In this document: one piece after another, positions 1-64,000 of the stretch
How positions within the stretch are numbered: the first letter of the stretch is position 1
Layout of the letters: every line of letters begins with the position of its first letter
NCBI RefSeq assembly: GCF_004307425.1
Contig: NZ_SEWZ01000003.1
Coordinates: 124,001 to 188,000, forward strand
DNA length: 64,000 bases
Direction: 5' to 3'
DNA from: Aquirufa antheringensis
GTDB taxonomy: Bacteria; Bacteroidota; Bacteroidia; Cytophagales; Spirosomataceae
Position numbers and translations under genes: made by a program
The notes under the pieces: generated by a model
What the model was told of the DNA's origin: nothing
What the model saw: the letters and a program-made list of their open reading frames with translations, nothing else
Database searches by the model: none

Positions 1-440
1 GAATTGTTTCGGGTTGGAATTCGAAAGAGCTACAAATCAATCGCAGCGGAATTTACCCGTTTACCCTGCGCGATAGTGATGGATGCGAGCTACAAGATAG
101 CGTGAAGATCGAGGATAAATGTGATGCAGTTTTGATCGCCCCTACCGTATTTACGCCTAATGGCGATGGGCAAAATGATGTTTTTGAGCCGTCCTATAAC
201 TGGAATGAACCGAATGCGACCTATCCTAAATCGAGAACGCAGGTGATTTCCTTAGAGATTTATAACCGCTGGGGAGAGCAACTGTATCGCACGAAAGGCC
301 CTGTTTTTAGCTGGGATGGAACCTATAATGGGGCCAAAGTTCCGCAAGAAACCTACGCCTACATCATACGCTACCAAGCGATCGATTATCCTGAAAAGGG
401 AGTGCAAGAAAAACGCGGAGCGGTCGTCGTCGTATATTAA
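1..440 (+). CDS. C-terminal part of a T9SS-secreted protein (type B sorting domain)
   Basis: The reading frame is open from the left edge (first full codon at base 3), so only the last 145 or so residues are present. The first 35 residues resemble the end of a PKD/SprB-like repeat, with a G-Y-F-T-L-D-GC pattern. From about residue 44 comes the gliding-motility-associated C-terminal domain (CHU_C family): TVFTPNGDGQNDVFEP, then LEIYNRWGEQLYRT, a W-DG-YNG motif and a final beta-strand. In Bacteroidota this domain directs export through the type IX secretion system and attachment at the cell surface. The function of the missing N-terminal part is unknown. The stop codon overlaps the stop of the convergent purF-like gene by 3-4 bp. 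Family assignment is firm; the substrate cannot be told. Confidence 0.88.
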   Translation, partial: IVSGWNSKELQINRSGIYPFTLRDSDGCELQDSVKIEDKCDAVLIAPTVFTPNGDGQNDVFEPSYNWNEPNATYPKSRTQVISLEIYNRWGEQLYRTKGPVFSWDGTYNGAKVPQETYAYIIRYQAIDYPEKGVQEKRGAVVVVY

Positions 441-2353
441 TACGCGCGAACTTCGATCCCCTTCATAAAGTTAACGAATGATTTATTCACCACTTGATTA
501 CCTCCCGGTGTGGGGAAGTTTCCGGTGAAATACCAATCGCCAAGGTGATCTGGGCAGGCTACGTTCAGGTTCGCTACGGTTTGGTAAACGATCGAAAGTT
601 CTGCTTTTAAGCCTTTAGGACGTACGATTTCTGCGATTTTATTCGAGATTTCTTCGTCTGTGAAGGGTGCATAGATCGCTTTCACAAAGTTCTCTTCTGA
701 CGCTGTGCCATTTTCCAAAGCATTCAAGCAACGTAAATTTACTTCGTCTAAGATATTTTCTAAGCCGCGTTCTTTTAAAAGGGCTAATGCCGCACGGAAA
801 GCAACAAATTCCTTCATTTTCGACATATCGATACCGTAGCAATCTGGGTAGCGAATTTGGGGAGCAGAAGAAACAATAACGATTTTCTTAGGGGATAATT
901 TATCCAATAATTTCAGGATACTTTTCTCTAAAGTGGTTCCACGAACGATGGAATCGTCGATAATCACCACGGAATCAACTTCTTTATTGATTACCTCATA
1001 GGTGGTGTCATATACATGCGCCACCATGTCGTCGCGCTGAGCGTCAGAGGTGATGAAGGTACGCACTTTCACGTCCTTGGAGATTAATTTCTCGACACGT
1101 GGACGGAAGGTTAATAATTCTTCGAGTTCTTGTTCGAAAAGGATGCCTTCCATGATGGCATTCTTCCGTTCTTTGGCCAAATGATCTTCAAGACCATCAA
1201 TCATGCCTAGGAATGCCGTTTCTGCCGTGTTCGGAATGTAAGAGAATACCGTGTTTTTCAGGTCGTGATGTACCTCCTCTAATATTTGAGGGATTAACAA
1301 CTGGCCTAATTTCTTACGCTCATGGTAGATATCTGGATCGGAACCGCGAGAGAAATAGATGCGTTCGAATGAACACGATTTTTGCTCTAAACGGTCGATG
1401 AATGGTACTTCATTTACATTGCCTTCGATGTCGATGATCAGGGCGTGGCCCGGAGTAATCTCCTTGATTTGATCGTAGGCGCAGTTAAAAGACGTCTTGA
1501 TGGCTTGTTTTTCAGAAGCCACAACGGCCACTTCCTCATCTACATAATAGAAGGCTGGGCGAATGCCCGCTGGGTCACGCGCCACAAAAGAGGCACCATA
1601 TCCAGTCATTCCCACCATCGCGTATCCACCGTCAAAATCCTTGCAAGAACGCTCTAAAACGCGTTTTAAGTCAATCTCTTGGGCAATTATATCCGATAAT
1701 TCTGGGTTCTCGTATTGGTCTTTGTATTTGCCAAATTGGCGTTGATTCTCTTCGTCTAAAAAGTGACCGATCTTTTCCATCACGGTAACGGTGTCCACTT
1801 TCTCTTTCGGGTGCTGACCTAAGGAAACTAATTTATCGAATAAATCGTCCACATTGGTCATATTGAAATTACCCGCCATCACGAGGTTACGGCTTCTCCA
1901 GTTGTTTTGACGCAACATGGGGTGGCAGTTTTCGATCTCGTTTTGACCGTGTGTTCCGTAGCGTAAATGGCCTAATAGTACCTCACCGGTGAAAGCGACA
2001 TTTTCTTGCCACCAATCTGCATCGTGAACGGCATCAATGCCGGTTTCGCGTTTGACGGATTTAGCTAGCTTTTGTGCTTTCGCGAATTTCTTATTGATTT
2101 TTCCAAAAATATCTGCCACCGCTTGTGGCTCTACCGAACGGTATCTGGAAATGTAGCGATGCCCTGGTTTTACGTTGATTTTGATATTCGCCACCCCGGC
2201 TCCATCTTGTCCTCTGTTGACTTGCTTCTCCATCATCAGATAAAGTTTGCTCAGTCCGTAAGTAGGGGTTTTGTATTTGTCTAAGTAGTGCTGAAAAGGC
2301 TTTCGTAGGCGGATGAGGGCAATTCCGCATTCGTGCTTAATAGAATCAGACAT
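437..2353 (-). CDS. purF: PurF-like amidophosphoribosyltransferase, long Bacteroidota form
   Basis: 638 residues; a classic PurF has about 470-510. An N-terminal class II glutamine amidotransferase domain starts at Cys9 (KHECGIALI), preceded by an 8-residue leader that would have to be removed to expose the nucleophile. Asn and Gly-rich motifs follow (NRGQDGAGVA, GHLRYGTHG). The C-terminal phosphoribosyltransferase domain carries the PRPP loop VVIIDDSIVRGTT near residue 445. The expected reaction is glutamine plus PRPP to 5-phosphoribosylamine, the first committed step of purine synthesis in the cytosol. Bacteroidota often carry this long paralogue besides a standard purF, so it may have a specialised role; I cannot see whether a second copy exists. 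It lies 85 bp downstream of nuoN and has its own TAnnTTTG element. Confidence 0.82.
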   Translation of the reverse strand: MSDSIKHECGIALIRLRKPFQHYLDKYKTPTYGLSKLYLMMEKQVNRGQDGAGVANIKINVKPGHRYISRYRSVEPQAVADIFGKINKKFAKAQKLAKSVKRETGIDAVHDADWWQENVAFTGEVLLGHLRYGTHGQNEIENCHPMLRQNNWRSRNLVMAGNFNMTNVDDLFDKLVSLGQHPKEKVDTVTVMEKIGHFLDEENQRQFGKYKDQYENPELSDIIAQEIDLKRVLERSCKDFDGGYAMVGMTGYGASFVARDPAGIRPAFYYVDEEVAVVASEKQAIKTSFNCAYDQIKEITPGHALIIDIEGNVNEVPFIDRLEQKSCSFERIYFSRGSDPDIYHERKKLGQLLIPQILEEVHHDLKNTVFSYIPNTAETAFLGMIDGLEDHLAKERKNAIMEGILFEQELEELLTFRPRVEKLISKDVKVRTFITSDAQRDDMVAHVYDTTYEVINKEVDSVVIIDDSIVRGTTLEKSILKLLDKLSPKKIVIVSSAPQIRYPDCYGIDMSKMKEFVAFRAALALLKERGLENILDEVNLRCLNALENGTASEENFVKAIYAPFTDEEISNKIAEIVRPKGLKAELSIVYQTVANLNVACPDHLGDWYFTGNFPTPGGNQVVNKSFVNFMKGIEVRAY

Positions 2354-2384
2354 GGAAACGTGGGGCTATTTTGTAAATCAAGCT

Positions 2385-2392
2385 CAAAATTA
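2385..2392 (-). promoter_or_regulatory. Candidate -7 element for the purF-like gene
   Basis: On the minus strand this reads TAATTTTG, an exact match to the Bacteroidota -7 consensus TAnnTTTG, 31 bp before the ATG. No well-spaced TTG -33 box is visible (the nearest TTG is only 15 bp upstream), so support is partial. Confidence 0.35.
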
Positions 2393-2438
2393 GCCAAAAT
2401 AAATGACCAATAAGCTGATTTTTTTATTTTTTTATCGA

Positions 2439-3899
2439 CTATTTCCAAAGGTTTGTCAAGACCGCTGGGAATAATAGAGATGCCATCAAAATCGCGGTTA
2501 AAAATCCGTAAGAGTAGATTTCGAGCGAAGTCAAATCCGCCCAAAGACGGGTTTTTTCTGTCGATTTTTTGAAATACAATTGGAAGGGAATTTTCAAATA
2601 ATAAAAGAGTGAAATGGCGGTCACTAAAATAGCTACAATGAGTAAAATGAGCAGGCCGATAGCGGTCGTCGTTTCATAGTTTGACCACAACAAACTGAAG
2701 TAGGTCATCTTCGCAATAAAGGTTCCAGCTGGTGGTAATCCCACTAAGGCCACAAGTCCTGTGAGCAAGAAAAAGGAAGGTAAAGGTTTCTCAGAACCTA
2801 GCCCAGCAAAAGACGTGATCTTATCCGCTGCCGAATCGTCAATTAGATAGAAAACCAATAAACTGGCGATACTATATAAGAAGCCATAAAATAGAATTGC
2901 ATCCAATGCCTGAATCGGTTGGAAGAACCAAGCCATCGCTAGAAAGCCGCCATGCGCGATGCTGGAGTAGGCGAGGAGACGTTTGGTATTGTTTTGGCCC
3001 AATGCTCCTAAATTTCCCACCAACAAAGTCAGTATCGCTAAAACAGCTAATTCATTCGCATAGGAAATGGGTAAACCGGGTAGCAAACGAACGCCCACAA
3101 AGGCTATTGCTAGTTTAGGTGCAGTCGAAATCCAAGTCATCCAGGCGGCCGGCAATTGCTCCATTACGTCTGGATTCCAGGGATGAAAAGGCGCCCAAGA
3201 CATCTTGAACAATAAGCCCACCGCAAAAAGTCCTAAAGCAAAACCGCGCAAATAAGGGTCTGCCACTGAAATGCCTCGAGAGAAATCTACGCTCGTGAAA
3301 TCTAAGGTCCCTGTCAGACCATACAGCAAAGAAATGCCGTAAATAAATAGGGCAGAGGACCCAAGTCCGAATAAAACATAGGGTAAACTGGCCCGCGAGG
3401 ACTCTTTTCGAAGGCTCACTAGTACATAAGTACCCATCGACATCAATTCGATCGACAAGAATAAACTCAAGGCATTCGAGCTCAAACTACTTAATAAAGC
3501 GCCCAACAAAATGGAAAGGAAGCCGGTTAATTCTTCGAAGGTGAGGGATTTTTTATGGATTTGATTCATCAAAATGAGTAAAAATCCAATTCCTAAAATC
3601 AATGTATTGATGGCATTCGATCCTAAATTCACCTCAAATAAGCCGGAGGCAAAGGAGCCGGTTGAACCTAATTCAGATCGTTGAAAGCTGAGTGATAAGG
3701 CTAACAAAAGGGGGATTTGACAGGTAAAATAGCGCCAAGACGTACTAAATTTCTCTGTTTTGCCATGTAAAAATAATTCAATCAACAGGCTAAATAAGAT
3801 CGTTCCCGCCACGATCAATTCAGGGATCGCTAGGTGTAATCCGGCCGTTATGGACTGGATTCTTTCTGCGAGCTGAGTGAGGTTAGAAAACGTGGACAT
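2439..3899 (-). CDS. nuoN: NADH-quinone oxidoreductase subunit N
   Basis: 486 residues, usual length for NuoN, with about 14 hydrophobic segments. It belongs to the Mrp-antiporter-like proton-pumping subunits of respiratory complex I. Recognisable features are the conserved Glu in the fifth helix region (SIELMSMGTYVL), the KMSWAPFHPWNPDVMEQLP stretch with the helix-7 Lys, the Lys and Ser of NNTKRLLAYSSIAHGGF, and the late LVGLPPAGTFIAKM motif. It acts in the inner membrane. nuoN normally closes a nuoA-N operon, but here it sits 8 bp after uvrA and no other nuo gene is in the window, so it has either separated from the operon or is a second copy. Co-transcription with uvrA is likely from the spacing. 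Confidence 0.93.
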   Translation of the reverse strand: MSTFSNLTQLAERIQSITAGLHLAIPELIVAGTILFSLLIELFLHGKTEKFSTSWRYFTCQIPLLLALSLSFQRSELGSTGSFASGLFEVNLGSNAINTLILGIGFLLILMNQIHKKSLTFEELTGFLSILLGALLSSLSSNALSLFLSIELMSMGTYVLVSLRKESSRASLPYVLFGLGSSALFIYGISLLYGLTGTLDFTSVDFSRGISVADPYLRGFALGLFAVGLLFKMSWAPFHPWNPDVMEQLPAAWMTWISTAPKLAIAFVGVRLLPGLPISYANELAVLAILTLLVGNLGALGQNNTKRLLAYSSIAHGGFLAMAWFFQPIQALDAILFYGFLYSIASLLVFYLIDDSAADKITSFAGLGSEKPLPSFFLLTGLVALVGLPPAGTFIAKMTYFSLLWSNYETTTAIGLLILLIVAILVTAISLFYYLKIPFQLYFKKSTEKTRLWADLTSLEIYSYGFLTAILMASLLFPAVLTNLWK

Positions 3900-3907
3900 G
3901 TACGAAT

Positions 3908-6736
3908 TTACAGTTTTTGGCTTAAATAATGAGCGGTTGGGTTGTTTTTCAGGCCTTTCATCTCCTCAGGAGTACCTTGGAATGTAATATAGCCCCCATT
4001 TTCGCCCCCTTCGGGTCCTAAATCAATAATGTGGTCAGCGCATTTAATCACCTCCATATTGTGCTCAATGATCACCACCGAATCCCCCTGTTCTACTAAA
4101 TCGTTCATGGCTTTTAAGAGCTTTTTAATGTCGTGGAAGTGAAGACCCGTGGTAGGTTCGTCAAAGATAAACAGGGTCTTGCCTTTGTTTGGATTTCCTT
4201 TGCCTAGGAAGCTGGCGAGTTTCACGCGCTGTGCTTCTCCACCGGAAAGCGAGTTCGAGGATTGACCTAATTTGATATAGCCCAAGCCTACTTGGAAAAG
4301 GGGATCGATTTTATCGGCGATACGCGGTTGTTTCTCGCGGAAGAATTCCACGGCTTCTTCGACGGTTAAATCGAGGATTTCTGAGATATTTTTATCCTGG
4401 AATTTGACGTCCAAAATTTCCTGCTTGAATCGGGATCCACCGCAAGATTCGCAAGGCAGCTTAATATCTGCCATGAATTGCATTTCGATGGTGATTTCTC
4501 CCTCGCCTTGACATACCTCGCAGCGTCCACCTTCTACGTTGAAGGAGAAATGGGCGGGTTTGTAGCCACGGGCTTTCGCCACTGGAAGTTCAGAATACAA
4601 GGCTCTAATGGCGTCGTAGGCCTTAATGTAAGTAACTGGATTCGAGCGAGATGATTTTCCGATCGGCTGTTGATCAACCATTTCGATGCTCGCCACCTTG
4701 TTTGTGCTGCCTTTAATTTCACGGAATCGCCCCGTTTCTTCGGTGCCTTGTTGCAATAAACGAAGCATCGCAGGGTACAAAATTTTACGAATTAAGGTGG
4801 ATTTTCCAGAGCCACTTACACCCGTTACAACTGTCATGATGCCTAAAGGAATCGCAACGTCCACGTTTTTTAAATTATTTTCAGAAGCTCCGGTGATTTC
4901 GATTTGAGCTAATGGTTTACGTCTAAAGTAGGGCACTTCGATGCGATCTTCGCCGCTTAGGAAGCGCAAGGTATGGCTGTCGGTAGTTTTGTTCGCCAAA
5001 GCCTCTGTTAAATTCCCCTGAAAGATCAAATTCCCGCCATGGCGACCTGCTTCTGGACCGATGTCGATAATCTGATCTGCCGCGCGCATTACTTCCTCCT
5101 CATGTTCCACGACGATGACCGTGTTTCCCATGTTTTTCAACATCTCTAACACCGAAATCAATCGTTCAGTATCCCTAGGATGCAAACCGATGCTAGGTTC
5201 ATCTAAAATATACATCGAACCTACCAAAGCACTGCCCAGCGATGTCGCTAATTTAATACGTTGAAATTCGCCTCCAGATAAGGTGGAGCTCAATCGATTC
5301 AGCGTTAAATAGCCTAAACCCACCCGGTCCATATATTCCAAGCGGTTGTTAATCTCGATTAGAATTCGCCTGGAAACCTGCTGATCGTGCTCGTTCAGCT
5401 CCAGTTTTTCAAAGAAAGCTTTCGTTTTCGATAGGGGCCAAAGCACCAAATCGACTAAGGACGTTCCTGCAATCTTCACGTAACCTGCATCCATTCGCAA
5501 GCGTGAACCCTGGCATTCTGGGCAATTCGTCTTGCCGCGGTAACGCGATAGCATCACCCGGTATTGAATCTTATAGGTTTCCTTTTCTAGGTGATCAAAG
5601 AAATGTGTCAGGCCTGCAAAATACTTATTCCCGGTCCACAGTACTTTTTTCTCTGCCACACTAAGATCCTTGTATGGACGGTGTATCGGAAAATCAAATT
5701 GAACCCCATTTCGAAGTAATGGACTAAGCCATTCACTCATTCGCTCGCTTCGCCACGGTGCAATGGCTCCCTCATAAACAGATAAATCGTGGTCTGGAAA
5801 AACTAAGTCCGGGTCTAAACCCAGGACTTTGCCATAACCCTCGCAATTGCGGCATGCGCCGTAGGGATTATTGAAGGAGAACAAGTTCAAACTTGGCTCC
5901 TCAAAAACCATTCCATCTAATTCGAATTTATTCGAGAAGATGTCGCGCTTTCTGCCTTCGATTTCAATCCAGCAAACGCCTTCTCCCTCGAAATAGGCGG
6001 TTTGGACGGAATCACCTACGCGAAATTGCGTCTCTTCATCGTCTTTTTTAGAGACTAACCGGTCAATCAAAATCGCGATCTCCGCCGGTTTCTTCGCGAG
6101 CTTTTGTACATGAGCTGGGTCCTCCACTAACTCCTCCAAGGCAATGATTTCGTCTTGGAATTTTAGGCGAGAATACCCTTTCTGGATGAGTAATTGACAC
6201 TCGTTTTCTAGGCTTCTGTCCTCGTGATGAACGAGTGGGGCTAGGATGAGGATTTTCTTGCCGTCGTTTTGGGCAATAAAATCCACGATATGAGAGACCG
6301 AATCTTTGCGCACTTCCTTTCCGGAAACCGGGGAAATGGTGCGGCCGATGCGGGCAAAAAGCAATTTTAAATAATCGTAGATTTCTGTGGTGGTACCTAC
6401 CGTGGAACGTGGGTTCTTTGTGTTGACCTTTTGTTCAATGGCGATCGCTGGCGAGACACCCTTGATATAATCCACCGCGGGCTTTTCCATACGTCCCAAA
6501 AACTGCCGCGCGTAGCTGTTCAGACTTTCGACGTACATTCTTTGGCCCTCCGCAAACAAGGTATCAAAGGCCAAGGAAGACTTTCCGGATCCCGACAATC
6601 CCGTAATAACTACGAGCTGATTGCGTGGAATCGCCACATCCACTCCTTTTAAATTGTGCACGCGCGCACCTTTGATGATGATGTGCGTTTTCGGATCACA
6701 ATTATCTATGTTATGCTTTGCCTGTGGGGAGTTCAT
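3908..6736 (-). CDS. uvrA: Excinuclease ABC subunit A
   Basis: 942 residues from the chosen ATG, the standard UvrA length. UvrA is the damage-sensing ATPase of nucleotide excision repair; its dimer loads UvrB on damaged DNA. Two ABC modules are visible: Walker A GLSGSGKSS (residues 46-54) with signature LSGGEFQRIKLA, and a second Walker A GVSGSGKSTLI with signature LSGGEAQRVKLA. Zinc-binding CxxC pairs occur in both halves, including CRNCEGYG and CEVCQGEGE...CESCGG. The frame is open a further 87 codons upstream to 6997, but that stretch is unlike UvrA, runs across the divergent gene and its promoter, and is discarded. It is followed 8 bp later by nuoN. Confidence 0.97.
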   Translation of the reverse strand: MNSPQAKHNIDNCDPKTHIIIKGARVHNLKGVDVAIPRNQLVVITGLSGSGKSSLAFDTLFAEGQRMYVESLNSYARQFLGRMEKPAVDYIKGVSPAIAIEQKVNTKNPRSTVGTTTEIYDYLKLLFARIGRTISPVSGKEVRKDSVSHIVDFIAQNDGKKILILAPLVHHEDRSLENECQLLIQKGYSRLKFQDEIIALEELVEDPAHVQKLAKKPAEIAILIDRLVSKKDDEETQFRVGDSVQTAYFEGEGVCWIEIEGRKRDIFSNKFELDGMVFEEPSLNLFSFNNPYGACRNCEGYGKVLGLDPDLVFPDHDLSVYEGAIAPWRSERMSEWLSPLLRNGVQFDFPIHRPYKDLSVAEKKVLWTGNKYFAGLTHFFDHLEKETYKIQYRVMLSRYRGKTNCPECQGSRLRMDAGYVKIAGTSLVDLVLWPLSKTKAFFEKLELNEHDQQVSRRILIEINNRLEYMDRVGLGYLTLNRLSSTLSGGEFQRIKLATSLGSALVGSMYILDEPSIGLHPRDTERLISVLEMLKNMGNTVIVVEHEEEVMRAADQIIDIGPEAGRHGGNLIFQGNLTEALANKTTDSHTLRFLSGEDRIEVPYFRRKPLAQIEITGASENNLKNVDVAIPLGIMTVVTGVSGSGKSTLIRKILYPAMLRLLQQGTEETGRFREIKGSTNKVASIEMVDQQPIGKSSRSNPVTYIKAYDAIRALYSELPVAKARGYKPAHFSFNVEGGRCEVCQGEGEITIEMQFMADIKLPCESCGGSRFKQEILDVKFQDKNISEILDLTVEEAVEFFREKQPRIADKIDPLFQVGLGYIKLGQSSNSLSGGEAQRVKLASFLGKGNPNKGKTLFIFDEPTTGLHFHDIKKLLKAMNDLVEQGDSVVIIEHNMEVIKCADHIIDLGPEGGENGGYITFQGTPEEMKGLKNNPTAHYLSQKL

Positions 6737-6740
6737 TTTA

Positions 6741-6769
6741 CAAAAATATCCTTTAATTTTGGTAATCAA
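6741..6769. promoter_or_regulatory. Overlapping divergent promoters of uvrA and the outer-membrane protein gene
   Basis: On the plus strand, TAATTTTG at 6754-6761 matches TAnnTTTG, 19 bp before the ATG at 6780. On the minus strand, TATTTTTG (6748 to 6741) also matches, with a TTG 18 bp further upstream (6769 to 6767). The minus element is only 4 bp from the uvrA ATG, so the uvrA transcript would be nearly leaderless. The two -7 boxes are 5 bp apart, so the two promoters probably interfere with each other. Confidence 0.45.
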
Positions 6770-6779
6770 TTTAAGCCAA

Positions 6780-7364
6780 ATGAAAAAACTGTTTTTATTC
6801 TTTTCACTCCTGACTTTTGTGGGAGTTTCAGAGGTCTTCGCCCAAGAACCGGTGGTCATTAAAGAGGAGGGTGCTGAGGGTGATTTAGATGTGGAAAAGG
6901 ACGTCCGAGAATTACCTTTTCGCCAACGCTTACATTTTGGTGGAGGAATCAGTGGCCTGAGTTTTGGAAACCCGACGAGCATCGGGGTTTCGCCCATGGT
7001 GGGTTATTCACTGACGAATAATGCGATGGTGGGTGTGGGTTTAATTTATCAGTATTATTCTGCGAATTATGGCTCATTAGGCACTTATTCGAGTAATCTT
7101 TTAGGTCAAAAAATCTTTATTCGCCAGCAAGTTCCCGCTTTGAGTCAGGTCATTGGCCAAGCGTACCTAACAGGACAAGTGGAGAACTACAACAATCTTT
7201 CTAATAACACTGGAATTTCGTATGCTAATCCAGTACTAGTAGGAGTGGGAATAGGATCTAAAATGGGTCTTAATTTTTCGATTATGTATGACTTGAATTA
7301 TACGGCTGGGCGCTCTCCATATGGCTCAGCGCTGGTTGTTCAAGTAGGCGGATTTTTCTTTTAA
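6780..7364 (+). CDS. Small outer-membrane beta-barrel-like protein, unknown function
   Basis: 194 residues from the ATG at 6780. The frame is open upstream to 6621, but those codons lie inside uvrA and in its promoter, and the protein from 6780 begins with a clean Sec signal peptide (MKKLFLFFSLLTFVGVSEVFA, cleavage before Q). After an acidic linker (about residues 22-42) the rest is alternating hydrophobic and polar strands rich in Gly, Tyr, Asn and Ser, ending in FFF. That is typical of an 8-stranded outer-membrane barrel (porin-family / OmpW- or OMP_b-brl-like). The final aromatic residue fits a BAM signal. No substrate or partner can be read from the sequence. It is divergent from uvrA and lies 78 bp before nrdB. 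Confidence 0.7.
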   Translation: MKKLFLFFSLLTFVGVSEVFAQEPVVIKEEGAEGDLDVEKDVRELPFRQRLHFGGGISGLSFGNPTSIGVSPMVGYSLTNNAMVGVGLIYQYYSANYGSLGTYSSNLLGQKIFIRQQVPALSQVIGQAYLTGQVENYNNLSNNTGISYANPVLVGVGIGSKMGLNFSIMYDLNYTAGRSPYGSALVVQVGGFFF

Positions 7365-7395
7365 AATTTAAAACAATTTAGGCCTGTTATTGGTC

Positions 7396-7425
7396 TTGTA
7401 TATCAGGTAGAATTTCTTAATTTCG
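7396..7425 (+). promoter_or_regulatory. Candidate nrdB promoter
   Basis: TTG at 7396-7398 is followed after 19 bp by TAATTTCG (7418-7425), one mismatch from TAnnTTTG. The spacing fits the Bacteroidota promoter consensus. It lies 17 bp before the ATG. Weak evidence. Confidence 0.3.
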
Positions 7426-7442
7426 AGTTCAATTTAATTTAT

Positions 7443-8420
7443 ATGTCAACGATAGCAGTAGAACCCTTATTGGTTGAGGATCCCAACCGTTTTGTGCTTT
7501 TTCCGATTAAGCACGATGATATTTGGCAATTTTATAAGAAGGCGGAAGCGTCTTTCTGGACAGCTGAAGAGATCGATTTATCTCAAGATTTAGCGGACTG
7601 GAAAAAGATGAACGATGGCGAGCGTCACTTCGTTTCACACGTTTTGGCATTCTTCGCTGCATCGGATGGTATCGTAAATGAAAATTTAGCGAATAACTTC
7701 TTGAAAGAAGTGCAATACGCAGAGGCGAAATGTTTCTATGGTTTCCAAATCATGATGGAAAACATTCACTCAGAAACGTATTCCCTTTTAATTGATTCCT
7801 ATATCAATGATCCGAAAGAAAAAGATCACCTTTTACGTGCGATTGAGACAATCGATTGCGTCAAGAAAAAGGCGGATTGGGCTTTGAAATGGATCGAATC
7901 AGACAATTTTGTAGAACGTTTAATTTCGTTCGCAGCGGTAGAAGGTATTTTCTTCTCTGGTTCATTCTGCTCTATTTTCTGGTTAAAGAAACGTGGTTTA
8001 ATGCCTGGTCTTTCGTTCTCGAACGAATTGATCTCGCGTGACGAAGGTTTACACTGTGATTTCGCGTGTTTATTATATGCAGATCACATTAAAAATAAAT
8101 TACCTCAAGAGCGTATCTACGAAATCATTTTAGATGCGGTAGAGATCGAAAAAGAATTCGTAACCGTGGCATTACCGGTTTCATTGATCGGTATGAACGC
8201 GGAGATGATGTGTCAATACATCGATTTCGTGGCAGACCGTTTATTGGTTTCTTTGGGATGCAAGAAGCACTACAATGCGACAAATCCATTCGACTTTATG
8301 GAGATGATCTCTTTACAAGGAAAAACAAACTTCTTCGAGAAGCGTGTGGCAGAATACCAAAAATCAGGTGTCATGTCTGATAAGGAGTCTATGTCATTCT
8401 CTTTAGATGAAGACTTTTAG
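7443..8420 (+). CDS. nrdB: Ribonucleotide reductase class Ia small subunit (R2)
   Basis: 325 residues. It forms the di-iron tyrosyl-radical subunit that supplies the radical to NrdA for making deoxyribonucleotides in the cytosol. The sequence is of the eukaryote-like R2 subgroup. The metal ligands expected for that subgroup are all visible: Asp75 ([11 protein letters not shown]), Glu106 and His109 (MENIHSETY), Glu167 (AAVEGIFF), Glu201 and His204 (DEGLHCDF). The radical tyrosine is Tyr113, so this is not a Phe-type R2c enzyme. The C-terminal tail SFSLDEDF fits the R1-binding peptide. No nrdA is adjacent. Intergenic spacing and the terminator at 8443 suggest a single-gene transcript. Confidence 0.96.
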
Positions 8421-8442
8421 TCCTCTGAAATTCCAGGAAAAG

Positions 8443-8469
8443 GCCTCGATGAAAATCGGGGCTTTTTTT
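8443..8469 (+). terminator. Intrinsic terminator between convergent nrdB and hupE-like gene
   Basis: Eight-base stem gcctcgat / atcggggc (one G-U pair) with a GAAA tetraloop, followed by seven T. The minus strand also ends in a short T run, so it may serve both converging genes. Confidence 0.85.
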
Positions 8470-8480
8470 ATGGCCAGCGA

Positions 8481-9041
8481 TTATGGCCAACGTTCCAGGA
8501 TCATGGGAAGGACTAAGCCGATGGTGATGCCTGAAATGACTTGGATGTAGGCCGTTTGCTTCCATTTTAATACGTGAAGCGAAAGGATGGAGGAAGCAAG
8601 TATCAGGGCAACTACGACTAATTGACCTATTTCTAGGCCGATATTAAAGGATAATAAAGGCGTAAATAGGGAACTTTCGGCACCTAGCAAACTTTGCAAA
8701 TAGTTCGAAAAACCTAAGCCGTGGATCAGCCCAAAAAAAGCAACCACGCCGTATTTATAGCGTTGCTCCGTGTGAATCAGATTGCTGATAGCAGCTACTA
8801 AAATCGTACAAGGAATCAAGAATTCAACCCAGGCGATATTCACCTGGATCAGCTGTAGAGTGGCTAAAGCTAAAGTAAATGAATGTCCCAGCGTAAAGGC
8901 GGTCACAAGCCAAAGTAATTTTTTGTAGTCTGTGACTACATAAACGCAAGTCAGCGATAGAATAAACAAAAGGTGGTCTAATGCGGCCCAATTCAGGATG
9001 TGCCCGAGGCCTAAAGAAAAGTAGACAGAAAAATTGCTCAC
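8481..9041 (-). CDS. HupE/UreJ-like membrane protein
   Basis: 186 residues from a GTG start at 9041. The frame opens at a TTG at 9062, but that codon overlaps the TAnnTTTG element. From the GTG the protein begins (V/M)SNFSVYFSLGLGHILN, which matches the start of the HupE/UreJ_2 family. Six to seven hydrophobic segments are present, with the family motifs GLGHIL...LDHLLFILSL, FTLGHSFTLALA and FFGLIHGLGFSNYL; their conserved His and Asp residues are thought to bind Ni or Co. Members are inner-membrane metal permeases or of unproven function. No urease, hydrogenase or cobalamin gene is nearby, so the metal is not indicated. Start assignment is inference. Confidence 0.72.
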   Translation of the reverse strand: MSNFSVYFSLGLGHILNWAALDHLLFILSLTCVYVVTDYKKLLWLVTAFTLGHSFTLALATLQLIQVNIAWVEFLIPCTILVAAISNLIHTEQRYKYGVVAFFGLIHGLGFSNYLQSLLGAESSLFTPLLSFNIGLEIGQLVVVALILASSILSLHVLKWKQTAYIQVISGITIGLVLPMILERWP

Positions 9042-9059
9042 AGAGAATTGTTTATTGGT

Positions 9060-9067
9060 CAAAAATA
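9060..9067 (-). promoter_or_regulatory. Candidate -7 element for the HupE-like gene
   Basis: Reads TATTTTTG on the minus strand, an exact TAnnTTTG, 18 bp before the GTG at 9041. It supports that GTG as the start rather than the TTG at 9062. No clear -33 box. Confidence 0.35.
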
Positions 9068-9101
9068 GGGATATTCAAAGAGAAAATGGTAGACTTATTC
9101 T

Positions 9102-10688
9102 ATGAAATTTGATTACATCATTGTGGGGGCCGGTACGGCAGGCTGCGTTTTAGCTCACCGCTTATCCGAAAATCCCCTGAACCAGGTGCTTTTGATCGAA
9201 GCGGGAGGAGATTTTAGGGATCCCCGCATATCCATGCCATCGGCCTACTCCTTATTGAATCATACCTATTTAAATTGGAATTTTTTCACGGAACCGCAGC
9301 CGCATTTGGGGGGGCGTCGGATCTACCAGCCTCGGGGAAAAACGGTAGGCGGAAGTTCTGCGATTAATTGCATGGCATATATCCGCGGAAATAGAGCCGA
9401 TTATGACGCTTGGGCGGCTTGGGGTTGTGACGGTTGGTCTTACCAAGATGTGCTGCCCTATTTCAAAAAGTCAGAGGATAACGAAGATTTTCAAAACGAA
9501 TACCACGGAAGGGGTGGCCTGCACCGAGTGGCGAAGAATCGGCATTTGACGATTTTTGGGGATGCTTTCATTGAAGGCTGTGCCATGGTAGGGATTCCAG
9601 CGAATCCCGATTTCAATGGGGCGAAGCAGGTAGGAGCCGGATTATTTCAGTTCAATATTCAAGACGGCGAAAGGGCATCCGGTGCGAAAGCTTTTATTCA
9701 ACCAGCACTTTCTCGTAAAAACCTACACATCCAGACCTCTTTTCAGGTCGCTTCCTTAGTGATTCAGGGAGAAAAGGTGACTGGGTTGAAAGGCTATAAA
9801 TTGGGTTCTAAGAAGCCTATCGAATTCGAAGCTTCTGAAGTGATTTTATCAGCTGGTGCTTTCCAAAGCCCACAAATCTTGCAACTATCCGGCATCGGCG
9901 ATGCGGCAGAATTGAAAGCACACGGAATCGACTCCCGCCTAGAACTACCTGGTGTGGGGAAGAATTTGTCTGATCACTTGTTTGTGAATATGAACGCGCA
10001 GGCCAGTACAAAGGGTCAGTCGTATAACGTGGCTTTGGGGGTGAAAAACTACCTGGATTATACGTTTAATAAACAGGGACCATTAGCCTCGAGTCCTTTA
10101 GAGGCCGCGGCTTTCTACGATTCGGTGAATCAATCGGATGTGCCTGATTTACAGTTTCATTTCTCTTCTGCATGGGCGGCCGATATGTACGATTATAGTA
10201 AATTGCCGCTAAGCGATGGATTTACCATTCTGCCTACCTTACTAAAGCCCAAAAGTCGTGGAACAGTTAGCCTGCGTTCTGCGGATTACCATGACGCACC
10301 GGTCATTGATCCGCGTTATTTATCCGAGAAAGAGGACCTCGAAACCTTGAAGCGTGGAGTGCGCATCGCACGAGATATCGTGTTGTCTACAGCGTTTGAC
10401 GGATTAAGAAAAGGATCGGAATTGAATTATCCATCAGGACCTTGGAGCGAAGAACTAATCGAAAAACACATCGAGCAAGCCACGGAATGCGTATATCATC
10501 CGGTGGGAACCTGTAAGATGGGAACGGATGCGGAGGCGGTTTGCGATCCTACTACATTGCGCGTTCGCGGTTTGCAAGGGTTGCGAGTGGTGGATGCGTC
10601 GATTATGCCGGATGTGATTTCGGGGAATACGAATTCCGCGGTGGTCATGATTGCGGAGAAGGCAGCGGATTTAATTTTGAGTAAATAA
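9102..10688 (+). CDS. GMC-family flavin oxidoreductase (choline dehydrogenase-like)
   Basis: 528 residues, the usual size for bacterial GMC alcohol or choline dehydrogenases. The N-terminal FAD-binding Rossmann motif is YIIVGAGTAGCVLAHRLSE with the ribose-binding Glu in LLIEAGG. The GMC signature 1 region (GRRIYQPRGKTVGGSSAIN) follows near residue 75, and signature 2 (GAFQSPQILQLSGIG) near residue 255. The C-terminal substrate domain has the catalytic His in CVYHPVGTCKMG and the second catalytic position as Asn in SGNTNSAVVMIAEKAAD. It would oxidise an alcohol to an aldehyde; the substrate is not evident. No signal peptide. No betaine or glycan genes are adjacent, and the next gene follows after 32 bp in the same direction. 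Confidence 0.88.
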   Translation: MKFDYIIVGAGTAGCVLAHRLSENPLNQVLLIEAGGDFRDPRISMPSAYSLLNHTYLNWNFFTEPQPHLGGRRIYQPRGKTVGGSSAINCMAYIRGNRADYDAWAAWGCDGWSYQDVLPYFKKSEDNEDFQNEYHGRGGLHRVAKNRHLTIFGDAFIEGCAMVGIPANPDFNGAKQVGAGLFQFNIQDGERASGAKAFIQPALSRKNLHIQTSFQVASLVIQGEKVTGLKGYKLGSKKPIEFEASEVILSAGAFQSPQILQLSGIGDAAELKAHGIDSRLELPGVGKNLSDHLFVNMNAQASTKGQSYNVALGVKNYLDYTFNKQGPLASSPLEAAAFYDSVNQSDVPDLQFHFSSAWAADMYDYSKLPLSDGFTILPTLLKPKSRGTVSLRSADYHDAPVIDPRYLSEKEDLETLKRGVRIARDIVLSTAFDGLRKGSELNYPSGPWSEELIEKHIEQATECVYHPVGTCKMGTDAEAVCDPTTLRVRGLQGLRVVDASIMPDVISGNTNSAVVMIAEKAADLILSK

Positions 10689-10720
10689 CCCGCGCGAAAG
10701 CGTTTTAAAACAAAAAGAAA

Positions 10721-11158
10721 ATGAAGAAAGTATTGATTTTATTTTGTTTGTTGGCACCGATGATCGGCTTTGCGCAAAATGAGGAATCCCTTAAAGAAGC
10801 AGAATTAAGTCGATTTAAGTACCTAGTAGCGAAAGACCGTGCGGGTCTAGAATCGGTTATTCACAAGGAACTTGTCTACTTCCACTCGAGTGGTGTACAA
10901 GATTCGAAGGATAGTTACATTGCGTCCGTTTTATCTGGGAAATCGATTTATTTGTCTATCACTCCGGAAGAAATGCAACAACGGGTGTATGGCAATACGG
11001 GAATTAATACCGGTATCATTGTGATTCAGCAGCCCGCAGCTGACGGAGGCCAAACTCCTTTGCGCGTTCGTTTTACCGATGTGTTCTTGTATGCGGATAA
11101 GTGTTGGCAAATGGTTTCTTGGCAAGCCACTAAATTAGCCCCTGCGCAAAAGCCTTAA
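10721..11158 (+). CDS. Secreted NTF2-like (DUF4440/SnoaL type) protein
   Basis: 145 residues. The first 19 residues (MKKVLILFCLLAPMIGFAQ) are a Sec signal peptide. The remainder has the layout of a one-domain NTF2-like fold of the DUF4440 group: an N-terminal helix with LKEAELSRFKYLVAKDRAGLESVI, an ELVYFHSSG strand, then four beta-strands ending with WQMVSWQATKL. Such proteins are small cone-shaped dimers with a ligand cavity; many have no known function. It probably shares a transcript with the GMC oxidoreductase 32 bp upstream. Its 3' end overlaps the 3' end of the convergent bioA by 29 bp, an unusually long convergent overlap. Confidence 0.72.
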   Translation: MKKVLILFCLLAPMIGFAQNEESLKEAELSRFKYLVAKDRAGLESVIHKELVYFHSSGVQDSKDSYIASVLSGKSIYLSITPEEMQQRVYGNTGINTGIIVIQQPAADGGQTPLRVRFTDVFLYADKCWQMVSWQATKLAPAQKP

Positions 11159-12407
11159 TTTTATCGTAGATATACGCTAAATCCTCGTCTTCAATACAAT
11201 AGGGGGCGAGGATATAGATGGTGTTTCCTAATGGACGCATTAAAATGCCTTGCTCCAAGAAGTAGCGATAGATATCATCTCGGATGGAGTGTAAATAGCC
11301 ATCTTTCTCACCCGTTTCTACTTCCATCGCCAGGATACTGCCGTGAATTCGCACATTTTTTAGGATGGTATGATTCTTCAGCGTTTCCGCAAACGCCCGA
11401 TGACGAGATTCCACGCGCGCAATAGACGCCCAGGTTTCTTCTTTTTCCATTAAATCCATACTCGCATTGGCTGCCGCGCAGGCTAATGGATTTGCCGTAA
11501 AGGAGTGAGAATGGAACATCATTTTACGGCGATCATTCGATAGAAATGATTGAAAAATTGTTTCACTGCAAAGGGTTAACCCCATGGCCATCATGCCGCC
11601 GGTTAGGCCTTTGGAAAAGCAAACGATGTCTGGTTTTTCTGCCAAATAATCCATGGCAAACCATTTCCCCGTACGACCAAATCCGGTCATGATTTCATCC
11701 GCAATGCAGAACATTCCTTTCTCATGTGCCATTCGTATCAACGCATCCAAGGTCGACGCCTCGTACATTTTCATTCCTCCCGCACCCTGAATGAGGGGTT
11801 CAAAGATGAAAGCGGCATATTCGTCTGCGTTTATGGCAGACATCGCTGTAAGGCAGTCTTGAGCATTTAAAGGACTAGGCAGGAATTCTACCTCGAAAAG
11901 CATATCCTGAAACGGGTCATTAAAGGAACTCGGCGCCCCTAAACTCATCGCCCCAAAGGTGTCACCATGGTAGGCATCTGCAAAAGCGAGAATTTTTCTA
12001 CGCTTGGTGTTTCCTTGGTTGTGGAAGAATTGCAAGGCCATTTTGATGGCTACCTCCACAGCGGTGGAGCCATTGTCTGAGAAGAAAACGCGCTCAAAAT
12101 TAGCGGGTAAATGGCTTAATAAACGTTCCGAAAGTCGAACCGCCGGTTCATGGGTAAATCCGGCAAAGATGACTTGTTCGAGCTGTAGGGCTTGTTCGTA
12201 CACTTTTTGAGCTAAATACGGATGCCCATGGCCGTGTGTATTCACCCACCAAGACGAAATTGCGTCGATGTATTTTTTACCGTCTGTATCAACTAAATAC
12301 GCACCTTTTCCACTCGCAATCGGAATCGAAATAGGTTCGATTTGGTGTTGCGTAAACGGGTGCCAAATGACCGCCGCATCCCGTAAAGCTAAATTCTCCT
12401 TAGACAT
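11130..12407 (-). CDS. bioA: Adenosylmethionine-8-amino-7-oxononanoate aminotransferase
   Basis: 425 residues from the ATG at 12407 (MSKENLALRD). Further in-frame codons exist upstream to 12443, but they lie inside bioD, and the chosen ATG gives an 8-bp overlap with the bioD stop, typical of translational coupling. It is a class III PLP aminotransferase that converts KAPA to DAPA with S-adenosylmethionine as amino donor. Diagnostic features are WHPFTQH near the start, SSWWVNTHGHGHP, the PLP-binding DEIMTGFGRTGKWFA and the Schiff-base Lys in CFSKGLTGGMMAMG. Third gene of the bioF-bioD-bioA operon. Confidence 0.95.
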   Translation of the reverse strand: MSKENLALRDAAVIWHPFTQHQIEPISIPIASGKGAYLVDTDGKKYIDAISSWWVNTHGHGHPYLAQKVYEQALQLEQVIFAGFTHEPAVRLSERLLSHLPANFERVFFSDNGSTAVEVAIKMALQFFHNQGNTKRRKILAFADAYHGDTFGAMSLGAPSSFNDPFQDMLFEVEFLPSPLNAQDCLTAMSAINADEYAAFIFEPLIQGAGGMKMYEASTLDALIRMAHEKGMFCIADEIMTGFGRTGKWFAMDYLAEKPDIVCFSKGLTGGMMAMGLTLCSETIFQSFLSNDRRKMMFHSHSFTANPLACAAANASMDLMEKEETWASIARVESRHRAFAETLKNHTILKNVRIHGSILAMEVETGEKDGYLHSIRDDIYRYFLEQGILMRPLGNTIYILAPYCIEDEDLAYIYDKIKAFAQGLI

Positions 12408-12999
12408 GGATTTTATTTGCATACGAAGCGATAACCGCTTCATTGATTTCTGATTCTGTATTCACGCGCAAAATAAGTGGCAAACCGGTATGATTCAAAA
12501 TAAATTTCTCGCCTGACGGATTTTCGGGTCCATTGAACACGATTCCGGCCATTGGAATTCCGTGCTGTTTTAATAGCTCGTAACTTAACAAGGTATGATT
12601 CAGGCTGCCTAAATAGTTTTTGCTCACTAAAATGACCGGCAAATTCAGGTGTTTGATCAAGTCTAGATTCGTCTGTTGATCATTCAATGGCACCATAATT
12701 CCACCGGCTAATTCGACGATTAAGGTCTGATCAGTGGGGATTTTAAAGCTATCCAGTGAGATTGTTATCCCATCGATCTCTGCCGCTGAATGCGGGGACA
12801 TGGGTTGGGTTAACGCATAGGTGGACGGGTGAACCGTGGCCGATGGAACCCAATTGCGGATCCAATAGGCGTCTCCCGTATCTAAATCCCCGGCTTGAAC
12901 CGGTTTCCAATAATCAGCTTTTAATCCAGCTGTTAAAATGGCGGAAACAACGGTTTTTCCGATTTCGGTACCGATTCCGGCGACGATAAATTGTTTCAT
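12400..12999 (-). CDS. bioD: Dethiobiotin synthetase
   Basis: 199 residues, a little short for the family. It closes the ureido ring of dethiobiotin from DAPA, CO2 and ATP. The P-loop GIGTEIGKT is at residues 8-16, and the DAPA-binding segment YWKPVQAGD follows. Further motifs are VELAGGIMVPL and the LVSKNYLGSLNHTLLS strand-helix. It begins within an ATGA overlap with the bioF stop (12996-12999) and ends 8 bp inside bioA, so the three genes form a tightly coupled operon. bioB, bioC and bioH are not in the window. Confidence 0.95.
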   Translation of the reverse strand: MKQFIVAGIGTEIGKTVVSAILTAGLKADYWKPVQAGDLDTGDAYWIRNWVPSATVHPSTYALTQPMSPHSAAEIDGITISLDSFKIPTDQTLIVELAGGIMVPLNDQQTNLDLIKHLNLPVILVSKNYLGSLNHTLLSYELLKQHGIPMAGIVFNGPENPSGEKFILNHTGLPLILRVNTESEINEAVIASYANKIHV

Positions 13000-14114
13000 T
13001 CGAGTGCTTGGATGAGGGAAAGTAGTTGTTCTGATGTATGGTTTGCGCTGAGCGTAATTCTGATGCGCTCTTTGCCTTTTGCTACCGTGGGGAAAACAAT
13101 AGGTTTGATGGCGAATTCGTTGGCGGAGGCTGCTTTGGCTCGCACGGCTTCGTTTCCGGTGACGAAGAAGGTCTGGATGGCGGTTTGGCTATCCCCCCAG
13201 GCATCCGAATGGCAGTTTGCGCGGAAGAAAGCGATGTTTTCTTGCAGTTTTTGTCTGGCTTCGTTTTGGGAAGGTAAATAGTGCAAAGTGCTTAAAAGCG
13301 CGGAAACGTGTGCGGGCGTGGGTGCTGTGGAATAAATGAACGGTCTAGCGAAGTTCACGAGGTATTCTTTGAGGGCCAAAGACCCCAGGACCACCGCTCC
13401 CGCATTTCCCCAAGCTTTTCCAAAGGTGATTACGCGCGCAAATACGTCCTCGCAAAGACCTAACTCAGACACTAAACCTTGTCCTTCTGGACCATAAACT
13501 CCTCCAGAATGCGCCTCATCCACGATGAGTTCGGCCTGGTATTTGTTTTTCAATGCCACTAATTCCGGGAGCGGAGCTACGTCGCCATCCATCGAATAAA
13601 CCGATTCCACGACGATCCACTTGCGTGTTTCGGCAGGGTATTGGTCTAAAAGATGAACTAAGTCATCCAGGTTATTGTGTTTGAAGATGCGACGTTCGGC
13701 TTTGGAAAGACGTAATCCATCAATCAAACTCGCATGCAATAGTTTATCACAGAAAATAACTTCCCCTTCTTGTGGTAGAGAGGAGATCAAACCGATGTTT
13801 GCATCGTAGCCTGAACTAAATAGTAAAGCGGTTTCCGATCCATGAAAGGCGGCGCATTCTTTTTCGAATTGTTCGATTAAGGATGAATGTCCTGAAATAA
13901 GACGTGAGCCAGTAGCGCCATTTTTGCGAGCCTCTGCAGGTAAGGCCTCAAAATCGCGCGCGATAGACGCTGCGAGAACGGGATCACCTGCTAAACCCAG
14001 GTAATCGTTTGAGCAGAAATCCGTGCGGCCATCCAGTACGGATAATTGCCTGAACAAGCCCTCTTTACGACGGGATTCCAAAAGGTCAATAAGCTGCTGC
14101 TGAATGTTTTCCAT
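12996..14114 (-). CDS. bioF: 8-amino-7-oxononanoate synthase
   Basis: 372 residues, slightly short for AONS. It is a class II PLP alpha-oxoamine synthase joining pimeloyl-ACP or -CoA with L-alanine to give KAPA. Visible motifs: FCSNDYLGLAG at the start, GATGSRLISGHSSLIEQFE, VDEAHSGGVYGPEGQG with the PLP Asp and His, and the Schiff-base Lys in ITFGKAWGNAGA. The typical long N-terminal helix is short here (MENIQQQLIDLLESRRKEGLFRQL). It is first in the operon and probably expressed from the TAGTTTTG element at 14136. The closely related KBL enzyme is excluded by the operon context with bioD and bioA. Confidence 0.94.
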   Translation of the reverse strand: MENIQQQLIDLLESRRKEGLFRQLSVLDGRTDFCSNDYLGLAGDPVLAASIARDFEALPAEARKNGATGSRLISGHSSLIEQFEKECAAFHGSETALLFSSGYDANIGLISSLPQEGEVIFCDKLLHASLIDGLRLSKAERRIFKHNNLDDLVHLLDQYPAETRKWIVVESVYSMDGDVAPLPELVALKNKYQAELIVDEAHSGGVYGPEGQGLVSELGLCEDVFARVITFGKAWGNAGAVVLGSLALKEYLVNFARPFIYSTAPTPAHVSALLSTLHYLPSQNEARQKLQENIAFFRANCHSDAWGDSQTAIQTFFVTGNEAVRAKAASANEFAIKPIVFPTVAKGKERIRITLSANHTSEQLLSLIQALE

Positions 14115-14128
14115 AGATTCTTGTGCTG

Positions 14129-14136
14129 CAAAACTA
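14129..14136 (-). promoter_or_regulatory. Candidate -7 element for bioFDA
   Basis: Reads TAGTTTTG on the minus strand, an exact TAnnTTTG, 14 bp before the bioF ATG. No clear -33 TTG at 19-20 bp. No BirA-like operator was recognised. Confidence 0.4.
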
Positions 14137-14206
14137 CGAAATAATCGCTGTGGACGTGTATTTTATCATTTAATTGATTTTAAAGCCCAAATTTTGGCCT
14201 AAAACC

Positions 14207-14237
14207 TTGACAATTCCCCGCTAATACCGTAGTATTG
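14207..14237 (+). promoter_or_regulatory. Candidate rho promoter
   Basis: TTG (14207-14209), 20 bp spacer, then TAGTATTG (14230-14237), one mismatch from TAnnTTTG. The leader to the rho ATG would be about 100 nt, long enough for Rho autoregulation. Confidence 0.4.
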
Positions 14238-14301
14238 TAAGTCGATTCTGACAATTCAACGAGTCAACATCCCCGAACTTTCTCATTTGACACACATTCT
14301 G

Positions 14302-14315
14302 ACAGACATGTCTGT
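14302..14315. promoter_or_regulatory. 14-bp perfect palindrome in the rho leader
   Basis: acagaca/tgtctgt is a perfect inverted repeat ending 29 bp before the rho ATG. The element ttctgaca occurs twice around it (about 14255 and 14298). It could be a protein operator or a small RNA structure; no regulator can be named. Confidence 0.35.
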
Positions 14316-14344
14316 TGTCAATCTCAATTAATCATTCCCCCTTT

Positions 14345-15829
14345 ATGGAAGATAAGCCTATCAAAAGAGTAAAAAAAGCACAAGAAGAAGATTCATCATC
14401 AAACGAACGACCTAAGCGTCAACGAATTAAGAAGAGCAACGAAGAGGCCCCTTTGTTACCGATGGGAAACCAGACTGAAGCATCACCTGAAGCATCACCT
14501 GAAGCGGAGGCACCTATCGAATACAAAGAAGTAGCAGCCCCTGAAGAATTCTTAGTCGATACTTCCTTTATCACCAGCACAGAAAACACAAAAGACGAGG
14601 TGTCTCCCACGGATGCACCAGTCGATGTAGATAAATTACCGAAAGAAGAGGCGCCAGCACCGGTGCATCACCACAAACCACGTTCGAATTACAACCAGGT
14701 CATCAAGGAATTAGATGGATTGATCGAGAACGAGGGTGTTTTAGAAATTATGCAAGAAGGCGGATACGGATTTATGCGTTCGTCTGATTACAATTACTTG
14801 GCTTCTCCAGATGATATTTATGTGTCGCCATCACAAATCAAAATGTTTGGTTTGAAGACGGGAGACACGATTTTAGGAAAGATTCGTCCGCCTAAAGAGG
14901 GTGAGAAATATTTCGCTTTGTTGAAAGTGGAATCAGTGAATGGAAAGACGACGGATGAGATTCGCGACCGGATCAATTTTGAATATTTGACGCCTTTATT
15001 CCCAGAGGAAAAGTTGAACTTGTCTTCTACGCCGGATAATTATTCGACGCGTATTTTGGACTTATTCGCGCCTATCGGTAAGGGCCAAAGGGGTATGATC
15101 GTTGCCCAGCCTAAAACGGGTAAAACGGTATTGTTGAAAGACATCGCCAATGCGATTTCCCGCAACCACCCAGAGGTGTATTTGATCATCTTATTGATCG
15201 ATGAGCGTCCAGAGGAGGTAACGGATATGCAGCGTTCCGTGCGTGCAGAAGTAATTTCATCTACTTTCGATGAGCAAGCGGAGCGTCACGTGAAAGTGGC
15301 TAACCTGGTTTTAGAGAAGGCCAAAAGAATGGTGGAATGCGGCCACGATGTCGTTATCCTATTAGATTCAATTACACGTCTTGCACGTGCCTACAATACA
15401 GTGGTTCCATCTTCTGGTAAGATTTTATCCGGTGGTGTGGATGCCAATGCGCTTCACAAACCTAAGCGTTTCTTCGGTGCTGCGCGTAACGTCGAAAATG
15501 GCGGATCTTTAACCATCATCGCAACTGCCTTGATCGAAACAGGTTCGAAAATGGACGAAGTTATCTTTGAGGAATTCAAAGGAACGGGTAACATGGAATT
15601 ACAATTAGATCGCAAGCTTGCGAACCGTCGAATCTATCCATCGATTGATGTGACGGCTTCAGGTACGCGTCGCGAGGATCTATTGATGGATCCAGCGGTG
15701 CTACAACGTGTTTGGATCTTGCGTAAGCACATGTCCGACATGAACTCGGTAGAGGCGATGGAATTCTTGCAACAGCAAATGAAAGGAACGAGGAACAACG
15801 AAGAGTTCTTAGTGTCCATGAATCGCTAA
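14345..15829 (+). CDS. rho: Transcription termination factor Rho with disordered N-terminus
   Basis: 494 residues from the ATG at 14345; an in-frame TTG at 14315 is not needed, and an in-frame stop at 14300 rules out more. Rho is the hexameric RNA-dependent ATPase that ends transcription. The cold-shock-type RNA-binding domain (about 130-205) contains [18 protein letters not shown] and [11 protein letters not shown]. The motor has Walker A PKTGKT (256-261), Walker [17 protein letters not shown] and the Q/R-loop [20 protein letters not shown]. Residues 1-115 are charged, Pro/Glu/Ala-rich and low-complexity (PKRQRIKK, tandem EASP units from a 12-bp repeat at 14477-14500), and the usual helical Rho_N domain is not seen. 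Possible start of a two-gene transcript with the dioxygenase-like gene 16 bp downstream. Confidence 0.96.
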
Positions 15830-15845
15830 AGGAATAGATAGTATT

Positions 15846-16628
15846 ATGTCAAACATACAGCCAGTTTGGTTCATTGGGCACGGAAGCCCGATGAACGCAC
15901 TGGCAGACAATCCATTTACGGCATCATTGAATACGCTAGGGGCCTCTATTGCGCCACCTAAAGCCATTCTAGTAGTATCCGCTCATTGGTTAACGCGCGG
16001 TATTACCCAAGTGCAAGCGTCGCCGATGCCGGAGACGATCCACGATTTTGGAGGATTTCCGCGTGCCTTGCACGAATTTCAATACCCAGCACCGGGAAGC
16101 CCAGAAACTGCGAAAATGCTCGCTTCCGGCTCCCAAAAAATTCAAGAAACTACCGAATGGGGTTTAGATCATGGCGCCTGGTCGGTCCTTTGTCATCTTT
16201 TTCCGAATCACAATATTCCCTGTTTTGAGATGTCTATTGACTATTCTCAACCATTAGCCTACCACGTCACCCTCGCTCAGGAATTACAATTCTTACGGGA
16301 AAGAGGTGTTTTGATCGTGGGAAGTGGGAATATCGTACACAATTTACAGGCTAGCATACCGAACCTCTCGATGGGTCAGGAGCATTTCGCCTATGACTGG
16401 GCACAGGAATTTGATGCCTGGACCATGCAGAAGTTACTGGATAAGGATATTTCGAGTTTAGTGGATTATGCGCGTGCGCCGGGCGGATTAAAATCTGTAC
16501 CCACGCCGGATCACTACATTCCGATGTTGTATGCGTTGGCTTTGGCCCGCAAAGACGAGACCGTGCGTTTCACGTACGATGAACTCGTGTACGGCGGAAT
16601 CTCGATGCGCTGCTTCGAAATCGCTTAA
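15846..16628 (+). CDS. ygiD: 4,5-DOPA-extradiol-dioxygenase-like protein (LigB fold)
   Basis: 260 residues, family length. It is a class III extradiol ring-cleavage dioxygenase of the YgiD/DODA branch. The metal-site histidines typical of the family are in [12 protein letters not shown] (N-terminus), [10 protein letters not shown], and the HDFGGFP segment. Further conserved stretches are [11 protein letters not shown] and [10 protein letters not shown]. Plant and bacterial homologues cleave L-DOPA; the true substrate in most bacteria is unknown. It is the second gene after rho (16 bp gap), and its stop overlaps the stop of convergent rocD by 4 bp. Cytosolic, no signal peptide. Confidence 0.86.
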
Positions 16629-17842
16629 TAGCCCAGAAAAACTTTGTCGATGATGCTGCAAGCTTGATCCATCTCTGCACCCGTAATAGTGAGGGGAGGA
16701 GCTAGTCTTATTTTATTGCCGTGAGTCGGTTTCGCTAGCAATCCTTTCTTCATCAGATCCAAACAGATTTCCCAAGCCACGTGGCTATCCTCATCCGTAT
16801 CGATTTCGATGGCACATAAAAGCCCTTTTCCTCTGACTGATTTAATTAAGGCCGTTTTATCACGCAAACTTTCTAGGAAGGTCAATAATTGCTGACCTCG
16901 AAGGGTGGCATTTTCGACTAAATCCTCGTCTTCGATGATATCGATGGCTACATTCGTAACTGCGCAGGCTAACGGATTTCCACCATAGGTCGAACCATGT
17001 TCACCAGGTTTAATGGTGAGCATAATCTCGTCGTTGCAGAGCACCGCTGAGACCGGCATAAATCCGCCAGAAAGCGCTTTGCCTAGTAATAAAATATCCG
17101 GATGAACTAATTCGTGGTGGCAAGCTAACCAGGCACCTGTGCGACCTAAACCGGTTTGGATCTCATCTGCGATGAAAAGTACTCGGTGTTTTTTGCATAA
17201 AGCTGCTGCCTTTTTTAAATAACCCGGCGACGGGATAACGACCCCAGCCTCGCCCTGAATAGGTTCCACCATAAATGCGGCCACGTGAGGGTTTTGTAAT
17301 TTCTCTTCTAAAGCCGCTAAGTCATTGTAGGGAATACGATTGAAACCCGGAACAAAAGGACCGAAGTTGTGATAGGACGACGGATCATTCGAGGAGGAAA
17401 CCGCCGCGATCGTTCTCCCCCAAAAATTTCCCTCCGCAAAAATAATTTCCGCTTGATTCGCCGGAACGCCTTTCACCTCATACGCCCATTTACGCGCTAA
17501 TTTGATGGCAGATTCGCCGGCTTCTACACCCGTATTCATTAAGAGAACCTTTTCGTAGCCGAATTTCTCGGCTAATTTCTTCTCCGTTGAACCTAGTAGA
17601 TTCGTGTGAAAAGCGCGGGAGCTGAGCGTTAAACGCGAAGCCTGCTCTGAAATGGCTTTCACTAACCGCGGGTGGCAATGTCCTTGATTTACCGCACTGT
17701 AGGCAGATAGAAAATCCAGGTATTTTTTCCCTGTCACATCATACACATGTACCCCTTCCCCGCGTTCTAAAACGACCGGCAGTGGATGGTAATTATGTGC
17801 TCCAAAATCAGACTCTAAATCAATGTACTCTTGTGGGGTCAT
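16625..17842 (-). CDS. rocD: Ornithine aminotransferase
   Basis: 405 residues, a class III PLP aminotransferase. It transfers the delta-amino group of ornithine to 2-oxoglutarate, giving glutamate-5-semialdehyde, and so links arginine breakdown to proline and glutamate. Diagnostic stretches are [67 protein letters not shown] and the Schiff-base Lys in [16 protein letters not shown]. The Tyr of [10 protein letters not shown] is characteristic of ornithine rather than acetylornithine transaminases. The gene starts in a 4-bp ATGA overlap with the thiolase gene and is last in the fadN-thiolase-rocD operon. Confidence 0.93.
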
Positions 17843-19014
17843 AGCAATTCGTAAATTCCCGCTACCCCTTGACCGCCACCTACGCAGGCCGTGACCATAC
17901 CGTATTTTTGGTTGCGTAGACGCATTTCGTTGAATAATTGGATGGATAATTTAGCGCCAGAACATCCTAGCGGGTGTCCTAAAGCAATGGCCCCACCGTT
18001 CACGTTCACGATGTTTGGATCAATATCGAGGGTTTTCATGACTGCCAAAGACTGCGCCGCAAACGCCTCGTTCAATTCAATTTGTTGAATATCTTTCAGT
18101 GTTAAACCGGCCTTTTTCAAGGCAATCGGAATCGCTTCTACCGGTCCAATGCCCATCAAACTTGGTTCCACACCCGCTGTCGCGTAGGAGACCATCCGAG
18201 CGATAGGCTCTAAATGTAGTTCTTTAACTAATTTCTCTGAAACGACTAAAACGAAGGCGGCTCCATCAGAAGTTTGGGACGCATTACCTGCGGTAACGGT
18301 TCCGCCCATCGCGAATGCCGGTTTTAATTTACCTAAAGCTTCGATGGTTGTATCTGCACGTGGACCCTCGTCTTCAGACACGGTCCAGCTTCGGGTTTGT
18401 TTCTTACCTGATTTGGCATCGAAATAATTCTCCGTTACTTCCACGGGAACGATTTGAGACGTGAATTTTCCCGCTTTTTGAGCTTCCAATGCTTTCATGT
18501 GAGAAGCAAAAGAGAACGCATCTTGCTCGTCGCGCGTCACGTTGTATTTCTTACTTACTTCCTCTGCCGTCAGACCCATTCCGATGTAATAATCCGGATG
18601 TTCGTTCGCGATTCCGTAGTTCAAGACCGTTTTGTGGCCCATCATCGGTAACATCGACATCGATTCAGTTCCACCAGCGATCACGCAATCGGCCATGCCA
18701 GAAGCCACTTTAGCAGAGGCCAAAGCAATCGCCTCTAAACCAGAACCGCAATAACGGTTGATGATAAAACCGGGAACGTTTTTAGGTAATGATAAAAGGG
18801 AAATGTAGCGCGCCATTTGCATCCCTTGCTCGGCTTCGGGAATGGCGTTGCCCACGATCAAATCGTCGACACGTGCCGGATCTAAATTAGGCACTTGCTT
18901 CATCAAATGTTTAATGACTTCCGCCGCTAAATCATCTGGACGCATCGTTCTGAAACCTCCTCTTTTGGCTTTTGCAACTGCTGTGCGGTAACCTGCTATG
19001 ATATATGCATTCAT
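17839..19014 (-). CDS. fadA: Acetyl-CoA acyltransferase (thiolase)
   Basis: 391 residues, standard thiolase length. It carries out the last step of beta-oxidation, splitting 3-ketoacyl-CoA with CoA. The acylated Cys is in [15 protein letters not shown] (about residue 88), the catalytic His in [17 protein letters not shown] and the second Cys in [13 protein letters not shown]. It lies 11 bp downstream of the multifunctional 3-hydroxyacyl-CoA dehydrogenase gene, the usual fadB/fadA-type pairing, and overlaps rocD by 4 bp. A biosynthetic acetoacetyl-CoA thiolase is less likely given the partner. Confidence 0.93.
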
Positions 19015-19025
19015 CTTCGTACGAT

Positions 19026-21431
19026 TTAATTTCTGAGTGGTTTACCGCCACCTAATAAACTTTGGATTCTGTCCATGGTCTTTTTCTCGCCACATAGTGA
19101 AAGGAAAGCTTCTCTTTCTAGGTCGAGTAAATACGTTTCGCTCACGACTTGCGGAGCGTCTAAATCGCCACCGCAGATCGCATAGGCTAATTTATTCGCA
19201 ATTAAGGCGTCGTGTTCTGAGATGTAACGTCCCATTAACATGCCTTGGATGCCTGCTTTGAATAGGGCCAAACCTTGTTTTCCCTCCACCCAGACATCGT
19301 TGCGTCTCGCTTTTTGGACATATCCTGCGTCTGCTAAGGCCAAAGCCTCTCTTTTCGCCTCTGATATCACTTGATTGCGATTCAACACGATGCGATCCTG
19401 AGCGCGTAAATAATTCATCTCTCTCGCCTCGTGCGCCGAAGTACTCACGCGCGCCGTTGCGATATTCATAAAGGCCTCTTGCAAACGGTTCAACTCCACA
19501 TCGCCTGTGCGACGTGCATCGCCCATTCTTAAAGCCATCTCTTTCGTTCCACCACCCGCAGGAATCAAACCGACCCCCACTTCAACTAAACCCATATATA
19601 ATTCTGCATGAGCGACAATCTTATCTGCGTGTAAGTTGATTTCGCAACCACCACCCAAGGCTAAGGTATGTGGTGCCACCACTACCGGAATACCCGAGTA
19701 GCGCACGCGCATCATGGTTTCTTGGAAGGTCGCGATCATGTTGTTGATGTCGTCGAATTTCTGTTCCATCGCGAACATAAACAACATCCCTAAATTCGCG
19801 CCGGCAGAGAATGCCTCGTTCGACTCATTTCCGATCACTAAACCTTGGAAATCTTTTTCCGCCGTTGCGATTGCCTCTTGAATGCCTTCCAGCACCCCTT
19901 GGCCCATCGTGTTCATTTTCGAGTGGAATTCTAATCCCAAAATGCCATCGCCTAAATCCACGATGTGCATATCGTCGTTTGATGAAACAGTCTTCGTCGG
20001 CTTTAAGATCTGCAAATTGATTTGCTTCTCCGCTCCTGCAATCGCTTGGTATTTCTTAGTCGCAATGTCGTAGAACAAGCGCTTACCACCTTCCACTTTG
20101 TAGAAAGAAGTATGTCCTGCTGCCACCATCTCCGTTACCCAAGCTGCTGGTGCAAGACCCTCGGCTTTCATTAATTCGATTCCATTCACGACACCGATGG
20201 CATCCCAGGTTTCGAAGATCCCCATCTCCCAGCCAAAACCAGCGCAAATCGCTTGGTCAATTTTGACTAGATCATCTGCGATCTCCGGAATGCGATTTGA
20301 CGCATAACGGAAACCATCTAAGATGGTTTTGCGGTAGAATTCGCCGGCTAAATCTTTTCCCGCTAATAAAAGCGCTAAGCGATCAGCTAGGTTATCGATC
20401 GCCTTTGAGCGATCTAAGGTTTCGAAATTCACGCGTTCTGCTGCGCGGTACTCAAATGTATTAAGATCAAGGCTCAGGATGACCGTTTTGCCTTTTTCGT
20501 CTTTGGTTTTCTTATAAAATCCTTGACCCGTTTTATCTCCCAGCCATTTGTTTTCCATCAAACGCTGTAACATCACTGGTAGGTTGAAAATCTCTTTGCT
20601 TTCGTCGTTTACTAAAGCGGCCTTCAAATTGTTCGCTACGTGAACGGTAGTGTCTAATCCGACTACATCCGAAAGACGGAATGTACCAGATTTAGGACGA
20701 CCTACGACTTTGGACGTCAATTTATCGACTTGCTCTACCGTTAAGCCTAATTCCTCCACGACTTTCATCGTCTGCATCATCGAATAAACACCGATGCGGT
20801 TCGCGATAAAGGCAGGAGTGTCTTTACATAAAACGGCTGTTTTACCTAATTGAGTCTCGCCGTAGCCTAATAAGAATTCGATAATCGATTTGTCCGTTTT
20901 AGGACCTGGAATCACTTCGAATAAACGTAGGTAACGGGGAGGGTTGAAGAAGTGGGTTCCGCAGAAATGTTTTTGGAAATCTTCACTTCTACCTTCTGAC
21001 ATCAAATGAATCGGAATGCCCGATGTATTCGAGGTAACTAAGGTGCCCGGCGTGCGGAACTTCTCTACCTTTTCGTAGAGGGATTGTTTGATGGCTAGGT
21101 TTTCTACGACTACCTCCATGATCCAGTCCGCTGAACTGATTTCCGAAAGGTTGTCATCGAAGTTGCCTAGCTTGATGTTATTCGCAAAGCCAGCTGCGTA
21201 GAGCGATGCGGGCTTTGCTTTTATAGTTTGTTGAAATGCTGCGTTGACGATTCGGTTACGTACCGAAGGGTGTTCTAAACGAAGACCTTTGGCCTCTTCC
21301 TCTGGGCTCAAAGTCTGTGGTGCAATGTCCAATAAAAGGACCTGAACCCCAATATTTGCGAAATGACAGGCTATTCTTGAGCCCATAATTCCTGAGCCTA
21401 AAATGGCTACTTTTTTAATGGCACGATTCAT
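19026..21431 (-). CDS. fadN: 3-hydroxyacyl-CoA dehydrogenase / enoyl-CoA hydratase fusion (FadN type)
   Basis: 801 residues from the ATG at 21431; the frame runs 19 codons further upstream, but the Rossmann motif VAILGSGIMGSRIACHF starts right after this ATG. Domain order: NAD-binding dehydrogenase (1-190), two 3HCDH C-terminal domains (about 190-460), then an enoyl-CoA hydratase/isomerase domain (about 490-700) with an oxyanion-hole stretch near EAFSAGANLGM and ALGGGCEINLHAD. This order is reversed relative to E. coli FadB and matches Bacillus FadN. It hydrates enoyl-CoA and oxidises the 3-hydroxyacyl-CoA for the thiolase encoded 11 bp downstream. No fadE or fadD is nearby. Confidence 0.92.
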   Translation of the reverse strand: MNRAIKKVAILGSGIMGSRIACHFANIGVQVLLLDIAPQTLSPEEEAKGLRLEHPSVRNRIVNAAFQQTIKAKPASLYAAGFANNIKLGNFDDNLSEISSADWIMEVVVENLAIKQSLYEKVEKFRTPGTLVTSNTSGIPIHLMSEGRSEDFQKHFCGTHFFNPPRYLRLFEVIPGPKTDKSIIEFLLGYGETQLGKTAVLCKDTPAFIANRIGVYSMMQTMKVVEELGLTVEQVDKLTSKVVGRPKSGTFRLSDVVGLDTTVHVANNLKAALVNDESKEIFNLPVMLQRLMENKWLGDKTGQGFYKKTKDEKGKTVILSLDLNTFEYRAAERVNFETLDRSKAIDNLADRLALLLAGKDLAGEFYRKTILDGFRYASNRIPEIADDLVKIDQAICAGFGWEMGIFETWDAIGVVNGIELMKAEGLAPAAWVTEMVAAGHTSFYKVEGGKRLFYDIATKKYQAIAGAEKQINLQILKPTKTVSSNDDMHIVDLGDGILGLEFHSKMNTMGQGVLEGIQEAIATAEKDFQGLVIGNESNEAFSAGANLGMLFMFAMEQKFDDINNMIATFQETMMRVRYSGIPVVVAPHTLALGGGCEINLHADKIVAHAELYMGLVEVGVGLIPAGGGTKEMALRMGDARRTGDVELNRLQEAFMNIATARVSTSAHEAREMNYLRAQDRIVLNRNQVISEAKREALALADAGYVQKARRNDVWVEGKQGLALFKAGIQGMLMGRYISEHDALIANKLAYAICGGDLDAPQVVSETYLLDLEREAFLSLCGEKKTMDRIQSLLGGGKPLRN

Positions 21432-21510
21432 ATCTACGTTTTTAAATCTCGATGCGTAAATATAAATAAAAGGAATTATGTTATGCAAGCATACTAAATT
21501 TTATTTGCAC

Positions 21511-21540
21511 AAAAAAAGGCGATCCCAAGGGACCGCCTTC
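21511..21540 (-). terminator. Intrinsic terminator of gcvP
   Basis: On the minus strand a 9-10 bp stem (aggcggtcc / ggatcgcct, one G-U pair) with a short loop is followed by a run of seven T. It lies 22 bp after the gcvP stop. Confidence 0.85.
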
Positions 21541-21561
21541 CATGTAACGCGTAACGAAAAA

Positions 21562-24408
21562 TTACATATAACTCTCCATCGGCTCGCAAGCGCAAACTAA
21601 GTTGCGGTCACCATACGCAGAGTCGATGCGAGAAACCGTAGGCCAAAACTTGTTCGCCTTCACATACGCCAGTGGGAATACCGCTTTCTCGCGTGAGTAA
21701 GGACGATCCCAATCGCCTAGTAAAACAGCTGATTGAGTATGTGGCGCGTGCTTCAACACGTTGTTTGCTTTGTCTGCTTTTCCTTCTTCGATCTCACGAA
21801 TCTCCGCACGAATGCTTAAAAGCGCATCGCAGAAACGATCTAACTCGTCTTTGTTTTCAGACTCAGTAGGCTCAATCATTAATGTTCCAGCTACCGGGAA
21901 TGAAAGGGTAGGCGCGTGGAAACCGTAATCCATTAAACGTTTCGCGATATCTTCTGCCTCTACGCCAGCCGAGATTTTGAACGGACGGCAATCCACGATC
22001 ATCTCGTGAGCGCAACGTCCTTGTGAACCGGTATATAGGATAGGGAATTCTTTTTCCAAACGAGCCTTGATGTAGTTCGCGTTCAAGATCGCCGTTTCTG
22101 TCGCAGTCGTTAATCCTTTGCCGCCCATCATCGCGATGTAAGCATAGGAGATGGCCAAAATACTAGCTGATCCTACTGGTGCCGCAGAAACCGCACCCGA
22201 AGTTCCGTCATGTACGTGACCTGGTAAGAATGGAACTAACTGTGGCGCTACGCCGATAGGTCCCATGCCTGGGCCACCACCTCCGTGAGGGATACAGAAA
22301 GTTTTGTGCAAGTTCAAGTGACAAACATCCGCTCCGATGCGCGCAGGGGATGTTAAACCTACCTGTGCATTCATGTTCGCGCCGTCCATGTACACTTGAC
22401 CGCCATTTTCGTGAATGATTTCACAAATCTCTTGGATGGTCTCCTCGAATACCCCGTGGGTACTTGGGTAGGTAACCATTAAGCAAGAGAGGTTGTCTTT
22501 GTGTTCCAAAGCTTTGGCCTTCAAATCAGCCACGTCAATATTTCCGTTCGCATCGCAAGGGGAAACAATCACCTTCATGCCAGCCATAACAGCTGATGCC
22601 GGGTTCGTTCCGTGTGCAGATGACGGGATGATGGCAATGTTACGGTGGTGATCTCCGCGAGAGGCGTGGTAGGCACGGATGGTCATCAAACCAGCGTATT
22701 CGCCTTGTGCTCCCGAGTTCGGTTGCATCGACATTTTCGCGAAACCAGTAATCTCACATAACCAATCATTTAATTCAGCGACCATTTGCTGGTAACCTTT
22801 CGTCTGAGAAGCCGGTGCGAAGGGGTGAATCTTGCCTAATTCTGGCCAAGTCACCGGAATCATTTCCGTCGTCGCATTCAATTTCATGGTACAAGAACCC
22901 AAGGAGATCATCGAATGAACCATCGATAAATCTTTTGATTCCAATGATTTCAAATAACGCAACATTCCGTGCTCGGAATGGTATTTATTGAAAACGCTGT
23001 GCGTTAAGAAAGTCGAGCTACGAGTTAACGCTGCTGGGATCGCCCAAGTAACGTTTTTCTCTGCTGTTTTCGCGCCTTTTAATGTCTCGAAGAACGAGAT
23101 AATTTCGATTACGTCTGCTTCTTGCGTCGTCTCATCTAGAGAGATGCTTGTCGTAGTCGCCGTGTAACGTAAGTTGCGTTGTGCTTTTTCTGCCAAAACA
23201 CGTAAGTCCGACGTCTGTGCTCCCGTCTGAATCGTCAGCGTATCGAAGTGGTTGGTGTTTTCTAAGGTAAATCCAAGTTTGCGTAAGTTAACCGCTAGTA
23301 ATTCAGTCAAGCCGTATACTTTTTCGGCGATTTTCTTCAAGCCTGTTGGGCCGTGGTAGATCGCGTAAGAAGCTGCCATGATGGAAAGCAATACTTGCGC
23401 CGTACAGATGTTAGAGGTTGCTTTTTCGCGGCGAATGTGTTGCTCACGCGTTTGAAGCGCCATACGTAAAGCGCGGTTTCCTTCTGCATCCACCGAAACT
23501 CCGATGATACGTCCCGGAATATTACGCTTGTATTTTTCTTTCGTAGCGAAGAAACCGGCGTGCGGTCCTCCAAAGCCCATCGGTACCCCGAAGCGTTGGG
23601 AAACACCCACGACCGCATCAGCTCCCATTTCACCTGGAGGCGTTAATAAAGTCAAGGCTAATAAATCCGCTGCGACTACGACTTGTAAGCCGTTTTCTTT
23701 CGCTGCAGCGATTAGAGCACTATAATCAAATACCTCACCGTTAGAAGCAGGGTATTGTAACATCATTCCGTAGAAACGTGCGTCCGTAACGTCGAAAGTG
23801 CGGTGGTCACCCACCACGATTTCAATGCCGATAGGTTCAGCACGCGTTTTTAATAAGTCAATGGTTTGTGGCAAACATAATTCAGACACGAAATAAGCCT
23901 CAGCTTGATTGCGTTCTGCTGGTCTTTGGCCATATAACATCGTCATGGCTTCCGCTGCCGCCGTTCCTTCATCTAAAAGGGACGCGTTCGCTAATTCCAT
24001 GCCAGTTAAGTCGATGATCATCGTTTGGTAGTTCAATAACATTTCCAAACGACCTTGTGCGATCTCCGCTTGGTAAGGCGTGTAGGCTGTGTACCAAGAG
24101 GGGTTCTCTAAAATGTTTCTCAAAATGACCGTCGGCACAATCGTATCAGAGTAACCTAAACCGATGTGTGATTTGAAGATCTGGTTTTGACCCATGACTT
24201 CTTTAAAATCACGCAAGAACGCGAATTCAGATTTCGGTTCTGGCAGGCGAAGACCTTGGGCTAAGCGGATTTTTTCTGGTACAGTTTGTTGAATAAGTGT
24301 GTCTAGGCTATCCACACCGATTGTTTTTAACATGGCGGTTATATCAGCCGCTTCTGCATTGTTGTGACGTAACGAGAAGTCTTCCTGATAAGTGTAATTT
24401 GGGGTCAT
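21562..24408 (-). CDS. gcvP: Glycine dehydrogenase (decarboxylating), P-protein
   Basis: 948 residues from the ATG at 24408 ([11 protein letters not shown]), the length of a fused single-chain P-protein. An in-frame GTG at 24441 overlaps the probable -7 box and is rejected. The enzyme decarboxylates glycine with PLP and passes the aminomethyl group to the H-protein lipoyl arm. The N-terminal half carries [11 protein letters not shown] and the [24 protein letters not shown] segment. The C-terminal half carries [26 protein letters not shown] and the Schiff-base Lys in [19 protein letters not shown]. gcvT and gcvH are elsewhere, as is common in Bacteroidota. Likely a single-gene transcript. Confidence 0.97.
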
Positions 24409-24440
24409 AAATTCTGAGAATTTGGATGATAAAATCGCCA

Positions 24441-24448
24441 CAAATTTA
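24441..24448 (-). promoter_or_regulatory. Candidate -7 element for gcvP
   Basis: Reads TAAATTTG on the minus strand, an exact TAnnTTTG, 32 bp before the ATG at 24408. No good -33 box. It supports the ATG over the GTG at 24441. No glycine riboswitch fold was recognised in this short leader. Confidence 0.4.
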
Positions 24449-24511
24449 ATCTTTTTTTAGCGATTTATTTTTAGATTCTTAACTTCGCTTTCTTAAATTT
24501 TGTTTCAACAA

Positions 24512-26110
24512 ATGAAAAAAACTAACATCTACGTTTTAGGGCTATTTTTAGCTGCTAAATTTATCCCGATGAGCGCCATCGCTCAGGGAGATCCAGTTCC
24601 TTACGCGTTGTCTATTCGCGCGGATGATCTGAAAAAACACTTGACTTTTATCGCCTCAGATAGCCTGAAAGGTCGCAATACGGGTTCGCCAGAGCAGAAA
24701 GTGGCGGCGAATTATATTGCAGACTCTTTTAAGAAATCAGGCATTGCGCCAGTGAATGGGTCTTATTTCCAAAAAGTGGACTTAGTCAACCGCGCTTGGA
24801 CGAACGTTTTCATTTCTGCTAAAGGAAAGAAATACGAATACCTAGGTGAGATGATGGCGAATGCACTTGCGCCTGTTGCAGCGAAATCAAAGTTTCCTTT
24901 AGTTTTTGCTGGTTTCGCGGTACAACAAGGAGGGTACACGGATTTTGACAAATTAAATGCTAAAGGTAAATACGTTTTAGCTTTCGAAGGGGAAGCAAAA
25001 GACGCATCGGGTAACTATGTATTGTCTGGTTCAAAAGATCCATCCGTTTTCGGGAAAGGCGACGGCTGGAAAGAAAAATTAAAGCGTGCACAAGCAGCTG
25101 GAGCGAAAGGTTTGATCTTGATCGCGGATCGCGATACGAAATCTTTTGGCAACCAAGTACGTCAACGTCAAGTGATGATGAAGCGTTTCGGGAATGAGCG
25201 CATGGCCTTCGCTGATGCGGCCTCTGCAGCAAACGAAGCGCCGGTCTTGTTAATCTCCTCTGAAGTGGCAGCTGAAATCTTAGGCACTACAGAAGCAGAG
25301 TTATTAGCTTACAAGGCATCGTTAGCCACGGCAAAAAAATCAGTTGCCTCGAAATTCAAAGCAGCTCCTATCGAAGTGACGATCGAAAGAACGGAGAAGC
25401 CAGTGGATACCTACAATGTCGTGGGTTATTTAGAAGGCACAGATAAGAAAGAAGAATTGGTTGTTTTAACAGCACACTATGATCACATCGGAGTTTCAGC
25501 AGATGGCCAAATCAACAACGGCGCAAACGATGATGGTTCTGGAACCGTAACGGTGATGGAATTAGCGGAGGCTTTCGGTAAAGCAGCGGCAGAAGGAAAA
25601 CGTCCACGTCGTAGCATTTTATTCATGACGGTGACGGGTGAGGAAAAAGGTCTTTTGGGTTCTGAGTGGTACGCAAATCACCCTTTATTCCCGTTAAAGA
25701 ACACGGTTGTAGATTTAAACACGGATATGACTGGTCGTTATGATGACGAGCACAAAGGCAAGCCGGATTACATCTACGAGATCGGTTCTGATAAATTGTC
25801 GTCTCAATTACGTGAGGTGTTAGTGGAGCAAAACAAGAAACACGTAGGTTTGGAATTAGACTACCGGTATAATGACGCGAACGACCCGAACCGTTTCTAC
25901 TACCGTTCAGATCACTACAACTTCGCTAAACATGGTATTCCAGTGGCATTCTTCTTTAACGGAGTTCACGACGATTACCACATGCCAGGTGATGAGGTAG
26001 ATAAAATCGAGTTTGACCAAATCCAAAAAGTAGGCCGTCTAGTGTTCTACATGGCTTGGGAAATTGCGAATAGAGAGCAGCGATTGGTTGTTGACTCGAA
26101 TAAGCCATAA
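24512..26110 (+). CDS. Secreted M28-family zinc peptidase
   Basis: 532 residues from the ATG at 24512 (a TTG at 24500 is in frame but the signal peptide starts at MKKTNIYV). Signal peptide: about 24 residues, ending MSAIAQ. A protease-associated (PA) type insert probably spans about 125-250. The M28 catalytic domain has all expected zinc ligands and the base: His and Asp in LTAHYDHIG and NNGANDDGSG, the Glu pair in VTGEEKGLLGSEW, Asp in DLNTDMTGR and the late His in DDYHMPGDE. The family are aminopeptidases or glutamate carboxypeptidases, here periplasmic or surface-exposed. It stands alone, divergent from gcvP and followed by the hairpin at 26141 and a terminator. Confidence 0.9.
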   Translation: MKKTNIYVLGLFLAAKFIPMSAIAQGDPVPYALSIRADDLKKHLTFIASDSLKGRNTGSPEQKVAANYIADSFKKSGIAPVNGSYFQKVDLVNRAWTNVFISAKGKKYEYLGEMMANALAPVAAKSKFPLVFAGFAVQQGGYTDFDKLNAKGKYVLAFEGEAKDASGNYVLSGSKDPSVFGKGDGWKEKLKRAQAAGAKGLILIADRDTKSFGNQVRQRQVMMKRFGNERMAFADAASAANEAPVLLISSEVAAEILGTTEAELLAYKASLATAKKSVASKFKAAPIEVTIERTEKPVDTYNVVGYLEGTDKKEELVVLTAHYDHIGVSADGQINNGANDDGSGTVTVMELAEAFGKAAAEGKRPRRSILFMTVTGEEKGLLGSEWYANHPLFPLKNTVVDLNTDMTGRYDDEHKGKPDYIYEIGSDKLSSQLREVLVEQNKKHVGLELDYRYNDANDPNRFYYRSDHYNFAKHGIPVAFFFNGVHDDYHMPGDEVDKIEFDQIQKVGRLVFYMAWEIANREQRLVVDSNKP

Positions 26111-26140
26111 TTGTTAGATCAATGGGTTCTGTAAATTATA

Positions 26141-26199
26141 TGGTGAAATAAAATTCTGAAATTGTGCTTCGCAATAATTTCTTGAATTTCATTTCACCA
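26141..26199. repeat. 59-bp imperfect palindrome downstream of the M28 peptidase
   Basis: The left arm pairs with the right arm over about 25 bases: tggtgaaat, aaattc and gaaatt each have exact complements in order, with small bulges, around a gc-ttc-gc tip. It lacks a T-run, so it is not a standard terminator. It could be an mRNA 3'-end stabiliser or a short palindromic element. Confidence 0.6.
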
Positions 26200-26263
26200 C
26201 ACAATTTGAATCGAGCATTGAATCTAAAAATGGCTTGTTCTCTCTAATTATAATTAGTAGAAT

Positions 26264-26291
26264 AAAAAAAGGGGACCTCGGTCCCCTTTTT
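26264..26291. terminator. Bidirectional intrinsic terminator
   Basis: ggggac-ctcg-gtcccc stem-loop (26271-26286) flanked by seven A on the left and five T on the right. It sits between the M28 peptidase gene (+) and the converging DUF4954 gene (-). Confidence 0.85.
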
Positions 26292-26321
26292 GATGTATTC
26301 AGAAATGTTTCATAAACGTAT

Positions 26322-26376
26322 CCCCGGAGGGGATTCCAACTTTATTATTTGTGCTTTATGCTCTATGCTTTAATCC
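26322..26376. repeat. Dispersed intergenic repeat, copy 1 (mini-hairpin plus gattccaactttatt)
   Basis: cccc-gga-gggg hairpin (26322-26332) followed by attccaactttatt and a pyrimidine-rich tail containing ctttatgctctatgcttt. The same arrangement with a different hairpin stem occurs at 54900-54950. The stop codon of the DUF4954 gene (26356-26358) and its last codons lie inside the tail. Confidence 0.65.
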
Positions 26377-28506
26377 TTCTAGATTTTCTCTAAAGGATAT
26401 CGCGCGCATTTTTGCCTCCTGAATAAACTCATTCTCCTTCACATCACCGATCACCGCATCGAGTTCTGCTGCGTTTCCGAACATGGCTAAGCGGAACGGA
26501 TCCTCATAGTCTTTTGAACGAGATCGTTCGATACCTGCCGTTAAGAAATCAGCGGTAGCGATGGCGCGATCAATCCAGGCTGGTATATTTTCGAACGCTG
26601 AAGGGTTGATCTGTAATAAGCCGTTTAAGGCGTTTTCGAATTTCTGCTCTGGGTACAGCGCCGCTTGTTTTTCGTAGAATTCGTGTACCTGTTTCCAGCG
26701 AGTGATTTGGCCTGATTTAATATCCTCTTTCATCTCGTTGATGACGCCGGATGGAATCAATTGTCCACCTAGATTTTCCCAAACTTGAATGGCTGTAGCA
26801 TTTTTTAAGGTCGCTTGTAAAAGCGCCGATGGAGAAGCGGTGGGGTGGCGCTCGGAAGTGGCTAACCATTCTTTGGCCGCATGATAATATAACAAATCAT
26901 GGAAGATCTGGTAGGCTTTATGAGCCTTAGCGATGCGCGTTCTGCGTTTCGTGTTCTCGATGCCTGTCGCGTAAACGGCTAACGGATTCGAAGCGTTGGC
27001 TGGGTCATTTAACCAAGCTTTGCCATCTCCACCGCCTAACGAATCAGAAACCCATTTCTCTAATAAGTTGATCCCTTGCAAGATTTCCGATACTGTGTCT
27101 GGCGCTAAGAAATCAAACTCGAGCAACATGTCTTTGTCGGTTCTTTGATCTCTAGCTGCGAATTTCCAGGCATTGCGGGCCAGGGCGTACATGTTGTATT
27201 GGAACCAATAGCCGGCGATGATCAATAATCCGCCTTCGGAATCATCGTTTCCGATTAAGGAGAAGGGAAGTGGATTGTGGATTTCACCTGGGTAATTTCC
27301 TTTCGAAATGAGGTTAAAGGAGGCGAACTTCGAGTTGTGTTTTAAGGCCACGGATAAGCCAGGCCAAAATCCACGTCCCGCCTGCAATTCCCCATCCGCT
27401 CCACGCGAATTGTGGTTTGAACCAAGGGTCGCGCCGGCGGCCATGTTGCTTTGGCCTTTGACGATTGCTGCGCACAAGAACGAGTTGTTGTGGTGTTGTT
27501 CGTGAGCCGGAAAAATGAGTGCATTTAATACCTCGCAACAAGAAATGGTGGAATTGCTTCCTAAGAATGAGTTGATCAAACGCGCACCGTATTTTAGTTG
27601 TGAGTGTGCCGCTAATATGAAACGAACCGCCTTCACACCGTAGAAAATGCGGCAGCCTTCGTGGATGATACCGTTCACGATTTCGCAGCCTTCGCCTATT
27701 TGGGTGGAGGCCTCGGCGTTCGAGATGATCGTTAAGTTCTTTAATTTATTCGCGCCTTTGATATAGGTATCGGTACCCATATTGACGTCTTTGATGATCC
27801 CGGTATTTTTGATGACGGTGCGGTCGCCGATTTGGCCGTAGAATCCGCGTTTAGACGAGAATTCTTGGATGGTCATTTCTTTGTACTTCGCTTGTAATAA
27901 GGTGTCATCGCGGTCTTGGGTCCATAAAAAAGCATCGGCAGGTTTCATTCCCACGAATGGAATGACCTTGCGTCCGCCATTTTCGTTGCCTAATTCCATC
28001 CAAATTCGGATGCGCTCTTCTTCGCCTTTCTTTACGATACCATTACCAAATTTCGCCGTCGCCGTGGTAGCTAATTCGTTCACTTGGAGGATCATTACTT
28101 CGTTTCCGATTTGGTAATGAGACAATAAGTTCACGCGATCGATGGCTACGTTATCGCCAAAATCACACGAGATCAAGGTGCTGTTATAAAGACCCACCGG
28201 CATGCGCAGGTTTTTGAATTCTAAATAGCAACTTTCTAAAATACCGATACGGTTAATGCCAAAAAAGCGGCAATTCTTCACCAAGTACGGATTAAAACCC
28301 TCTTTCACCCACACGTCTTTCCAGTTCTCTGCCTCGTTCAAGTTCGCTTCTAGGATACTAATCTCCCGCGGCGCTAGCGGACGGTAAGCCCCTAAGTCGA
28401 TGTTGGAGTTGCGGTGGTCGAATTCGCTTTGGCCCTCTTCTAAGAAAGCGGGTGTTACGAAATCGAATCCTAGTTTTGAAAGTGGTTTTTTATCTATTCT
28501 ATTCAT
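26356..28506 (-). CDS. DUF4954 family protein, beta-helix type
   Basis: 716 residues. It resembles the Bacteroidota family DUF4954, whose middle part looks like a left-handed beta-helix related to sugar-nucleotide acyl- or nucleotidyltransferases. The repeated stretches GDRTVIKNTGIIKDVNMGTDTYIKG, ASTQIGEGCEIVNGIIHEGCRI and LGSNSTISCCEVLNALIF show that pattern (about residues 220-345). Other clear segments are PLAPREISILE and GATLGSNHNSRGADGELQAGRGFWPGL. The C-terminal 300 residues are helical. No signal peptide. No enzyme activity can be assigned. It is the last gene of an operon with a VOC protein (4-bp overlap) and a GH130 enzyme, which hints at sugar metabolism. Its final residues are encoded in a dispersed repeat. 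Confidence 0.75.
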   Translation of the reverse strand: MNRIDKKPLSKLGFDFVTPAFLEEGQSEFDHRNSNIDLGAYRPLAPREISILEANLNEAENWKDVWVKEGFNPYLVKNCRFFGINRIGILESCYLEFKNLRMPVGLYNSTLISCDFGDNVAIDRVNLLSHYQIGNEVMILQVNELATTATAKFGNGIVKKGEEERIRIWMELGNENGGRKVIPFVGMKPADAFLWTQDRDDTLLQAKYKEMTIQEFSSKRGFYGQIGDRTVIKNTGIIKDVNMGTDTYIKGANKLKNLTIISNAEASTQIGEGCEIVNGIIHEGCRIFYGVKAVRFILAAHSQLKYGARLINSFLGSNSTISCCEVLNALIFPAHEQHHNNSFLCAAIVKGQSNMAAGATLGSNHNSRGADGELQAGRGFWPGLSVALKHNSKFASFNLISKGNYPGEIHNPLPFSLIGNDDSEGGLLIIAGYWFQYNMYALARNAWKFAARDQRTDKDMLLEFDFLAPDTVSEILQGINLLEKWVSDSLGGGDGKAWLNDPANASNPLAVYATGIENTKRRTRIAKAHKAYQIFHDLLYYHAAKEWLATSERHPTASPSALLQATLKNATAIQVWENLGGQLIPSGVINEMKEDIKSGQITRWKQVHEFYEKQAALYPEQKFENALNGLLQINPSAFENIPAWIDRAIATADFLTAGIERSRSKDYEDPFRLAMFGNAAELDAVIGDVKENEFIQEAKMRAISFRENLEGLKHRA

Positions 28507-28898
28507 AATTCATAAAATTCAAGGGGCAAATCATCCGGATCCGCGATAAAGGTAAATCGCTTCCCAGTGAACTCATCGATGCGAATGGGCTCCGATGTGA
28601 TGCCTTTTTTGGTTAATTCCTGCACCGTCAAGTCCAGGTTATTTACTTGAAATGCCAAATGTCGCAAACCACAACTTTCCGGCCTCGAAGGTCGAGCGGG
28701 CGGGTTAGGGAAAGAGAACAATTCAATCACATAGTGATCGTTCAGCGCTAAATCCAATTTATACGAATCGCGTTCAGCCCGATACACTTCTCGGATCATT
28801 TCAAGTCCTAAATCCTGCGTATAAAAGGCCTTAGAACGCACATAATCCGAGCAGATGATGGCGATGTGGTGGACGCTATGTAATCCTAGTGAGCTCAT
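28503..28898 (-). CDS. VOC (glyoxalase/bleomycin-resistance) family protein
   Basis: 131 residues, one VOC domain with two beta-alpha-beta-beta-beta halves. Likely metal-site residues are the His of SVHHIAIIC at the start of the first half, Glu in HYVIELFSF, His in GLRHLAFQV and Glu in LPLEFYEL, the usual H/E/H/E layout. It is closest in look to the YaeR/glyoxalase-I-like group (SDYVRSKAFYTQDLGLEMIREVYR). Substrate unknown. ATGA overlaps join it to GH130 upstream and DUF4954 downstream, so all three are made from one transcript. Confidence 0.82.
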   Translation of the reverse strand: MSSLGLHSVHHIAIICSDYVRSKAFYTQDLGLEMIREVYRAERDSYKLDLALNDHYVIELFSFPNPPARPSRPESCGLRHLAFQVNNLDLTVQELTKKGITSEPIRIDEFTGKRFTFIADPDDLPLEFYEL

Positions 28899-29950
28899 TT
28901 TTTGATAGAAACAGCGATTTTAGAGTCTGCGGTTCCATAATAGAGGAACCATTTTCCTATAAAGGGTACTAAACCCTCCACGAAACATACTTCATTCACT
29001 TCACCTACTTTTTCATAGGGCTGATTAGGCCAAATAAAGGGCTCATTTGTTCGCGCCAAAACTTTATATGGTTTCTGTTCGTCGAACAATACTTGGCCGG
29101 CGGCATACGTGAATTTGGGGAAGCGCGCTTCATTGTAATTCGCCGCATTCGAGCTGTTGTAGATTAATACAATTCCTTCTTTGCGAAGTAGGGCATAAGG
29201 CCCTGGCTCTACTAATCGGCTATCGAAATAGCCAGCACGTGGTTTTAAAACGGATAAGCGAACGCTCATTTCTGCATTTTCTAAGATGTCCCAATGACGT
29301 AAGTTTTTCGAAGTCGCTAGGAATAAATCAGTGTCGCCGAAATACATATAATAGAGCCCTCCGATCTTTTTGGCCACGATTCTCGAACCGTTTTGTTCTG
29401 AAACTAGGGCACCTGATTTCGACCAGGTATTCAAATATTTTTCTGAGGTAAAAAGGGGGCCTATTTTCTCCCAGGTTTGTAAATCTTTCGAAAAGGCACC
29501 GCAAAGACGGGCCACTTTGCCGTCATAAGAGGTATACGTGAGAAAATAGCCGCCCTCTGAAGTTTCTACAATTCGAGGGTCTTCAATACCACCTGGCCAT
29601 TCAAAGCCACGGAAGGCATCATTTGCCGGAAATAAAATGGGTTCAGGGCTTTTTTTGAAATGGATGCCATCTGCGCTGGTGGCTAAACCAATGCGGGAAG
29701 TTCCAAGTGAATCTTGTGCGCGATAAAGCAAATGAACGAGGCCATCGCGAACAAGGGCCGTGGGATTTAAGACGTTTTTGTTTTCCCAGCCTACTTTTTT
29801 CCCGGTGATGGGATCGAGGAAACGCGCTTCAAGGGAGGGGGAGAGAATCGGATTTTCAGCGTCAGCCTTTGTAAATCCGGTCAACTGCCAGTTTTGTGCG
29901 TTGCTTGTTAATGACAAACATAAAAGCACCCAACTTATGATTCCTTTCAT
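28895..29950 (-). CDS. Secreted GH130-family glycosidase or phosphorylase
   Basis: 351 residues with an N-terminal signal peptide (MKGIISWVLLCLSLTSNAQ). The rest is a five-bladed propeller of the GH130 group. Landmarks are NPTALVRDGLVHLLYRAQD, GLATSADGIHFKK, GGIEDPRIVETSEGGYFLTYTSYDG with the conserved Asp that acts as proton donor in the family, and LVEPGPYALLRKEGIVLIYN. GH130 enzymes phosphorolyse or hydrolyse beta-mannosides. Periplasmic or surface location makes hydrolysis more plausible than phosphorolysis, but this is inference. First gene of the GH130-VOC-DUF4954 operon. No SusCD pair is directly beside it. Confidence 0.82.
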   Translation of the reverse strand: MKGIISWVLLCLSLTSNAQNWQLTGFTKADAENPILSPSLEARFLDPITGKKVGWENKNVLNPTALVRDGLVHLLYRAQDSLGTSRIGLATSADGIHFKKSPEPILFPANDAFRGFEWPGGIEDPRIVETSEGGYFLTYTSYDGKVARLCGAFSKDLQTWEKIGPLFTSEKYLNTWSKSGALVSEQNGSRIVAKKIGGLYYMYFGDTDLFLATSKNLRHWDILENAEMSVRLSVLKPRAGYFDSRLVEPGPYALLRKEGIVLIYNSSNAANYNEARFPKFTYAAGQVLFDEQKPYKVLARTNEPFIWPNQPYEKVGEVNEVCFVEGLVPFIGKWFLYYGTADSKIAVSIKK

Positions 29951-30025
29951 TTTCGAGTCTATTTAGAAATCTAAATTACGAAAAAAGAACGAAAGCTACC
30001 GGTAATATAGTACAAGGAAGGAGTG

Positions 30026-30694
30026 TTAGTCCTTGAAGATTTTGTCTTCTATTCCTTGGTTAATGACGTAGTTCGTAAGAGACAGGCGAATTTGGCCGGT
30101 TTTGCGCGTATTTACCGGTGCGACCGCGGTGCGGTTGATATCGACTACGACGCCTTTCGGGATCTTGAATTTTTTTACGTCGACCGTGATATTCAATTCG
30201 GATGGAAGTCCGTAGGCTTTTTCAGCACCATATACATAAGTGGAAAGTACGGTTCCGTTGCTACGAGAGGTGATTTGAGATTTTAAAATCAAATCTAACG
30301 TAGGGTCGACCCAGATTTTCGCTAATACTATTTCACCTGAATCGTCTGTGGGCAATAAAGTAATTGACTCTGTTTTTACGCCATCAATAACCTCGAAACC
30401 GGTGAACAAGGCATTGTAAGCCGCTTTATTTCGCAATAAGGCAGTTAAGTCGGTGAAACCTTTTTTGGGCAAAATCGCAATTCCTTTTGTAATCATCCGA
30501 AATTTTTCCGGCTGTTTGAAATAAATCGTCGCCTTTGCCGGCATAATTCTGACCAGCGGAATATCGGATTTAATCAGAGACTCGACTTTGTAGTCACGCA
30601 CCTTGTTCATGCGGGCTAACACCTGCATCACCGTCTTGTTCGCATCTTGTGCGAAGAGTGAAAAAGAAAGAAATAGTAAGATTACGCGCATCAT
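30026..30694 (-). CDS. LolA-like periplasmic protein
   Basis: 222 residues. Signal peptide of about 15 residues (MMRVILLFLSFSLFAQ). The rest resembles the outer-membrane lipoprotein-sorting / LolA-like fold: VMQVLARMNKVRDYKVESLIKSDIPL, the strand pair ATIYFKQPEKFRM, then WVDPTLDLILKSQITS and a late strand segment KFKIPKGVVVD. Such proteins form an open half-barrel that carries lipids or lipoproteins. It is the third gene of an operon with an ABC ATPase and permease, and its start overlaps the permease stop. The context suggests it works with the transporter in moving a hydrophobic substrate, but that is inference. Confidence 0.68.
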   Translation of the reverse strand: MMRVILLFLSFSLFAQDANKTVMQVLARMNKVRDYKVESLIKSDIPLVRIMPAKATIYFKQPEKFRMITKGIAILPKKGFTDLTALLRNKAAYNALFTGFEVIDGVKTESITLLPTDDSGEIVLAKIWVDPTLDLILKSQITSRSNGTVLSTYVYGAEKAYGLPSELNITVDVKKFKIPKGVVVDINRTAVAPVNTRKTGQIRLSLTNYVINQGIEDKIFKD

Positions 30695-31536
30695 GATTGA
30701 ATATCTTTTCGGTGGAAAGTGTAAAGTGAAACGGAAATCAACACCACATTATGCGCCACTAAAACAGCAATGGATCTCCAAATCGCCGAAAGCGGCAGCG
30801 GGTCTTCAAAAAACGAACGCCAAGAAGCCATGTGAGTGGTGAATAGATATGGTTTGATGGGGTCAAAAACACGCACATCTAGGGTCCCGATAATGGTAAA
30901 TAATAAGATAACAGACATCGTCGCCACGATAGGGCCTATGGAGTTATCCGTGAAACACGACAGGCAAATGGACAAAGAACTCACCGTAAACAGCGCTAAA
31001 AATGCCACCGCAAACCCGCCCAAATAACGCCAGTTCACATCTGCTTCCTGCAAAATCACTAATCCATCGGAATTCAGCACCATCATGTCTCCAGTTCCGA
31101 AAAGTAATTTTCCGACTACCACAGACATCACACCCATCCATAAAATGACGATTAAGGTATAAATGCCTCCGGCAATAAATTTGGATAACAGCAGTTGAAC
31201 CCGAGAAATTGGTTTCGTGGCTAGCATTCGAATGGTGCCCATAGCCGCCTCTCCTGAGACTAAATCGCCGGTCACTAAGGCGACTAGGAGGGGGATTTGG
31301 ACTAATAACATTTGTAAAATAATGAAGGCGACCAGGTTTCCATTCAAGACGTTGCCTTCGAAAGTCAAAGTCTGCTCGAAGGAAGCGGTCACAAAAGAGA
31401 TGATGGACATTCCATCCGCTTTCAAAGCAAATTGGATGACGGCCACCAAAACGGTGATAGCGGCTAGTCCTAAATAACTTCGGGGCTTCAGCGCAATCTT
31501 GATAATTTCGTTATAAATGCTGTTGAAAAGGATCAT
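30691..31536 (-). CDS. ABC-2 type transporter permease
   Basis: 281 residues with six hydrophobic segments (about residues 18-38, 68-90, 112-135, 165-190, 198-220, 255-275). The conserved cytoplasmic stretch GDLVSGEAAMGTIRMLATKPISRVQLLLSKF is typical of the NatB/YhaP-like ABC-2 permeases. It pairs with the ATPase encoded upstream (4-bp ATGA overlap) and with the LolA-like protein downstream. Substrate unknown; such pairs export ions, lipids or antibiotics. Confidence 0.88.
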   Translation of the reverse strand: MILFNSIYNEIIKIALKPRSYLGLAAITVLVAVIQFALKADGMSIISFVTASFEQTLTFEGNVLNGNLVAFIILQMLLVQIPLLVALVTGDLVSGEAAMGTIRMLATKPISRVQLLLSKFIAGGIYTLIVILWMGVMSVVVGKLLFGTGDMMVLNSDGLVILQEADVNWRYLGGFAVAFLALFTVSSLSICLSCFTDNSIGPIVATMSVILLFTIIGTLDVRVFDPIKPYLFTTHMASWRSFFEDPLPLSAIWRSIAVLVAHNVVLISVSLYTFHRKDIQS

Positions 31537-32444
31537 TGAGATACAATTTTAATGAAATAATCCTCCAGCGTGCGTTTCGCTTCTAGGCTGTATATTTCGA
31601 TATTTTGTTCAACGAGAAGTTTCGTCAAATAGGGGATTTCTGATTTTTCGATGGGGAATTGGATAGAAGAGTCTCCTACGTTATCCCATAAAAGAGTAGG
31701 TTTCCAGGCTAATAACACATTTTTTGCAGCGGGCATAGGACTCGCCTCTAAACGCAGAATCAGGTTTTCGCCGTTCATTAGATCACTCACATTGCCTTCT
31801 ACGATCGATCGACCTTTATTGATGATGACCATTCGATTGCAAATCAGTTCGATTTCTGCCAAATTATGAGACGACAACAACACCGTTTTATTTTGCTCAT
31901 TTTTCAGTCGCAAAATCAAGTTTCGAATATCGATAATCCCTTGAGGATCTAAACCTGTGGTGGGTTCGTCTAAAATGATGAGGTCGGGATTGTGCAAGAG
32001 CGTTTGGGCGATGCCTAGACGTTGCTTCATCCCGTGAGAGAATCCTGCAAATTTATCTCGTTCGCGACCGCCTAAGCCCACGAAGTCTAACATTTTGTAG
32101 ATTTCTTGCTTAGAAGAAGGCTTTCCGGAGATGCGAGAGAAAATCTCTAAATTTCGGTAAGCCGATAAATATTTGTAGAAATCAGGTTTTTCGATAATAC
32201 TACCAATGCGACCCAAAATGGATTCTCGGTGCGTAGTGATGGATTGCCCAAAAATCTCAACCGTCCCGCTGTCCGGTTTAATCAACGAATTCAAGCAACG
32301 AATGCTCGTACTTTTTCCGGCCCCATTCGGTCCTAAAAAGCCAAACACATCGCCTTTGTAAACAGAAAAGCTGACGTCTGAGACGGCTTGGAACGATCCA
32401 AATTTTTTCGACAGGTGGCGGACCTCAATAATTTTTTCAGGCAT
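31533..32444 (-). CDS. ABC transporter ATP-binding protein
   Basis: 303 residues from the ATG at 32444; a TTG three codons earlier is in frame but less likely. Nucleotide-binding domain of the multidrug/Na-export (CcmA-like) class: Walker A GPNGAGKS near residue 40, Q-loop region SIIEKPDFYKYLSAYRNL, signature FSHGMKQRLGIAQTLL with the degenerate S-H-G start common in this class, Walker B LIILDEPTTGLDPQG, and H-loop VLLSSHNLAEIE. The last 90 residues form an accessory domain. First full-length gene of the ATPase-permease-LolA-like operon; a 42-codon relic lies 32 bp upstream. Confidence 0.92.
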   Translation of the reverse strand: MPEKIIEVRHLSKKFGSFQAVSDVSFSVYKGDVFGFLGPNGAGKSTSIRCLNSLIKPDSGTVEIFGQSITTHRESILGRIGSIIEKPDFYKYLSAYRNLEIFSRISGKPSSKQEIYKMLDFVGLGGRERDKFAGFSHGMKQRLGIAQTLLHNPDLIILDEPTTGLDPQGIIDIRNLILRLKNEQNKTVLLSSHNLAEIELICNRMVIINKGRSIVEGNVSDLMNGENLILRLEASPMPAAKNVLLAWKPTLLWDNVGDSSIQFPIEKSEIPYLTKLLVEQNIEIYSLEAKRTLEDYFIKIVSQ

Positions 32445-32476
32445 ATCTTTCAAACACCTAAAAACAGAAAAAGGTT

Positions 32477-32605
32477 TTATTTTTTAATTAAGGAGTGAGA
32501 GGTGCGGATGAATTCCAATACTTTATTCTGCGGTAAATAGCGATTTAGACATTCCTCCGAATCAGGTAGACTTAAGGCAAAATCGCGAAGATCTAAAATG
32601 TCCAT
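32477..32605 (-). pseudogene. 42-codon ORF, probable internally deleted YjbR/MmcQ-type gene
   Basis: An ATG at 32605 opens a 42-residue frame. Residues 1-18 (MDILDLRDFALSLPDSEE) look like the start of YjbR/MmcQ DNA-binding-like proteins, which typically begin M-I-LREYCLSLPG-E. Residues 24-42 (LPQNKVLEFIRTSHSLIKK) look like that family's C-terminal helix (LP--L---I-HSY-LV--LP). The 70-80 residues expected between are missing. I read it as a relic made by an in-frame internal deletion; a real micro-protein cannot be excluded. It sits 32 bp upstream of the ABC ATPase start. The rest of the gap up to susC (32606-32753) is AT-rich and holds nothing else I can identify. Confidence 0.5.
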
Positions 32606-32753
32606 TTTGAGTCGAATAATAAATATTACAATTTAATAATGAAAAAATTATATAGCATTGTATAGTAGTGTGAAAAAATATTTCTAAATTTTCGCATTAC
32701 AAGTTAATGATTGCCTGGCGGTTATTGGCTTATCACTCAAACCTTTTATTTAT

Positions 32754-35700
32754 ATGAAAAACAATTTCTACGTAAGCAGAGTGGTCTTTCTACTGGCCTT
32801 GATGCTCACCTTATCCTGGGTGGCATTTGGTCAAGATCGAAAAGTTGCGGGAACAGTCTCAGACGCCAAGGGCGGAGGGATTCCTGGAGTTTCTGTGGTG
32901 ATTAAAGGTACAACGACCGGTACTACTACAGATGTGAATGGTGCATTTAGCCTGAATGTGAAAGGTAATGCAGATTTAGTGGTTTCTTCTGTAGGTTACA
33001 AAACGGTGAACGTTTCTGTAGGAAACAGAAGTTCTCTAGCGATTACCTTAGATGACGATGTAAGTCAATTAAACGAAGTCATCGTGACTGGTTACGCGTC
33101 TCAACGTAAAAAAGATATTACGGGTGCGGTAACAGTGGTAGGTGCGAAAGAATTAACGGCGGTTCCATCCGCTTCGTTAACCCAAATGTTACAAGGTCGT
33201 GCGGCTGGTGTGACGGTAGGTAATGATAACTCCCCTGGTGGAGGAACGATGGTGCGTATCCGTGGTTTTGGTTCGATTAATAACAACTCTCCACTTTATG
33301 TGATTGATGGTGTACCTACCCAAGGAACCTTAAACCAAATTAACCCAAGTGACATCGAGTCAATGCAGGTACTGAAAGATGCGTCTGCAGCGTCTATCTA
33401 CGGTGCGCGTGCGGCGAACGGGGTTGTGATCATCACGACAAAACGTGGTGGAGAAGGCGAACCTAAGATCAATTTTGACATGTACACTGGTGTCCAAGAT
33501 GTAGGAAAAACCTTGGACCTTTTAAATACCAAAGAATTAGGTCAGTATTATTATGAATCGGAGATTGGGGCGGGTAAGACTCCTGGAACGTCTCCTTCAG
33601 CTCAATACCGTTTCGGTGCGGATGGTTCTCAAACGATTGCGGATTATATTTATCCAAACGTCTATGGCGACCTTCCTTCTAACTATACGTATACGAACGA
33701 TATTACAGATCCTGCTTTAGGTAAGACGGCTTTCAATATCACAAAATCGAATAAAGCGGGTACAAATTGGCAACGGGAGATTTTTGGCCCAGCTAAAATC
33801 TCTAACTTCCAATTAGGCGCTACAGGTGGCTCTAAATATGGTAAATATGCGATCTCAGGTAGCTATTTTGACCAAGAAGGTATCTTGAAATATACAGGTT
33901 ATAAGCGTTACTCGGTTCGTGCAAATACCGAATTCAAGAAAGGTAAATTGACTTTTGGGGAAAACTTTACGGTTTCTTATGATGAAAGAATCGGTGTGCC
34001 ATCAGGTAATAACAACGAATCTAATCCCATCATGTTTGCGATTCGTATTCAACCGATCATTCCCGTATTTGATATCACAGGAGGTCCTAAGGGCTTAGGT
34101 GGTACTAATACATCAGACTTAAACGGTTTTGCAGGTTCTCGTGGTTCTAACTTAGGAAATGCGCCTAACCCCTTAGCACGTCAATGGAGAGAGAAAGATA
34201 ATCCAGTGAGAGCTTCTCATATCTTCGGTAACGTGTTTGCGGAAGTAGAAATCATTAAAGATTTGAAAGCGCGTACTAGTTTAGGTTTTGAATATAACAA
34301 CTTTAACCAGGCAGCCTATTTAAACCGTGATATCGAAGCGGCAGAGCCACGATCTTCGAACTCATTAACGGTGTCTAACTCCTACGATCGCGCTATCACT
34401 TGGTACAATACCTTGAACTACAACAAGACACTGGGTGATCACACGGTGAACGTGTTAGTAGGTACGGAATCTGTTTCTACCTATGGTTTTGGTTTCAATG
34501 CCGCTCGTTCTAACTTCGCTTTTGATGATCCTTCGTATCGTTATTTGAATAATGGTTCTGCGGCAGGACTCTCGAATGCAGGTTCAGGTGCAACAATCAC
34601 TGCCTTATTCTCTCAATTTGGTAAAGTGAACTATGCTTACAAGGACTTCTTGTTAGCTGACTTTACGATTCGTCGTGATGGTTCGTCTCGTTTCTCTTCA
34701 GCTTATCGTTATGGAGTTTTCCCCGCCTTCTCTGTAGGAGCTCGCTTAACGGAACTAGCTTTTATGAAAGACCTGACATTTATCAATGATTTGAAAGTAC
34801 GTGGAGGCTGGGGTAAAACAGGTAACCAATTAATCCCGAACGTATACAATGCTTACACTTTGTTTACACCAGATCCGAATAATAACGCGTATGATATCAC
34901 GGGTTCGGGTAACTCGATTGCGTCAGGTTTTGATATTTCTCAATTTGGAAACTCAGTAGGTCGTTGGGAAACGAATACATCTACAAACGTTGGTTTTGAC
35001 GGGGTATTCTTGAATAGCAAATTAGATGTGACTTTTGACTGGTATACACGTACTACATCAGATATGTTAACGCAAGTGCCTATACCTAAGACAGCTGGTT
35101 CTGCCACGATTCCTTATGTAAATATTGGTGAAGTAAATAACACAGGTATTGACATTAACGTGACGTACCGTGATCGAATTGGTGATTTCCGATACAGCGT
35201 TTCAGCTATGTATTCACAATACAAAAACAACGTGGTTAAATTAAACGACGACCCGAAAGCATCGGTATTTGGATTCTCTACACGTCTTCCTGCTATCTCA
35301 GTGACGAAGGCAGGTTTACCAATCGCTAGTTTCTTTGGTTACATCGTAGATGGTGTAATTAAGGATGATGCGGAGGCGGCTTCTGCTCCTAAATTTGGTA
35401 CGTATACTCGTGCAGGTGTTTTTAAATTCCGCGACGTAAATGGTGACGGTGTGATTACAGCAGCTGATAAAACGATCATCGGTAATCCGCATCCTGATTT
35501 CTCTTATGGTTTAAATGTAACTTTAGGGTACAAAAACTGGGAATTAACGGCGTTTGCACAAGGTGTTCAAGGAAACGAATTGTTTAACTATTTGAAATAC
35601 TGGACAGACTTCAATACGTTCCAAGGTAACCGTTCTAAGGACATGTTGTACAACTCTTGGAAGAAGCAAGGAGACGTGGCTTTATTACCTCGCTTGAACT

Positions 35701-36005
35701 CTCAAGATGGTACATCACAACAAATATCCTCTTATTTCGTAGAGGATGGATCGTACATGCGTATCAAGAATATCCAGTTAACGTATACGGTACCTAAGAA
35801 TTTATTGAGCAAGATTAAGTTAAGCAGTGTTCAGGTATATGTACAAGGCCAAAACTTATTAACCTTCACTAAATACAAAGGTTTAGATCCTGATATCAAC
35901 TTGAGAACTTCTGGAAATGATAACCAAGATATTCACATGGGTATCGATGAAGGTGCATTCCCTGTAGCTAAATCATATAATGTAGGTCTAAGAGTTGGAT
36001 TTTAA
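32754..36005 (+). CDS. SusC/RagA-family TonB-dependent outer-membrane transporter
   Basis: 1083 residues, typical length. Signal peptide of about 27 residues ending VAFGQ. Then a CarboxypepD-regulatory-like domain (KVAGTVSDAKGGGIPGVSVVIKGTTTG; about 30-105), a TonB-box-like segment LNEVIVTGY, and the plug domain (about 115-230) with the SusC signatures NNNSPLYVIDGVP and LKDASAASIYGARAANGVVIITTKRG. The remainder is the 22-strand barrel ending NVGLRVGF. It imports glycans or oligomers with the SusD lipoprotein encoded 22 bp downstream. There is no N-terminal STN domain, so no signalling to an anti-sigma factor is expected. The ligand is not evident; GH13 genes lie 5 kb downstream. Confidence 0.95.
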   Translation: MKNNFYVSRVVFLLALMLTLSWVAFGQDRKVAGTVSDAKGGGIPGVSVVIKGTTTGTTTDVNGAFSLNVKGNADLVVSSVGYKTVNVSVGNRSSLAITLDDDVSQLNEVIVTGYASQRKKDITGAVTVVGAKELTAVPSASLTQMLQGRAAGVTVGNDNSPGGGTMVRIRGFGSINNNSPLYVIDGVPTQGTLNQINPSDIESMQVLKDASAASIYGARAANGVVIITTKRGGEGEPKINFDMYTGVQDVGKTLDLLNTKELGQYYYESEIGAGKTPGTSPSAQYRFGADGSQTIADYIYPNVYGDLPSNYTYTNDITDPALGKTAFNITKSNKAGTNWQREIFGPAKISNFQLGATGGSKYGKYAISGSYFDQEGILKYTGYKRYSVRANTEFKKGKLTFGENFTVSYDERIGVPSGNNNESNPIMFAIRIQPIIPVFDITGGPKGLGGTNTSDLNGFAGSRGSNLGNAPNPLARQWREKDNPVRASHIFGNVFAEVEIIKDLKARTSLGFEYNNFNQAAYLNRDIEAAEPRSSNSLTVSNSYDRAITWYNTLNYNKTLGDHTVNVLVGTESVSTYGFGFNAARSNFAFDDPSYRYLNNGSAAGLSNAGSGATITALFSQFGKVNYAYKDFLLADFTIRRDGSSRFSSAYRYGVFPAFSVGARLTELAFMKDLTFINDLKVRGGWGKTGNQLIPNVYNAYTLFTPDPNNNAYDITGSGNSIASGFDISQFGNSVGRWETNTSTNVGFDGVFLNSKLDVTFDWYTRTTSDMLTQVPIPKTAGSATIPYVNIGEVNNTGIDINVTYRDRIGDFRYSVSAMYSQYKNNVVKLNDDPKASVFGFSTRLPAISVTKAGLPIASFFGYIVDGVIKDDAEAASAPKFGTYTRAGVFKFRDVNGDGVITAADKTIIGNPHPDFSYGLNVTLGYKNWELTAFAQGVQGNELFNYLKYWTDFNTFQGNRSKDMLYNSWKKQGDVALLPRLNSQDGTSQQISSYFVEDGSYMRIKNIQLTYTVPKNLLSKIKLSSVQVYVQGQNLLTFTKYKGLDPDINLRTSGNDNQDIHMGIDEGAFPVAKSYNVGLRVGF

Positions 36006-36027
36006 TTTGAACAAATCAGATAAAAAA

Positions 36028-37806
36028 ATGAAAAAGTTAATCATCATCAGCGCTTTAGTAGCGACCGTCGGTATCAACTTTTCTTGTACGGATAATTTCT
36101 TCGAAATCGAGCCTCAAGGTGCGGCTTCTTTGACATCATTAAGTAACAAGAATGGGGTGAATGCCTTGTTAATTGGAACTTACTCCTTATTAGACGGGGT
36201 AGGGGCAGGAAATACGGGACGTCAGTCTACGATTTCAAACTACGTTTTTGGAGGTATCACTTCAGGTGATGCTGTAAAGGGAACGGATATTGGTGACCAG
36301 CCAGAGCAAGAGTATATCGAACAATTTAACTGGTTATCAGATAACACGTACTTCTTAGGAAAGTGGCAACACACCTACGATGGAGTGGCTCGTGCAAACG
36401 AAACCATCTTACTGGCTAAGAGTACGGATGTGAAGGATATGACAGATGCTGAAAGAGCTCAAGTAGTAGCGGAAGCTCGTTTCTTGCGTGGTCACTACCA
36501 CTTCGAGGGCAAAAAGATGTGGAACAATGTTCCGTATATCGATGAGACCATCTACAAAAGAGATGACCCTAACTCGACTAAGATTCCAAATGATAAAAAT
36601 ATTTGGGCTAATATCGAGGCAGACTTTTTAGAGGCATCGAAGGTCTTACCAGTCGTACAATCTCAAAAAGGTCGTGCAACGAAATGGGCAGCCTTAACCT
36701 ACCTAGCAAAGGCGTATATTTTCCAAAAGAAATGGGCTGAGGCTAAGACTATTTTGTTAGATGTATATGCTAACTCTGGCAAAAAATTAATGCCTAATTA
36801 CCACGATAACTACCGTAACATTACGAACAACAATGCGGAATCTATTTTCGAAGTAGAATTCTCAGTAAATGATGGTTCAACGGGTAACAATGGTAATGTG
36901 GGGGATAACTTGAACTGGCCCTACTCTGCGAACTCTCCTGGTCGTGGATGTTGCGGCTTCTACCTTCCATCCCAAAACCTGGTGAACGCATTCAAAACAG
37001 ATGCAGATGGTTTGCCAATGATAGGTGCTAAAGCCGACGGTACGGATGATACCTACAACACAGTGGACGTTCCCAATGACCAAGGTTTGAAATCTAACGT
37101 AGCCTTCGATTTAAAGAAAGATGTACCAGTAGATCCACGTTTAGACTGGACAGTAGGTCGTCGCGGTGTTAAGTTCTTAGACTGGGGTGTGATGCCAGGT
37201 AATGATTGGATTCGTAATCAGCTTTACTCAGGTCCATACATTGGTAAAAAATGGATGTATTATTTAGCGGATGAAGGTAGTTCGACGCACTCCACTTCTA
37301 GACGTGCGGTGAACAATAATTACCGTTTGTTAAAGATGTCTTCGGTTATCCTTTGGTTAGCAGAGTGCGAAGTTGAGTTAGGTAATTTAGCTTCGGCTGA
37401 AACCTATGTTAACTTGATTCGTAATCGCGCTAAAACGGGGTCGGTTCAAGATGCATCCATTACCTATGCAGTTAATCCTTATCCTGCGGGCACGTTTGCT
37501 GCGAAAGGGGCTGATTATGCTCGGAACGCCGTACGTATGGAGAGCCGTTTAGAGTTTGCGATGGAAGGTCACCGTTTCTTCGACTTAGTACGTTGGGGAA
37601 TTGCAGAGCCTTACTTGAACAAGTACTTGAAAGAGGAGTCTGTAAATGCAACAGACTTAGCTGGACGTACGTATAACAAGCGTGGTTATTTAGTAGGAAA
37701 AACATACAAAGCGGGTCGCAATGAATATTTCCCTCTTCCTAACGACGAGATCTTAAACTCTCAAAAGAATGGGGCTGCTACTTTAAAGCAGAATCCTGGT
37801 TATTAA
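36028..37806 (+). CDS. SusD/RagB-family nutrient-binding lipoprotein
   Basis: 592 residues from the ATG at 36028; eleven codons further upstream are in frame but overlap susC. A lipoprotein signal ends VGINFSC, with Cys18 or so as lipid-attachment site, giving an outer-membrane surface protein. N-terminal TPR-like helices (SusD-like_3 / RagB N domain) include EARFLRGHYHFEGKKMWNNVPYIDE. The C-terminal RagB/SusD domain has WLAECEVELGNLASAETYVNLIRNRA and the hallmark ESRLEFAMEGHRFFDLVRWG, then YFPLPNDEI near the end. It caps the SusC barrel and binds the ligand. A terminator follows 24 bp later. Confidence 0.95.
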   Translation: MKKLIIISALVATVGINFSCTDNFFEIEPQGAASLTSLSNKNGVNALLIGTYSLLDGVGAGNTGRQSTISNYVFGGITSGDAVKGTDIGDQPEQEYIEQFNWLSDNTYFLGKWQHTYDGVARANETILLAKSTDVKDMTDAERAQVVAEARFLRGHYHFEGKKMWNNVPYIDETIYKRDDPNSTKIPNDKNIWANIEADFLEASKVLPVVQSQKGRATKWAALTYLAKAYIFQKKWAEAKTILLDVYANSGKKLMPNYHDNYRNITNNNAESIFEVEFSVNDGSTGNNGNVGDNLNWPYSANSPGRGCCGFYLPSQNLVNAFKTDADGLPMIGAKADGTDDTYNTVDVPNDQGLKSNVAFDLKKDVPVDPRLDWTVGRRGVKFLDWGVMPGNDWIRNQLYSGPYIGKKWMYYLADEGSSTHSTSRRAVNNNYRLLKMSSVILWLAECEVELGNLASAETYVNLIRNRAKTGSVQDASITYAVNPYPAGTFAAKGADYARNAVRMESRLEFAMEGHRFFDLVRWGIAEPYLNKYLKEESVNATDLAGRTYNKRGYLVGKTYKAGRNEYFPLPNDEILNSQKNGAATLKQNPGY

Positions 37807-37830
37807 TAACTTGGAATAAATTAATGAGGA

Positions 37831-37861
37831 AGTCAGGGCTGAAAGGTCCTGACTTTTTTTA
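37831..37861 (+). terminator. Intrinsic terminator after susD
   Basis: agtcagg / cctgact stem (37831-37837 with 37848-37854) around a 10-nt loop, followed by a run of seven T. Confidence 0.85.
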
Positions 37862-37930
37862 TATTTGACCTATAAACCTGTCTTAATACTTCGTCCCCTT
37901 CGGTATACTACCCCTTATATCTTATGTTTG

Positions 37931-38224
37931 ATGGCTTTTCTTGCCTTCACGAAAACTGGATTCTATAGCTGTGTGCCTTTGCAAATAGGAGCGTTGTATA
38001 TGTTTTTAACGAGTTTAGATTCTTCTTTGACTTTCTTAGACACTGCAGGTCACATAGTGGCGACGCCGGAGGATCCAAGTACGGCCTTGTTAGAAACCGT
38101 GAATTACATTGAGCATTATGGATTGCAGCGTGATTTTGCTAAAACAACCTTCGAACGGGTGAAACCGGCCCATAGGCTATCCATGTATGATTTTACTCGC
38201 CTTGTTTCCACCTATCTGATTTAA
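37931..38224 (+). CDS. Hypothetical protein, 97 residues
   Basis: The frame is open from a TTG at 37865, but that codon follows directly on the susD terminator, so I place the start at the first ATG, 37931. The N-terminal 30 residues are moderately hydrophobic (MAFLAFTKTGFYSCVPLQIGALYMFL could be a membrane segment). The rest is soluble (YIEHYGLQRDFAKTTFERVKPAH). No family recognised. It lies between susD and a damaged toxin-antitoxin pair, a stretch that looks eroded, so it may be a gene fragment or a chance ORF. Confidence 0.28.
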   Translation: MAFLAFTKTGFYSCVPLQIGALYMFLTSLDSSLTFLDTAGHIVATPEDPSTALLETVNYIEHYGLQRDFAKTTFERVKPAHRLSMYDFTRLVSTYLI

Positions 38225-38298
38225 GGTGATGCATCGGCAGATGGATAGGTTTGGGATTATTCCACGGTACTATTTTATCAATTTACTGGTTTCTAAAT

Positions 38299-38330
38299 TT
38301 GGAAACTTTGCATAGCTTTGCTAGGTTTGT
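38299..38330 (+). promoter_or_regulatory. Promoter of the toxin remnant and antitoxin
   Basis: TTTG (38299-38302), a 20-bp spacer and TAGGTTTG (38323-38330) match the Bacteroidota promoter consensus exactly. A second -7 box, TAGCTTTG, lies 9 bp upstream at 38314-38321. The ATG of the toxin remnant is 12 bp downstream. This is the best promoter match in the window. Confidence 0.65.
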
Positions 38331-38342
38331 AAATGGAAAAAG

Positions 38343-38495
38343 ATGAGGTATTTTGAAACGAGATTTTTAGAAGAGGCGAATCAGTTTTTAGCTAAGTTGG
38401 ATGCCAAATCTGTAAATAAGATACTTTATAATATCGATCTGGCTGAACTGACGAATGATCCGAAGCTTTTCAAAAAACTGACTACTGAAATATGA
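38343..38495 (+). pseudogene. Truncated HigB/Gp49-like toxin gene
   Basis: A 50-residue frame with a start typical of RelE-superfamily HigB/Gp49-like toxins (DUF891): YFETRFLEEANQFLAKLDAKSVNKILYNI, then ELTNDPKLFKKLTTEI. Full-length relatives continue directly with W-EFRTLY and have about 110 residues. Here the reading ends in TGA exactly where the antitoxin ATG begins (ATGA overlap), so about half of the toxin, including its catalytic strands, is gone. The following bases encode the antitoxin and do not restore the toxin in any frame I read. Toxic activity is therefore not expected. The strong promoter upstream is intact. Confidence 0.65.
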
Positions 38496-38800
38496 AAACT
38501 TACTCGCTTGGCGAAATGAAGGACAAGCACATAGGGCCTATTGGTTCTAGTGAGCGAGATGAGTATGAATATGAGCTGCGCATGGAGGTTTTGGGAAAAA
38601 TGATCAAAACAACTAGACGCGAACGAAATTTAACTCAAGAAGAGTTAGGTAAACTAGTGGGCGTGCAAAAAGCGCAAATTTCTAAATTAGAAAGTAGCAC
38701 CAATAGTGCGACAATAGATACCATCTTGAAGGTTTTCTCTGCCATGAAAGCAGAGATAAACTTCAATGTGAGACTGGAAGATAATTTTGTGAAATTGTAA
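38492..38800 (+). CDS. HigA-like XRE-family antitoxin
   Basis: 102 residues. An N-terminal arm (about 1-38; MKTYSLGEMKDKHIGPIGSSERDEYEYEL) precedes an XRE helix-turn-helix at about 40-95: LGKMIKTTRRERNLTQEELGKLVGVQKAQISKLE. The C-terminal NFNVRLEDN segment could bind the toxin. In HigBA-type modules the antitoxin neutralises the toxin and represses the shared promoter. The toxin gene directly before it is cut in half, so this looks like an orphan antitoxin that may still repress its own promoter at 38299, or act as an anti-addiction module against related toxins. It converges on glmS with 13 bp between. Confidence 0.85.
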   Translation: MKTYSLGEMKDKHIGPIGSSERDEYEYELRMEVLGKMIKTTRRERNLTQEELGKLVGVQKAQISKLESSTNSATIDTILKVFSAMKAEINFNVRLEDNFVKL

Positions 38801-38813
38801 GAAAGGCTACATC

Positions 38814-40649
38814 TTACTCAACTGTCACACTTTTAGCGAGGTTCCTCGGTTTATCCACATCCAATCCTCTCAAGACCCCGATGTAATAAGAAAGAATCTG
38901 TGTAGGAATCACCGAAACAAGTGGGGCTAATAATTCGTCTACCTCAGGAACCACCATCACGTGATCCGCCATTCCGCGAATTAAGGTATCGCCTTCAGAA
39001 ATCACCGCGATCACCATTCCTTTACGGGCTTTGATCTCTTGGATGTTTGAAACGATTTTTTCGTAGTAGGCATCTTTTGTGGCGATGAATAATACCGGTA
39101 AGTTTTCGTCTACTAAGGCGATCGGGCCGTGCTTCATTTCTGCTGCCGGGTAACCTTCCGCGTGGATGTAGGAAATCTCTTTTAATTTCAAGGCGCCCTC
39201 TAAAGCTACAGGGAAATTGTATCCACGGCCTAAGAACAAGAAGTCACGCGCGTCAGCGTAATGCTTCGCCACTTCTTTGATGGATTCGTGTGTTTCTAAA
39301 ACGGCTTTGACCTTTTCTGGGATTAAAGCCAATTCTGCTAGGTAGCGATTGTATTCAGCTTCAGTAACGGTCTTCTTCTCGCGACCAATTTTGATGGCCA
39401 TCATCGCTAATACCGTTAATTGTGCGGTAAAGGCTTTTGTAGAAGCTACTCCGATTTCTGGTCCAGCGTGAGTATAAGCACCGGAGTGAGATAAACGAGC
39501 GATGGATGATCCTACCGCGTTTACAACCCCAAAAATAAAGGCACCGGCTTCTTTCGCTTTTTCGATTGCGACCAGGGTGTCGGCTGTTTCACCACTTTGG
39601 GAAATCGCAATTAACACATCGCCTTCGCCTACGACTGGATTTCTGTAACGGAATTCAGACGCATATTCTACCTCTACTGGAATGCGGCAAAGGGTTTCGA
39701 TCATGTATTCCGCGACTAAACCGGCGTGCCAGCTCGTTCCGCAAGCCACGATGATAATGCGTTTTGCTTGTGAGAAAACGGACATGTGTTCTTCGACGCC
39801 CGCAAGCGTTAACGTTAGATTTTCCATGTCCAAACGGCCACGTAAACAATCTGTTAAGCTGCCCGGTTGGTCAAAAATTTCTTTCAACATGAAATGGTCG
39901 AAACCGCCCTTTTCGATTTGGGCTAATTCCATGTCTAACTGTTGTATATAGGGTGTAATAGTTTCGTTACCTAAGTTCTTTAGAATGATCTCATCCGGCG
40001 TAATGATGGCTAATTCGTAGTCGTTTACGTAGATAACTTTTTTCGTGTATTCGATAATCGGGGAAGCATCTGAGGCTAAGAAATGCTCGCCTTCGCCTAC
40101 TCCGATAACTAAAGGAGAACCTTTTCGAGCTGCGATTAAGCGATTAGGGAAGCCTTCTTCCATCACGATGATCACGTAAGCGCCCACTACGCGTTTTAAC
40201 GCGATACGCATGGCTTCTTCAAGGGAAGAATTGTTGTTGATTTGGATGTCTTCGATGAAGTTCACTAAAACCTCTGTATCTGTCTCACTCTTGAAAGTGT
40301 AGCCTTTTTGGATTAATTCTTGCTTTAGCGAAGCGTAGTTTTCGATGATACCGTTATGTACCAAAGTCAAACGACCACTGTTCGAGCTATGCGGATGCGC
40401 ATTCGCATCAGATGGCTCACCGTGGGTTGCCCAACGCGTGTGACCGATACCGACTGTCGCTTCTGAAATGATTTCTTCATCCCAAGCTTCCAGCTCCGCT
40501 ACACGGCCTTTTTTCTTGAATGTGTTCACCGTATCACCGAATAATGCAATACCTGAACTGTCATATCCCCGGTATTCTAAGCGCTTTAAACCCTTTAAAA
40601 TAACGGGAAATGCTGGCTGTTTTCCGATGTACGCTACGATTCCACACAT
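38814..40649 (-). CDS. glmS: Glutamine-fructose-6-phosphate aminotransferase (isomerizing)
   Basis: 611 residues, standard GlmS size. It makes glucosamine-6-phosphate from fructose-6-phosphate and glutamine, the entry to peptidoglycan and LPS amino sugars. The N-terminal class II amidotransferase begins with Cys2 (MCGIVAYIG) and has GHTRWATHGEPSDANAHPH. Two SIS sugar-binding domains follow (about 290-420 and 460-600): ACGTSWHAGLVAEYMIE, ISQSGETADTLVAI and GRGYNFPVALEGALKLKEISYIHAEGY. The C-terminal tail DKPRNLAKSVTVE is conserved. No glmS ribozyme is recognisable in the roughly 130 bases before the start. It separates the susCD genes from the amylase operon. Confidence 0.97.
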   Translation of the reverse strand: MCGIVAYIGKQPAFPVILKGLKRLEYRGYDSSGIALFGDTVNTFKKKGRVAELEAWDEEIISEATVGIGHTRWATHGEPSDANAHPHSSNSGRLTLVHNGIIENYASLKQELIQKGYTFKSETDTEVLVNFIEDIQINNNSSLEEAMRIALKRVVGAYVIIVMEEGFPNRLIAARKGSPLVIGVGEGEHFLASDASPIIEYTKKVIYVNDYELAIITPDEIILKNLGNETITPYIQQLDMELAQIEKGGFDHFMLKEIFDQPGSLTDCLRGRLDMENLTLTLAGVEEHMSVFSQAKRIIIVACGTSWHAGLVAEYMIETLCRIPVEVEYASEFRYRNPVVGEGDVLIAISQSGETADTLVAIEKAKEAGAFIFGVVNAVGSSIARLSHSGAYTHAGPEIGVASTKAFTAQLTVLAMMAIKIGREKKTVTEAEYNRYLAELALIPEKVKAVLETHESIKEVAKHYADARDFLFLGRGYNFPVALEGALKLKEISYIHAEGYPAAEMKHGPIALVDENLPVLFIATKDAYYEKIVSNIQEIKARKGMVIAVISEGDTLIRGMADHVMVVPEVDELLAPLVSVIPTQILSYYIGVLRGLDVDKPRNLAKSVTVE

Positions 40650-40793
40650 AAAAGATAAAATTTATATTTGTATTATTTAAATAATCGACTCTGGAAGGCT
40701 TTGGGCCTAATTTACCGAGCAAATATCTCCAATTACGGGTATAATACCAAATAAATCGGGTATATTTTACTTATCGGTCAATCTTGTTTATAG

Positions 40794-40830
40794 GATTCTT
40801 CCGGGATGCTTCCGGAGAGTCACTTTTTTT
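40794..40830 (+). terminator. Terminator-like hairpin in the leader of the amylase operon
   Basis: Stem gattcttc / ggagagtc (8 pairs with two G-U) around a 12-nt loop, then ac and seven T. It lies 59 bp before the ATG of the first amylase gene and points toward it. It may be an attenuator, or may stop transcription coming from the glmS side. The preceding gap holds two copies of cgggtat and no clear promoter. Confidence 0.5.
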
Positions 40831-40888
40831 GCCTATTTTCGTTCTACAGCTCACAAAGCTATTCAATCATTCACTACTTTATACATTT

Positions 40889-42748
40889 ATGAAAAAAGTC
40901 CTTTTTCTAGGCCTCTTCTTTTGTGCCTCCTTTTCCCTTATTGCTCAAGATTTACGTGTCGAACCCCTGAACTGGTGGGTAGGGATGAAGAACCCGAATT
41001 TACAATTATTGATCAAAGGTAAAGACCTGAGCGGAGGCGTAGTAACGTCATCGAAGAAGGGGTTGAGCGTGAGAAAAGTAACGAACGCCGATAGTCCTAA
41101 TTACCTATTTGTAGATTTGATCGTGGAGGCGGGAGCCCAAGCTGGAACGTATCCATTAGTGATTAAGAAGAATGGCACAGTGATCCATACGGTGAATTAT
41201 TCACTGGAGGCTCGTGCGAATAATTCAGCGAATCGTCCATCGTATTCCACGAAAGATGTCATTTATTTAATCACGCCAGATCGTTTTGCGAATGGTAATC
41301 CAGCAAATGACAAAGTCGCTGGAATGCAAGATATGTCCTTGAACAGGGGCGCGTTGTATGATCGCCATGGTGGGGATTTACGCGGGATTTTAGACCATTT
41401 GGACTACATTAAAAATATGGGATTTACCGCTATCTGGAATATGCCGGAGGTGGAAAACGACCAAACCCTAGAAAGCTACCACGGTTACGGGATTACGGAT
41501 CATTACAAGATTGATCGCCGTTTTGGGACGAATGAAGACTACCGTGAACTGGGGATGAAGACCCAGGCGAATGGGATGTATTTAATCAAAGATATTATTT
41601 TGAATCACTGTGGAAATGGCCATTGGTGGATGGAAGATATGCCATTCAAGGATTGGATTAATTTTGGTGGGAAATTCGCCTCCACTACGCACCGCCGAGA
41701 GACTGTTCAAGATCCACACGTGTCGAAATACGATGCGAAATTACAGACAGAAGGCTGGTTCGTACCAGCGATGCCGGATTTGAACCAAAAGAATCCGTTT
41801 ATGCAGCAGTACATTATTCAAAATACCATTTGGTGGATTGAGTACGCACATTTAGGTGGTCTACGCATCGATACCTATCCGTATTCAACGAAGGAATTCG
41901 CGACGATGTGGTCTGATGCCGTATTAAATGAGTACCCGAATTTAAATATGGTAGGAGAGGAATGGTCTTCTAATCCCATCATTACTTCGTATTGGCAGCG
42001 CGGAAAAGTGAACCGCGATGGCTATAAGTCCTCTTTACCTGCATTAATGGACTTCCCATTACAAAATGCGATTTCGGAGGCGATGAATGAAAACGATAAG
42101 GAATGGGGCAAAGGTTTGAATAAAATTTACAGCGTCATTTCGAATGATTTGGTGTACGCGGATCCGGATAATTTGGTCGTTTTTGGAGATAACCATGACA
42201 TGTCGCGTATCTACACGCAGGTGAAGCATGATCAGGCTTTGTTGAAGATGGCAATGACCTACATTTTTACGACTCGTGGAATTCCGCAGGTATTCTATGG
42301 TACGGAAATTTTGATGTCAAATCCGAAATCATCTGAACATGGTGAGATTCGCGGGGACTTCCCCGGTGGCTGGGCTGGCGATGCGAAAAACGCGTTTACA
42401 GGTGCGAATATGACAGCAGATGAGAAGGCGATGCAAGCGTTCTTCCAGAAAATTTTAACGTGGAGAAAAGGTGCTGAGGCGATTCATAAGGGCAAATTGT
42501 TGCATTTTGGTCCAGAAAATTCAGGCGAAGGAAACGGTGTTTATGTGTATTTCAGATATACAGATAAGGCCAAAGTCATGGTGGTTCTAAACAAGAATGC
42601 GGAGGCTCGTGCGATCGACTTAAGCCATTACGAAGAAGTTTTACCGGCAGGAGCGAAAGCGCATAATGTGATGGAATCGACGGATGTCGTTTTTGGTAAA
42701 ACACTTAGCATTCCAGGTAAATCAGCTCAAATTTTTGAAATCCGATGA
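40889..42748 (+). CDS. Secreted GH13 neopullulanase/cyclomaltodextrinase-like enzyme (SusA type)
   Basis: 619 residues from the ATG at 40889, which begins the signal peptide MKKVLFLGLFFCASFSLIAQ; 35 upstream in-frame codons are ignored because they cross the terminator-like hairpin. An N-terminal beta-sandwich (about 20-115) is of the type seen in cyclomaltodextrinases. The GH13 barrel contains DRFANGNPANDK, the Asp nucleophile in LRIDTYPYS, the Glu acid/base in MVGEEW and the transition-state Asp in FGDNHDMSRI; all three catalytic residues are present. It would split maltooligosaccharides or pullulan in the periplasm. It is joined to the next amylase gene by a 4-bp ATGA overlap. Confidence 0.92.
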   Translation: MKKVLFLGLFFCASFSLIAQDLRVEPLNWWVGMKNPNLQLLIKGKDLSGGVVTSSKKGLSVRKVTNADSPNYLFVDLIVEAGAQAGTYPLVIKKNGTVIHTVNYSLEARANNSANRPSYSTKDVIYLITPDRFANGNPANDKVAGMQDMSLNRGALYDRHGGDLRGILDHLDYIKNMGFTAIWNMPEVENDQTLESYHGYGITDHYKIDRRFGTNEDYRELGMKTQANGMYLIKDIILNHCGNGHWWMEDMPFKDWINFGGKFASTTHRRETVQDPHVSKYDAKLQTEGWFVPAMPDLNQKNPFMQQYIIQNTIWWIEYAHLGGLRIDTYPYSTKEFATMWSDAVLNEYPNLNMVGEEWSSNPIITSYWQRGKVNRDGYKSSLPALMDFPLQNAISEAMNENDKEWGKGLNKIYSVISNDLVYADPDNLVVFGDNHDMSRIYTQVKHDQALLKMAMTYIFTTRGIPQVFYGTEILMSNPKSSEHGEIRGDFPGGWAGDAKNAFTGANMTADEKAMQAFFQKILTWRKGAEAIHKGKLLHFGPENSGEGNGVYVYFRYTDKAKVMVVLNKNAEARAIDLSHYEEVLPAGAKAHNVMESTDVVFGKTLSIPGKSAQIFEIR

Positions 42749-45498
42749 GAATTTTATTCTTCCTTTTATTCAGTTTTTCTGCCTTTGCGCAAGTAACGAC
42801 AGAAGAGATTTTCCCTACGGGAGATAAAGAGATTACCTTGATTTTTGATCTGAAGCTCGCGAAAGATTCGAGGGCTTCTGGTCTTTTAGGGAAAACGAGT
42901 GACGTGTTTTTATGGTCCGGAGCCGGCGATGCGGATCCCGGAGATGCGTTTAAATACCAGCCCGATGGCCAAACCAACTTCAGCGCTCCCTTTGAAAAAG
43001 GAAAGATGACTGCCTTGGGCAACGACAAGTGGTCCATCAAATTAAACCCGCGCACCTATTTCAATGTACCCGCCGGAAACCCCATCGTTAAGTTGGGCTT
43101 GTTATTAAAAAGTGGTGATGGAAAAGCGCAGACAGAGGATTTTGTTCTCAAACTGTACGCAGGTTCTTATGCCTTGAAATGGCTTTCTCCTGCGGAGTCT
43201 TTTACCTTAGCAGAGGCGGGATCTTCAGTGAATGTCCGTGCGAAATTTTCCGCGACTTCATCGATTAGTTTGAAAACAGCCGGAACAGTACTTTCCAGTT
43301 CGGCATCTTCTGATTCCATTAATTATACGTATTCTTTGGGTTCCGAAAAAGGCAAGTTGCATACGCTAATTTTAGAGGGGACTTCGGGATCTTCGAGTTT
43401 AAAAGATTCAGTTAGAATCCTTACAAAACCCGCGGTAGTGACGGAGGCTTTGCCTGCTGGAATGAAAGATGGCGTGAATTATGTAGGGAATAAGGTGGTA
43501 TTGTGCTTCTATGCGCCTTCGACCTCGTTCGTTTATGCGATTGGGGAATTTTCGAATTGGTCGGCCTTGCCTGCTTATTTGATGAAAAGAACCGCAGACG
43601 GCTTGCGCTATTGGATTGATTTAGGGGTGCAAGAGGCGGGGAAAGAGGTGGCCTATCAGTTTTGGGTGGATGGAAAATTAGCCGTGGCGGATCCGTTGAC
43701 GGAGAAGATTTTGGATCCAAACAATGACACCTACATTTCGGCGACTACCTATCCATCTCTGAAAAAATATCCCACCGGAGCGAAAGGAATTGTATCGGTT
43801 TTTGAATCAGGGGCGACGCCTTACGTTTGGAAGACGACTTCGTTTACGCGTCCAGCGTCTTCGAACTTGCACGTTTATGAGCTGTTAGTGCGTGATTTCG
43901 TAGCGGATCGACGTTACAAAACGGTTGCGGATTCGCTAGGATATTTGAAGAAATTAGGGATTAATGCGCTGGAATTAATGCCGGTGGCGGAGTTCTCCGG
44001 GAATGATTCGTGGGGCTATAATCCGATCTTTTATACGGCGCCGGATAAGGCATATGGGACGAAGAACGACTTGAAGTATTTAATCGATAAATGCCACGAA
44101 AATGGGATGGCGGTCATTATGGACATCGTGTTGAACCAGGCGGATTACGAGAATCCCTATGTGAAGATGTATTGGGATGGGGCAAAGCCTACGGCTACGA
44201 GTCCGTTTTTTAATCCCTCCGCGACGCATCCCTACAGTGTTTTCTTTGATTTCAATCACGAGAGCGCTCACACACAATGGCTGGTAGATGTGGTGACGAA
44301 GTTTTGGCTAGAAGAGTATAAAATCGATGGCTATCGTTTCGATTTGTCCAAAGGTTTCACCCAAACCCCTTCCGGTTCAAATGTCGATCTTTGGGGACAA
44401 TACGACGCGTCCCGCGTGAAGATTTGGAAAAGAATCTATGATAAAATTCGTTCCTACGATGCGTCCGCTTATGTGGTTTTAGAGCATATCGCGGCAAACA
44501 ATGAGGAGAATGAATTAGGTAATTACGGAATGCTTTTGTGGGGGAATAGCAAATTTGATATGGCTCGTGTGGCACAGGGTTACACCCAAGATTTGAGTAA
44601 CGCCTCGTATAAAATGCGTGGTTTTACTAACCCAAGTGTGATGAATTACATTGAGTCCCACGATGAGGAGCGTTTGATGGTCGAAGTGACGAATGGAGGC
44701 AAAAAAGTCTTCACAGCACAAGAAAAACTGGAACGAATGAAAATGGCTGCGGCCACTTTCTTGACGATTCCGGGACCTAAAATGATCTGGCAATTTGGTG
44801 AATTAGGATATGATGTTTCGATTAATGAGAATGGTAGAACAGGTACTAAACCATTAAAATGGACTTATGTACAGGATTCTGAACGCGCTAAATTGTTGAA
44901 AGTGTACCAACAATTAGGGGCTTTGAAGTTATCTAAGCCTGTATTCACATCGACGGACTTTACGGTGGGCGCCGTTGGATCAGTGAAGCGGAATCTGTTG
45001 ACGAAAGGCTCGGACTACTTGTTAGTTTTAGCTAATCCGGATGTCAATTCTCAAGTTGTTTCAGCTAGCTTCCCTAAAACGGGTGTTTGGTACGACTATT
45101 TTAGTGGCAAGTCCTTTGAGGTGAAAGACGCAGAAGCGAAGATGAATTTATTGCCAGGGGAATTCCATTTGTTGACGAATGTGGCGTGGAATACAACGAA
45201 TTTAGGCCTAGTGCCTTGGTCGATCCCTGATTTTAATATCATGGGGGTGGAGTCAGCATCGATAAACGTAAAAGTATATCCGAATCCTTCGTACGATGTA
45301 GTTCAACTAGATTGGGAAGCTGAAATGACTTCCGAAACACAATTGCGTGTGGTGGATGCTGTAGGTCGCGAAGTACTACAGAAAACCTTGCCTCAAACGA
45401 AGGGCTCTAATTCCACGACTTTATCTACCCAAAATATCCCTAAAGGACTTTATTATATTCAAATTGACCATTCCAAAGCTAAACTTCTGAAACAGTAA
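42745..45498 (+). CDS. T9SS-exported GH13 alpha-amylase, multidomain
   Basis: 917 residues. Signal peptide MRILFFLLFSFSAFAQ. The N-terminal 230 residues hold beta-sandwich modules; a CBM48-like domain follows (about 235-345; VYAIGEFSNWSALPAYLMKR). The GH13 barrel (about 370-720) has Asp in IDGYRFDLSKG, Glu in YVVLEHIA and Asp in NYIESHDEERL, so it is catalytically complete. The C-terminal 75 residues (VKVYPNPSYDVVQLDW... LRVVDAVGREVL...GLYYIQI) are a type A T9SS sorting domain, which places the enzyme outside the cell or on its surface. It presumably starts starch or glycogen breakdown, feeding the periplasmic SusA-like enzyme encoded upstream. Confidence 0.93.
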   Translation: MRILFFLLFSFSAFAQVTTEEIFPTGDKEITLIFDLKLAKDSRASGLLGKTSDVFLWSGAGDADPGDAFKYQPDGQTNFSAPFEKGKMTALGNDKWSIKLNPRTYFNVPAGNPIVKLGLLLKSGDGKAQTEDFVLKLYAGSYALKWLSPAESFTLAEAGSSVNVRAKFSATSSISLKTAGTVLSSSASSDSINYTYSLGSEKGKLHTLILEGTSGSSSLKDSVRILTKPAVVTEALPAGMKDGVNYVGNKVVLCFYAPSTSFVYAIGEFSNWSALPAYLMKRTADGLRYWIDLGVQEAGKEVAYQFWVDGKLAVADPLTEKILDPNNDTYISATTYPSLKKYPTGAKGIVSVFESGATPYVWKTTSFTRPASSNLHVYELLVRDFVADRRYKTVADSLGYLKKLGINALELMPVAEFSGNDSWGYNPIFYTAPDKAYGTKNDLKYLIDKCHENGMAVIMDIVLNQADYENPYVKMYWDGAKPTATSPFFNPSATHPYSVFFDFNHESAHTQWLVDVVTKFWLEEYKIDGYRFDLSKGFTQTPSGSNVDLWGQYDASRVKIWKRIYDKIRSYDASAYVVLEHIAANNEENELGNYGMLLWGNSKFDMARVAQGYTQDLSNASYKMRGFTNPSVMNYIESHDEERLMVEVTNGGKKVFTAQEKLERMKMAAATFLTIPGPKMIWQFGELGYDVSINENGRTGTKPLKWTYVQDSERAKLLKVYQQLGALKLSKPVFTSTDFTVGAVGSVKRNLLTKGSDYLLVLANPDVNSQVVSASFPKTGVWYDYFSGKSFEVKDAEAKMNLLPGEFHLLTNVAWNTTNLGLVPWSIPDFNIMGVESASINVKVYPNPSYDVVQLDWEAEMTSETQLRVVDAVGREVLQKTLPQTKGSNSTTLSTQNIPKGLYYIQIDHSKAKLLKQ

Positions 45499-45499
45499 T

Positions 45500-47134
45500 A
45501 TGAAAAAAATCGCCTTCTTACTGCTATTCGCCAGCCCACTTTTTGCACAAACGAAATCTGATCTTTCTGGTGCGGCAAACTTGTTTGACATTCAATTCAC
45601 CACCCAAGAATTAGATACACTTTATTCAGATGTGGTGGATAATCTAGCGAATTACAAGGCGATGCACAGTCTTTCGTTGAACAATCATGTGCCATTGAGT
45701 CTTTGGCAAAATCCGAAACTACCGGGAATGAAATTTGATCAGACCCAGCGTCCGGTGGTTTGGCCGTCTGTGAAAGCGACGCTACCAGCGAGAAAATCTG
45801 ATTTAGCTTTCTACTCCATCGATCAGCTCGCTCATTTGATCAAGACGAAACAAATAAGCTCAGTTGAATTAACGCAATTTTTCATCGAGCGGATTAAGAC
45901 GCACGGTCCTACGTTGCAATGCGTGATTAGTATCCAAGAGGATTTAGCTTTAGCCCAAGCGCGTCAGGCGGACAAAGAAATTGCGGCGGGTAAATACCGT
46001 GGTATGTTGCACGGAATCCCTTATGGTTTGAAGGATTTGTTTGCGGTGAAAGGCACGAAGACGACTTGGGGCGCGGCTCCGTACAAGGATCAGGTGATCG
46101 ATGAGGATGCGTATGTATATGCCAAATTGAAAGAGTCAGGCGCCGTTTTAGTCGCCAAATTTACGTTAGGCGCCTTGGCGATGGGGGATTATTGGTATGG
46201 TGGTAGAACGAAAAATCCGTGGAATCTAAATTATGGATCTTCTGGCTCCTCCGCAGGGTCAGCCTCTGCGACAGTAGCCGGTTTAGTTCCTTTCGCGATC
46301 GGAACGGAGACCTGGGGTAGCATCGTTTCGCCCGCGACTACGTGTGGTGCGACGGGTTTGCGTCCTACCTTTGGGAGTATTTCTCGTTCGGGAGCGATGG
46401 CCTTGAGTTATTCCTTGGACAAAGTAGGTCCTATTTGCCGTTCCGCAAACGATGCGGCAATCGTTTTTCATTACTTGCACGGGACGGATGGAAAGGATTT
46501 GGCAGCCGTAAATATGCCCTTTAATTACCAGGCAAATCGCCCCATGAAAGGAATGAAGATTGCTTATGCCAAAAACTATTTTGACAAAATCAAAGACACC
46601 ACTCGCAGCGAATGGAAGGTGTTAGCGGACCTGAAAAAGCAAGGTGTGCAATTGATTCCGGTAGAATTTCCAGACGAAAAAGCCTATCCCTTTAATATCA
46701 TGGACGTCGTGATCGGGGCGGAATGTGCCGCGCAATTCGACGAGATGACGCGTAAAAACATCGACGATCAACTCACCCGCCAAACCAAATACGACTGGCC
46801 CAATCAATTCAGAACCGCTCGTTTTGTACCCGCAGTGGAATACATTAACGCACAGCGCCACCGCTATTTGTTAATGCAAAAGGTGAACGAAGTCGTTTCC
46901 CAATACGATGCGATTATTTGTCCATCGCGCGGAGGCGGAAATCAATCCGCGATTACGAATTTAACAGGCCATCCCGTGGTCTGTGTTCCCACGGGTCTCG
47001 ATGCGAAAAGTGGCTTGCCCACCGGAATCTCTTTCGTAGGAAAACTCTACGACGAAGGTACCTTGTTGCGTATCGCGCAATTTTACCAGGATCACACGGC
47101 CCACGAAGAAGTTCATCCTAAGCCCTTTTTATAG
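45500..47134 (+). CDS. Secreted amidase-signature family enzyme
   Basis: 544 residues. Signal peptide MKKIAFLLLFASPLFAQ. The amidase-signature domain (about 105-530) shows the catalytic triad context: Lys in GIPYGLKDLFAV, the cis-Ser/Ser stretch NYGSSGSSAGSASATVAG with the nucleophile in ETWGSIVSPATTCGATG. It is related to GatA, but the export signal, the N-terminal extra 100 residues and the lack of gatB/gatC argue against tRNA amidation. It hydrolyses an unknown amide in the periplasm. It begins 1 bp after the amylase stop and its own stop overlaps the next start, so it belongs to the same operon. Confidence 0.88.
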   Translation: MKKIAFLLLFASPLFAQTKSDLSGAANLFDIQFTTQELDTLYSDVVDNLANYKAMHSLSLNNHVPLSLWQNPKLPGMKFDQTQRPVVWPSVKATLPARKSDLAFYSIDQLAHLIKTKQISSVELTQFFIERIKTHGPTLQCVISIQEDLALAQARQADKEIAAGKYRGMLHGIPYGLKDLFAVKGTKTTWGAAPYKDQVIDEDAYVYAKLKESGAVLVAKFTLGALAMGDYWYGGRTKNPWNLNYGSSGSSAGSASATVAGLVPFAIGTETWGSIVSPATTCGATGLRPTFGSISRSGAMALSYSLDKVGPICRSANDAAIVFHYLHGTDGKDLAAVNMPFNYQANRPMKGMKIAYAKNYFDKIKDTTRSEWKVLADLKKQGVQLIPVEFPDEKAYPFNIMDVVIGAECAAQFDEMTRKNIDDQLTRQTKYDWPNQFRTARFVPAVEYINAQRHRYLLMQKVNEVVSQYDAIICPSRGGGNQSAITNLTGHPVVCVPTGLDAKSGLPTGISFVGKLYDEGTLLRIAQFYQDHTAHEEVHPKPFL

Positions 47135-48018
47135 TGAGATATCTTTTCCTACTGCTGTCTTTTACCGCTTTCGCTCAGGAGCCTGATTTCCATTACAAGG
47201 GGCTTTCTATGACGCTTGATTCTGTCGAGGCTGGATGGGAAGTGCGCAAAGTGCAAGCACAATTAGCGGTGGAAAAGGATCCAATCAAACGCGCCGTACT
47301 TCAAAAATCTGCTAGCAATTATGCCTGGTTAGATGCCCTGCGCAAGGACCGAAAGGTGATTTTAGTGAACATTCCTTCCGCTAGGATGCGCGTTTTTTCT
47401 GGAGCAGAGGAAGTCCTGAAAATGAAGGTAATCGTGGGCAAAAAAGAGAATCAGACGCGCACTTTACTGAGCAAGGTAGATCAACTGACGATCAATCCTT
47501 ATTGGTTCATTACCCGTCGGATGGCCACACTTGAATTATTGCCCAAAATTCAGAAAAACCACCAATTCTTAGAGGACAATCAAATCCGGGTGCTAGATGC
47601 AAAATACCGTCTGGTGGACGCGCACTCCATCGATTGGTCGAGTCTACATAAAAATAATTTCCCCTATATTTTACGCCAAAACAGCGGGGAAAACAACGCC
47701 CTCGGAGCCTTAAAATTCCATTTCAACAACCCATTCAGTCTCTATTTGCACGATACAGACTCGAAGAAATTATTTGCGGCGCCTGAACGCTTCTTCAGCC
47801 ACGGCTGTATTCGTTTAGAAAAACCTAAGGAACTCGCCTTGTTGCTATTAGGTGAAAATCGCATCGCCCTTGATACCGTAAAGTTTAACCACCACATCAA
47901 GAATCCGAAACCTTTGGCTTTAAAAGCAAAGGAAGAATATATCTTGGTGATTTGGTATTCGTTGCTGGATTTTGATGAGAAAGGGGAGGTGGTGTACTTC
48001 AAAGATGTGTACAAGTAG
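47134..48018 (+). CDS. L,D-transpeptidase (YkuD domain)
   Basis: 294 residues from a GTG that overlaps the amidase stop by one base. Signal peptide MRYLFLLLSFTAFAQ supports this unusual start. The YkuD domain (about 80-260) starts VILVNIPSARMRVFSGAEEVLKMKVIVGKK and ends with the active-site motif LYLHDTDSKKLF...FFSHGCIRLEKP, with conserved His, Ser, His, Gly, Cys and Arg. The protein would form 3-3 peptidoglycan cross-links or attach proteins to peptidoglycan in the periplasm. The family's usual N-terminal peptidoglycan-binding domain is reduced to a short helical region. Last gene of the amylase operon; directly followed by a hairpin array. Confidence 0.9.
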   Translation: MRYLFLLLSFTAFAQEPDFHYKGLSMTLDSVEAGWEVRKVQAQLAVEKDPIKRAVLQKSASNYAWLDALRKDRKVILVNIPSARMRVFSGAEEVLKMKVIVGKKENQTRTLLSKVDQLTINPYWFITRRMATLELLPKIQKNHQFLEDNQIRVLDAKYRLVDAHSIDWSSLHKNNFPYILRQNSGENNALGALKFHFNNPFSLYLHDTDSKKLFAAPERFFSHGCIRLEKPKELALLLLGENRIALDTVKFNHHIKNPKPLALKAKEEYILVIWYSLLDFDEKGEVVYFKDVYK

Positions 48019-48021
48019 TCG

Positions 48022-48092
48022 TTCGCCGGAGGCGAAGTCGTCCTGCGGACTTAGTCACGACTGCGTCGTTTGGTCGTCCTGCGGACTTAGTC
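48022..48092. repeat. Array of four mini-hairpins with 3-nt loops
   Basis: In order: ttcgcc-gga-ggcgaa (48022-48036), gtcc-tgc-ggac, acgac-tgc-gtcgt (48057-48069), gtcc-tgc-ggac. The 20-mer gtcgtcctgcggacttagtc occurs twice, at 48037-48056 and 48073-48092. The second copy runs over the stop codon of nnrD (48087-48089). No T-run follows, so these are not standard terminators, though the array lies between two converging genes. Confidence 0.8.
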
Positions 48093-48899
48093 GAGGAGTC
48101 GGGTTTTGCCTAAATTCTTAATAATATCCGAGGCGACTAAGCTCGATTTCGATTGTGTTTCGACGGCTATATCCGCCGCCAAACCATGTACATATACCGC
48201 TAAGCACGCTGCATCCGCATTTGCATACCCCTGCGCACAAAGTGCTGCTGTAATTCCCGTCAAGACATCGCCAGAACCTGCCGTCGCCATTCCATCATTT
48301 CCGGTCGTATTGACAAATTGTTGACCGGAAGGCAAAGAGACCAAGGTGGGAGAGGACTTTAAAATAAGGTTTGTGCTGTGTGCGTGCGCAAAGGCAAAAC
48401 TTTGTTGCTCACTGTTGCCGGAGAATTTTTGGATCCGTGCAAACTCTCCTATGTGGGGAGTCAAAATATGTCGCTCATTCAATAAATTCAATAAGTCAGG
48501 ATTCAAGCCCAGAATACTTAATGCATCCGCATCAATCACTAATGGGCCCAGATAGGTCTGCAATAAATAACGCACATTGTCCACCGCCTCATCTGAAAAA
48601 CCAATTCCTGGTCCGATTGCAATTGCATCAAAGCTACTGAGGTCTAATTCGCGTAAAGAACCTGTATTATACATGATTTCTGGATTTCCTGCGAGCAAAG
48701 CCGCAACACCTTCTAATGGAATCATTGCGGTTACTAGACCACATCCCGCATGCAAAGCCGCGCGCGCGCAAAGAATACCTGACCCTACTTTCCCTGGACT
48801 ACCCGCAAGGACGAGCACATGTCCAAACGTTTTCTTGTGTCCTTTCGTTAAACGGTGTTTTGTGTGGGCGGCTACCCAGTTAGCGTCGATTTGATTCAT
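48087..48899 (-). CDS. nnrD: ADP-dependent NAD(P)H-hydrate dehydratase
   Basis: 270 residues, a ribokinase-like fold. It repairs hydrated NAD(P)H with ADP as phosphate source. Diagnostic stretches are GHVLVLAGSPGKVGSGILCARAAL near residue 27, AIGPGIGFSD, VIDADALSILG and the C-terminal nucleotide-binding NTTGNDGMATAGSGDVLTGI, with the catalytic Asp in GSGDVL. In many bacteria this domain is fused behind the NnrE epimerase domain; here only the dehydratase is present, so the epimerase must be separate or absent. Its last codons lie inside the mini-hairpin array. Confidence 0.93.
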   Translation of the reverse strand: MNQIDANWVAAHTKHRLTKGHKKTFGHVLVLAGSPGKVGSGILCARAALHAGCGLVTAMIPLEGVAALLAGNPEIMYNTGSLRELDLSSFDAIAIGPGIGFSDEAVDNVRYLLQTYLGPLVIDADALSILGLNPDLLNLLNERHILTPHIGEFARIQKFSGNSEQQSFAFAHAHSTNLILKSSPTLVSLPSGQQFVNTTGNDGMATAGSGDVLTGITAALCAQGYANADAACLAVYVHGLAADIAVETQSKSSLVASDIIKNLGKTRLLD

Positions 48900-49015
48900 T
48901 TGATAGGTTGGCTACGTCTTTGTAAGTCCAAATGAAAGTAAAAATAATGGGAAAGCGATAGCTTTAGTCGAAACGCGTAGTGAATAATTTTAACAAATAA
49001 ATCTATCTTGAGGTT

Positions 49016-51001
49016 ATGTTTTGGATGAATGTAAGATTAAGATTTCTTTTTTTAGGGTGTTTGCTTTTCGTATTGACCATCTATGTGGTTGATGCTCAAG
49101 TGGTCTCGCGTCAGAAGCAAGGTCAAATGAGAGAATTAAATGCGTTAGCAAACAGTCAAACAAGGGAAGCTTCTTTAAGAATGTTAGCCATTTGGGATAG
49201 TTTAAATACGAATCATCACAATCTGATTTATCATTTAGTTCCTATTTCTTTTTGGGAAAAATCACTTGAAAAAAAAATCCGGCTATCTATCCAAGACAAA
49301 GAAGAGGAGATTCGTTTGAAAGCAGCCTATGCCTTAGCCCATGTGTATTACGTGCAATTGAAAATCAAGGAGACCGCTCCCCTGATTGACTTTTTATATT
49401 CCCACAAGAAGCAATTGACCCGAAAACAATATGGTTCTGTCTTAATAAAAAAAGAGGAGATACATCGGTTTTATAAAGATATTGCCAAAGCGGTAAAGGT
49501 TCGCAATGAGCGCGTAGAGAATGGATTCATCAAAACGTATTGGGAGTTGTATTTTGCTGCCGGCTTGTATAATGAAGCGATTCAGGATTTTAAATCATTT
49601 GAAAAGCTTCCCGAGCGGCCCTTTCGGAATCGAATGATGTATTTCGTTCATTTAGGGGATATGTACTTTGAGTCTAAACAATTAGATAGTGCCTTTCACT
49701 ACTACCGTATTGGGTTGAAAGAGGTTGATATTTATTTGGATAAAATGAAGCGGAAGGAAATAATCGAGGAGGGGAATTTTCCTTATTGGCGTGGTTGGTT
49801 CACCGGATTAATGGCTAATTGCCTAGTGGAAAAAGAGCAGTATGCGCGAGCGAGGCCGATGTTAGACTATTATTTGAAGATGAGCCCAGCGGATCAACGC
49901 ATTAATAGCCTGATCCCTTTAAGTATTTGCTATTTTCATCTAGGGGAAATTGAGAAGGGGAAAGTGTATTTAGACAGTGCACAAGTGCTTTTGCAGCCTA
50001 CTATGTACGGTCCGAATGAATTTAAATTTCTAAAAGCGAAGTCAGACTATTTTAAGGCCAAAAATGAAATGGATTCTGCCTATTTGTTTTTGGAAGCCTA
50101 CAATAAGAAAAAGGGATTATATGAAGCAGGACTTTTGAAAAATCAATCGCTGTTACTACTGGGAAGAATGGAAATTGATAAAAGGCGGACGGAACTAAAG
50201 TTAACCCAAAAGGACCTGATCAAAACGAAGGAAGATTCGAGTCTTCAGAAAAAGCAATTATTTCTATCTCTGGTAGGCTTGGTTTTATTAGCCATTTCTA
50301 CGGCGCTTATCTTAATCAATTACCGTCAAAAGAGTAGAAGTAAAAATATCATTGAGAAAAAAAATATAGAACTAGCTGCCTTTGCTGAGATTAATTTGCG
50401 TAAAAGTCAGCACAATGAGCAATTAGTGAAGGAATTGCATCACAGGGTAAAGAATAACCTACAAAATATCTACAGCTTGCTGAATATCCAGAAGCGAAGA
50501 ATTGTAGATGAGGAAACGAAAAATTTTGTCACCTCGATTCAAAACAGAATAAATTCCATGGCAGTTGTTCATGAAAGTTTATATTCTGATGATACCCGCG
50601 ATTCGGTTAATTTTGAACACTATGTGAAAAATTTAGTCGACCATATTAAACTTACTTACGAAAAAGAAGATCAACGGATCTCACTTTCCTATAGCATAGA
50701 TTCGGTTCAATTGTCGCTCGAAAAAATCATTTTACTTGGGTTGATTATTAACGAATCGGTTTCAAATGCCTATAAATATTTGACTAGTGAACAGGGGAAT
50801 CAATTGTTTATTTCCTTGGAAGTGGCAGCAGATACGTGCACCTTAACTATACGGGATGATGGGCCTGGTTTTGACCCTAAAGCGGTCAATCGAACGAGTT
50901 TAGGATTAAAACTTGTCCAAATGATGGTTGTGCAATTAGAGGCATCCTATTCCATGTCTTCAGAAAAAGGAGTAGAACATCGTATTCAATTTAAAGCGTA
51001 G
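49016..51001 (+). CDS. Sensor histidine kinase, HisKA_2 type with TPR-like sensor region
   Basis: 661 residues. A signal or anchor segment (about 10-28) is followed by a periplasmic helical TPR-like region (about 35-395), one membrane helix (LFLSLVGLVLLAISTALILI, about 418-438), a coiled linker, and the kinase. The HisKA_2 H-box is LVKELHHRVKNNLQNIYSLL with the His pair at 475-476. The HATPase domain shows LGLIINESVSNAYKYL (N box), RDDGPGFDP (G1) and TSLGLKLVQMMV (G2). The cognate regulator gene starts 4 bp after the stop. The input signal is not evident; TPR sensor kinases of this layout are common in Bacteroidota. Confidence 0.9.
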   Translation: MFWMNVRLRFLFLGCLLFVLTIYVVDAQVVSRQKQGQMRELNALANSQTREASLRMLAIWDSLNTNHHNLIYHLVPISFWEKSLEKKIRLSIQDKEEEIRLKAAYALAHVYYVQLKIKETAPLIDFLYSHKKQLTRKQYGSVLIKKEEIHRFYKDIAKAVKVRNERVENGFIKTYWELYFAAGLYNEAIQDFKSFEKLPERPFRNRMMYFVHLGDMYFESKQLDSAFHYYRIGLKEVDIYLDKMKRKEIIEEGNFPYWRGWFTGLMANCLVEKEQYARARPMLDYYLKMSPADQRINSLIPLSICYFHLGEIEKGKVYLDSAQVLLQPTMYGPNEFKFLKAKSDYFKAKNEMDSAYLFLEAYNKKKGLYEAGLLKNQSLLLLGRMEIDKRRTELKLTQKDLIKTKEDSSLQKKQLFLSLVGLVLLAISTALILINYRQKSRSKNIIEKKNIELAAFAEINLRKSQHNEQLVKELHHRVKNNLQNIYSLLNIQKRRIVDEETKNFVTSIQNRINSMAVVHESLYSDDTRDSVNFEHYVKNLVDHIKLTYEKEDQRISLSYSIDSVQLSLEKIILLGLIINESVSNAYKYLTSEQGNQLFISLEVAADTCTLTIRDDGPGFDPKAVNRTSLGLKLVQMMVVQLEASYSMSSEKGVEHRIQFKA

Positions 51002-51005
51002 CAGG

Positions 51006-51593
51006 ATGGCAGAAAAGAGAATTTTAATTTTAGAAGACGAAATGTTACAGGCGCTCGATTTAAGTGAACTGTTGCAAAGTGAAGGCTATGTAACTGAAGT
51101 TGCCGATAGTTTTGAAATTGGCATTAAAGCCGTAAAGGAGTTTAAGCCGCAATTAATCATTTGTGATATTAATTTGAAAGCCTCACATACGGGGATTGAT
51201 TTTGCCAAAGAAGTCAATGCGTTTTACCCTTTGGCAGAAATTATTTTCATCACGGCCATTACGAAACAATCCATTATGGAGGAAGCGCAAGAAACGGAAC
51301 CCTTAAACTACATTGTGAAGCCCTGGAAGGAAGAACAAATAAAGGTCACTGTTCACTTAGCATTTCAATACATTGAGAGTAAAAATAACGATGTAAAGGA
51401 GCTGTTGACTATGTCAGAGTACAAAATTTTAAAACTCGTAGCTAAACAATACTCCAGCAAAGAGATTGCGAACCTGTTATTTGTCTCCGAGAAAACGGTG
51501 AAGAATCACCGCCATAATATTATCCAAAAATTGAATTTGACTAATGAGCCCAATAGTTTGTTGAAGTGGGCGATTCATCAGTCGGAGATTTAG
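51006..51593 (+). CDS. Response regulator, REC plus LuxR-type helix-turn-helix
   Basis: 195 residues. The REC domain (about 4-122) has the acidic pair in ILILEDEM, the phospho-acceptor Asp54 in IICDINLK, Thr in FITAITKQ and Lys in NYIVKPW. The C-terminal HTH (about 135-190) is of LuxR/FixJ type: LTMSEYKILKLVAKQYSSKEIANLLFVSEKTVKNHRHNI. The gene lies 4 bp after the kinase gene, so both are co-expressed. Targets are unknown. The tRNA-Arg fragment that marks the left end of the putative island begins 24 bp after the stop. Confidence 0.92.
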   Translation: MAEKRILILEDEMLQALDLSELLQSEGYVTEVADSFEIGIKAVKEFKPQLIICDINLKASHTGIDFAKEVNAFYPLAEIIFITAITKQSIMEEAQETEPLNYIVKPWKEEQIKVTVHLAFQYIESKNNDVKELLTMSEYKILKLVAKQYSSKEIANLLFVSEKTVKNHRHNIIQKLNLTNEPNSLLKWAIHQSEI

Positions 51594-51617
51594 ATGTAGG
51601 GCTAGTTCTATTTTGTG

Positions 51618-51680
51618 GCCTCGGAAGGAATCGAGTCGTACGCGACCCCGGCCTCATCTTAGGTACCGGAAAACTACATT
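51618..51680 (-). repeat. 3' fragment of tRNA-Arg, left attachment-like site
   Basis: The fragment covers the tRNA from the anticodon stem to the discriminator. It differs from the intact gene in one base before the common ctacatt and in the T-arm, where 4 bases (acct) are replaced by 19 (starting gtcgtacgcgac). It lacks the 5' half and cannot be a functional tRNA. Confidence 0.75.
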
Positions 51681-51728
51681 ATTAGAAAACATGTGTTTAT
51701 TTGATTTAATGACCATATTCAGGTCTTT

Positions 51729-51783
51729 TTGTGTAGCAAAATGGTTGTTTTTGGGTGGTTTGCTACACAAATGCTGCACAAAT
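51729..51783. repeat. Left cluster of TTGCTACACAA repeats
   Basis: ttgtgtagcaa (51729-51739, inverted copy), ttgctacacaa (51760-51770) and a one-mismatch copy tgctgcacaa (51772-51781). They could be arm-type sites for a tyrosine recombinase. Confidence 0.6.
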
Positions 51784-51981
51784 ATTAACGTTGAAACTTC
51801 GTTTAATTTTAAACAAAGCTAACCAAAATGTTAATCCAATCGAATTTTAAGAAAAGTGTTTAAAACTCTATGTGTGCTGTTTTCCTTTTCTGAAAAAGGG
51901 GGTACTTACGGATGCTTCTTATTTAATAATCCTCTAACTTTAAACTTAGATGGACTAATTTTCAAATAACACTTCTAAATA

Positions 51982-53754
51982 ATGTTTAAAAACATCTTAC
52001 TCTTATTTTTCTCATTCCTATTTTTTGCATGTACAAAGGATATAATTCAACAGAAATTAACAGTTGATGTTACTCCAATTAGAGGAGGTGCTGTATCACC
52101 ACTAACTAACGCTTTCGAAAAAGGTACGGTAGTCACATTGGTTGCAACTCCGGCATCTGAATACATTTTCAAACAATGGCAAGGTAGTTTCACAGGTACA
52201 GTTAACCCAACTACCATAACCATGGATACCGATAAAGAGGTTACAGGTGTATTTGAAAAAAGGCAATATCCATTAACTTTGACTATAGAAGGTAATGGAA
52301 CAGTTAAAGAAGAGATTTCAGCGGTCGCACCTCAATCTCTATATCCACATAATACTTATGTAAGAATAACTGCTCAGCCGGACCTTAACAATGTATTTGT
52401 AGGATGGTCTGGTGATTTAATAAGTGGTTCAAACCCATTTGCAGTAGTTGTTGATAAACCTGTCAACCTTAAAGCTACTTTTAAACCATTAGTTTTTCCA
52501 GGTTATAAAGTTCAGCCGTTTACAAAATCTGATGAACCTAATTATTGGAGAGATTGTGGTGTCATGTGGGATGTAATTGGTGACAAATTCTTTAAAAAAC
52601 CAAACGGTACATCAGGGTCTTGCTTCTTTCCTCAGGTCATTGCTGGAGATTTTAATAAAGATGGATGGATAGACATATATAACCCAGGCACAGGCTCCTA
52701 TAATGGTAAAGTTGTTGATAATAACCAATGGTTAATTTGGAATCCTTCTCTTAAAACCTATGAAAATAAGAACTTGCTTAATAACAATTTAACATCTTTT
52801 GGAGGTAATCCAAGAAGAACAATATCTGTAGACCTTAACAAAGACGGATACACTGATGCCATAATTCTTGACCATGGTGATGATGTACTTCCAAATGCAC
52901 CACTTCAGCCAATTCGAATAGTTCTATCTGATGGAAATGGAGGTTATGACTTAAAGGATATAAGTGTGACACCAAATCTTATGTATAACCACGGAGGAGA
53001 TATTGGTGACCTTAATAATGATGGAAACTTTGATTTGGTCGTAGCAACGGGTAGTATTGTTTATATCACTTGGGGCATACCTAACTATCCTTATTTTGGA
53101 ACTAATACTACAATGTTCAATATTTGGGATAATAACAACTCGTTTCCTGAAGCTGCCGGTGGAGTAAATAATATTACAATTGCCGATGTTAATAATGATG
53201 GATGGAACGACATATTAGAGGGGAGTAATGAAAACTCCAAAACGATTGAGAAAACGTTACCATTTGACCTTCAGAACCGAGTACTCATAAATCAAGGGAA
53301 CGGAATTTTCAATAAAAATGGACTTAAGTTATTACAACCATATTTTAGCACGCCTGTAGCAAATAACACCGCGGCCACAAATCATGACATGCGAGCCTTT
53401 GATTTTAATGGAGATGGATTGAAAGACATTTTAGTGGCCGGTTCAGTTGCATATGATGATTATTACTTCGTCCTACATATCCAACAAAAAGATGGGTCAT
53501 TCATTATAGGAAAGGATAAAATTTTTTATTCTAACAACGTAATTCGTAAAGTAGGTAAGTCACCTGGATTTTGGAAACCTTGGTTAGTATTTTATGACTT
53601 CAATGGTGATGGGAGAAAAGATTTTTCATACATTGATAGTGAGAATTTTAGTAAAACTCTGACAACGAAATCAGTATTTATTCGGATTGCTGATATATTT
53701 TTTGAACAAGACCTATATCAATATGATGAGTATGCAAAAAGTATAAAACCATAA
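51982..53754 (+). CDS. Surface lipoprotein with InlB-B-type and FG-GAP/VCBS-like repeats
   Basis: 590 residues. A lipoprotein signal ends LFFFSFLFFAC (Cys17 or so). Residues 25-170 hold two copies of the bacterial-repeat / InlB-B-like domain (VTPIRGGAVSP...FKQWQGSFTGT...VTGVFEKR and LTIEGNGTVKEE...FVGWSGDLISG...LKATFKP). The C-terminal 400 residues form a beta-propeller with Ca-binding D-x-N-x-D-G-x-x-D loops: DFNKDGWID, DLNKDGYTD, DLNNDGNFD, DVNNDGWND, DFNGDGLKD and DFNGDGRKD. It is probably a surface adhesin or glycan-binding protein; no catalytic motif seen. Base use is AT-richer than its neighbours, with AGA and AAT codons common, which fits transfer. It is the only gene of the putative island. 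Confidence 0.85.
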   Translation: MFKNILLLFFSFLFFACTKDIIQQKLTVDVTPIRGGAVSPLTNAFEKGTVVTLVATPASEYIFKQWQGSFTGTVNPTTITMDTDKEVTGVFEKRQYPLTLTIEGNGTVKEEISAVAPQSLYPHNTYVRITAQPDLNNVFVGWSGDLISGSNPFAVVVDKPVNLKATFKPLVFPGYKVQPFTKSDEPNYWRDCGVMWDVIGDKFFKKPNGTSGSCFFPQVIAGDFNKDGWIDIYNPGTGSYNGKVVDNNQWLIWNPSLKTYENKNLLNNNLTSFGGNPRRTISVDLNKDGYTDAIILDHGDDVLPNAPLQPIRIVLSDGNGGYDLKDISVTPNLMYNHGGDIGDLNNDGNFDLVVATGSIVYITWGIPNYPYFGTNTTMFNIWDNNNSFPEAAGGVNNITIADVNNDGWNDILEGSNENSKTIEKTLPFDLQNRVLINQGNGIFNKNGLKLLQPYFSTPVANNTAATNHDMRAFDFNGDGLKDILVAGSVAYDDYYFVLHIQQKDGSFIIGKDKIFYSNNVIRKVGKSPGFWKPWLVFYDFNGDGRKDFSYIDSENFSKTLTTKSVFIRIADIFFEQDLYQYDEYAKSIKP

Positions 53755-53828
53755 TCGATAGTCCTCTAAATCGAGTTCTACCTGTAAGTGTCCCAAAATC
53801 ATAGACAGTTTAGAGTTATAATTTTCAC

Positions 53829-53852
53829 TTGCTACACAAATCTGCTACACAA
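53829..53852 (+). repeat. Right cluster of TTGCTACACAA repeats
   Basis: ttgctacacaa (53829-53839) and ctgctacacaa (53842-53852), 13 bp apart, direct. They match the left cluster 2 kb away and lie about 75 bp from the tRNA 3' end. Confidence 0.6.
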
Positions 53853-53875
53853 GTTCAGTTTTTCCCTAAAATACA

Positions 53876-53908
53876 AAAGGACATCTCATTGCGAAATGTC
53901 CTTTTTTG
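53876..53908. terminator. Terminator between the island gene and tRNA-Arg
   Basis: aaaggacat / atgtccttt stem with a loop of about 12 nt, then six to seven T on the plus strand and a shorter T run on the minus strand. It can end transcription from both sides. Confidence 0.8.
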
Positions 53909-53927
53909 TTGACCAGAGGTCAGTTTG

Positions 53928-53999
53928 TAGCCTCGGAAGGAATCGAACCTTCATCTTAGGTACCGGAAACCTACATTCTATCCATTGAACTACGAAGCC
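53928..53999 (-). tRNA. tRNA-Arg (anticodon CCG)
   Basis: A 72-nt cloverleaf: acceptor ggcttcg/cgaggct (G1-U72 and one internal G-U), D-arm with gttc...gaat, anticodon stem taggt/accta with loop ttCCGgt, T-arm gaagg-ttcgatt-ccttc, discriminator A. CCA is not encoded. It reads codon CGG. Its 3' part is repeated at 51618-51680. Confidence 0.93.
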
Positions 54000-54006
54000 A
54001 GGGCTG

Positions 54007-54014
54007 CAAAATTA
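54007..54014 (-). promoter_or_regulatory. Candidate -7 element of tRNA-Arg
   Basis: Reads TAATTTTG on the minus strand, an exact TAnnTTTG, 7 bp before the tRNA 5' end. It overlaps the stop codon of the pseudouridine synthase gene. Confidence 0.45.
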
Positions 54015-54728
54015 CGAATACTTCTCCAAAGTCTTTACCAGCACATTGAAATCTTTTGGATAGGGTGCCTCGACTGTGATTGGGTCTCCGTTCATCAAGT
54101 TGAAAGACAAACTGTGTGCATGAAGAGCTACGCGGCGCATAACGGGTAATTCTTCTGTATCTTTTTTCAAATGGAAATTGCGTTTTAAATCGGAGAGGTA
54201 AATTTCAGGGCCGCCGTACATCGCGTCGGAAACGATAGGCGCTTTGAGGCAGGTGAGGTGAATACGGATTTGGTGCATGCGTCCTGTGATGGGCATACAT
54301 TCGACTAAGGTATAGCCACGGTATACTTTCAGCGTTCTAAACCAGGTTTCGGCGTGCTTTCCTTTGGCACGATCAATCACCACTTTTCCATCTTTCAAAG
54401 GCAAAATGGGCAAGTTGACTAAAAATCCATCCCAGTCATGCATTCCCTCCACGACCGCGTGGTAGCGTTTCGCCGTTTCGCGGTGCTCGAATTGCATGGA
54501 GATGTGGCGGTAGGCCTCTGGATTTTTGGCGATCACTAAAGCCCCAGATGTTTCTTTGTCCAAACGGTGTCCCACCTGCGCATCAGACGAATATTCCTTC
54601 GCTAAACGCAAGATGGCCGGCGCTAAATCATCCTTCCGCTCATCCAGCGTCGAAATGCCCGAGGGCTTGTTAATCACAATAAAATCAGCATCCTCGAAAA
54701 GGATGGAATCGGTAAATTTGTATTTCAT
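54012..54728 (-). CDS. RluA-family pseudouridine synthase
   Basis: 238 residues, without an N-terminal S4 domain. It isomerises uridine in rRNA or tRNA. The catalytic Asp57 is in GHRLDKETSGALVIAK, preceded by the KPSGISTLDER strand and followed by KRYHAVVEGMH and the ITGRMHQIRIHLTCL motif with Arg contacts. The exact target (RluC/RluD- or TruC-like) cannot be told from the sequence; length and the lack of S4 favour an RluA/TruC-like enzyme. Its stop lies over the tRNA-Arg promoter element; upstream is the repeat-rich gap 54735-54983. Confidence 0.9.
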   Translation of the reverse strand: MKYKFTDSILFEDADFIVINKPSGISTLDERKDDLAPAILRLAKEYSSDAQVGHRLDKETSGALVIAKNPEAYRHISMQFEHRETAKRYHAVVEGMHDWDGFLVNLPILPLKDGKVVIDRAKGKHAETWFRTLKVYRGYTLVECMPITGRMHQIRIHLTCLKAPIVSDAMYGGPEIYLSDLKRNFHLKKDTEELPVMRRVALHAHSLSFNLMNGDPITVEAPYPKDFNVLVKTLEKYS

Positions 54729-54734
54729 ATGTTT

Positions 54735-54983
54735 CGCCGCTGCGCGGCGTAGTCAATAGTCGCTAGTCAATAGTCCGGAGGAAATGAGTCGCCGCTGCGC
54801 GGCTTAGTCAATAGTTGCTAGTCACTAGTCGATAGTCCGGAGGACATTATCTCTACTCTCTACTCTATAATCTCTACTCTAATTTTTCCACTATACTCAT
54901 CGCCACAGGCGATTCCAACTTTATTCTTTATGCTCTATTCTTTAAATCTATACTCTCTACTCTATAATCTCTAATCTAAAAAA
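54735..54983. repeat. Complex intergenic repeat region between rluA-like gene and anmK
   Basis: The 259-base gap holds no gene. It contains two tandem units of about 55 bp (54735-54789 and 54790-54846), each starting with the hairpin cgccgc-tgc-gcggc and continuing with tagtcaatagt words and gtcc-gga-gg. Next come two tracts of tctctactct words (54849-54882 and 54951-54977). Between them is a cgcc-aca-ggcg hairpin (54901-54911) followed by attccaactttatt, the same core as at 26333-26346. Confidence 0.75.
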
Positions 54984-54987
54984 ATCG

Positions 54988-56139
54988 TCATAAAGATATT
55001 TTCCCTAGGCTTTCCCACGGCGAATCCCCCAATCTCTCCGCTCCCGGTGAATCCGCCAACGTTTCGTTCGCTAACAAAGCAAATAAAACTGCCTCTTTCG
55101 CCGCCGAAGGCATGCCTAGCTCATCACTTTCACAAACGCGGAAAGGAAGAAGCTCGGCTAATCGGGCCATAATAACAGGATTTTTGCTGCCACCACCACT
55201 GACATAAACGGTACCATCAATGCCAGATGGAATATAAGTTTTCATGGCGAGGGCGATGCTTTGGGCGGTGAATTCCGTAAGGGTCGCGACTAAATCAGCT
55301 GGGCTAATCGAGGCGTGAATAATATCTAAATTAAAGTATTCGGGGCCGGTGCTTTTAGGGAATGAATCCTTGAAAAAGCTCAGGCTCATGAGTTCTGCTA
55401 AAATGCCAGCGTCGATTTTTCCGGAAAGGGCGATGACTCCATTTTCATCATAGGCTTGATTGAAATAGCGGCGAACTGCTGCGTCGATCAAGGTATTTCC
55501 GGGGCCAGTATCTGTCACCAAAATGCCAGCTGGATCTCCCGAGGCAGGCAAATAGGTAAAGTTTCCGATGCCACCTATGTTTAATAAAATCCGATGTTCG
55601 CCTTTCTTGGAGAACAAGAAATAATCGCCAAACATCGCCAAAGGTGCTCCCTCGCCACCGGCTGCCACATGTTTTTGGCGGAAGTCCGAGAGGGTAATGA
55701 TGCCAGTTAGTTGGGCGATGTGATCGCCGTCGCCTATTTGCAAGGTTGAATGCGGGAGTTTGCCTGTTCTGTCGGGACGGTGCATCACGGTTTGGCCATG
55801 GGAGGCAATCGCGTCTACCTCGGACGGTGAAACACCCCAGCTTGCTAAAACTTCTAAAATGAGCGAAGCGTGCAAACGTCCAATTTGCGCGTTGAGCGTG
55901 GACAGGGTGGGGAAATGAATATTCTCTTTGGCAAAAACCGAACGAATCGACTCCTTAAATTCTGCCGGATAAGGGCGGGTGTCGTAATGCAAAATCTCGT
56001 ACGAGGTATCCAGCCCAAAACCCGTGAAGCGAACTAAGGCTAAATCCAAACCATCCAAGGACGTACCCGACATCAGACCTAAAATGGTCCTTGTAGGGGC
56101 TTTGGAAATCTGGTATAGTTGCTCAATCCGCGGGTTCAT
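54988..56139 (-). CDS. anmK: Anhydro-N-acetylmuramic acid kinase
   Basis: 383 residues, a sugar-kinase/Hsp70-fold enzyme that converts 1,6-anhydroMurNAc to MurNAc-6-phosphate in peptidoglycan recycling. Diagnostic stretches are TILGLMSGTSLDGLDLALVRF (about 18-38), SHGQTVMHRP, the LSDFRQKHVAAGGEGAPLAMFGDY segment, LNIGGIGNFTYL and VTDTGPGNTLID, then VSGGGSKNPVIM near the end. murQ is not adjacent. The TAGCTTTG element ends only 4 bp before the ATG, so the mRNA may be almost leaderless or the start slightly further in. Confidence 0.95.
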   Translation of the reverse strand: MNPRIEQLYQISKAPTRTILGLMSGTSLDGLDLALVRFTGFGLDTSYEILHYDTRPYPAEFKESIRSVFAKENIHFPTLSTLNAQIGRLHASLILEVLASWGVSPSEVDAIASHGQTVMHRPDRTGKLPHSTLQIGDGDHIAQLTGIITLSDFRQKHVAAGGEGAPLAMFGDYFLFSKKGEHRILLNIGGIGNFTYLPASGDPAGILVTDTGPGNTLIDAAVRRYFNQAYDENGVIALSGKIDAGILAELMSLSFFKDSFPKSTGPEYFNLDIIHASISPADLVATLTEFTAQSIALAMKTYIPSGIDGTVYVSGGGSKNPVIMARLAELLPFRVCESDELGMPSAAKEAVLFALLANETLADSPGAERLGDSPWESLGKISL

Positions 56140-56143
56140 AGGT

Positions 56144-56189
56144 CAAAGCTACGAATAATTCTTTTTACCACCGTTTAGCCGTATATTTG
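56144..56189. promoter_or_regulatory. Divergent promoter elements of anmK and lhgO
   Basis: TAGCTTTG on the minus strand (56151 to 56144, toward anmK) and TATATTTG on the plus strand (56182-56189, 18 bp before the lhgO ATG) both match TAnnTTTG exactly. -33 boxes are weak. Confidence 0.5.
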
Positions 56190-56207
56190 TTGTTCAAATT
56201 TCATTTT

Positions 56208-57407
56208 ATGGCATTAGACGTAATCATCGTAGGCGGCGGCATCGTGGGCCTCGCAACGGCGCATCACTTATTAGAGGCGAGACCAGATCTTCATATCGCT
56301 TTGTTTGAGAAAGAAAGTATGGTCTCCATGCACCAAACAGGCAATAATTCTGGTGTGATCCACTCGGGCTTGTACTACAAACCGGGTTCTTTGAAAGCCA
56401 AGAATTGCATTGAGGGTTACCATCAATTGATCGATTATTGCACGAAAGAGAATATTCCCTTCGAATTAACGGGTAAGATTGTCGTCGCAACGACGAACGA
56501 TCAGCGCGTGCAATTGGAGAATTTGTACCAAAGAGGTCAACAAAATGGCCTGGATGGATTGAAGAAATTGAGTTTAGCGGAAATGCGCGAATACGAACCG
56601 CACGTGACGGGGGTTGAGGGGATGTGGGTGCCACAAACTGGTATTGTGGATTACCGAGCAGTCGCTGCGAAATTAGCCGTAGGAACCCAAATCAAGGGTT
56701 GCGAGATGCATTTAGGCGAGCAAGTGATTGATATTAAGAAAGGTTTGACTTTCTCGATCGTGGAGACGACGAAGTCAGTCTACGAAGCAAAATTAGTGAT
56801 CAACTGTGCGGGTCTTTACTCCGATAAAGTTGCGCAGATGACCCAAAAAGAACCTCTGGACGTGCGCATCGTGCCGTTCCGCGGTGAATATTTTAAGCTG
56901 AGAAAAGACAAAGAATACTTAGTGAAGAACCTGATTTATCCAGTGCCAGATCCGAACTTCCCATTCTTAGGCGTTCACTTCACCCGCATGATGCGCGGTG
57001 GTGTGGAGGCGGGACCGAATGCGGTTTTGGCCTTTAAGAAAGAGGGTTACAAGAAATTAGGGATTAATGCGAAGGAACTTTGGGACACCTTAACGTGGCC
57101 TGGATTCCAAAAAGTAGCCATGAAATACTGGGAAACCGGTTTAGGCGAAATGTACCGCAGCTTCTCTAAAGAGGCATTCTCGAAAGCCCTACAAGAATTG
57201 ATTCCAGAGATTCAAATCAACGATTTAGTCGAAGGCGGTGCGGGCGTAAGAGCCCAAGCTTGCGATAGAAATGGGGGCTTATTAGACGATTTCTCGATCG
57301 TAGAAGATGCGAAAGTGATCAATATTTTAAATGCGCCTAGTCCAGCGGCGACCTCGTCCTTATCTATCGGTAAGACGGTGGCGGAAATGGCCCTAAGTAG
57401 ATTTTAA
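56208..57407 (+). CDS. lhgO: L-2-hydroxyglutarate oxidase
   Basis: 399 residues from the ATG at 56208; seven earlier codons up to a TTG overlap the promoter element. FAD-dependent DAO-fold enzyme that oxidises L-2-hydroxyglutarate, a side product, to 2-oxoglutarate. The FAD motif VIIVGGGIVGLATAHHLLE lies at the N-terminus. The family motifs QTGNNSGVIHSGLYYKPGSLKA and LVINCAGLYSDKVAQM follow, with IVPFRGEYFKL and GGAGVRAQACDRNGGLLDDF later. Peripheral membrane location is usual. It is followed after 9 bp by an ABC exporter gene, which is probably on the same transcript but functionally unrelated. Confidence 0.93.
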   Translation: MALDVIIVGGGIVGLATAHHLLEARPDLHIALFEKESMVSMHQTGNNSGVIHSGLYYKPGSLKAKNCIEGYHQLIDYCTKENIPFELTGKIVVATTNDQRVQLENLYQRGQQNGLDGLKKLSLAEMREYEPHVTGVEGMWVPQTGIVDYRAVAAKLAVGTQIKGCEMHLGEQVIDIKKGLTFSIVETTKSVYEAKLVINCAGLYSDKVAQMTQKEPLDVRIVPFRGEYFKLRKDKEYLVKNLIYPVPDPNFPFLGVHFTRMMRGGVEAGPNAVLAFKKEGYKKLGINAKELWDTLTWPGFQKVAMKYWETGLGEMYRSFSKEAFSKALQELIPEIQINDLVEGGAGVRAQACDRNGGLLDDFSIVEDAKVINILNAPSPAATSSLSIGKTVAEMALSRF

Positions 57408-57416
57408 TCAACAAAC

Positions 57417-59165
57417 ATGAAATTATTACTGAATTATTTACAAGTATACCGCTGGAGAGTGGTGGGGGCCTTAGCGCTGGCAGCCACAAACCAGATATTC
57501 TCCTTGATGGATCCCTATATTTTCAGGAAGATCATCGATGATGTCTCGGCGGTGTACCGCTCGGATACCCACACGATGGACCAGTTCGTGGCGGCGATTT
57601 GGCCATTGGCTTTAGCGTCCGTGGGCGTGGCTTTCGTGAGCCGGGTAGCGAAAAACTTTCAGGATTATTTCATCAATACAGTAACCCAAAAAGTAGGGGC
57701 AAACCTCTATTCAGACGGTATTCGCCACTCCTTGGAGTTGCCGTATGAGACGTTTGAGGACCAAAGATCAGGCGAGACCTTGGGTAAACTCCAAAAAGTC
57801 CGCACCGACGTTGAAAAACTGATCACCCTGGGAATCAACATTTTATTCCAATCCATCATCGCCTTGATCTTCATCTCGGTCTATGCCTTTTCGGTGCATT
57901 GGATGGTGATGCCCCTTTTCTTAATCACGGGTCCACTAATCGGCTATGTATCTTCTGTATTAAGTAAGAAGATCAAAGTGATTCAGATCGAAATCGTGAA
58001 GGAATCGACGGGTCTAGCCGGATCTACAACAGAATCCTTGCGCAATATCGAGTTAGTGAAATCACTGGGTTTAGCAGAGCAAGAGATCGCCCACTTAAAT
58101 GCGACGACGGAGAAAATCCTGAAATTAGAGTTAAAGAAAGTGCGTTACGTGCGTTCGATGGCCTTTGTTCAAGGAACCTGCGTGAACTTGTTGCGTATGC
58201 TCATGGTGGTCGTTTTGATTTACTTGATTTACGAGGGAAAGATAACGATAGGTCAATTCTATTCATTGAACATCTATTCGTTCTTCCTCTTTAACCCCTT
58301 GCAAGAGATTGGTAATGTGGTGAATACCTACCGTGAGGCAGAGGTATCGCTCCAAAATTTCGAGCAGGTATTAAGCATTCCTTCGGAGAAGAAACCTACA
58401 AACCCGAAGGCGATTTCGTCTATTCAGGAATTGAAGTTCGATCACGTTTCATTCAAACACCAATCCGCAACGACGGAAGCATTGGACGGAATCACGTTCT
58501 CCGTTAAAGGCGGCGAGACGATTGCCTTCGTGGGACCATCGGGTGCAGGAAAATCGACTTTAGTAAAATTATTGGTTGGTCTTTATCGTCCCAAAAAAGG
58601 TCAGGTATACTACAACGGCGAACCGAGTGATGCGATTGATTTCGATGAATTGCGCAAGAAGATTGGTTTTGTGACCCAAGACACGCAATTGTTCTCCGGT
58701 TCCATACGCGAGAACTTGTTGTTCGTTAACCCGAACGCGACAGACGCACAATGTATGGCCGTGTTAGAAAAGGCTGCTTGCCAAACGTTACTAGCCAGAG
58801 CCGACAAAGGCCTTGATTCATTAATCGGTGAAGGTGGTGTGAAAGTATCCGGCGGTGAGAAGCAGCGCTTGAGTATTGCGCGCGCCTTGCTGCGTGATCC
58901 TAATTTATTGGTTTTTGATGAGGCGACATCGGCCTTGGATTCTTTGACTGAAGAAGAAATTTCCGAGACGATTCGTTCTTTATCCGTTGATACGGAGCAC
59001 CTTACGATCTTAATTGCCCACCGTTTATCGACGGTGATGCATGCGACGCGGATCTATGTGCTAGAGAAAGGGCAGATTGTGGAACAGGGCTCGCACGACG
59101 ATTTAGTGGCGAGCAAAGGATTGTATTTTGCGATGTGGAGACAGCAGGTAGGAGAAAACAAATAA
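57417..59165 (+). CDS. ABC exporter, fused permease and ATPase
   Basis: 582 residues. Six membrane helices in the first 310 residues (type IV ABC exporter fold), then a nucleotide-binding domain with Walker A GPSGAGKST (about 367), Q-loop in VTQDTQLFSG, signature VSGGEKQRLSIARALL, Walker B LLVFDEATSALDS and H-loop IAHRLSTVMHA. Half-transporter forming a homodimer in the inner membrane. Related to MsbA/LmrA-like lipid or multidrug exporters. Substrate unknown and neighbours give no clue. Confidence 0.9.
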   Translation: MKLLLNYLQVYRWRVVGALALAATNQIFSLMDPYIFRKIIDDVSAVYRSDTHTMDQFVAAIWPLALASVGVAFVSRVAKNFQDYFINTVTQKVGANLYSDGIRHSLELPYETFEDQRSGETLGKLQKVRTDVEKLITLGINILFQSIIALIFISVYAFSVHWMVMPLFLITGPLIGYVSSVLSKKIKVIQIEIVKESTGLAGSTTESLRNIELVKSLGLAEQEIAHLNATTEKILKLELKKVRYVRSMAFVQGTCVNLLRMLMVVVLIYLIYEGKITIGQFYSLNIYSFFLFNPLQEIGNVVNTYREAEVSLQNFEQVLSIPSEKKPTNPKAISSIQELKFDHVSFKHQSATTEALDGITFSVKGGETIAFVGPSGAGKSTLVKLLVGLYRPKKGQVYYNGEPSDAIDFDELRKKIGFVTQDTQLFSGSIRENLLFVNPNATDAQCMAVLEKAACQTLLARADKGLDSLIGEGGVKVSGGEKQRLSIARALLRDPNLLVFDEATSALDSLTEEEISETIRSLSVDTEHLTILIAHRLSTVMHATRIYVLEKGQIVEQGSHDDLVASKGLYFAMWRQQVGENK

Positions 59166-59187
59166 TTAATTTTGCTTTTTCTATAAT

Positions 59188-59206
59188 TGCCAAAGATTCT
59201 TTGGCA
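59188..59206. promoter_or_regulatory. Perfect 8-bp inverted repeat upstream of ilvD
   Basis: tgccaaag-att-ctttggca, 64 bp before the ilvD ATG and 22 bp after the exporter stop. No T-run follows, so an operator is more likely than a terminator. No Ile/Val-rich leader peptide is seen in the 104-base gap. Confidence 0.4.
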
Positions 59207-59269
59207 TATACTACTCGTCTACAAATCGAATTGCGTATATTTATCGTTTGAAAAAATTTCTTACACCCT

Positions 59270-60946
59270 ATGTCATTAAATAAGTATTCACGGACATTAA
59301 CTCAGGAAGTATCTAATCCCGCTGCGAAAGCGATGCTCTATGGTATCGGCTTAACATCAGAGGATATGAACAAAGCCCAAATCGGTATCGCATCTACCGG
59401 TTACGAAGGCAATACCTGCAACATGCACTTGAATGGCTTGTCTGTTCACGTGAAAAAAGGGATCCAAGAGAACGGAATGGTCGGTTTGATCTTCCACACA
59501 ATCGGGGTTTCTGATGGAATGACGAACGGAAATGACGGGATGAGCTATTCATTGCCATCACGTGATATCATCGCGGATTCGATTGAAAACGTGGTAGGGG
59601 CACAATGGTACGACGGCGTCATCGCAGTCGTAGGTTGTGATAAGAATATGCCAGGTGCCATGATGGCGATGGCGCGTTTGAATCGCCCAGGGATGCTAGT
59701 TTACGGCGGAACGATTCGCAGTGGTTCTTACAAAGGAGAAAAATTAGACATCGTTTCGGCATTCGAAGCTTTGGGAAAAAAATATGCAGGAACCATCTCT
59801 GACGAGGATTATGAAGGCGTTATTCGCAATTCAATCCCAGGAGCAGGAGCCTGCGGCGGTATGTACACAGCGAACACGATGGCTTCTTCGATGGAAGCGA
59901 TGGGTTTAGTACTGCCTAATTCATCGACCTATCCAGCCACGCACGAAGGCAAGAAAGAGGAGTGTTTAGCGATAGGCGCAGCGATGAAAGTCTTATTAGA
60001 GAAAAACATCTGTACGCGTGACATCATGACGCGCAAGGCATTCGAGAATGCGATGACGGTGGTGATGGCCTTAGGAGGTTCTACGAACGCGGTGCTTCAC
60101 TATTTAGCGATCGCACACGCGGCTGGAATCACGTTTACATTAGAAGATATTCAAGCTATTTCAGATCGCACGCCTTTGATCGCAGATTTGAAGCCAAGTG
60201 GTAAATACTACATGGAAGATGTGTTAGCGATCGGTGGAATGCCAGCGATTTTGAAGTATTTACACAGTGTGGGCTTGTTACACGGAGAGTGTTTGACTGT
60301 CACTGGAAAGACGATGGCGGAGAATCTAGCAGAGGCTCCAGACTTGAATTTTGAGACACAAAAAATTATTTTCCCTATTACACAACCATTGAAACCTTCA
60401 GGTCACTTGCAGATTCTGTATGGTAATTTAGCTCCAGGCGGTGCTGTGGCGAAGATTACTGGTAAGGAAGGCGAACGTTTTGAGGGTATTGCCAAAGTTT
60501 GTGAGCGCGAAGAAGAGGTCATCGAATTCATCTCTAAAGGAGAAATCAAAGCGGGTCACGTCATCGTGATTCGTAATGAAGGACCTAAAGGGGGGCCAGG
60601 TATGCCAGAAATGTTAAAACCAACTTCGGCCGTTATCGGTGCAGGATTAGGAAACTCGGTAGCGATGATCACGGATGGTCGTTTCTCTGGTGGAACACAC
60701 GGATTTGTGGTAGGTCACGTGACGCCAGAAGCACAAGAAGGTGGTCCTATTGGCCTAGTGAAAGACGGTGATAAAATTACGATTGATGCGGTGAATAATA
60801 CCTTGGTGTTGCACGTGTCGGATGAAGAATTAGCAGAACGCAAGAAGAATTGGAAGCCTATCGAGTCTCCATTCAAGCAAGGTGTTCTACGCAAATACAT
60901 TAAAAACGTATCCTCTGCTAGCCAGGGATGTGTGACGGATTTATAA
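59270..60946 (+). CDS. ilvD: Dihydroxy-acid dehydratase
   Basis: 558 residues, the length of the [2Fe-2S]-type enzyme. It dehydrates 2,3-dihydroxy acids to the 2-keto acids of valine and isoleucine. Cluster-binding Cys residues are seen in [23 protein letters not shown] and [14 protein letters not shown]. Other family motifs are [27 protein letters not shown] and [22 protein letters not shown]. The start at 59270 fits the family N-terminus ([13 protein letters not shown]). First gene of ilvD-ilvB-ilvN-ilvC. Confidence 0.97.
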
Positions 60947-61029
60947 GAAATTAATTTTTTTATCTATCCAGAAGGCTTAAATTGAGCTTTCGAAACCATT
61001 GAAACAGAATTTTTGAATAATTGTTAACC

Positions 61030-62772
61030 ATGGGACAAACCCAAACTCAAACCGAAGCAGCTAATCAACCTGGCCAAAAGAAATTTTTGTCCGGCGCTCA
61101 AGCTATCATGCAATCATTGGTAGAGCAGGGTGTGGATACGATTTTTGGTTACCCTGGTGGGGCCATTATGCCTACCTATGATGCGCTTTACGATTACCAA
61201 GATCGCCTAAAACATATTCTCGTACGTCACGAACAAGGAGCTGGTCACGCCGCTCAAGGCTATGCACGTATGCTGAACAAGGCGGGAGTTTGCATGGTGA
61301 CTTCTGGTCCGGGTGCTACGAATTTAATCACGCCTATCGCGGATGCGATGTTGGATTCTACTCCCTTGGTGTGTATCGTAGGGCAAGTAAAAGGAAATTT
61401 ATTAGGAACCGATGCGTTCCAAGAATGCGATTTGATCGGTATTTCCATGCCGGTAACGAAGTGGAATTACCAAGTGCTAGATGCCAATGAGATCCCTGAG
61501 ATCATGGCGAAAGCTTTCTACATCGCGGAAACTGGTCGCCCTGGCCCCGTTTTAATTGATATTACGCGTACGGCTCAAACTGATTTGATGACCGTGCCTT
61601 TTGAATACAAACCATGTACTTCGATTATTTCTTACAAACCTCGCGTTGAGCCTAAAGCAGAACACGTGGAGGCGGCTGCGAAATTGATCAACAGTGCAAA
61701 ACGCCCGTATATCTTAGCCGGTCACGGTATCTTGATTTCTGGGGCGGAGAAAGAATTAAATGATTTTGTGGATAAAACGGGTATTCCAGTGGCAACGACC
61801 TTGTTAGGTATGTCAGCCATGGATGCAGATCACCCGCTTTATGTGGGTTGGCCGGGCATGCACGGAAATTATGGTGCGAACGTATTAACGAACTCTTGCG
61901 ATGTGTTGATCGCGATCGGAATGCGTTTTGATGACCGTATCACGGGAGATTTATCAACGTATGCGAAACAAGCGAAGGTGGTTCACATTGAAATCGACCC
62001 GAGTGAAGTAGATAAAAATGTGAAGGCAGATGCTCCAGTGGTGGGGGATGCGAAGGCGGCGCTTCAGGCTTTATTGCCTTTAGTGAACAAGGCAGACCAC
62101 AGCGAATGGAGAGCTGAATTTAAGAAATACGACGACGAAGAATACGAAAAAATCACGAAGAAGGACTTGTTCCACGAAGGGGATAAGATCAAGATGGGTG
62201 AGGCCGTCAATCTGTTGTCGAATAAAACCAAAGGAGAAGCTGTCGTCGTAACAGACGTAGGGCAACACCAAATGATCACGAATCGCTATTACCGTTTCAA
62301 AAAGCGCAATTCGATCGTTACTTCCGGTGGCGCTGGAACGATGGGCTTTGCCTTGCCGGCGGCTTTTGGAGCGAAGGTGGCGGTACCAGAGCGTGAAGTA
62401 GTGGCGGTGATTGGTGATGGTGGTTTCCAAATGACCTTACAAGAACTAGGTACCATCGCGCAGAGCGGTTTGCCGGTTAAAATTATCATCCTGAATAACA
62501 ATTTCTTAGGCATGGTGCGCCAATGGCAGCAATTGTTCTTTGAGAACCGTTATTCCTTCGTTGAACTGCAGAATCCTGATTTCATTACGATTGCGAAGGG
62601 TTTTGGTATTGCGGGTCACACCGTTTCAGATCGGGCAGAGTTAAGTGATTCATTAGATACTTTATTGAATTCAGATAAGCCGTATCTGTTAGAAATCGTT
62701 TGTGAAAAAGAGGAAAATGTATTCCCCATGGTACCTGCGGGTGGCTGTGTAACAAGTATCAGGTTAGAATAA
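61030..62772 (+). CDS. ilvB: Acetolactate synthase large subunit
   Basis: 580 residues from the ATG at 61030; a TTG three codons earlier is not favoured. ThDP-dependent enzyme joining two pyruvates, or pyruvate and 2-oxobutyrate. The activating Glu lies in VRHEQGAGHAAQGYAR. The FAD-binding middle domain spans about 210-360, and the ThDP motif is GDGGFQMTLQELGTI...ILNNNF near 455-490. The MVPAGGCVTSI C-terminus is typical. The 17 or so N-terminal residues are Gln/Thr-rich and variable. The regulatory subunit gene starts 4 bp downstream. Confidence 0.97.
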   Translation: MGQTQTQTEAANQPGQKKFLSGAQAIMQSLVEQGVDTIFGYPGGAIMPTYDALYDYQDRLKHILVRHEQGAGHAAQGYARMLNKAGVCMVTSGPGATNLITPIADAMLDSTPLVCIVGQVKGNLLGTDAFQECDLIGISMPVTKWNYQVLDANEIPEIMAKAFYIAETGRPGPVLIDITRTAQTDLMTVPFEYKPCTSIISYKPRVEPKAEHVEAAAKLINSAKRPYILAGHGILISGAEKELNDFVDKTGIPVATTLLGMSAMDADHPLYVGWPGMHGNYGANVLTNSCDVLIAIGMRFDDRITGDLSTYAKQAKVVHIEIDPSEVDKNVKADAPVVGDAKAALQALLPLVNKADHSEWRAEFKKYDDEEYEKITKKDLFHEGDKIKMGEAVNLLSNKTKGEAVVVTDVGQHQMITNRYYRFKKRNSIVTSGGAGTMGFALPAAFGAKVAVPEREVVAVIGDGGFQMTLQELGTIAQSGLPVKIIILNNNFLGMVRQWQQLFFENRYSFVELQNPDFITIAKGFGIAGHTVSDRAELSDSLDTLLNSDKPYLLEIVCEKEENVFPMVPAGGCVTSIRLE

Positions 62773-62776
62773 TCCT

Positions 62777-63313
62777 ATGTTGACGAATTATACCATATCC
62801 ATTTTTACAATGAACACGGTCGGTTTATTAAATCGAATCACGATCATTTTTACGCGTCGCCGGGTAAATATTGAGAGTTTGACGGTTTCTGAGACAGAAC
62901 GTAAGGGCGTATCTCGTTTTACGATTGTGATTAAGCAGGAGAACAGGGAATTTGTGGAGAAATTAGTTCGCCAAATCCGTAAAGTAACCGACGTTCTCGC
63001 AGTGTTTGGTTACCTAGATGACGAAATCGTGTTTAACGAAATCGGCTTATTTAAGATTGCCACTCCACTAGGAGGAATTCCAGTGGATGTGAAGACGATT
63101 AATTTAGATTGGAATGCGAAAATTGTGCACTTTGGCCTAGATTATGTAGTCGTAGAAAAGAATGGCTCGGAAGAAGAAATTCAAGAGTTTTATACCTATT
63201 TGAAAAAATGGGAAATATTAGAGTACGTTAAGTCTGGTCGTGTTGCCGTGGGTAAAACGGAGAAAGGCTTAGTAGAGTTTTTGCCGGAAGAAGGCAATTG
63301 GGAAATCGTATAA
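62777..63313 (+). CDS. ilvN: Acetolactate synthase small (regulatory) subunit
   Basis: 178 residues. The N-terminal ACT domain (about 5-78; YTISIFTMNTVGLLNRITIIFTRRRVNIESLTVSETE) would bind valine for feedback inhibition. The C-terminal ALS_ss_C-like domain follows (about 90-175). The motif NRITIIFTRRRVNIESL is characteristic of IlvN/IlvH. Placed 4 bp after ilvB and 33 bp before ilvC. Confidence 0.95.
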   Translation: MLTNYTISIFTMNTVGLLNRITIIFTRRRVNIESLTVSETERKGVSRFTIVIKQENREFVEKLVRQIRKVTDVLAVFGYLDDEIVFNEIGLFKIATPLGGIPVDVKTINLDWNAKIVHFGLDYVVVEKNGSEEEIQEFYTYLKKWEILEYVKSGRVAVGKTEKGLVEFLPEEGNWEIV

Positions 63314-63346
63314 TCGAACAAAGAATATAAATTAAATAACAAAAAA

Positions 63347-64000
63347 ATGGCAAAGATTAATTTCGGTGGAGTTGTTGAAGACATCGTAACAAGAGAAGAG
63401 TTTCCATTAGAGAAAGCTAGACAAGTATTAGCAGACCAAACGATCGCTGTGATCGGATATGGAGTTCAAGGTCCAGGACAAGCGTTAAACATGAAAGACA
63501 ATGGTCTAAATGTAATCGTAGGTCAACGTAAAGGTAAAACTTATGACAAAGCTGTCGCTGACGGTTGGGTTCCAGGTGTAACTTTATTTGAAATCGAAGA
63601 AGCTTTGGAAAAAGGAACGATCATTTGTTACCTACTTTCAGATGCCGCTCAAATCGAATTATGGCCTACAGTGAAGAAATATTTGACGGCTGGAAAGTCT
63701 CTTTATTTCTCACATGGTTTTGGTATCACGTACAAAGAGAAAACAGGAATCGTTCCTCCAGCAGATGTGGACGTATTCTTAGCTGCACCTAAAGGTTCAG
63801 GTACTTCATTACGTCGTTTATTCGTAGCTGGTAAAGGTTTGAACTCTTCGTTCGCTGTTTACCAAGATGCAACAGGAAAAGCGCGTGAGAAATGTATCGC
63901 GATGGCTATCGGTGTGGGTTCAGGCTATTTATTCGAAACTGATTTCTACAAAGAAGTAACGTCTGACTTAACGGGTGAGCGTGGAACATTAATGGGAGCT
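63347..64000 (+). CDS. ilvC: Ketol-acid reductoisomerase, 5' part
   Basis: 218 codons are present; the frame is open to the window edge. The ATG at 63347 gives MAKINFGGVVEDIVTREEF. The Rossmann NADPH loop is AVIGYGVQGPGQALNMKDNG, and the KARI N-domain motifs SDAAQIELWP, FSHGFGI and LAAPKGSGTSLRR follow. GVGSGYLFETDFYKEVTSDLTGERG near the end contains the start of the knotted domain with metal-binding Asp and Glu. It isomerises and reduces acetolactate, acting after IlvBN and before IlvD. Confidence 0.96.
   Translation, partial: MAKINFGGVVEDIVTREEFPLEKARQVLADQTIAVIGYGVQGPGQALNMKDNGLNVIVGQRKGKTYDKAVADGWVPGVTLFEIEEALEKGTIICYLLSDAAQIELWPTVKKYLTAGKSLYFSHGFGITYKEKTGIVPPADVDVFLAAPKGSGTSLRRLFVAGKGLNSSFAVYQDATGKAREKCIAMAIGVGSGYLFETDFYKEVTSDLTGERGTLMGA

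Follow-up and report, generated by a model that had tools for sequence, protein, structure and literature searches.

As described in the parts of the literature consulted here, a cis-mobilizable element (CIME) is a decayed ICE or IME that has lost the integration gene while keeping attL and attR (PMC5704250); the Dehalococcoides ssrA islands stand in tandem and are bounded by copies of the 3' end of an RNA gene, sixteen identified islands having an integration module (PMC3146451); MITEs and CALIN arrays are "hitchers," that is, non-autonomous units that keep their sites, borrow the enzyme, and are thought to be born by gene loss (PMC11389934); and a tycheposon is a cargo element of 4–200 kb that bears a tyrosine recombinase and is located at a tRNA (PMC10872708). 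Among the 10 papers listed of 10,392 for Aquirufa and genomic islands, no title or abstract opening reported the family to which the present locus belongs.

The locus lies in a window of 64,000 nucleotides—the whole stretch of DNA that was analysed, whose positions are used throughout—and comprises the features listed in Table 1. A first-pass annotation, made from the letters alone, had proposed an island without a recombinase, bounded by tRNA-Arg(CCG) and by a partial copy of that gene in the orientation that integration would leave. The partial copy was recovered by repeat search as two blocks in register with the intact gene, 51612–51634 versus 53924–53946 (96% of 23 nt) and 51654–51680 versus 53951–53977 (96% of 27 nt), and ARAGORN called one tRNA; between those blocks, as read from the sequence, 51635–51653 (GTCGTACGCGACCCCGG plus CC) replaces ACCT at 53947–53950. 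Of the two boundaries proposed, the one at the tRNA (53977) stood, and the left edge is better set at 51612 than at 51618. The single gene announced between the copies was found as one ORF of 590 aa, and the clustered short repeats correspond to TTTGTGTAGCAAA/TTTGCTACACAAA with TGCTGCACAAAT at the left end and to two direct TGCTACACAA sites at the right end. The AT-richness attributed to the island holds with respect to the right flank, the GC content being 33–37% in the island and 44–51% beyond 54000, but not with respect to the left flank (34–41% at 49000–51499). Finally, the absence of a recombinase was confirmed: the own genome contains two PF00589 matches, of 310 and 292 aa and from size groups shared by the majority of the 31 genomes examined, neither of which falls within the window span.

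Table 1. Features of the island and its immediate surroundings, in window positions.
Feature	Position	Strand	Basis or remark
Histidine kinase and LuxR-type response regulator (outside the island, left)	49016..51593	+	
Displaced tRNA-Arg tail (left attachment copy), broken at T-loop position	51612..51680	-	repeat comparison
17-nt repeat GTCGTACGCGACCCCGG, in place of one nt of the displaced tail	51635..51651	+	
Left arm	51681..51800	+	spacing equal to integrase-bearing elements
Left-arm inverted pair TTTGTGTAGCAAA / TTTGCTACACAAA	51728-51740 / 51759-51771		
Left-arm additional site TGCTGCACAAAT	51772-51783		
Cargo ORF, 590 aa	51982..53754	+	ORF list and Pfam
Integrase scar: the six final codons of the family integrase with the stop, ATA GAC AGT TTA GAG TTA TAA	53801..53821	+	alignment
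Right arm: two directly repeated TGCTACACAA sites at a distance of 13 bp	53829..53854	+	
Hairpin AAAAGGACATCTC...GAAATGTCCTTTTTT, probable element-supplied terminator of the tRNA transcript	53870..53910	.	
Attachment identity block, island right end	53927-53977 (51 nt)		within intact tRNA-Arg(CCG)
Intact tRNA-Arg(CCG)	53927..53999	-	only tRNA called by ARAGORN in the window
Pseudouridine synthase (outside the island, right)	54012..54728	-	12 bp from the tRNA; core-like dS

The own genome (2.5 Mb) contains five matches to TTTGCTACACAAAT with at most one mismatch, three of those five being in the island, and none to the reversed control. The cargo ORF matches the Pfam domains Flg_new_2 and FG-GAP_3 (InlB-type B repeats and FG-GAP repeats), and its N-terminus reads as lipoprotein-like; to judge from those domains, the product is probably a surface or secreted lipoprotein. 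Part of the hairpin folds with z = -3.2, and, as the element supplies both the tRNA tail and a hairpin that would end the transcript, the host would keep a working tRNA. A left-arm block of about 85 bp (51826–51909; query 142–225) is also present on other contigs in three of the genomes compared (G001, G029, and G040).

The relatives examined belong to Aquirufa, freshwater Spirosomaceae, and are designated by G-numbers, G000 being the window's own genome, G018 A. aurantiipilula 15D-MOB, and G041 A. ecclesiirivi 50A-KIRBA. The tRNA-Arg(CCG) site was read in 31 of the 38 Aquirufa genomes searched—some of those sites being at contig ends, as in G012, with 30 bp of sequence to the left of the tRNA, and G031, whose contig begins at the tRNA—and the tally gave 12 clear cases, 3 partial ones (G030, G034, and G031, with partial ends only), and 16 sites without arms. 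In G007 and G018 the site is occupied by islands of 24–27 kb with a tyrosine recombinase of about 510 aa that ends at the right arm; the ends of those islands are 87% (left) and 90–93% (right) identical to the window arms, and both TGCTACACAA-type clusters are present. A third intact recombinase, 78% identical, accompanies a right arm in G029, the matching left arm being on a different contig. Among ten proteins of the G007 element, Pfam identified a multicopper oxidase, a P-type ATPase, part of an AcrB-type efflux protein, a DNA methylase, and the integrase, but no match to a relaxase or mating-pair family; the full elements also carry a weakly primase-like protein and cargo of the copper-efflux type, as indicated by Pfam for G007 only and by shared ORF families for G018. 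The family integrase matches integrase families of PHROGs; a phage origin is not supported, the patterns used having found no match among viral contigs.

The expectation that the same ends would be met with other cargo was borne out in G042, G043, G032, and G016, where related arms flank different genes and no intact integrase is present: the cargo consists of a sulfatase and a formylglycine-enzyme/GldK-like protein in G042, and, by reading, of aldo/keto reductase-like and hydrolase-like proteins in G043. Units without cargo, made up of tail and arm, lie beside the tRNA in G041 and G005. With these integrase-bearing relatives and other-cargo islands, we judge the earlier proposal of a cargo unit that was moved in trans or was left over from a larger element to be supported. 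Some additional arrangements were observed: in G015, which has no arms, a second tail around a segment of 0.7 kb; in G046, without arms at the site, a tail fragment and a left arm some 25 kb off in the opposite orientation; and, in the G018 element, a second left arm located internally. Moreover, G016 (locus L112, G016:C16:100000-116000, a stretch that contains no intact tRNA) encodes a protein related to the family integrase at 45% identity; some 4 kb away lies a tail of tRNA-Arg(CCT) accompanied by TGCTACACA-type sites, which arrangement suggests that the integrase family may use tRNA-Arg(CCT) as well.

When the right ends were aligned, the 3' end of the integrase was found to be full in G007, G018, and G029 and to be represented by 52 aa in G043, by a remnant that we estimated by eye at about 20 codons in G032, and by no more than the last six codons with the stop in G000, G008, and G042, a decayed version of this scar being present in G013. 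Just 5' of the scar, G000, G008, G013, and G042 have some sequence in common. The right-arm 25-mer, for its part, is identical in G000, G008, and G013 and has one mismatch in G007 and one in G018, and the right-arm core has decayed or lost part of its sequence in G042, G043, G032, and G016. From a reading of both ends, the window-type island looks to be the sole integrase-less type here with arm sites that seem usable; the decayed arms of the four other integrase-less islands fit plain decay as well as movement in trans.

The island with its cargo is also present at this site in G008 and G013, with 96 and 94% amino-acid identity in the cargo, respectively, and the next cargo match by E-value is to G010 (61% over residues 168–590). 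The cargo dS was 0.192 for G000–G008, 0.348 for G000–G013, and 0.302 for G008–G013, whereas that of the pseudouridine synthase was, in the same order, 0.755, 0.870, and 0.907; in a comparison that rests on few core genes, and on two only for G008, two further flank genes gave 0.812 and 1.337 for G000–G013, and the gene by tRNA-Arg(CCT) gave 1.54 (G000–G008) and 1.07 (G000–G013). The segment is patchy in its distribution among the relatives, and the divergence of the cargo is unlike that of the core genes measured. Since the value at the pseudouridine synthase is core-like, the low-divergence tract ends at the tRNA, and that gene, a mere 12 bp beyond, was not co-transferred with the island; and, since the left neighbours in G008 differ, the tract is confined between the two att ends. 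The right tail of the island is shortened to 25 nt in G013, so that this copy looks immobile. There, a different integrase of about 400 aa is located at one end of a stretch of about 39 kb between the mini-island and the tRNA (loci L015–L017, G013:C6), and, in view of the cut to 25 nt, the target of that enzyme would seem to be the final 25 nt of tRNA-Arg(CCG).

Between G007 and G018 the dS values were uneven—0.36 for the integrase, 0.34–0.42 for two genes near the integrase, and 0.72 and 1.00 for two others—and both core genes compared were saturated. The left flank of G007 aligns unbroken through the tail into the tRNA in G033 (89.5% over 924 bp) and in G040 (89.8% over 660 bp), which sites represent empty-site alleles of the large G007 element. 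The empty sites anticipated in the first-pass annotation were therefore found for that element, but not for the window's own left flank, as none of the sites read had the regulator running directly into the tRNA; related histidine kinase/regulator pairs (33–49% amino-acid identity) flank the site on the left in G006, G032, G042, and G043.

We consider it probable that 51612–53977 is a non-autonomous, integrase-deleted, CIME-like island that still moved between species, most likely in trans. In this reading, the parent family integrates at the anticodon-loop portion of tRNA-Arg(CCG) by means of the tyrosine recombinase of about 510 aa; a deletion took the whole of the integrase except the last six codons and, as the comparison of the islands shows, spared both attachment tails, both arm clusters, the terminator that stands in for that of the tRNA, and a single gene of lipoprotein-like type. 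The island would then have spread across species as an att-bounded unit, which transfer is supported by the divergence values; the integrase of a full element resident in the same cell would most likely have excised and inserted it in trans. A profile search found no integrase of about 510 aa in the three island hosts G000, G008, and G013 (G008 being fragmented and only 85% complete), and for that reason the movement in trans is a step that we infer.

Three competing explanations were considered. Ordinary homologous recombination of the flanking DNA, instead of an integrase acting in trans, might account for the interspecies spread without any helper, the conserved tRNA and the shared downstream genes presumably providing the homology; we nevertheless hold this course to be unlikely, given the core-like dS of the pseudouridine synthase (0.755–0.907) at 12 bp past the tRNA, together with the different left neighbours in G008 and a low-divergence tract that stops at att on both sides. 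The island might, alternatively, be a dead remnant transmitted vertically, the integrase having been lost in a common ancestor and the island never having moved again and having been lost elsewhere. Both the decay of the arms in the other four integrase-less islands (G042, G043, G032, and G016) and the failure to see a cognate integrase in the three hosts would agree with such a history, but the cargo dS is 2.3–8 times lower than that of the measured core genes in the same pairs, the left neighbours are not the same, and G007 and G002 are without the island though being closer to G000, by the neighbouring gene, than are G008 and G013; we thus regard the dead remnant as quite unlikely. In a third scenario, every host would have acquired a full element, integrase included, and would have lost the integrase independently. 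This is, in our opinion, very improbable indeed: although full elements do occur at the site within the genus, and the several lengths of the remnants indicate that deletion recurs, the junction sequence 5' of the scar is common to G000, G008, and G013, the cargo gene stands alone between the arms in all three, and the alignment suggests that the breakpoints are the same in every copy.

The replaced stretch in the T-arm to which the first-pass annotation drew attention is real, but corresponds to a separate 17-nt repeat, GTCGNNCGCGACCCCGG, that occurs in many unrelated places and does not belong to the integration machinery; the repeat is secondary to the island, an unrelated insertion in the left tail. 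In the own genome, tail copies carry GTCGNNCGCGACCCCGG at window positions 51635–51651 and at G000:C3:402418-402434, which copies cover tRNA-Arg(CCG) and tRNA-Arg(CCT). The motif is present in 23 of the 38 Aquirufa genomes, and in 23 of the 38 again when a longer pattern is used, on account of which recurrence random decay was rejected as the source of the replacement. The Aquirufa occurrences that we read are in tails lying downstream of one or the other tRNA-Arg gene (CCG or CCT), a tandem arrangement with a spacing of 78–150 bp being frequent; the tRNA-Arg(CCT) sites of G041, G043, and G044 are without the motif in the few hundred bases shown, and in G013 the motif is decayed. In the tail adjoining the left arm, the repeat is present in G000, G032, and G042 and absent in G007, G008, G013, G016, G018, and G029. 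With six of the island tails lacking it, and with the motif also lying in 5S, tRNA-His, tRNA-Met-like, and YD-repeat contexts that have no island, a function as att machinery was ruled out.

Relative to uninterrupted copies, the 17 nt usually replace one nucleotide, as judged by eye. Full-length tRNA-Arg copies with the repeat in the T-loop were found in Dyadobacter (G488, G481, and G459, the last assigned to this genus by its kinship label), and other Spirosomaceae contexts comprise a second 5S copy, arrays of tRNA-Met-like tails, CCCCTAAA palindromes, and genes with YD repeats. At one G459 locus (L163, G459:C1:6353500-6356500), five tandem full-length copies of tRNA-Arg(CCT) lie beside an intact gene. 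The T-loops of these copies contain the 17-nt insert (four complete and one shortened), and all five anticodon loops hold the insert in inverse form. In another genome (L210, G486:C2:4324446-4325446), the anticodon loop of a tRNA-His copy is broken by the 17-nt insert, after which dozens of tandem TCTACGCGACCCGG units (14-nt repeats) continue to the end of the stretch. Throughout the family, 67 of 222 genomes match a 19-mer with at most one mismatch, 23 of those 67 being Aquirufa, versus nine genomes for the control; many of the matches outside Aquirufa are single and have one mismatch, and several of those that were read lie in coding sequence. In a sample of the phylum, the 17-mer occurs in 4 of 296 genomes, two of the four belonging to this family. 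Several of the non-Aquirufa matches that were read encode [K/Q/E]SxATP in frame within genes that seem to be single-copy; these may be a coding coincidence and were set aside, and their location in such genes speaks against a restriction to duplicates only. The match in clpB (L173) presumably reflects a real in-frame insertion, if we take the C-terminus of ClpB as the guide.

By a loose test, 58 of 112 distinct contexts have tRNA-tail-like sequence upstream and 54 do not, in a collection that was gathered by motif search, in which one site cut at different locus ends may count twice and whose 54 contexts without a tail include repeat contexts, single coding matches, and matches outside the family. 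No viral contig had the 17-nt motif in a tRNA context. Two other identities were rejected and a third was considered: the displaced tail is not a structured RNA (z = +0.86); the arrays at five loci do not correspond to a known Rfam family, four good matches being the tRNAs themselves and two more falling far below the gathering scores; and neither end of the 17-mer was seen to bear the tag of the GTAG/CGTC-tagged REPs, as those are described in the consulted part of PMC3733652, whose main text, to that extent, does not name Spirosoma or Dyadobacter. A literature search for tRNA-copy arrays or for a palindromic repeat of the Spirosomaceae yielded no lead.

We read the 17-nt repeat as a very small dispersed repeat, apparently akin to the small dispersed repeats of cyanobacteria, inasmuch as it is short, occurs in many places, and lies inside other repeats relative to the uninterrupted copy. 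Those cyanobacterial repeats, on which Elhai and colleagues wrote in 2008, are reportedly very short, dispersed, and located within other repeats; their sequence and phylum are unlike those of the 17-nt repeat. A mention of them stands in the consulted part of PMC3116915. It is possible, though we advance this with considerable doubt, that a hitherto undescribed process in the Spirosomaceae places GTCGNNCGCGACCCCGG into duplicated structured-RNA genes and into other repeats, each time at the cost of a single base and frequently at the loop of a hairpin (T-loop, anticodon loop, or 5S loop); the working copy would be left untouched, so that the duplicates would be tagged or silenced, the tail in the window being one such tagged copy.

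The island belongs to a known kind of element, the 17-nt repeat being the stranger part, which repeat points to a tiny dispersed Bacteroidota repeat that occurs in duplicated copies of RNA genes. The islands compared form a natural series from the full element through partial integrase remnants to the six-codon scar, and this series shows how a tRNA-targeting island can turn into a one-gene passenger that apparently still travels across species. Recombinase-less segments bounded by tRNA sequence are therefore not to be written off as dead, and, with the ends and the helper enzyme both defined, the trans-mobilization of small islands becomes testable.

With respect to the systems described at the outset, the island resembles a CIME, as characterized in the consulted part of PMC5704250, in having attL and attR (both tRNA tails and both arm clusters), with the 3' part of a tRNA, in having lost the integration gene, of which the six-codon scar is all that is left, and in accretion with other elements of the same site. 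CIMEs, however, are mobilized in cis by a neighbour, whereas the transfer pattern of the window island suggests an action in trans: the window contains no recombinase match, and of the three copies of the island only the one in G013 is abutted by a neighbouring element. We accordingly use the term CIME-like instead of CIME, in view also of the ten proteins from the G007 element, among which no relaxase or mating-pair family was matched. The Dehalococcoides ssrA islands have in common with it the bounding copies of the 3' end of an RNA gene and, in the sections consulted, differ by their serine recombinase, the tmRNA gene, and a 20-bp repeat (PMC3146451). The tycheposon, as defined in the part of the source consulted, does not accommodate an island of 2.3 kb without a recombinase, and neither does the phage satellite, for which phage-related genes or packaging signals would be expected, no PHROGs family having been matched by the cargo at E 0.01. 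MITEs and CALIN arrays, as portrayed in the consulted part of PMC11389934, resemble the island as non-autonomous DNA with retained recombination sites, but use a transposase or an integron integrase, whereas the window island combines attachment sites of the tRNA type with a single cargo gene. With the Aquirufa islands that encode the recombinase of about 510 aa (G007, G018, and, in part, G029), the window island shares the tRNA, the 51-bp tail, the terminator hairpin, and the arm clusters with their spacing, these clusters lying at a fixed distance from the tail; it differs from the full islands of 24–27 kb (G007 and G018), which possess the recombinase, in consisting of one gene with none.
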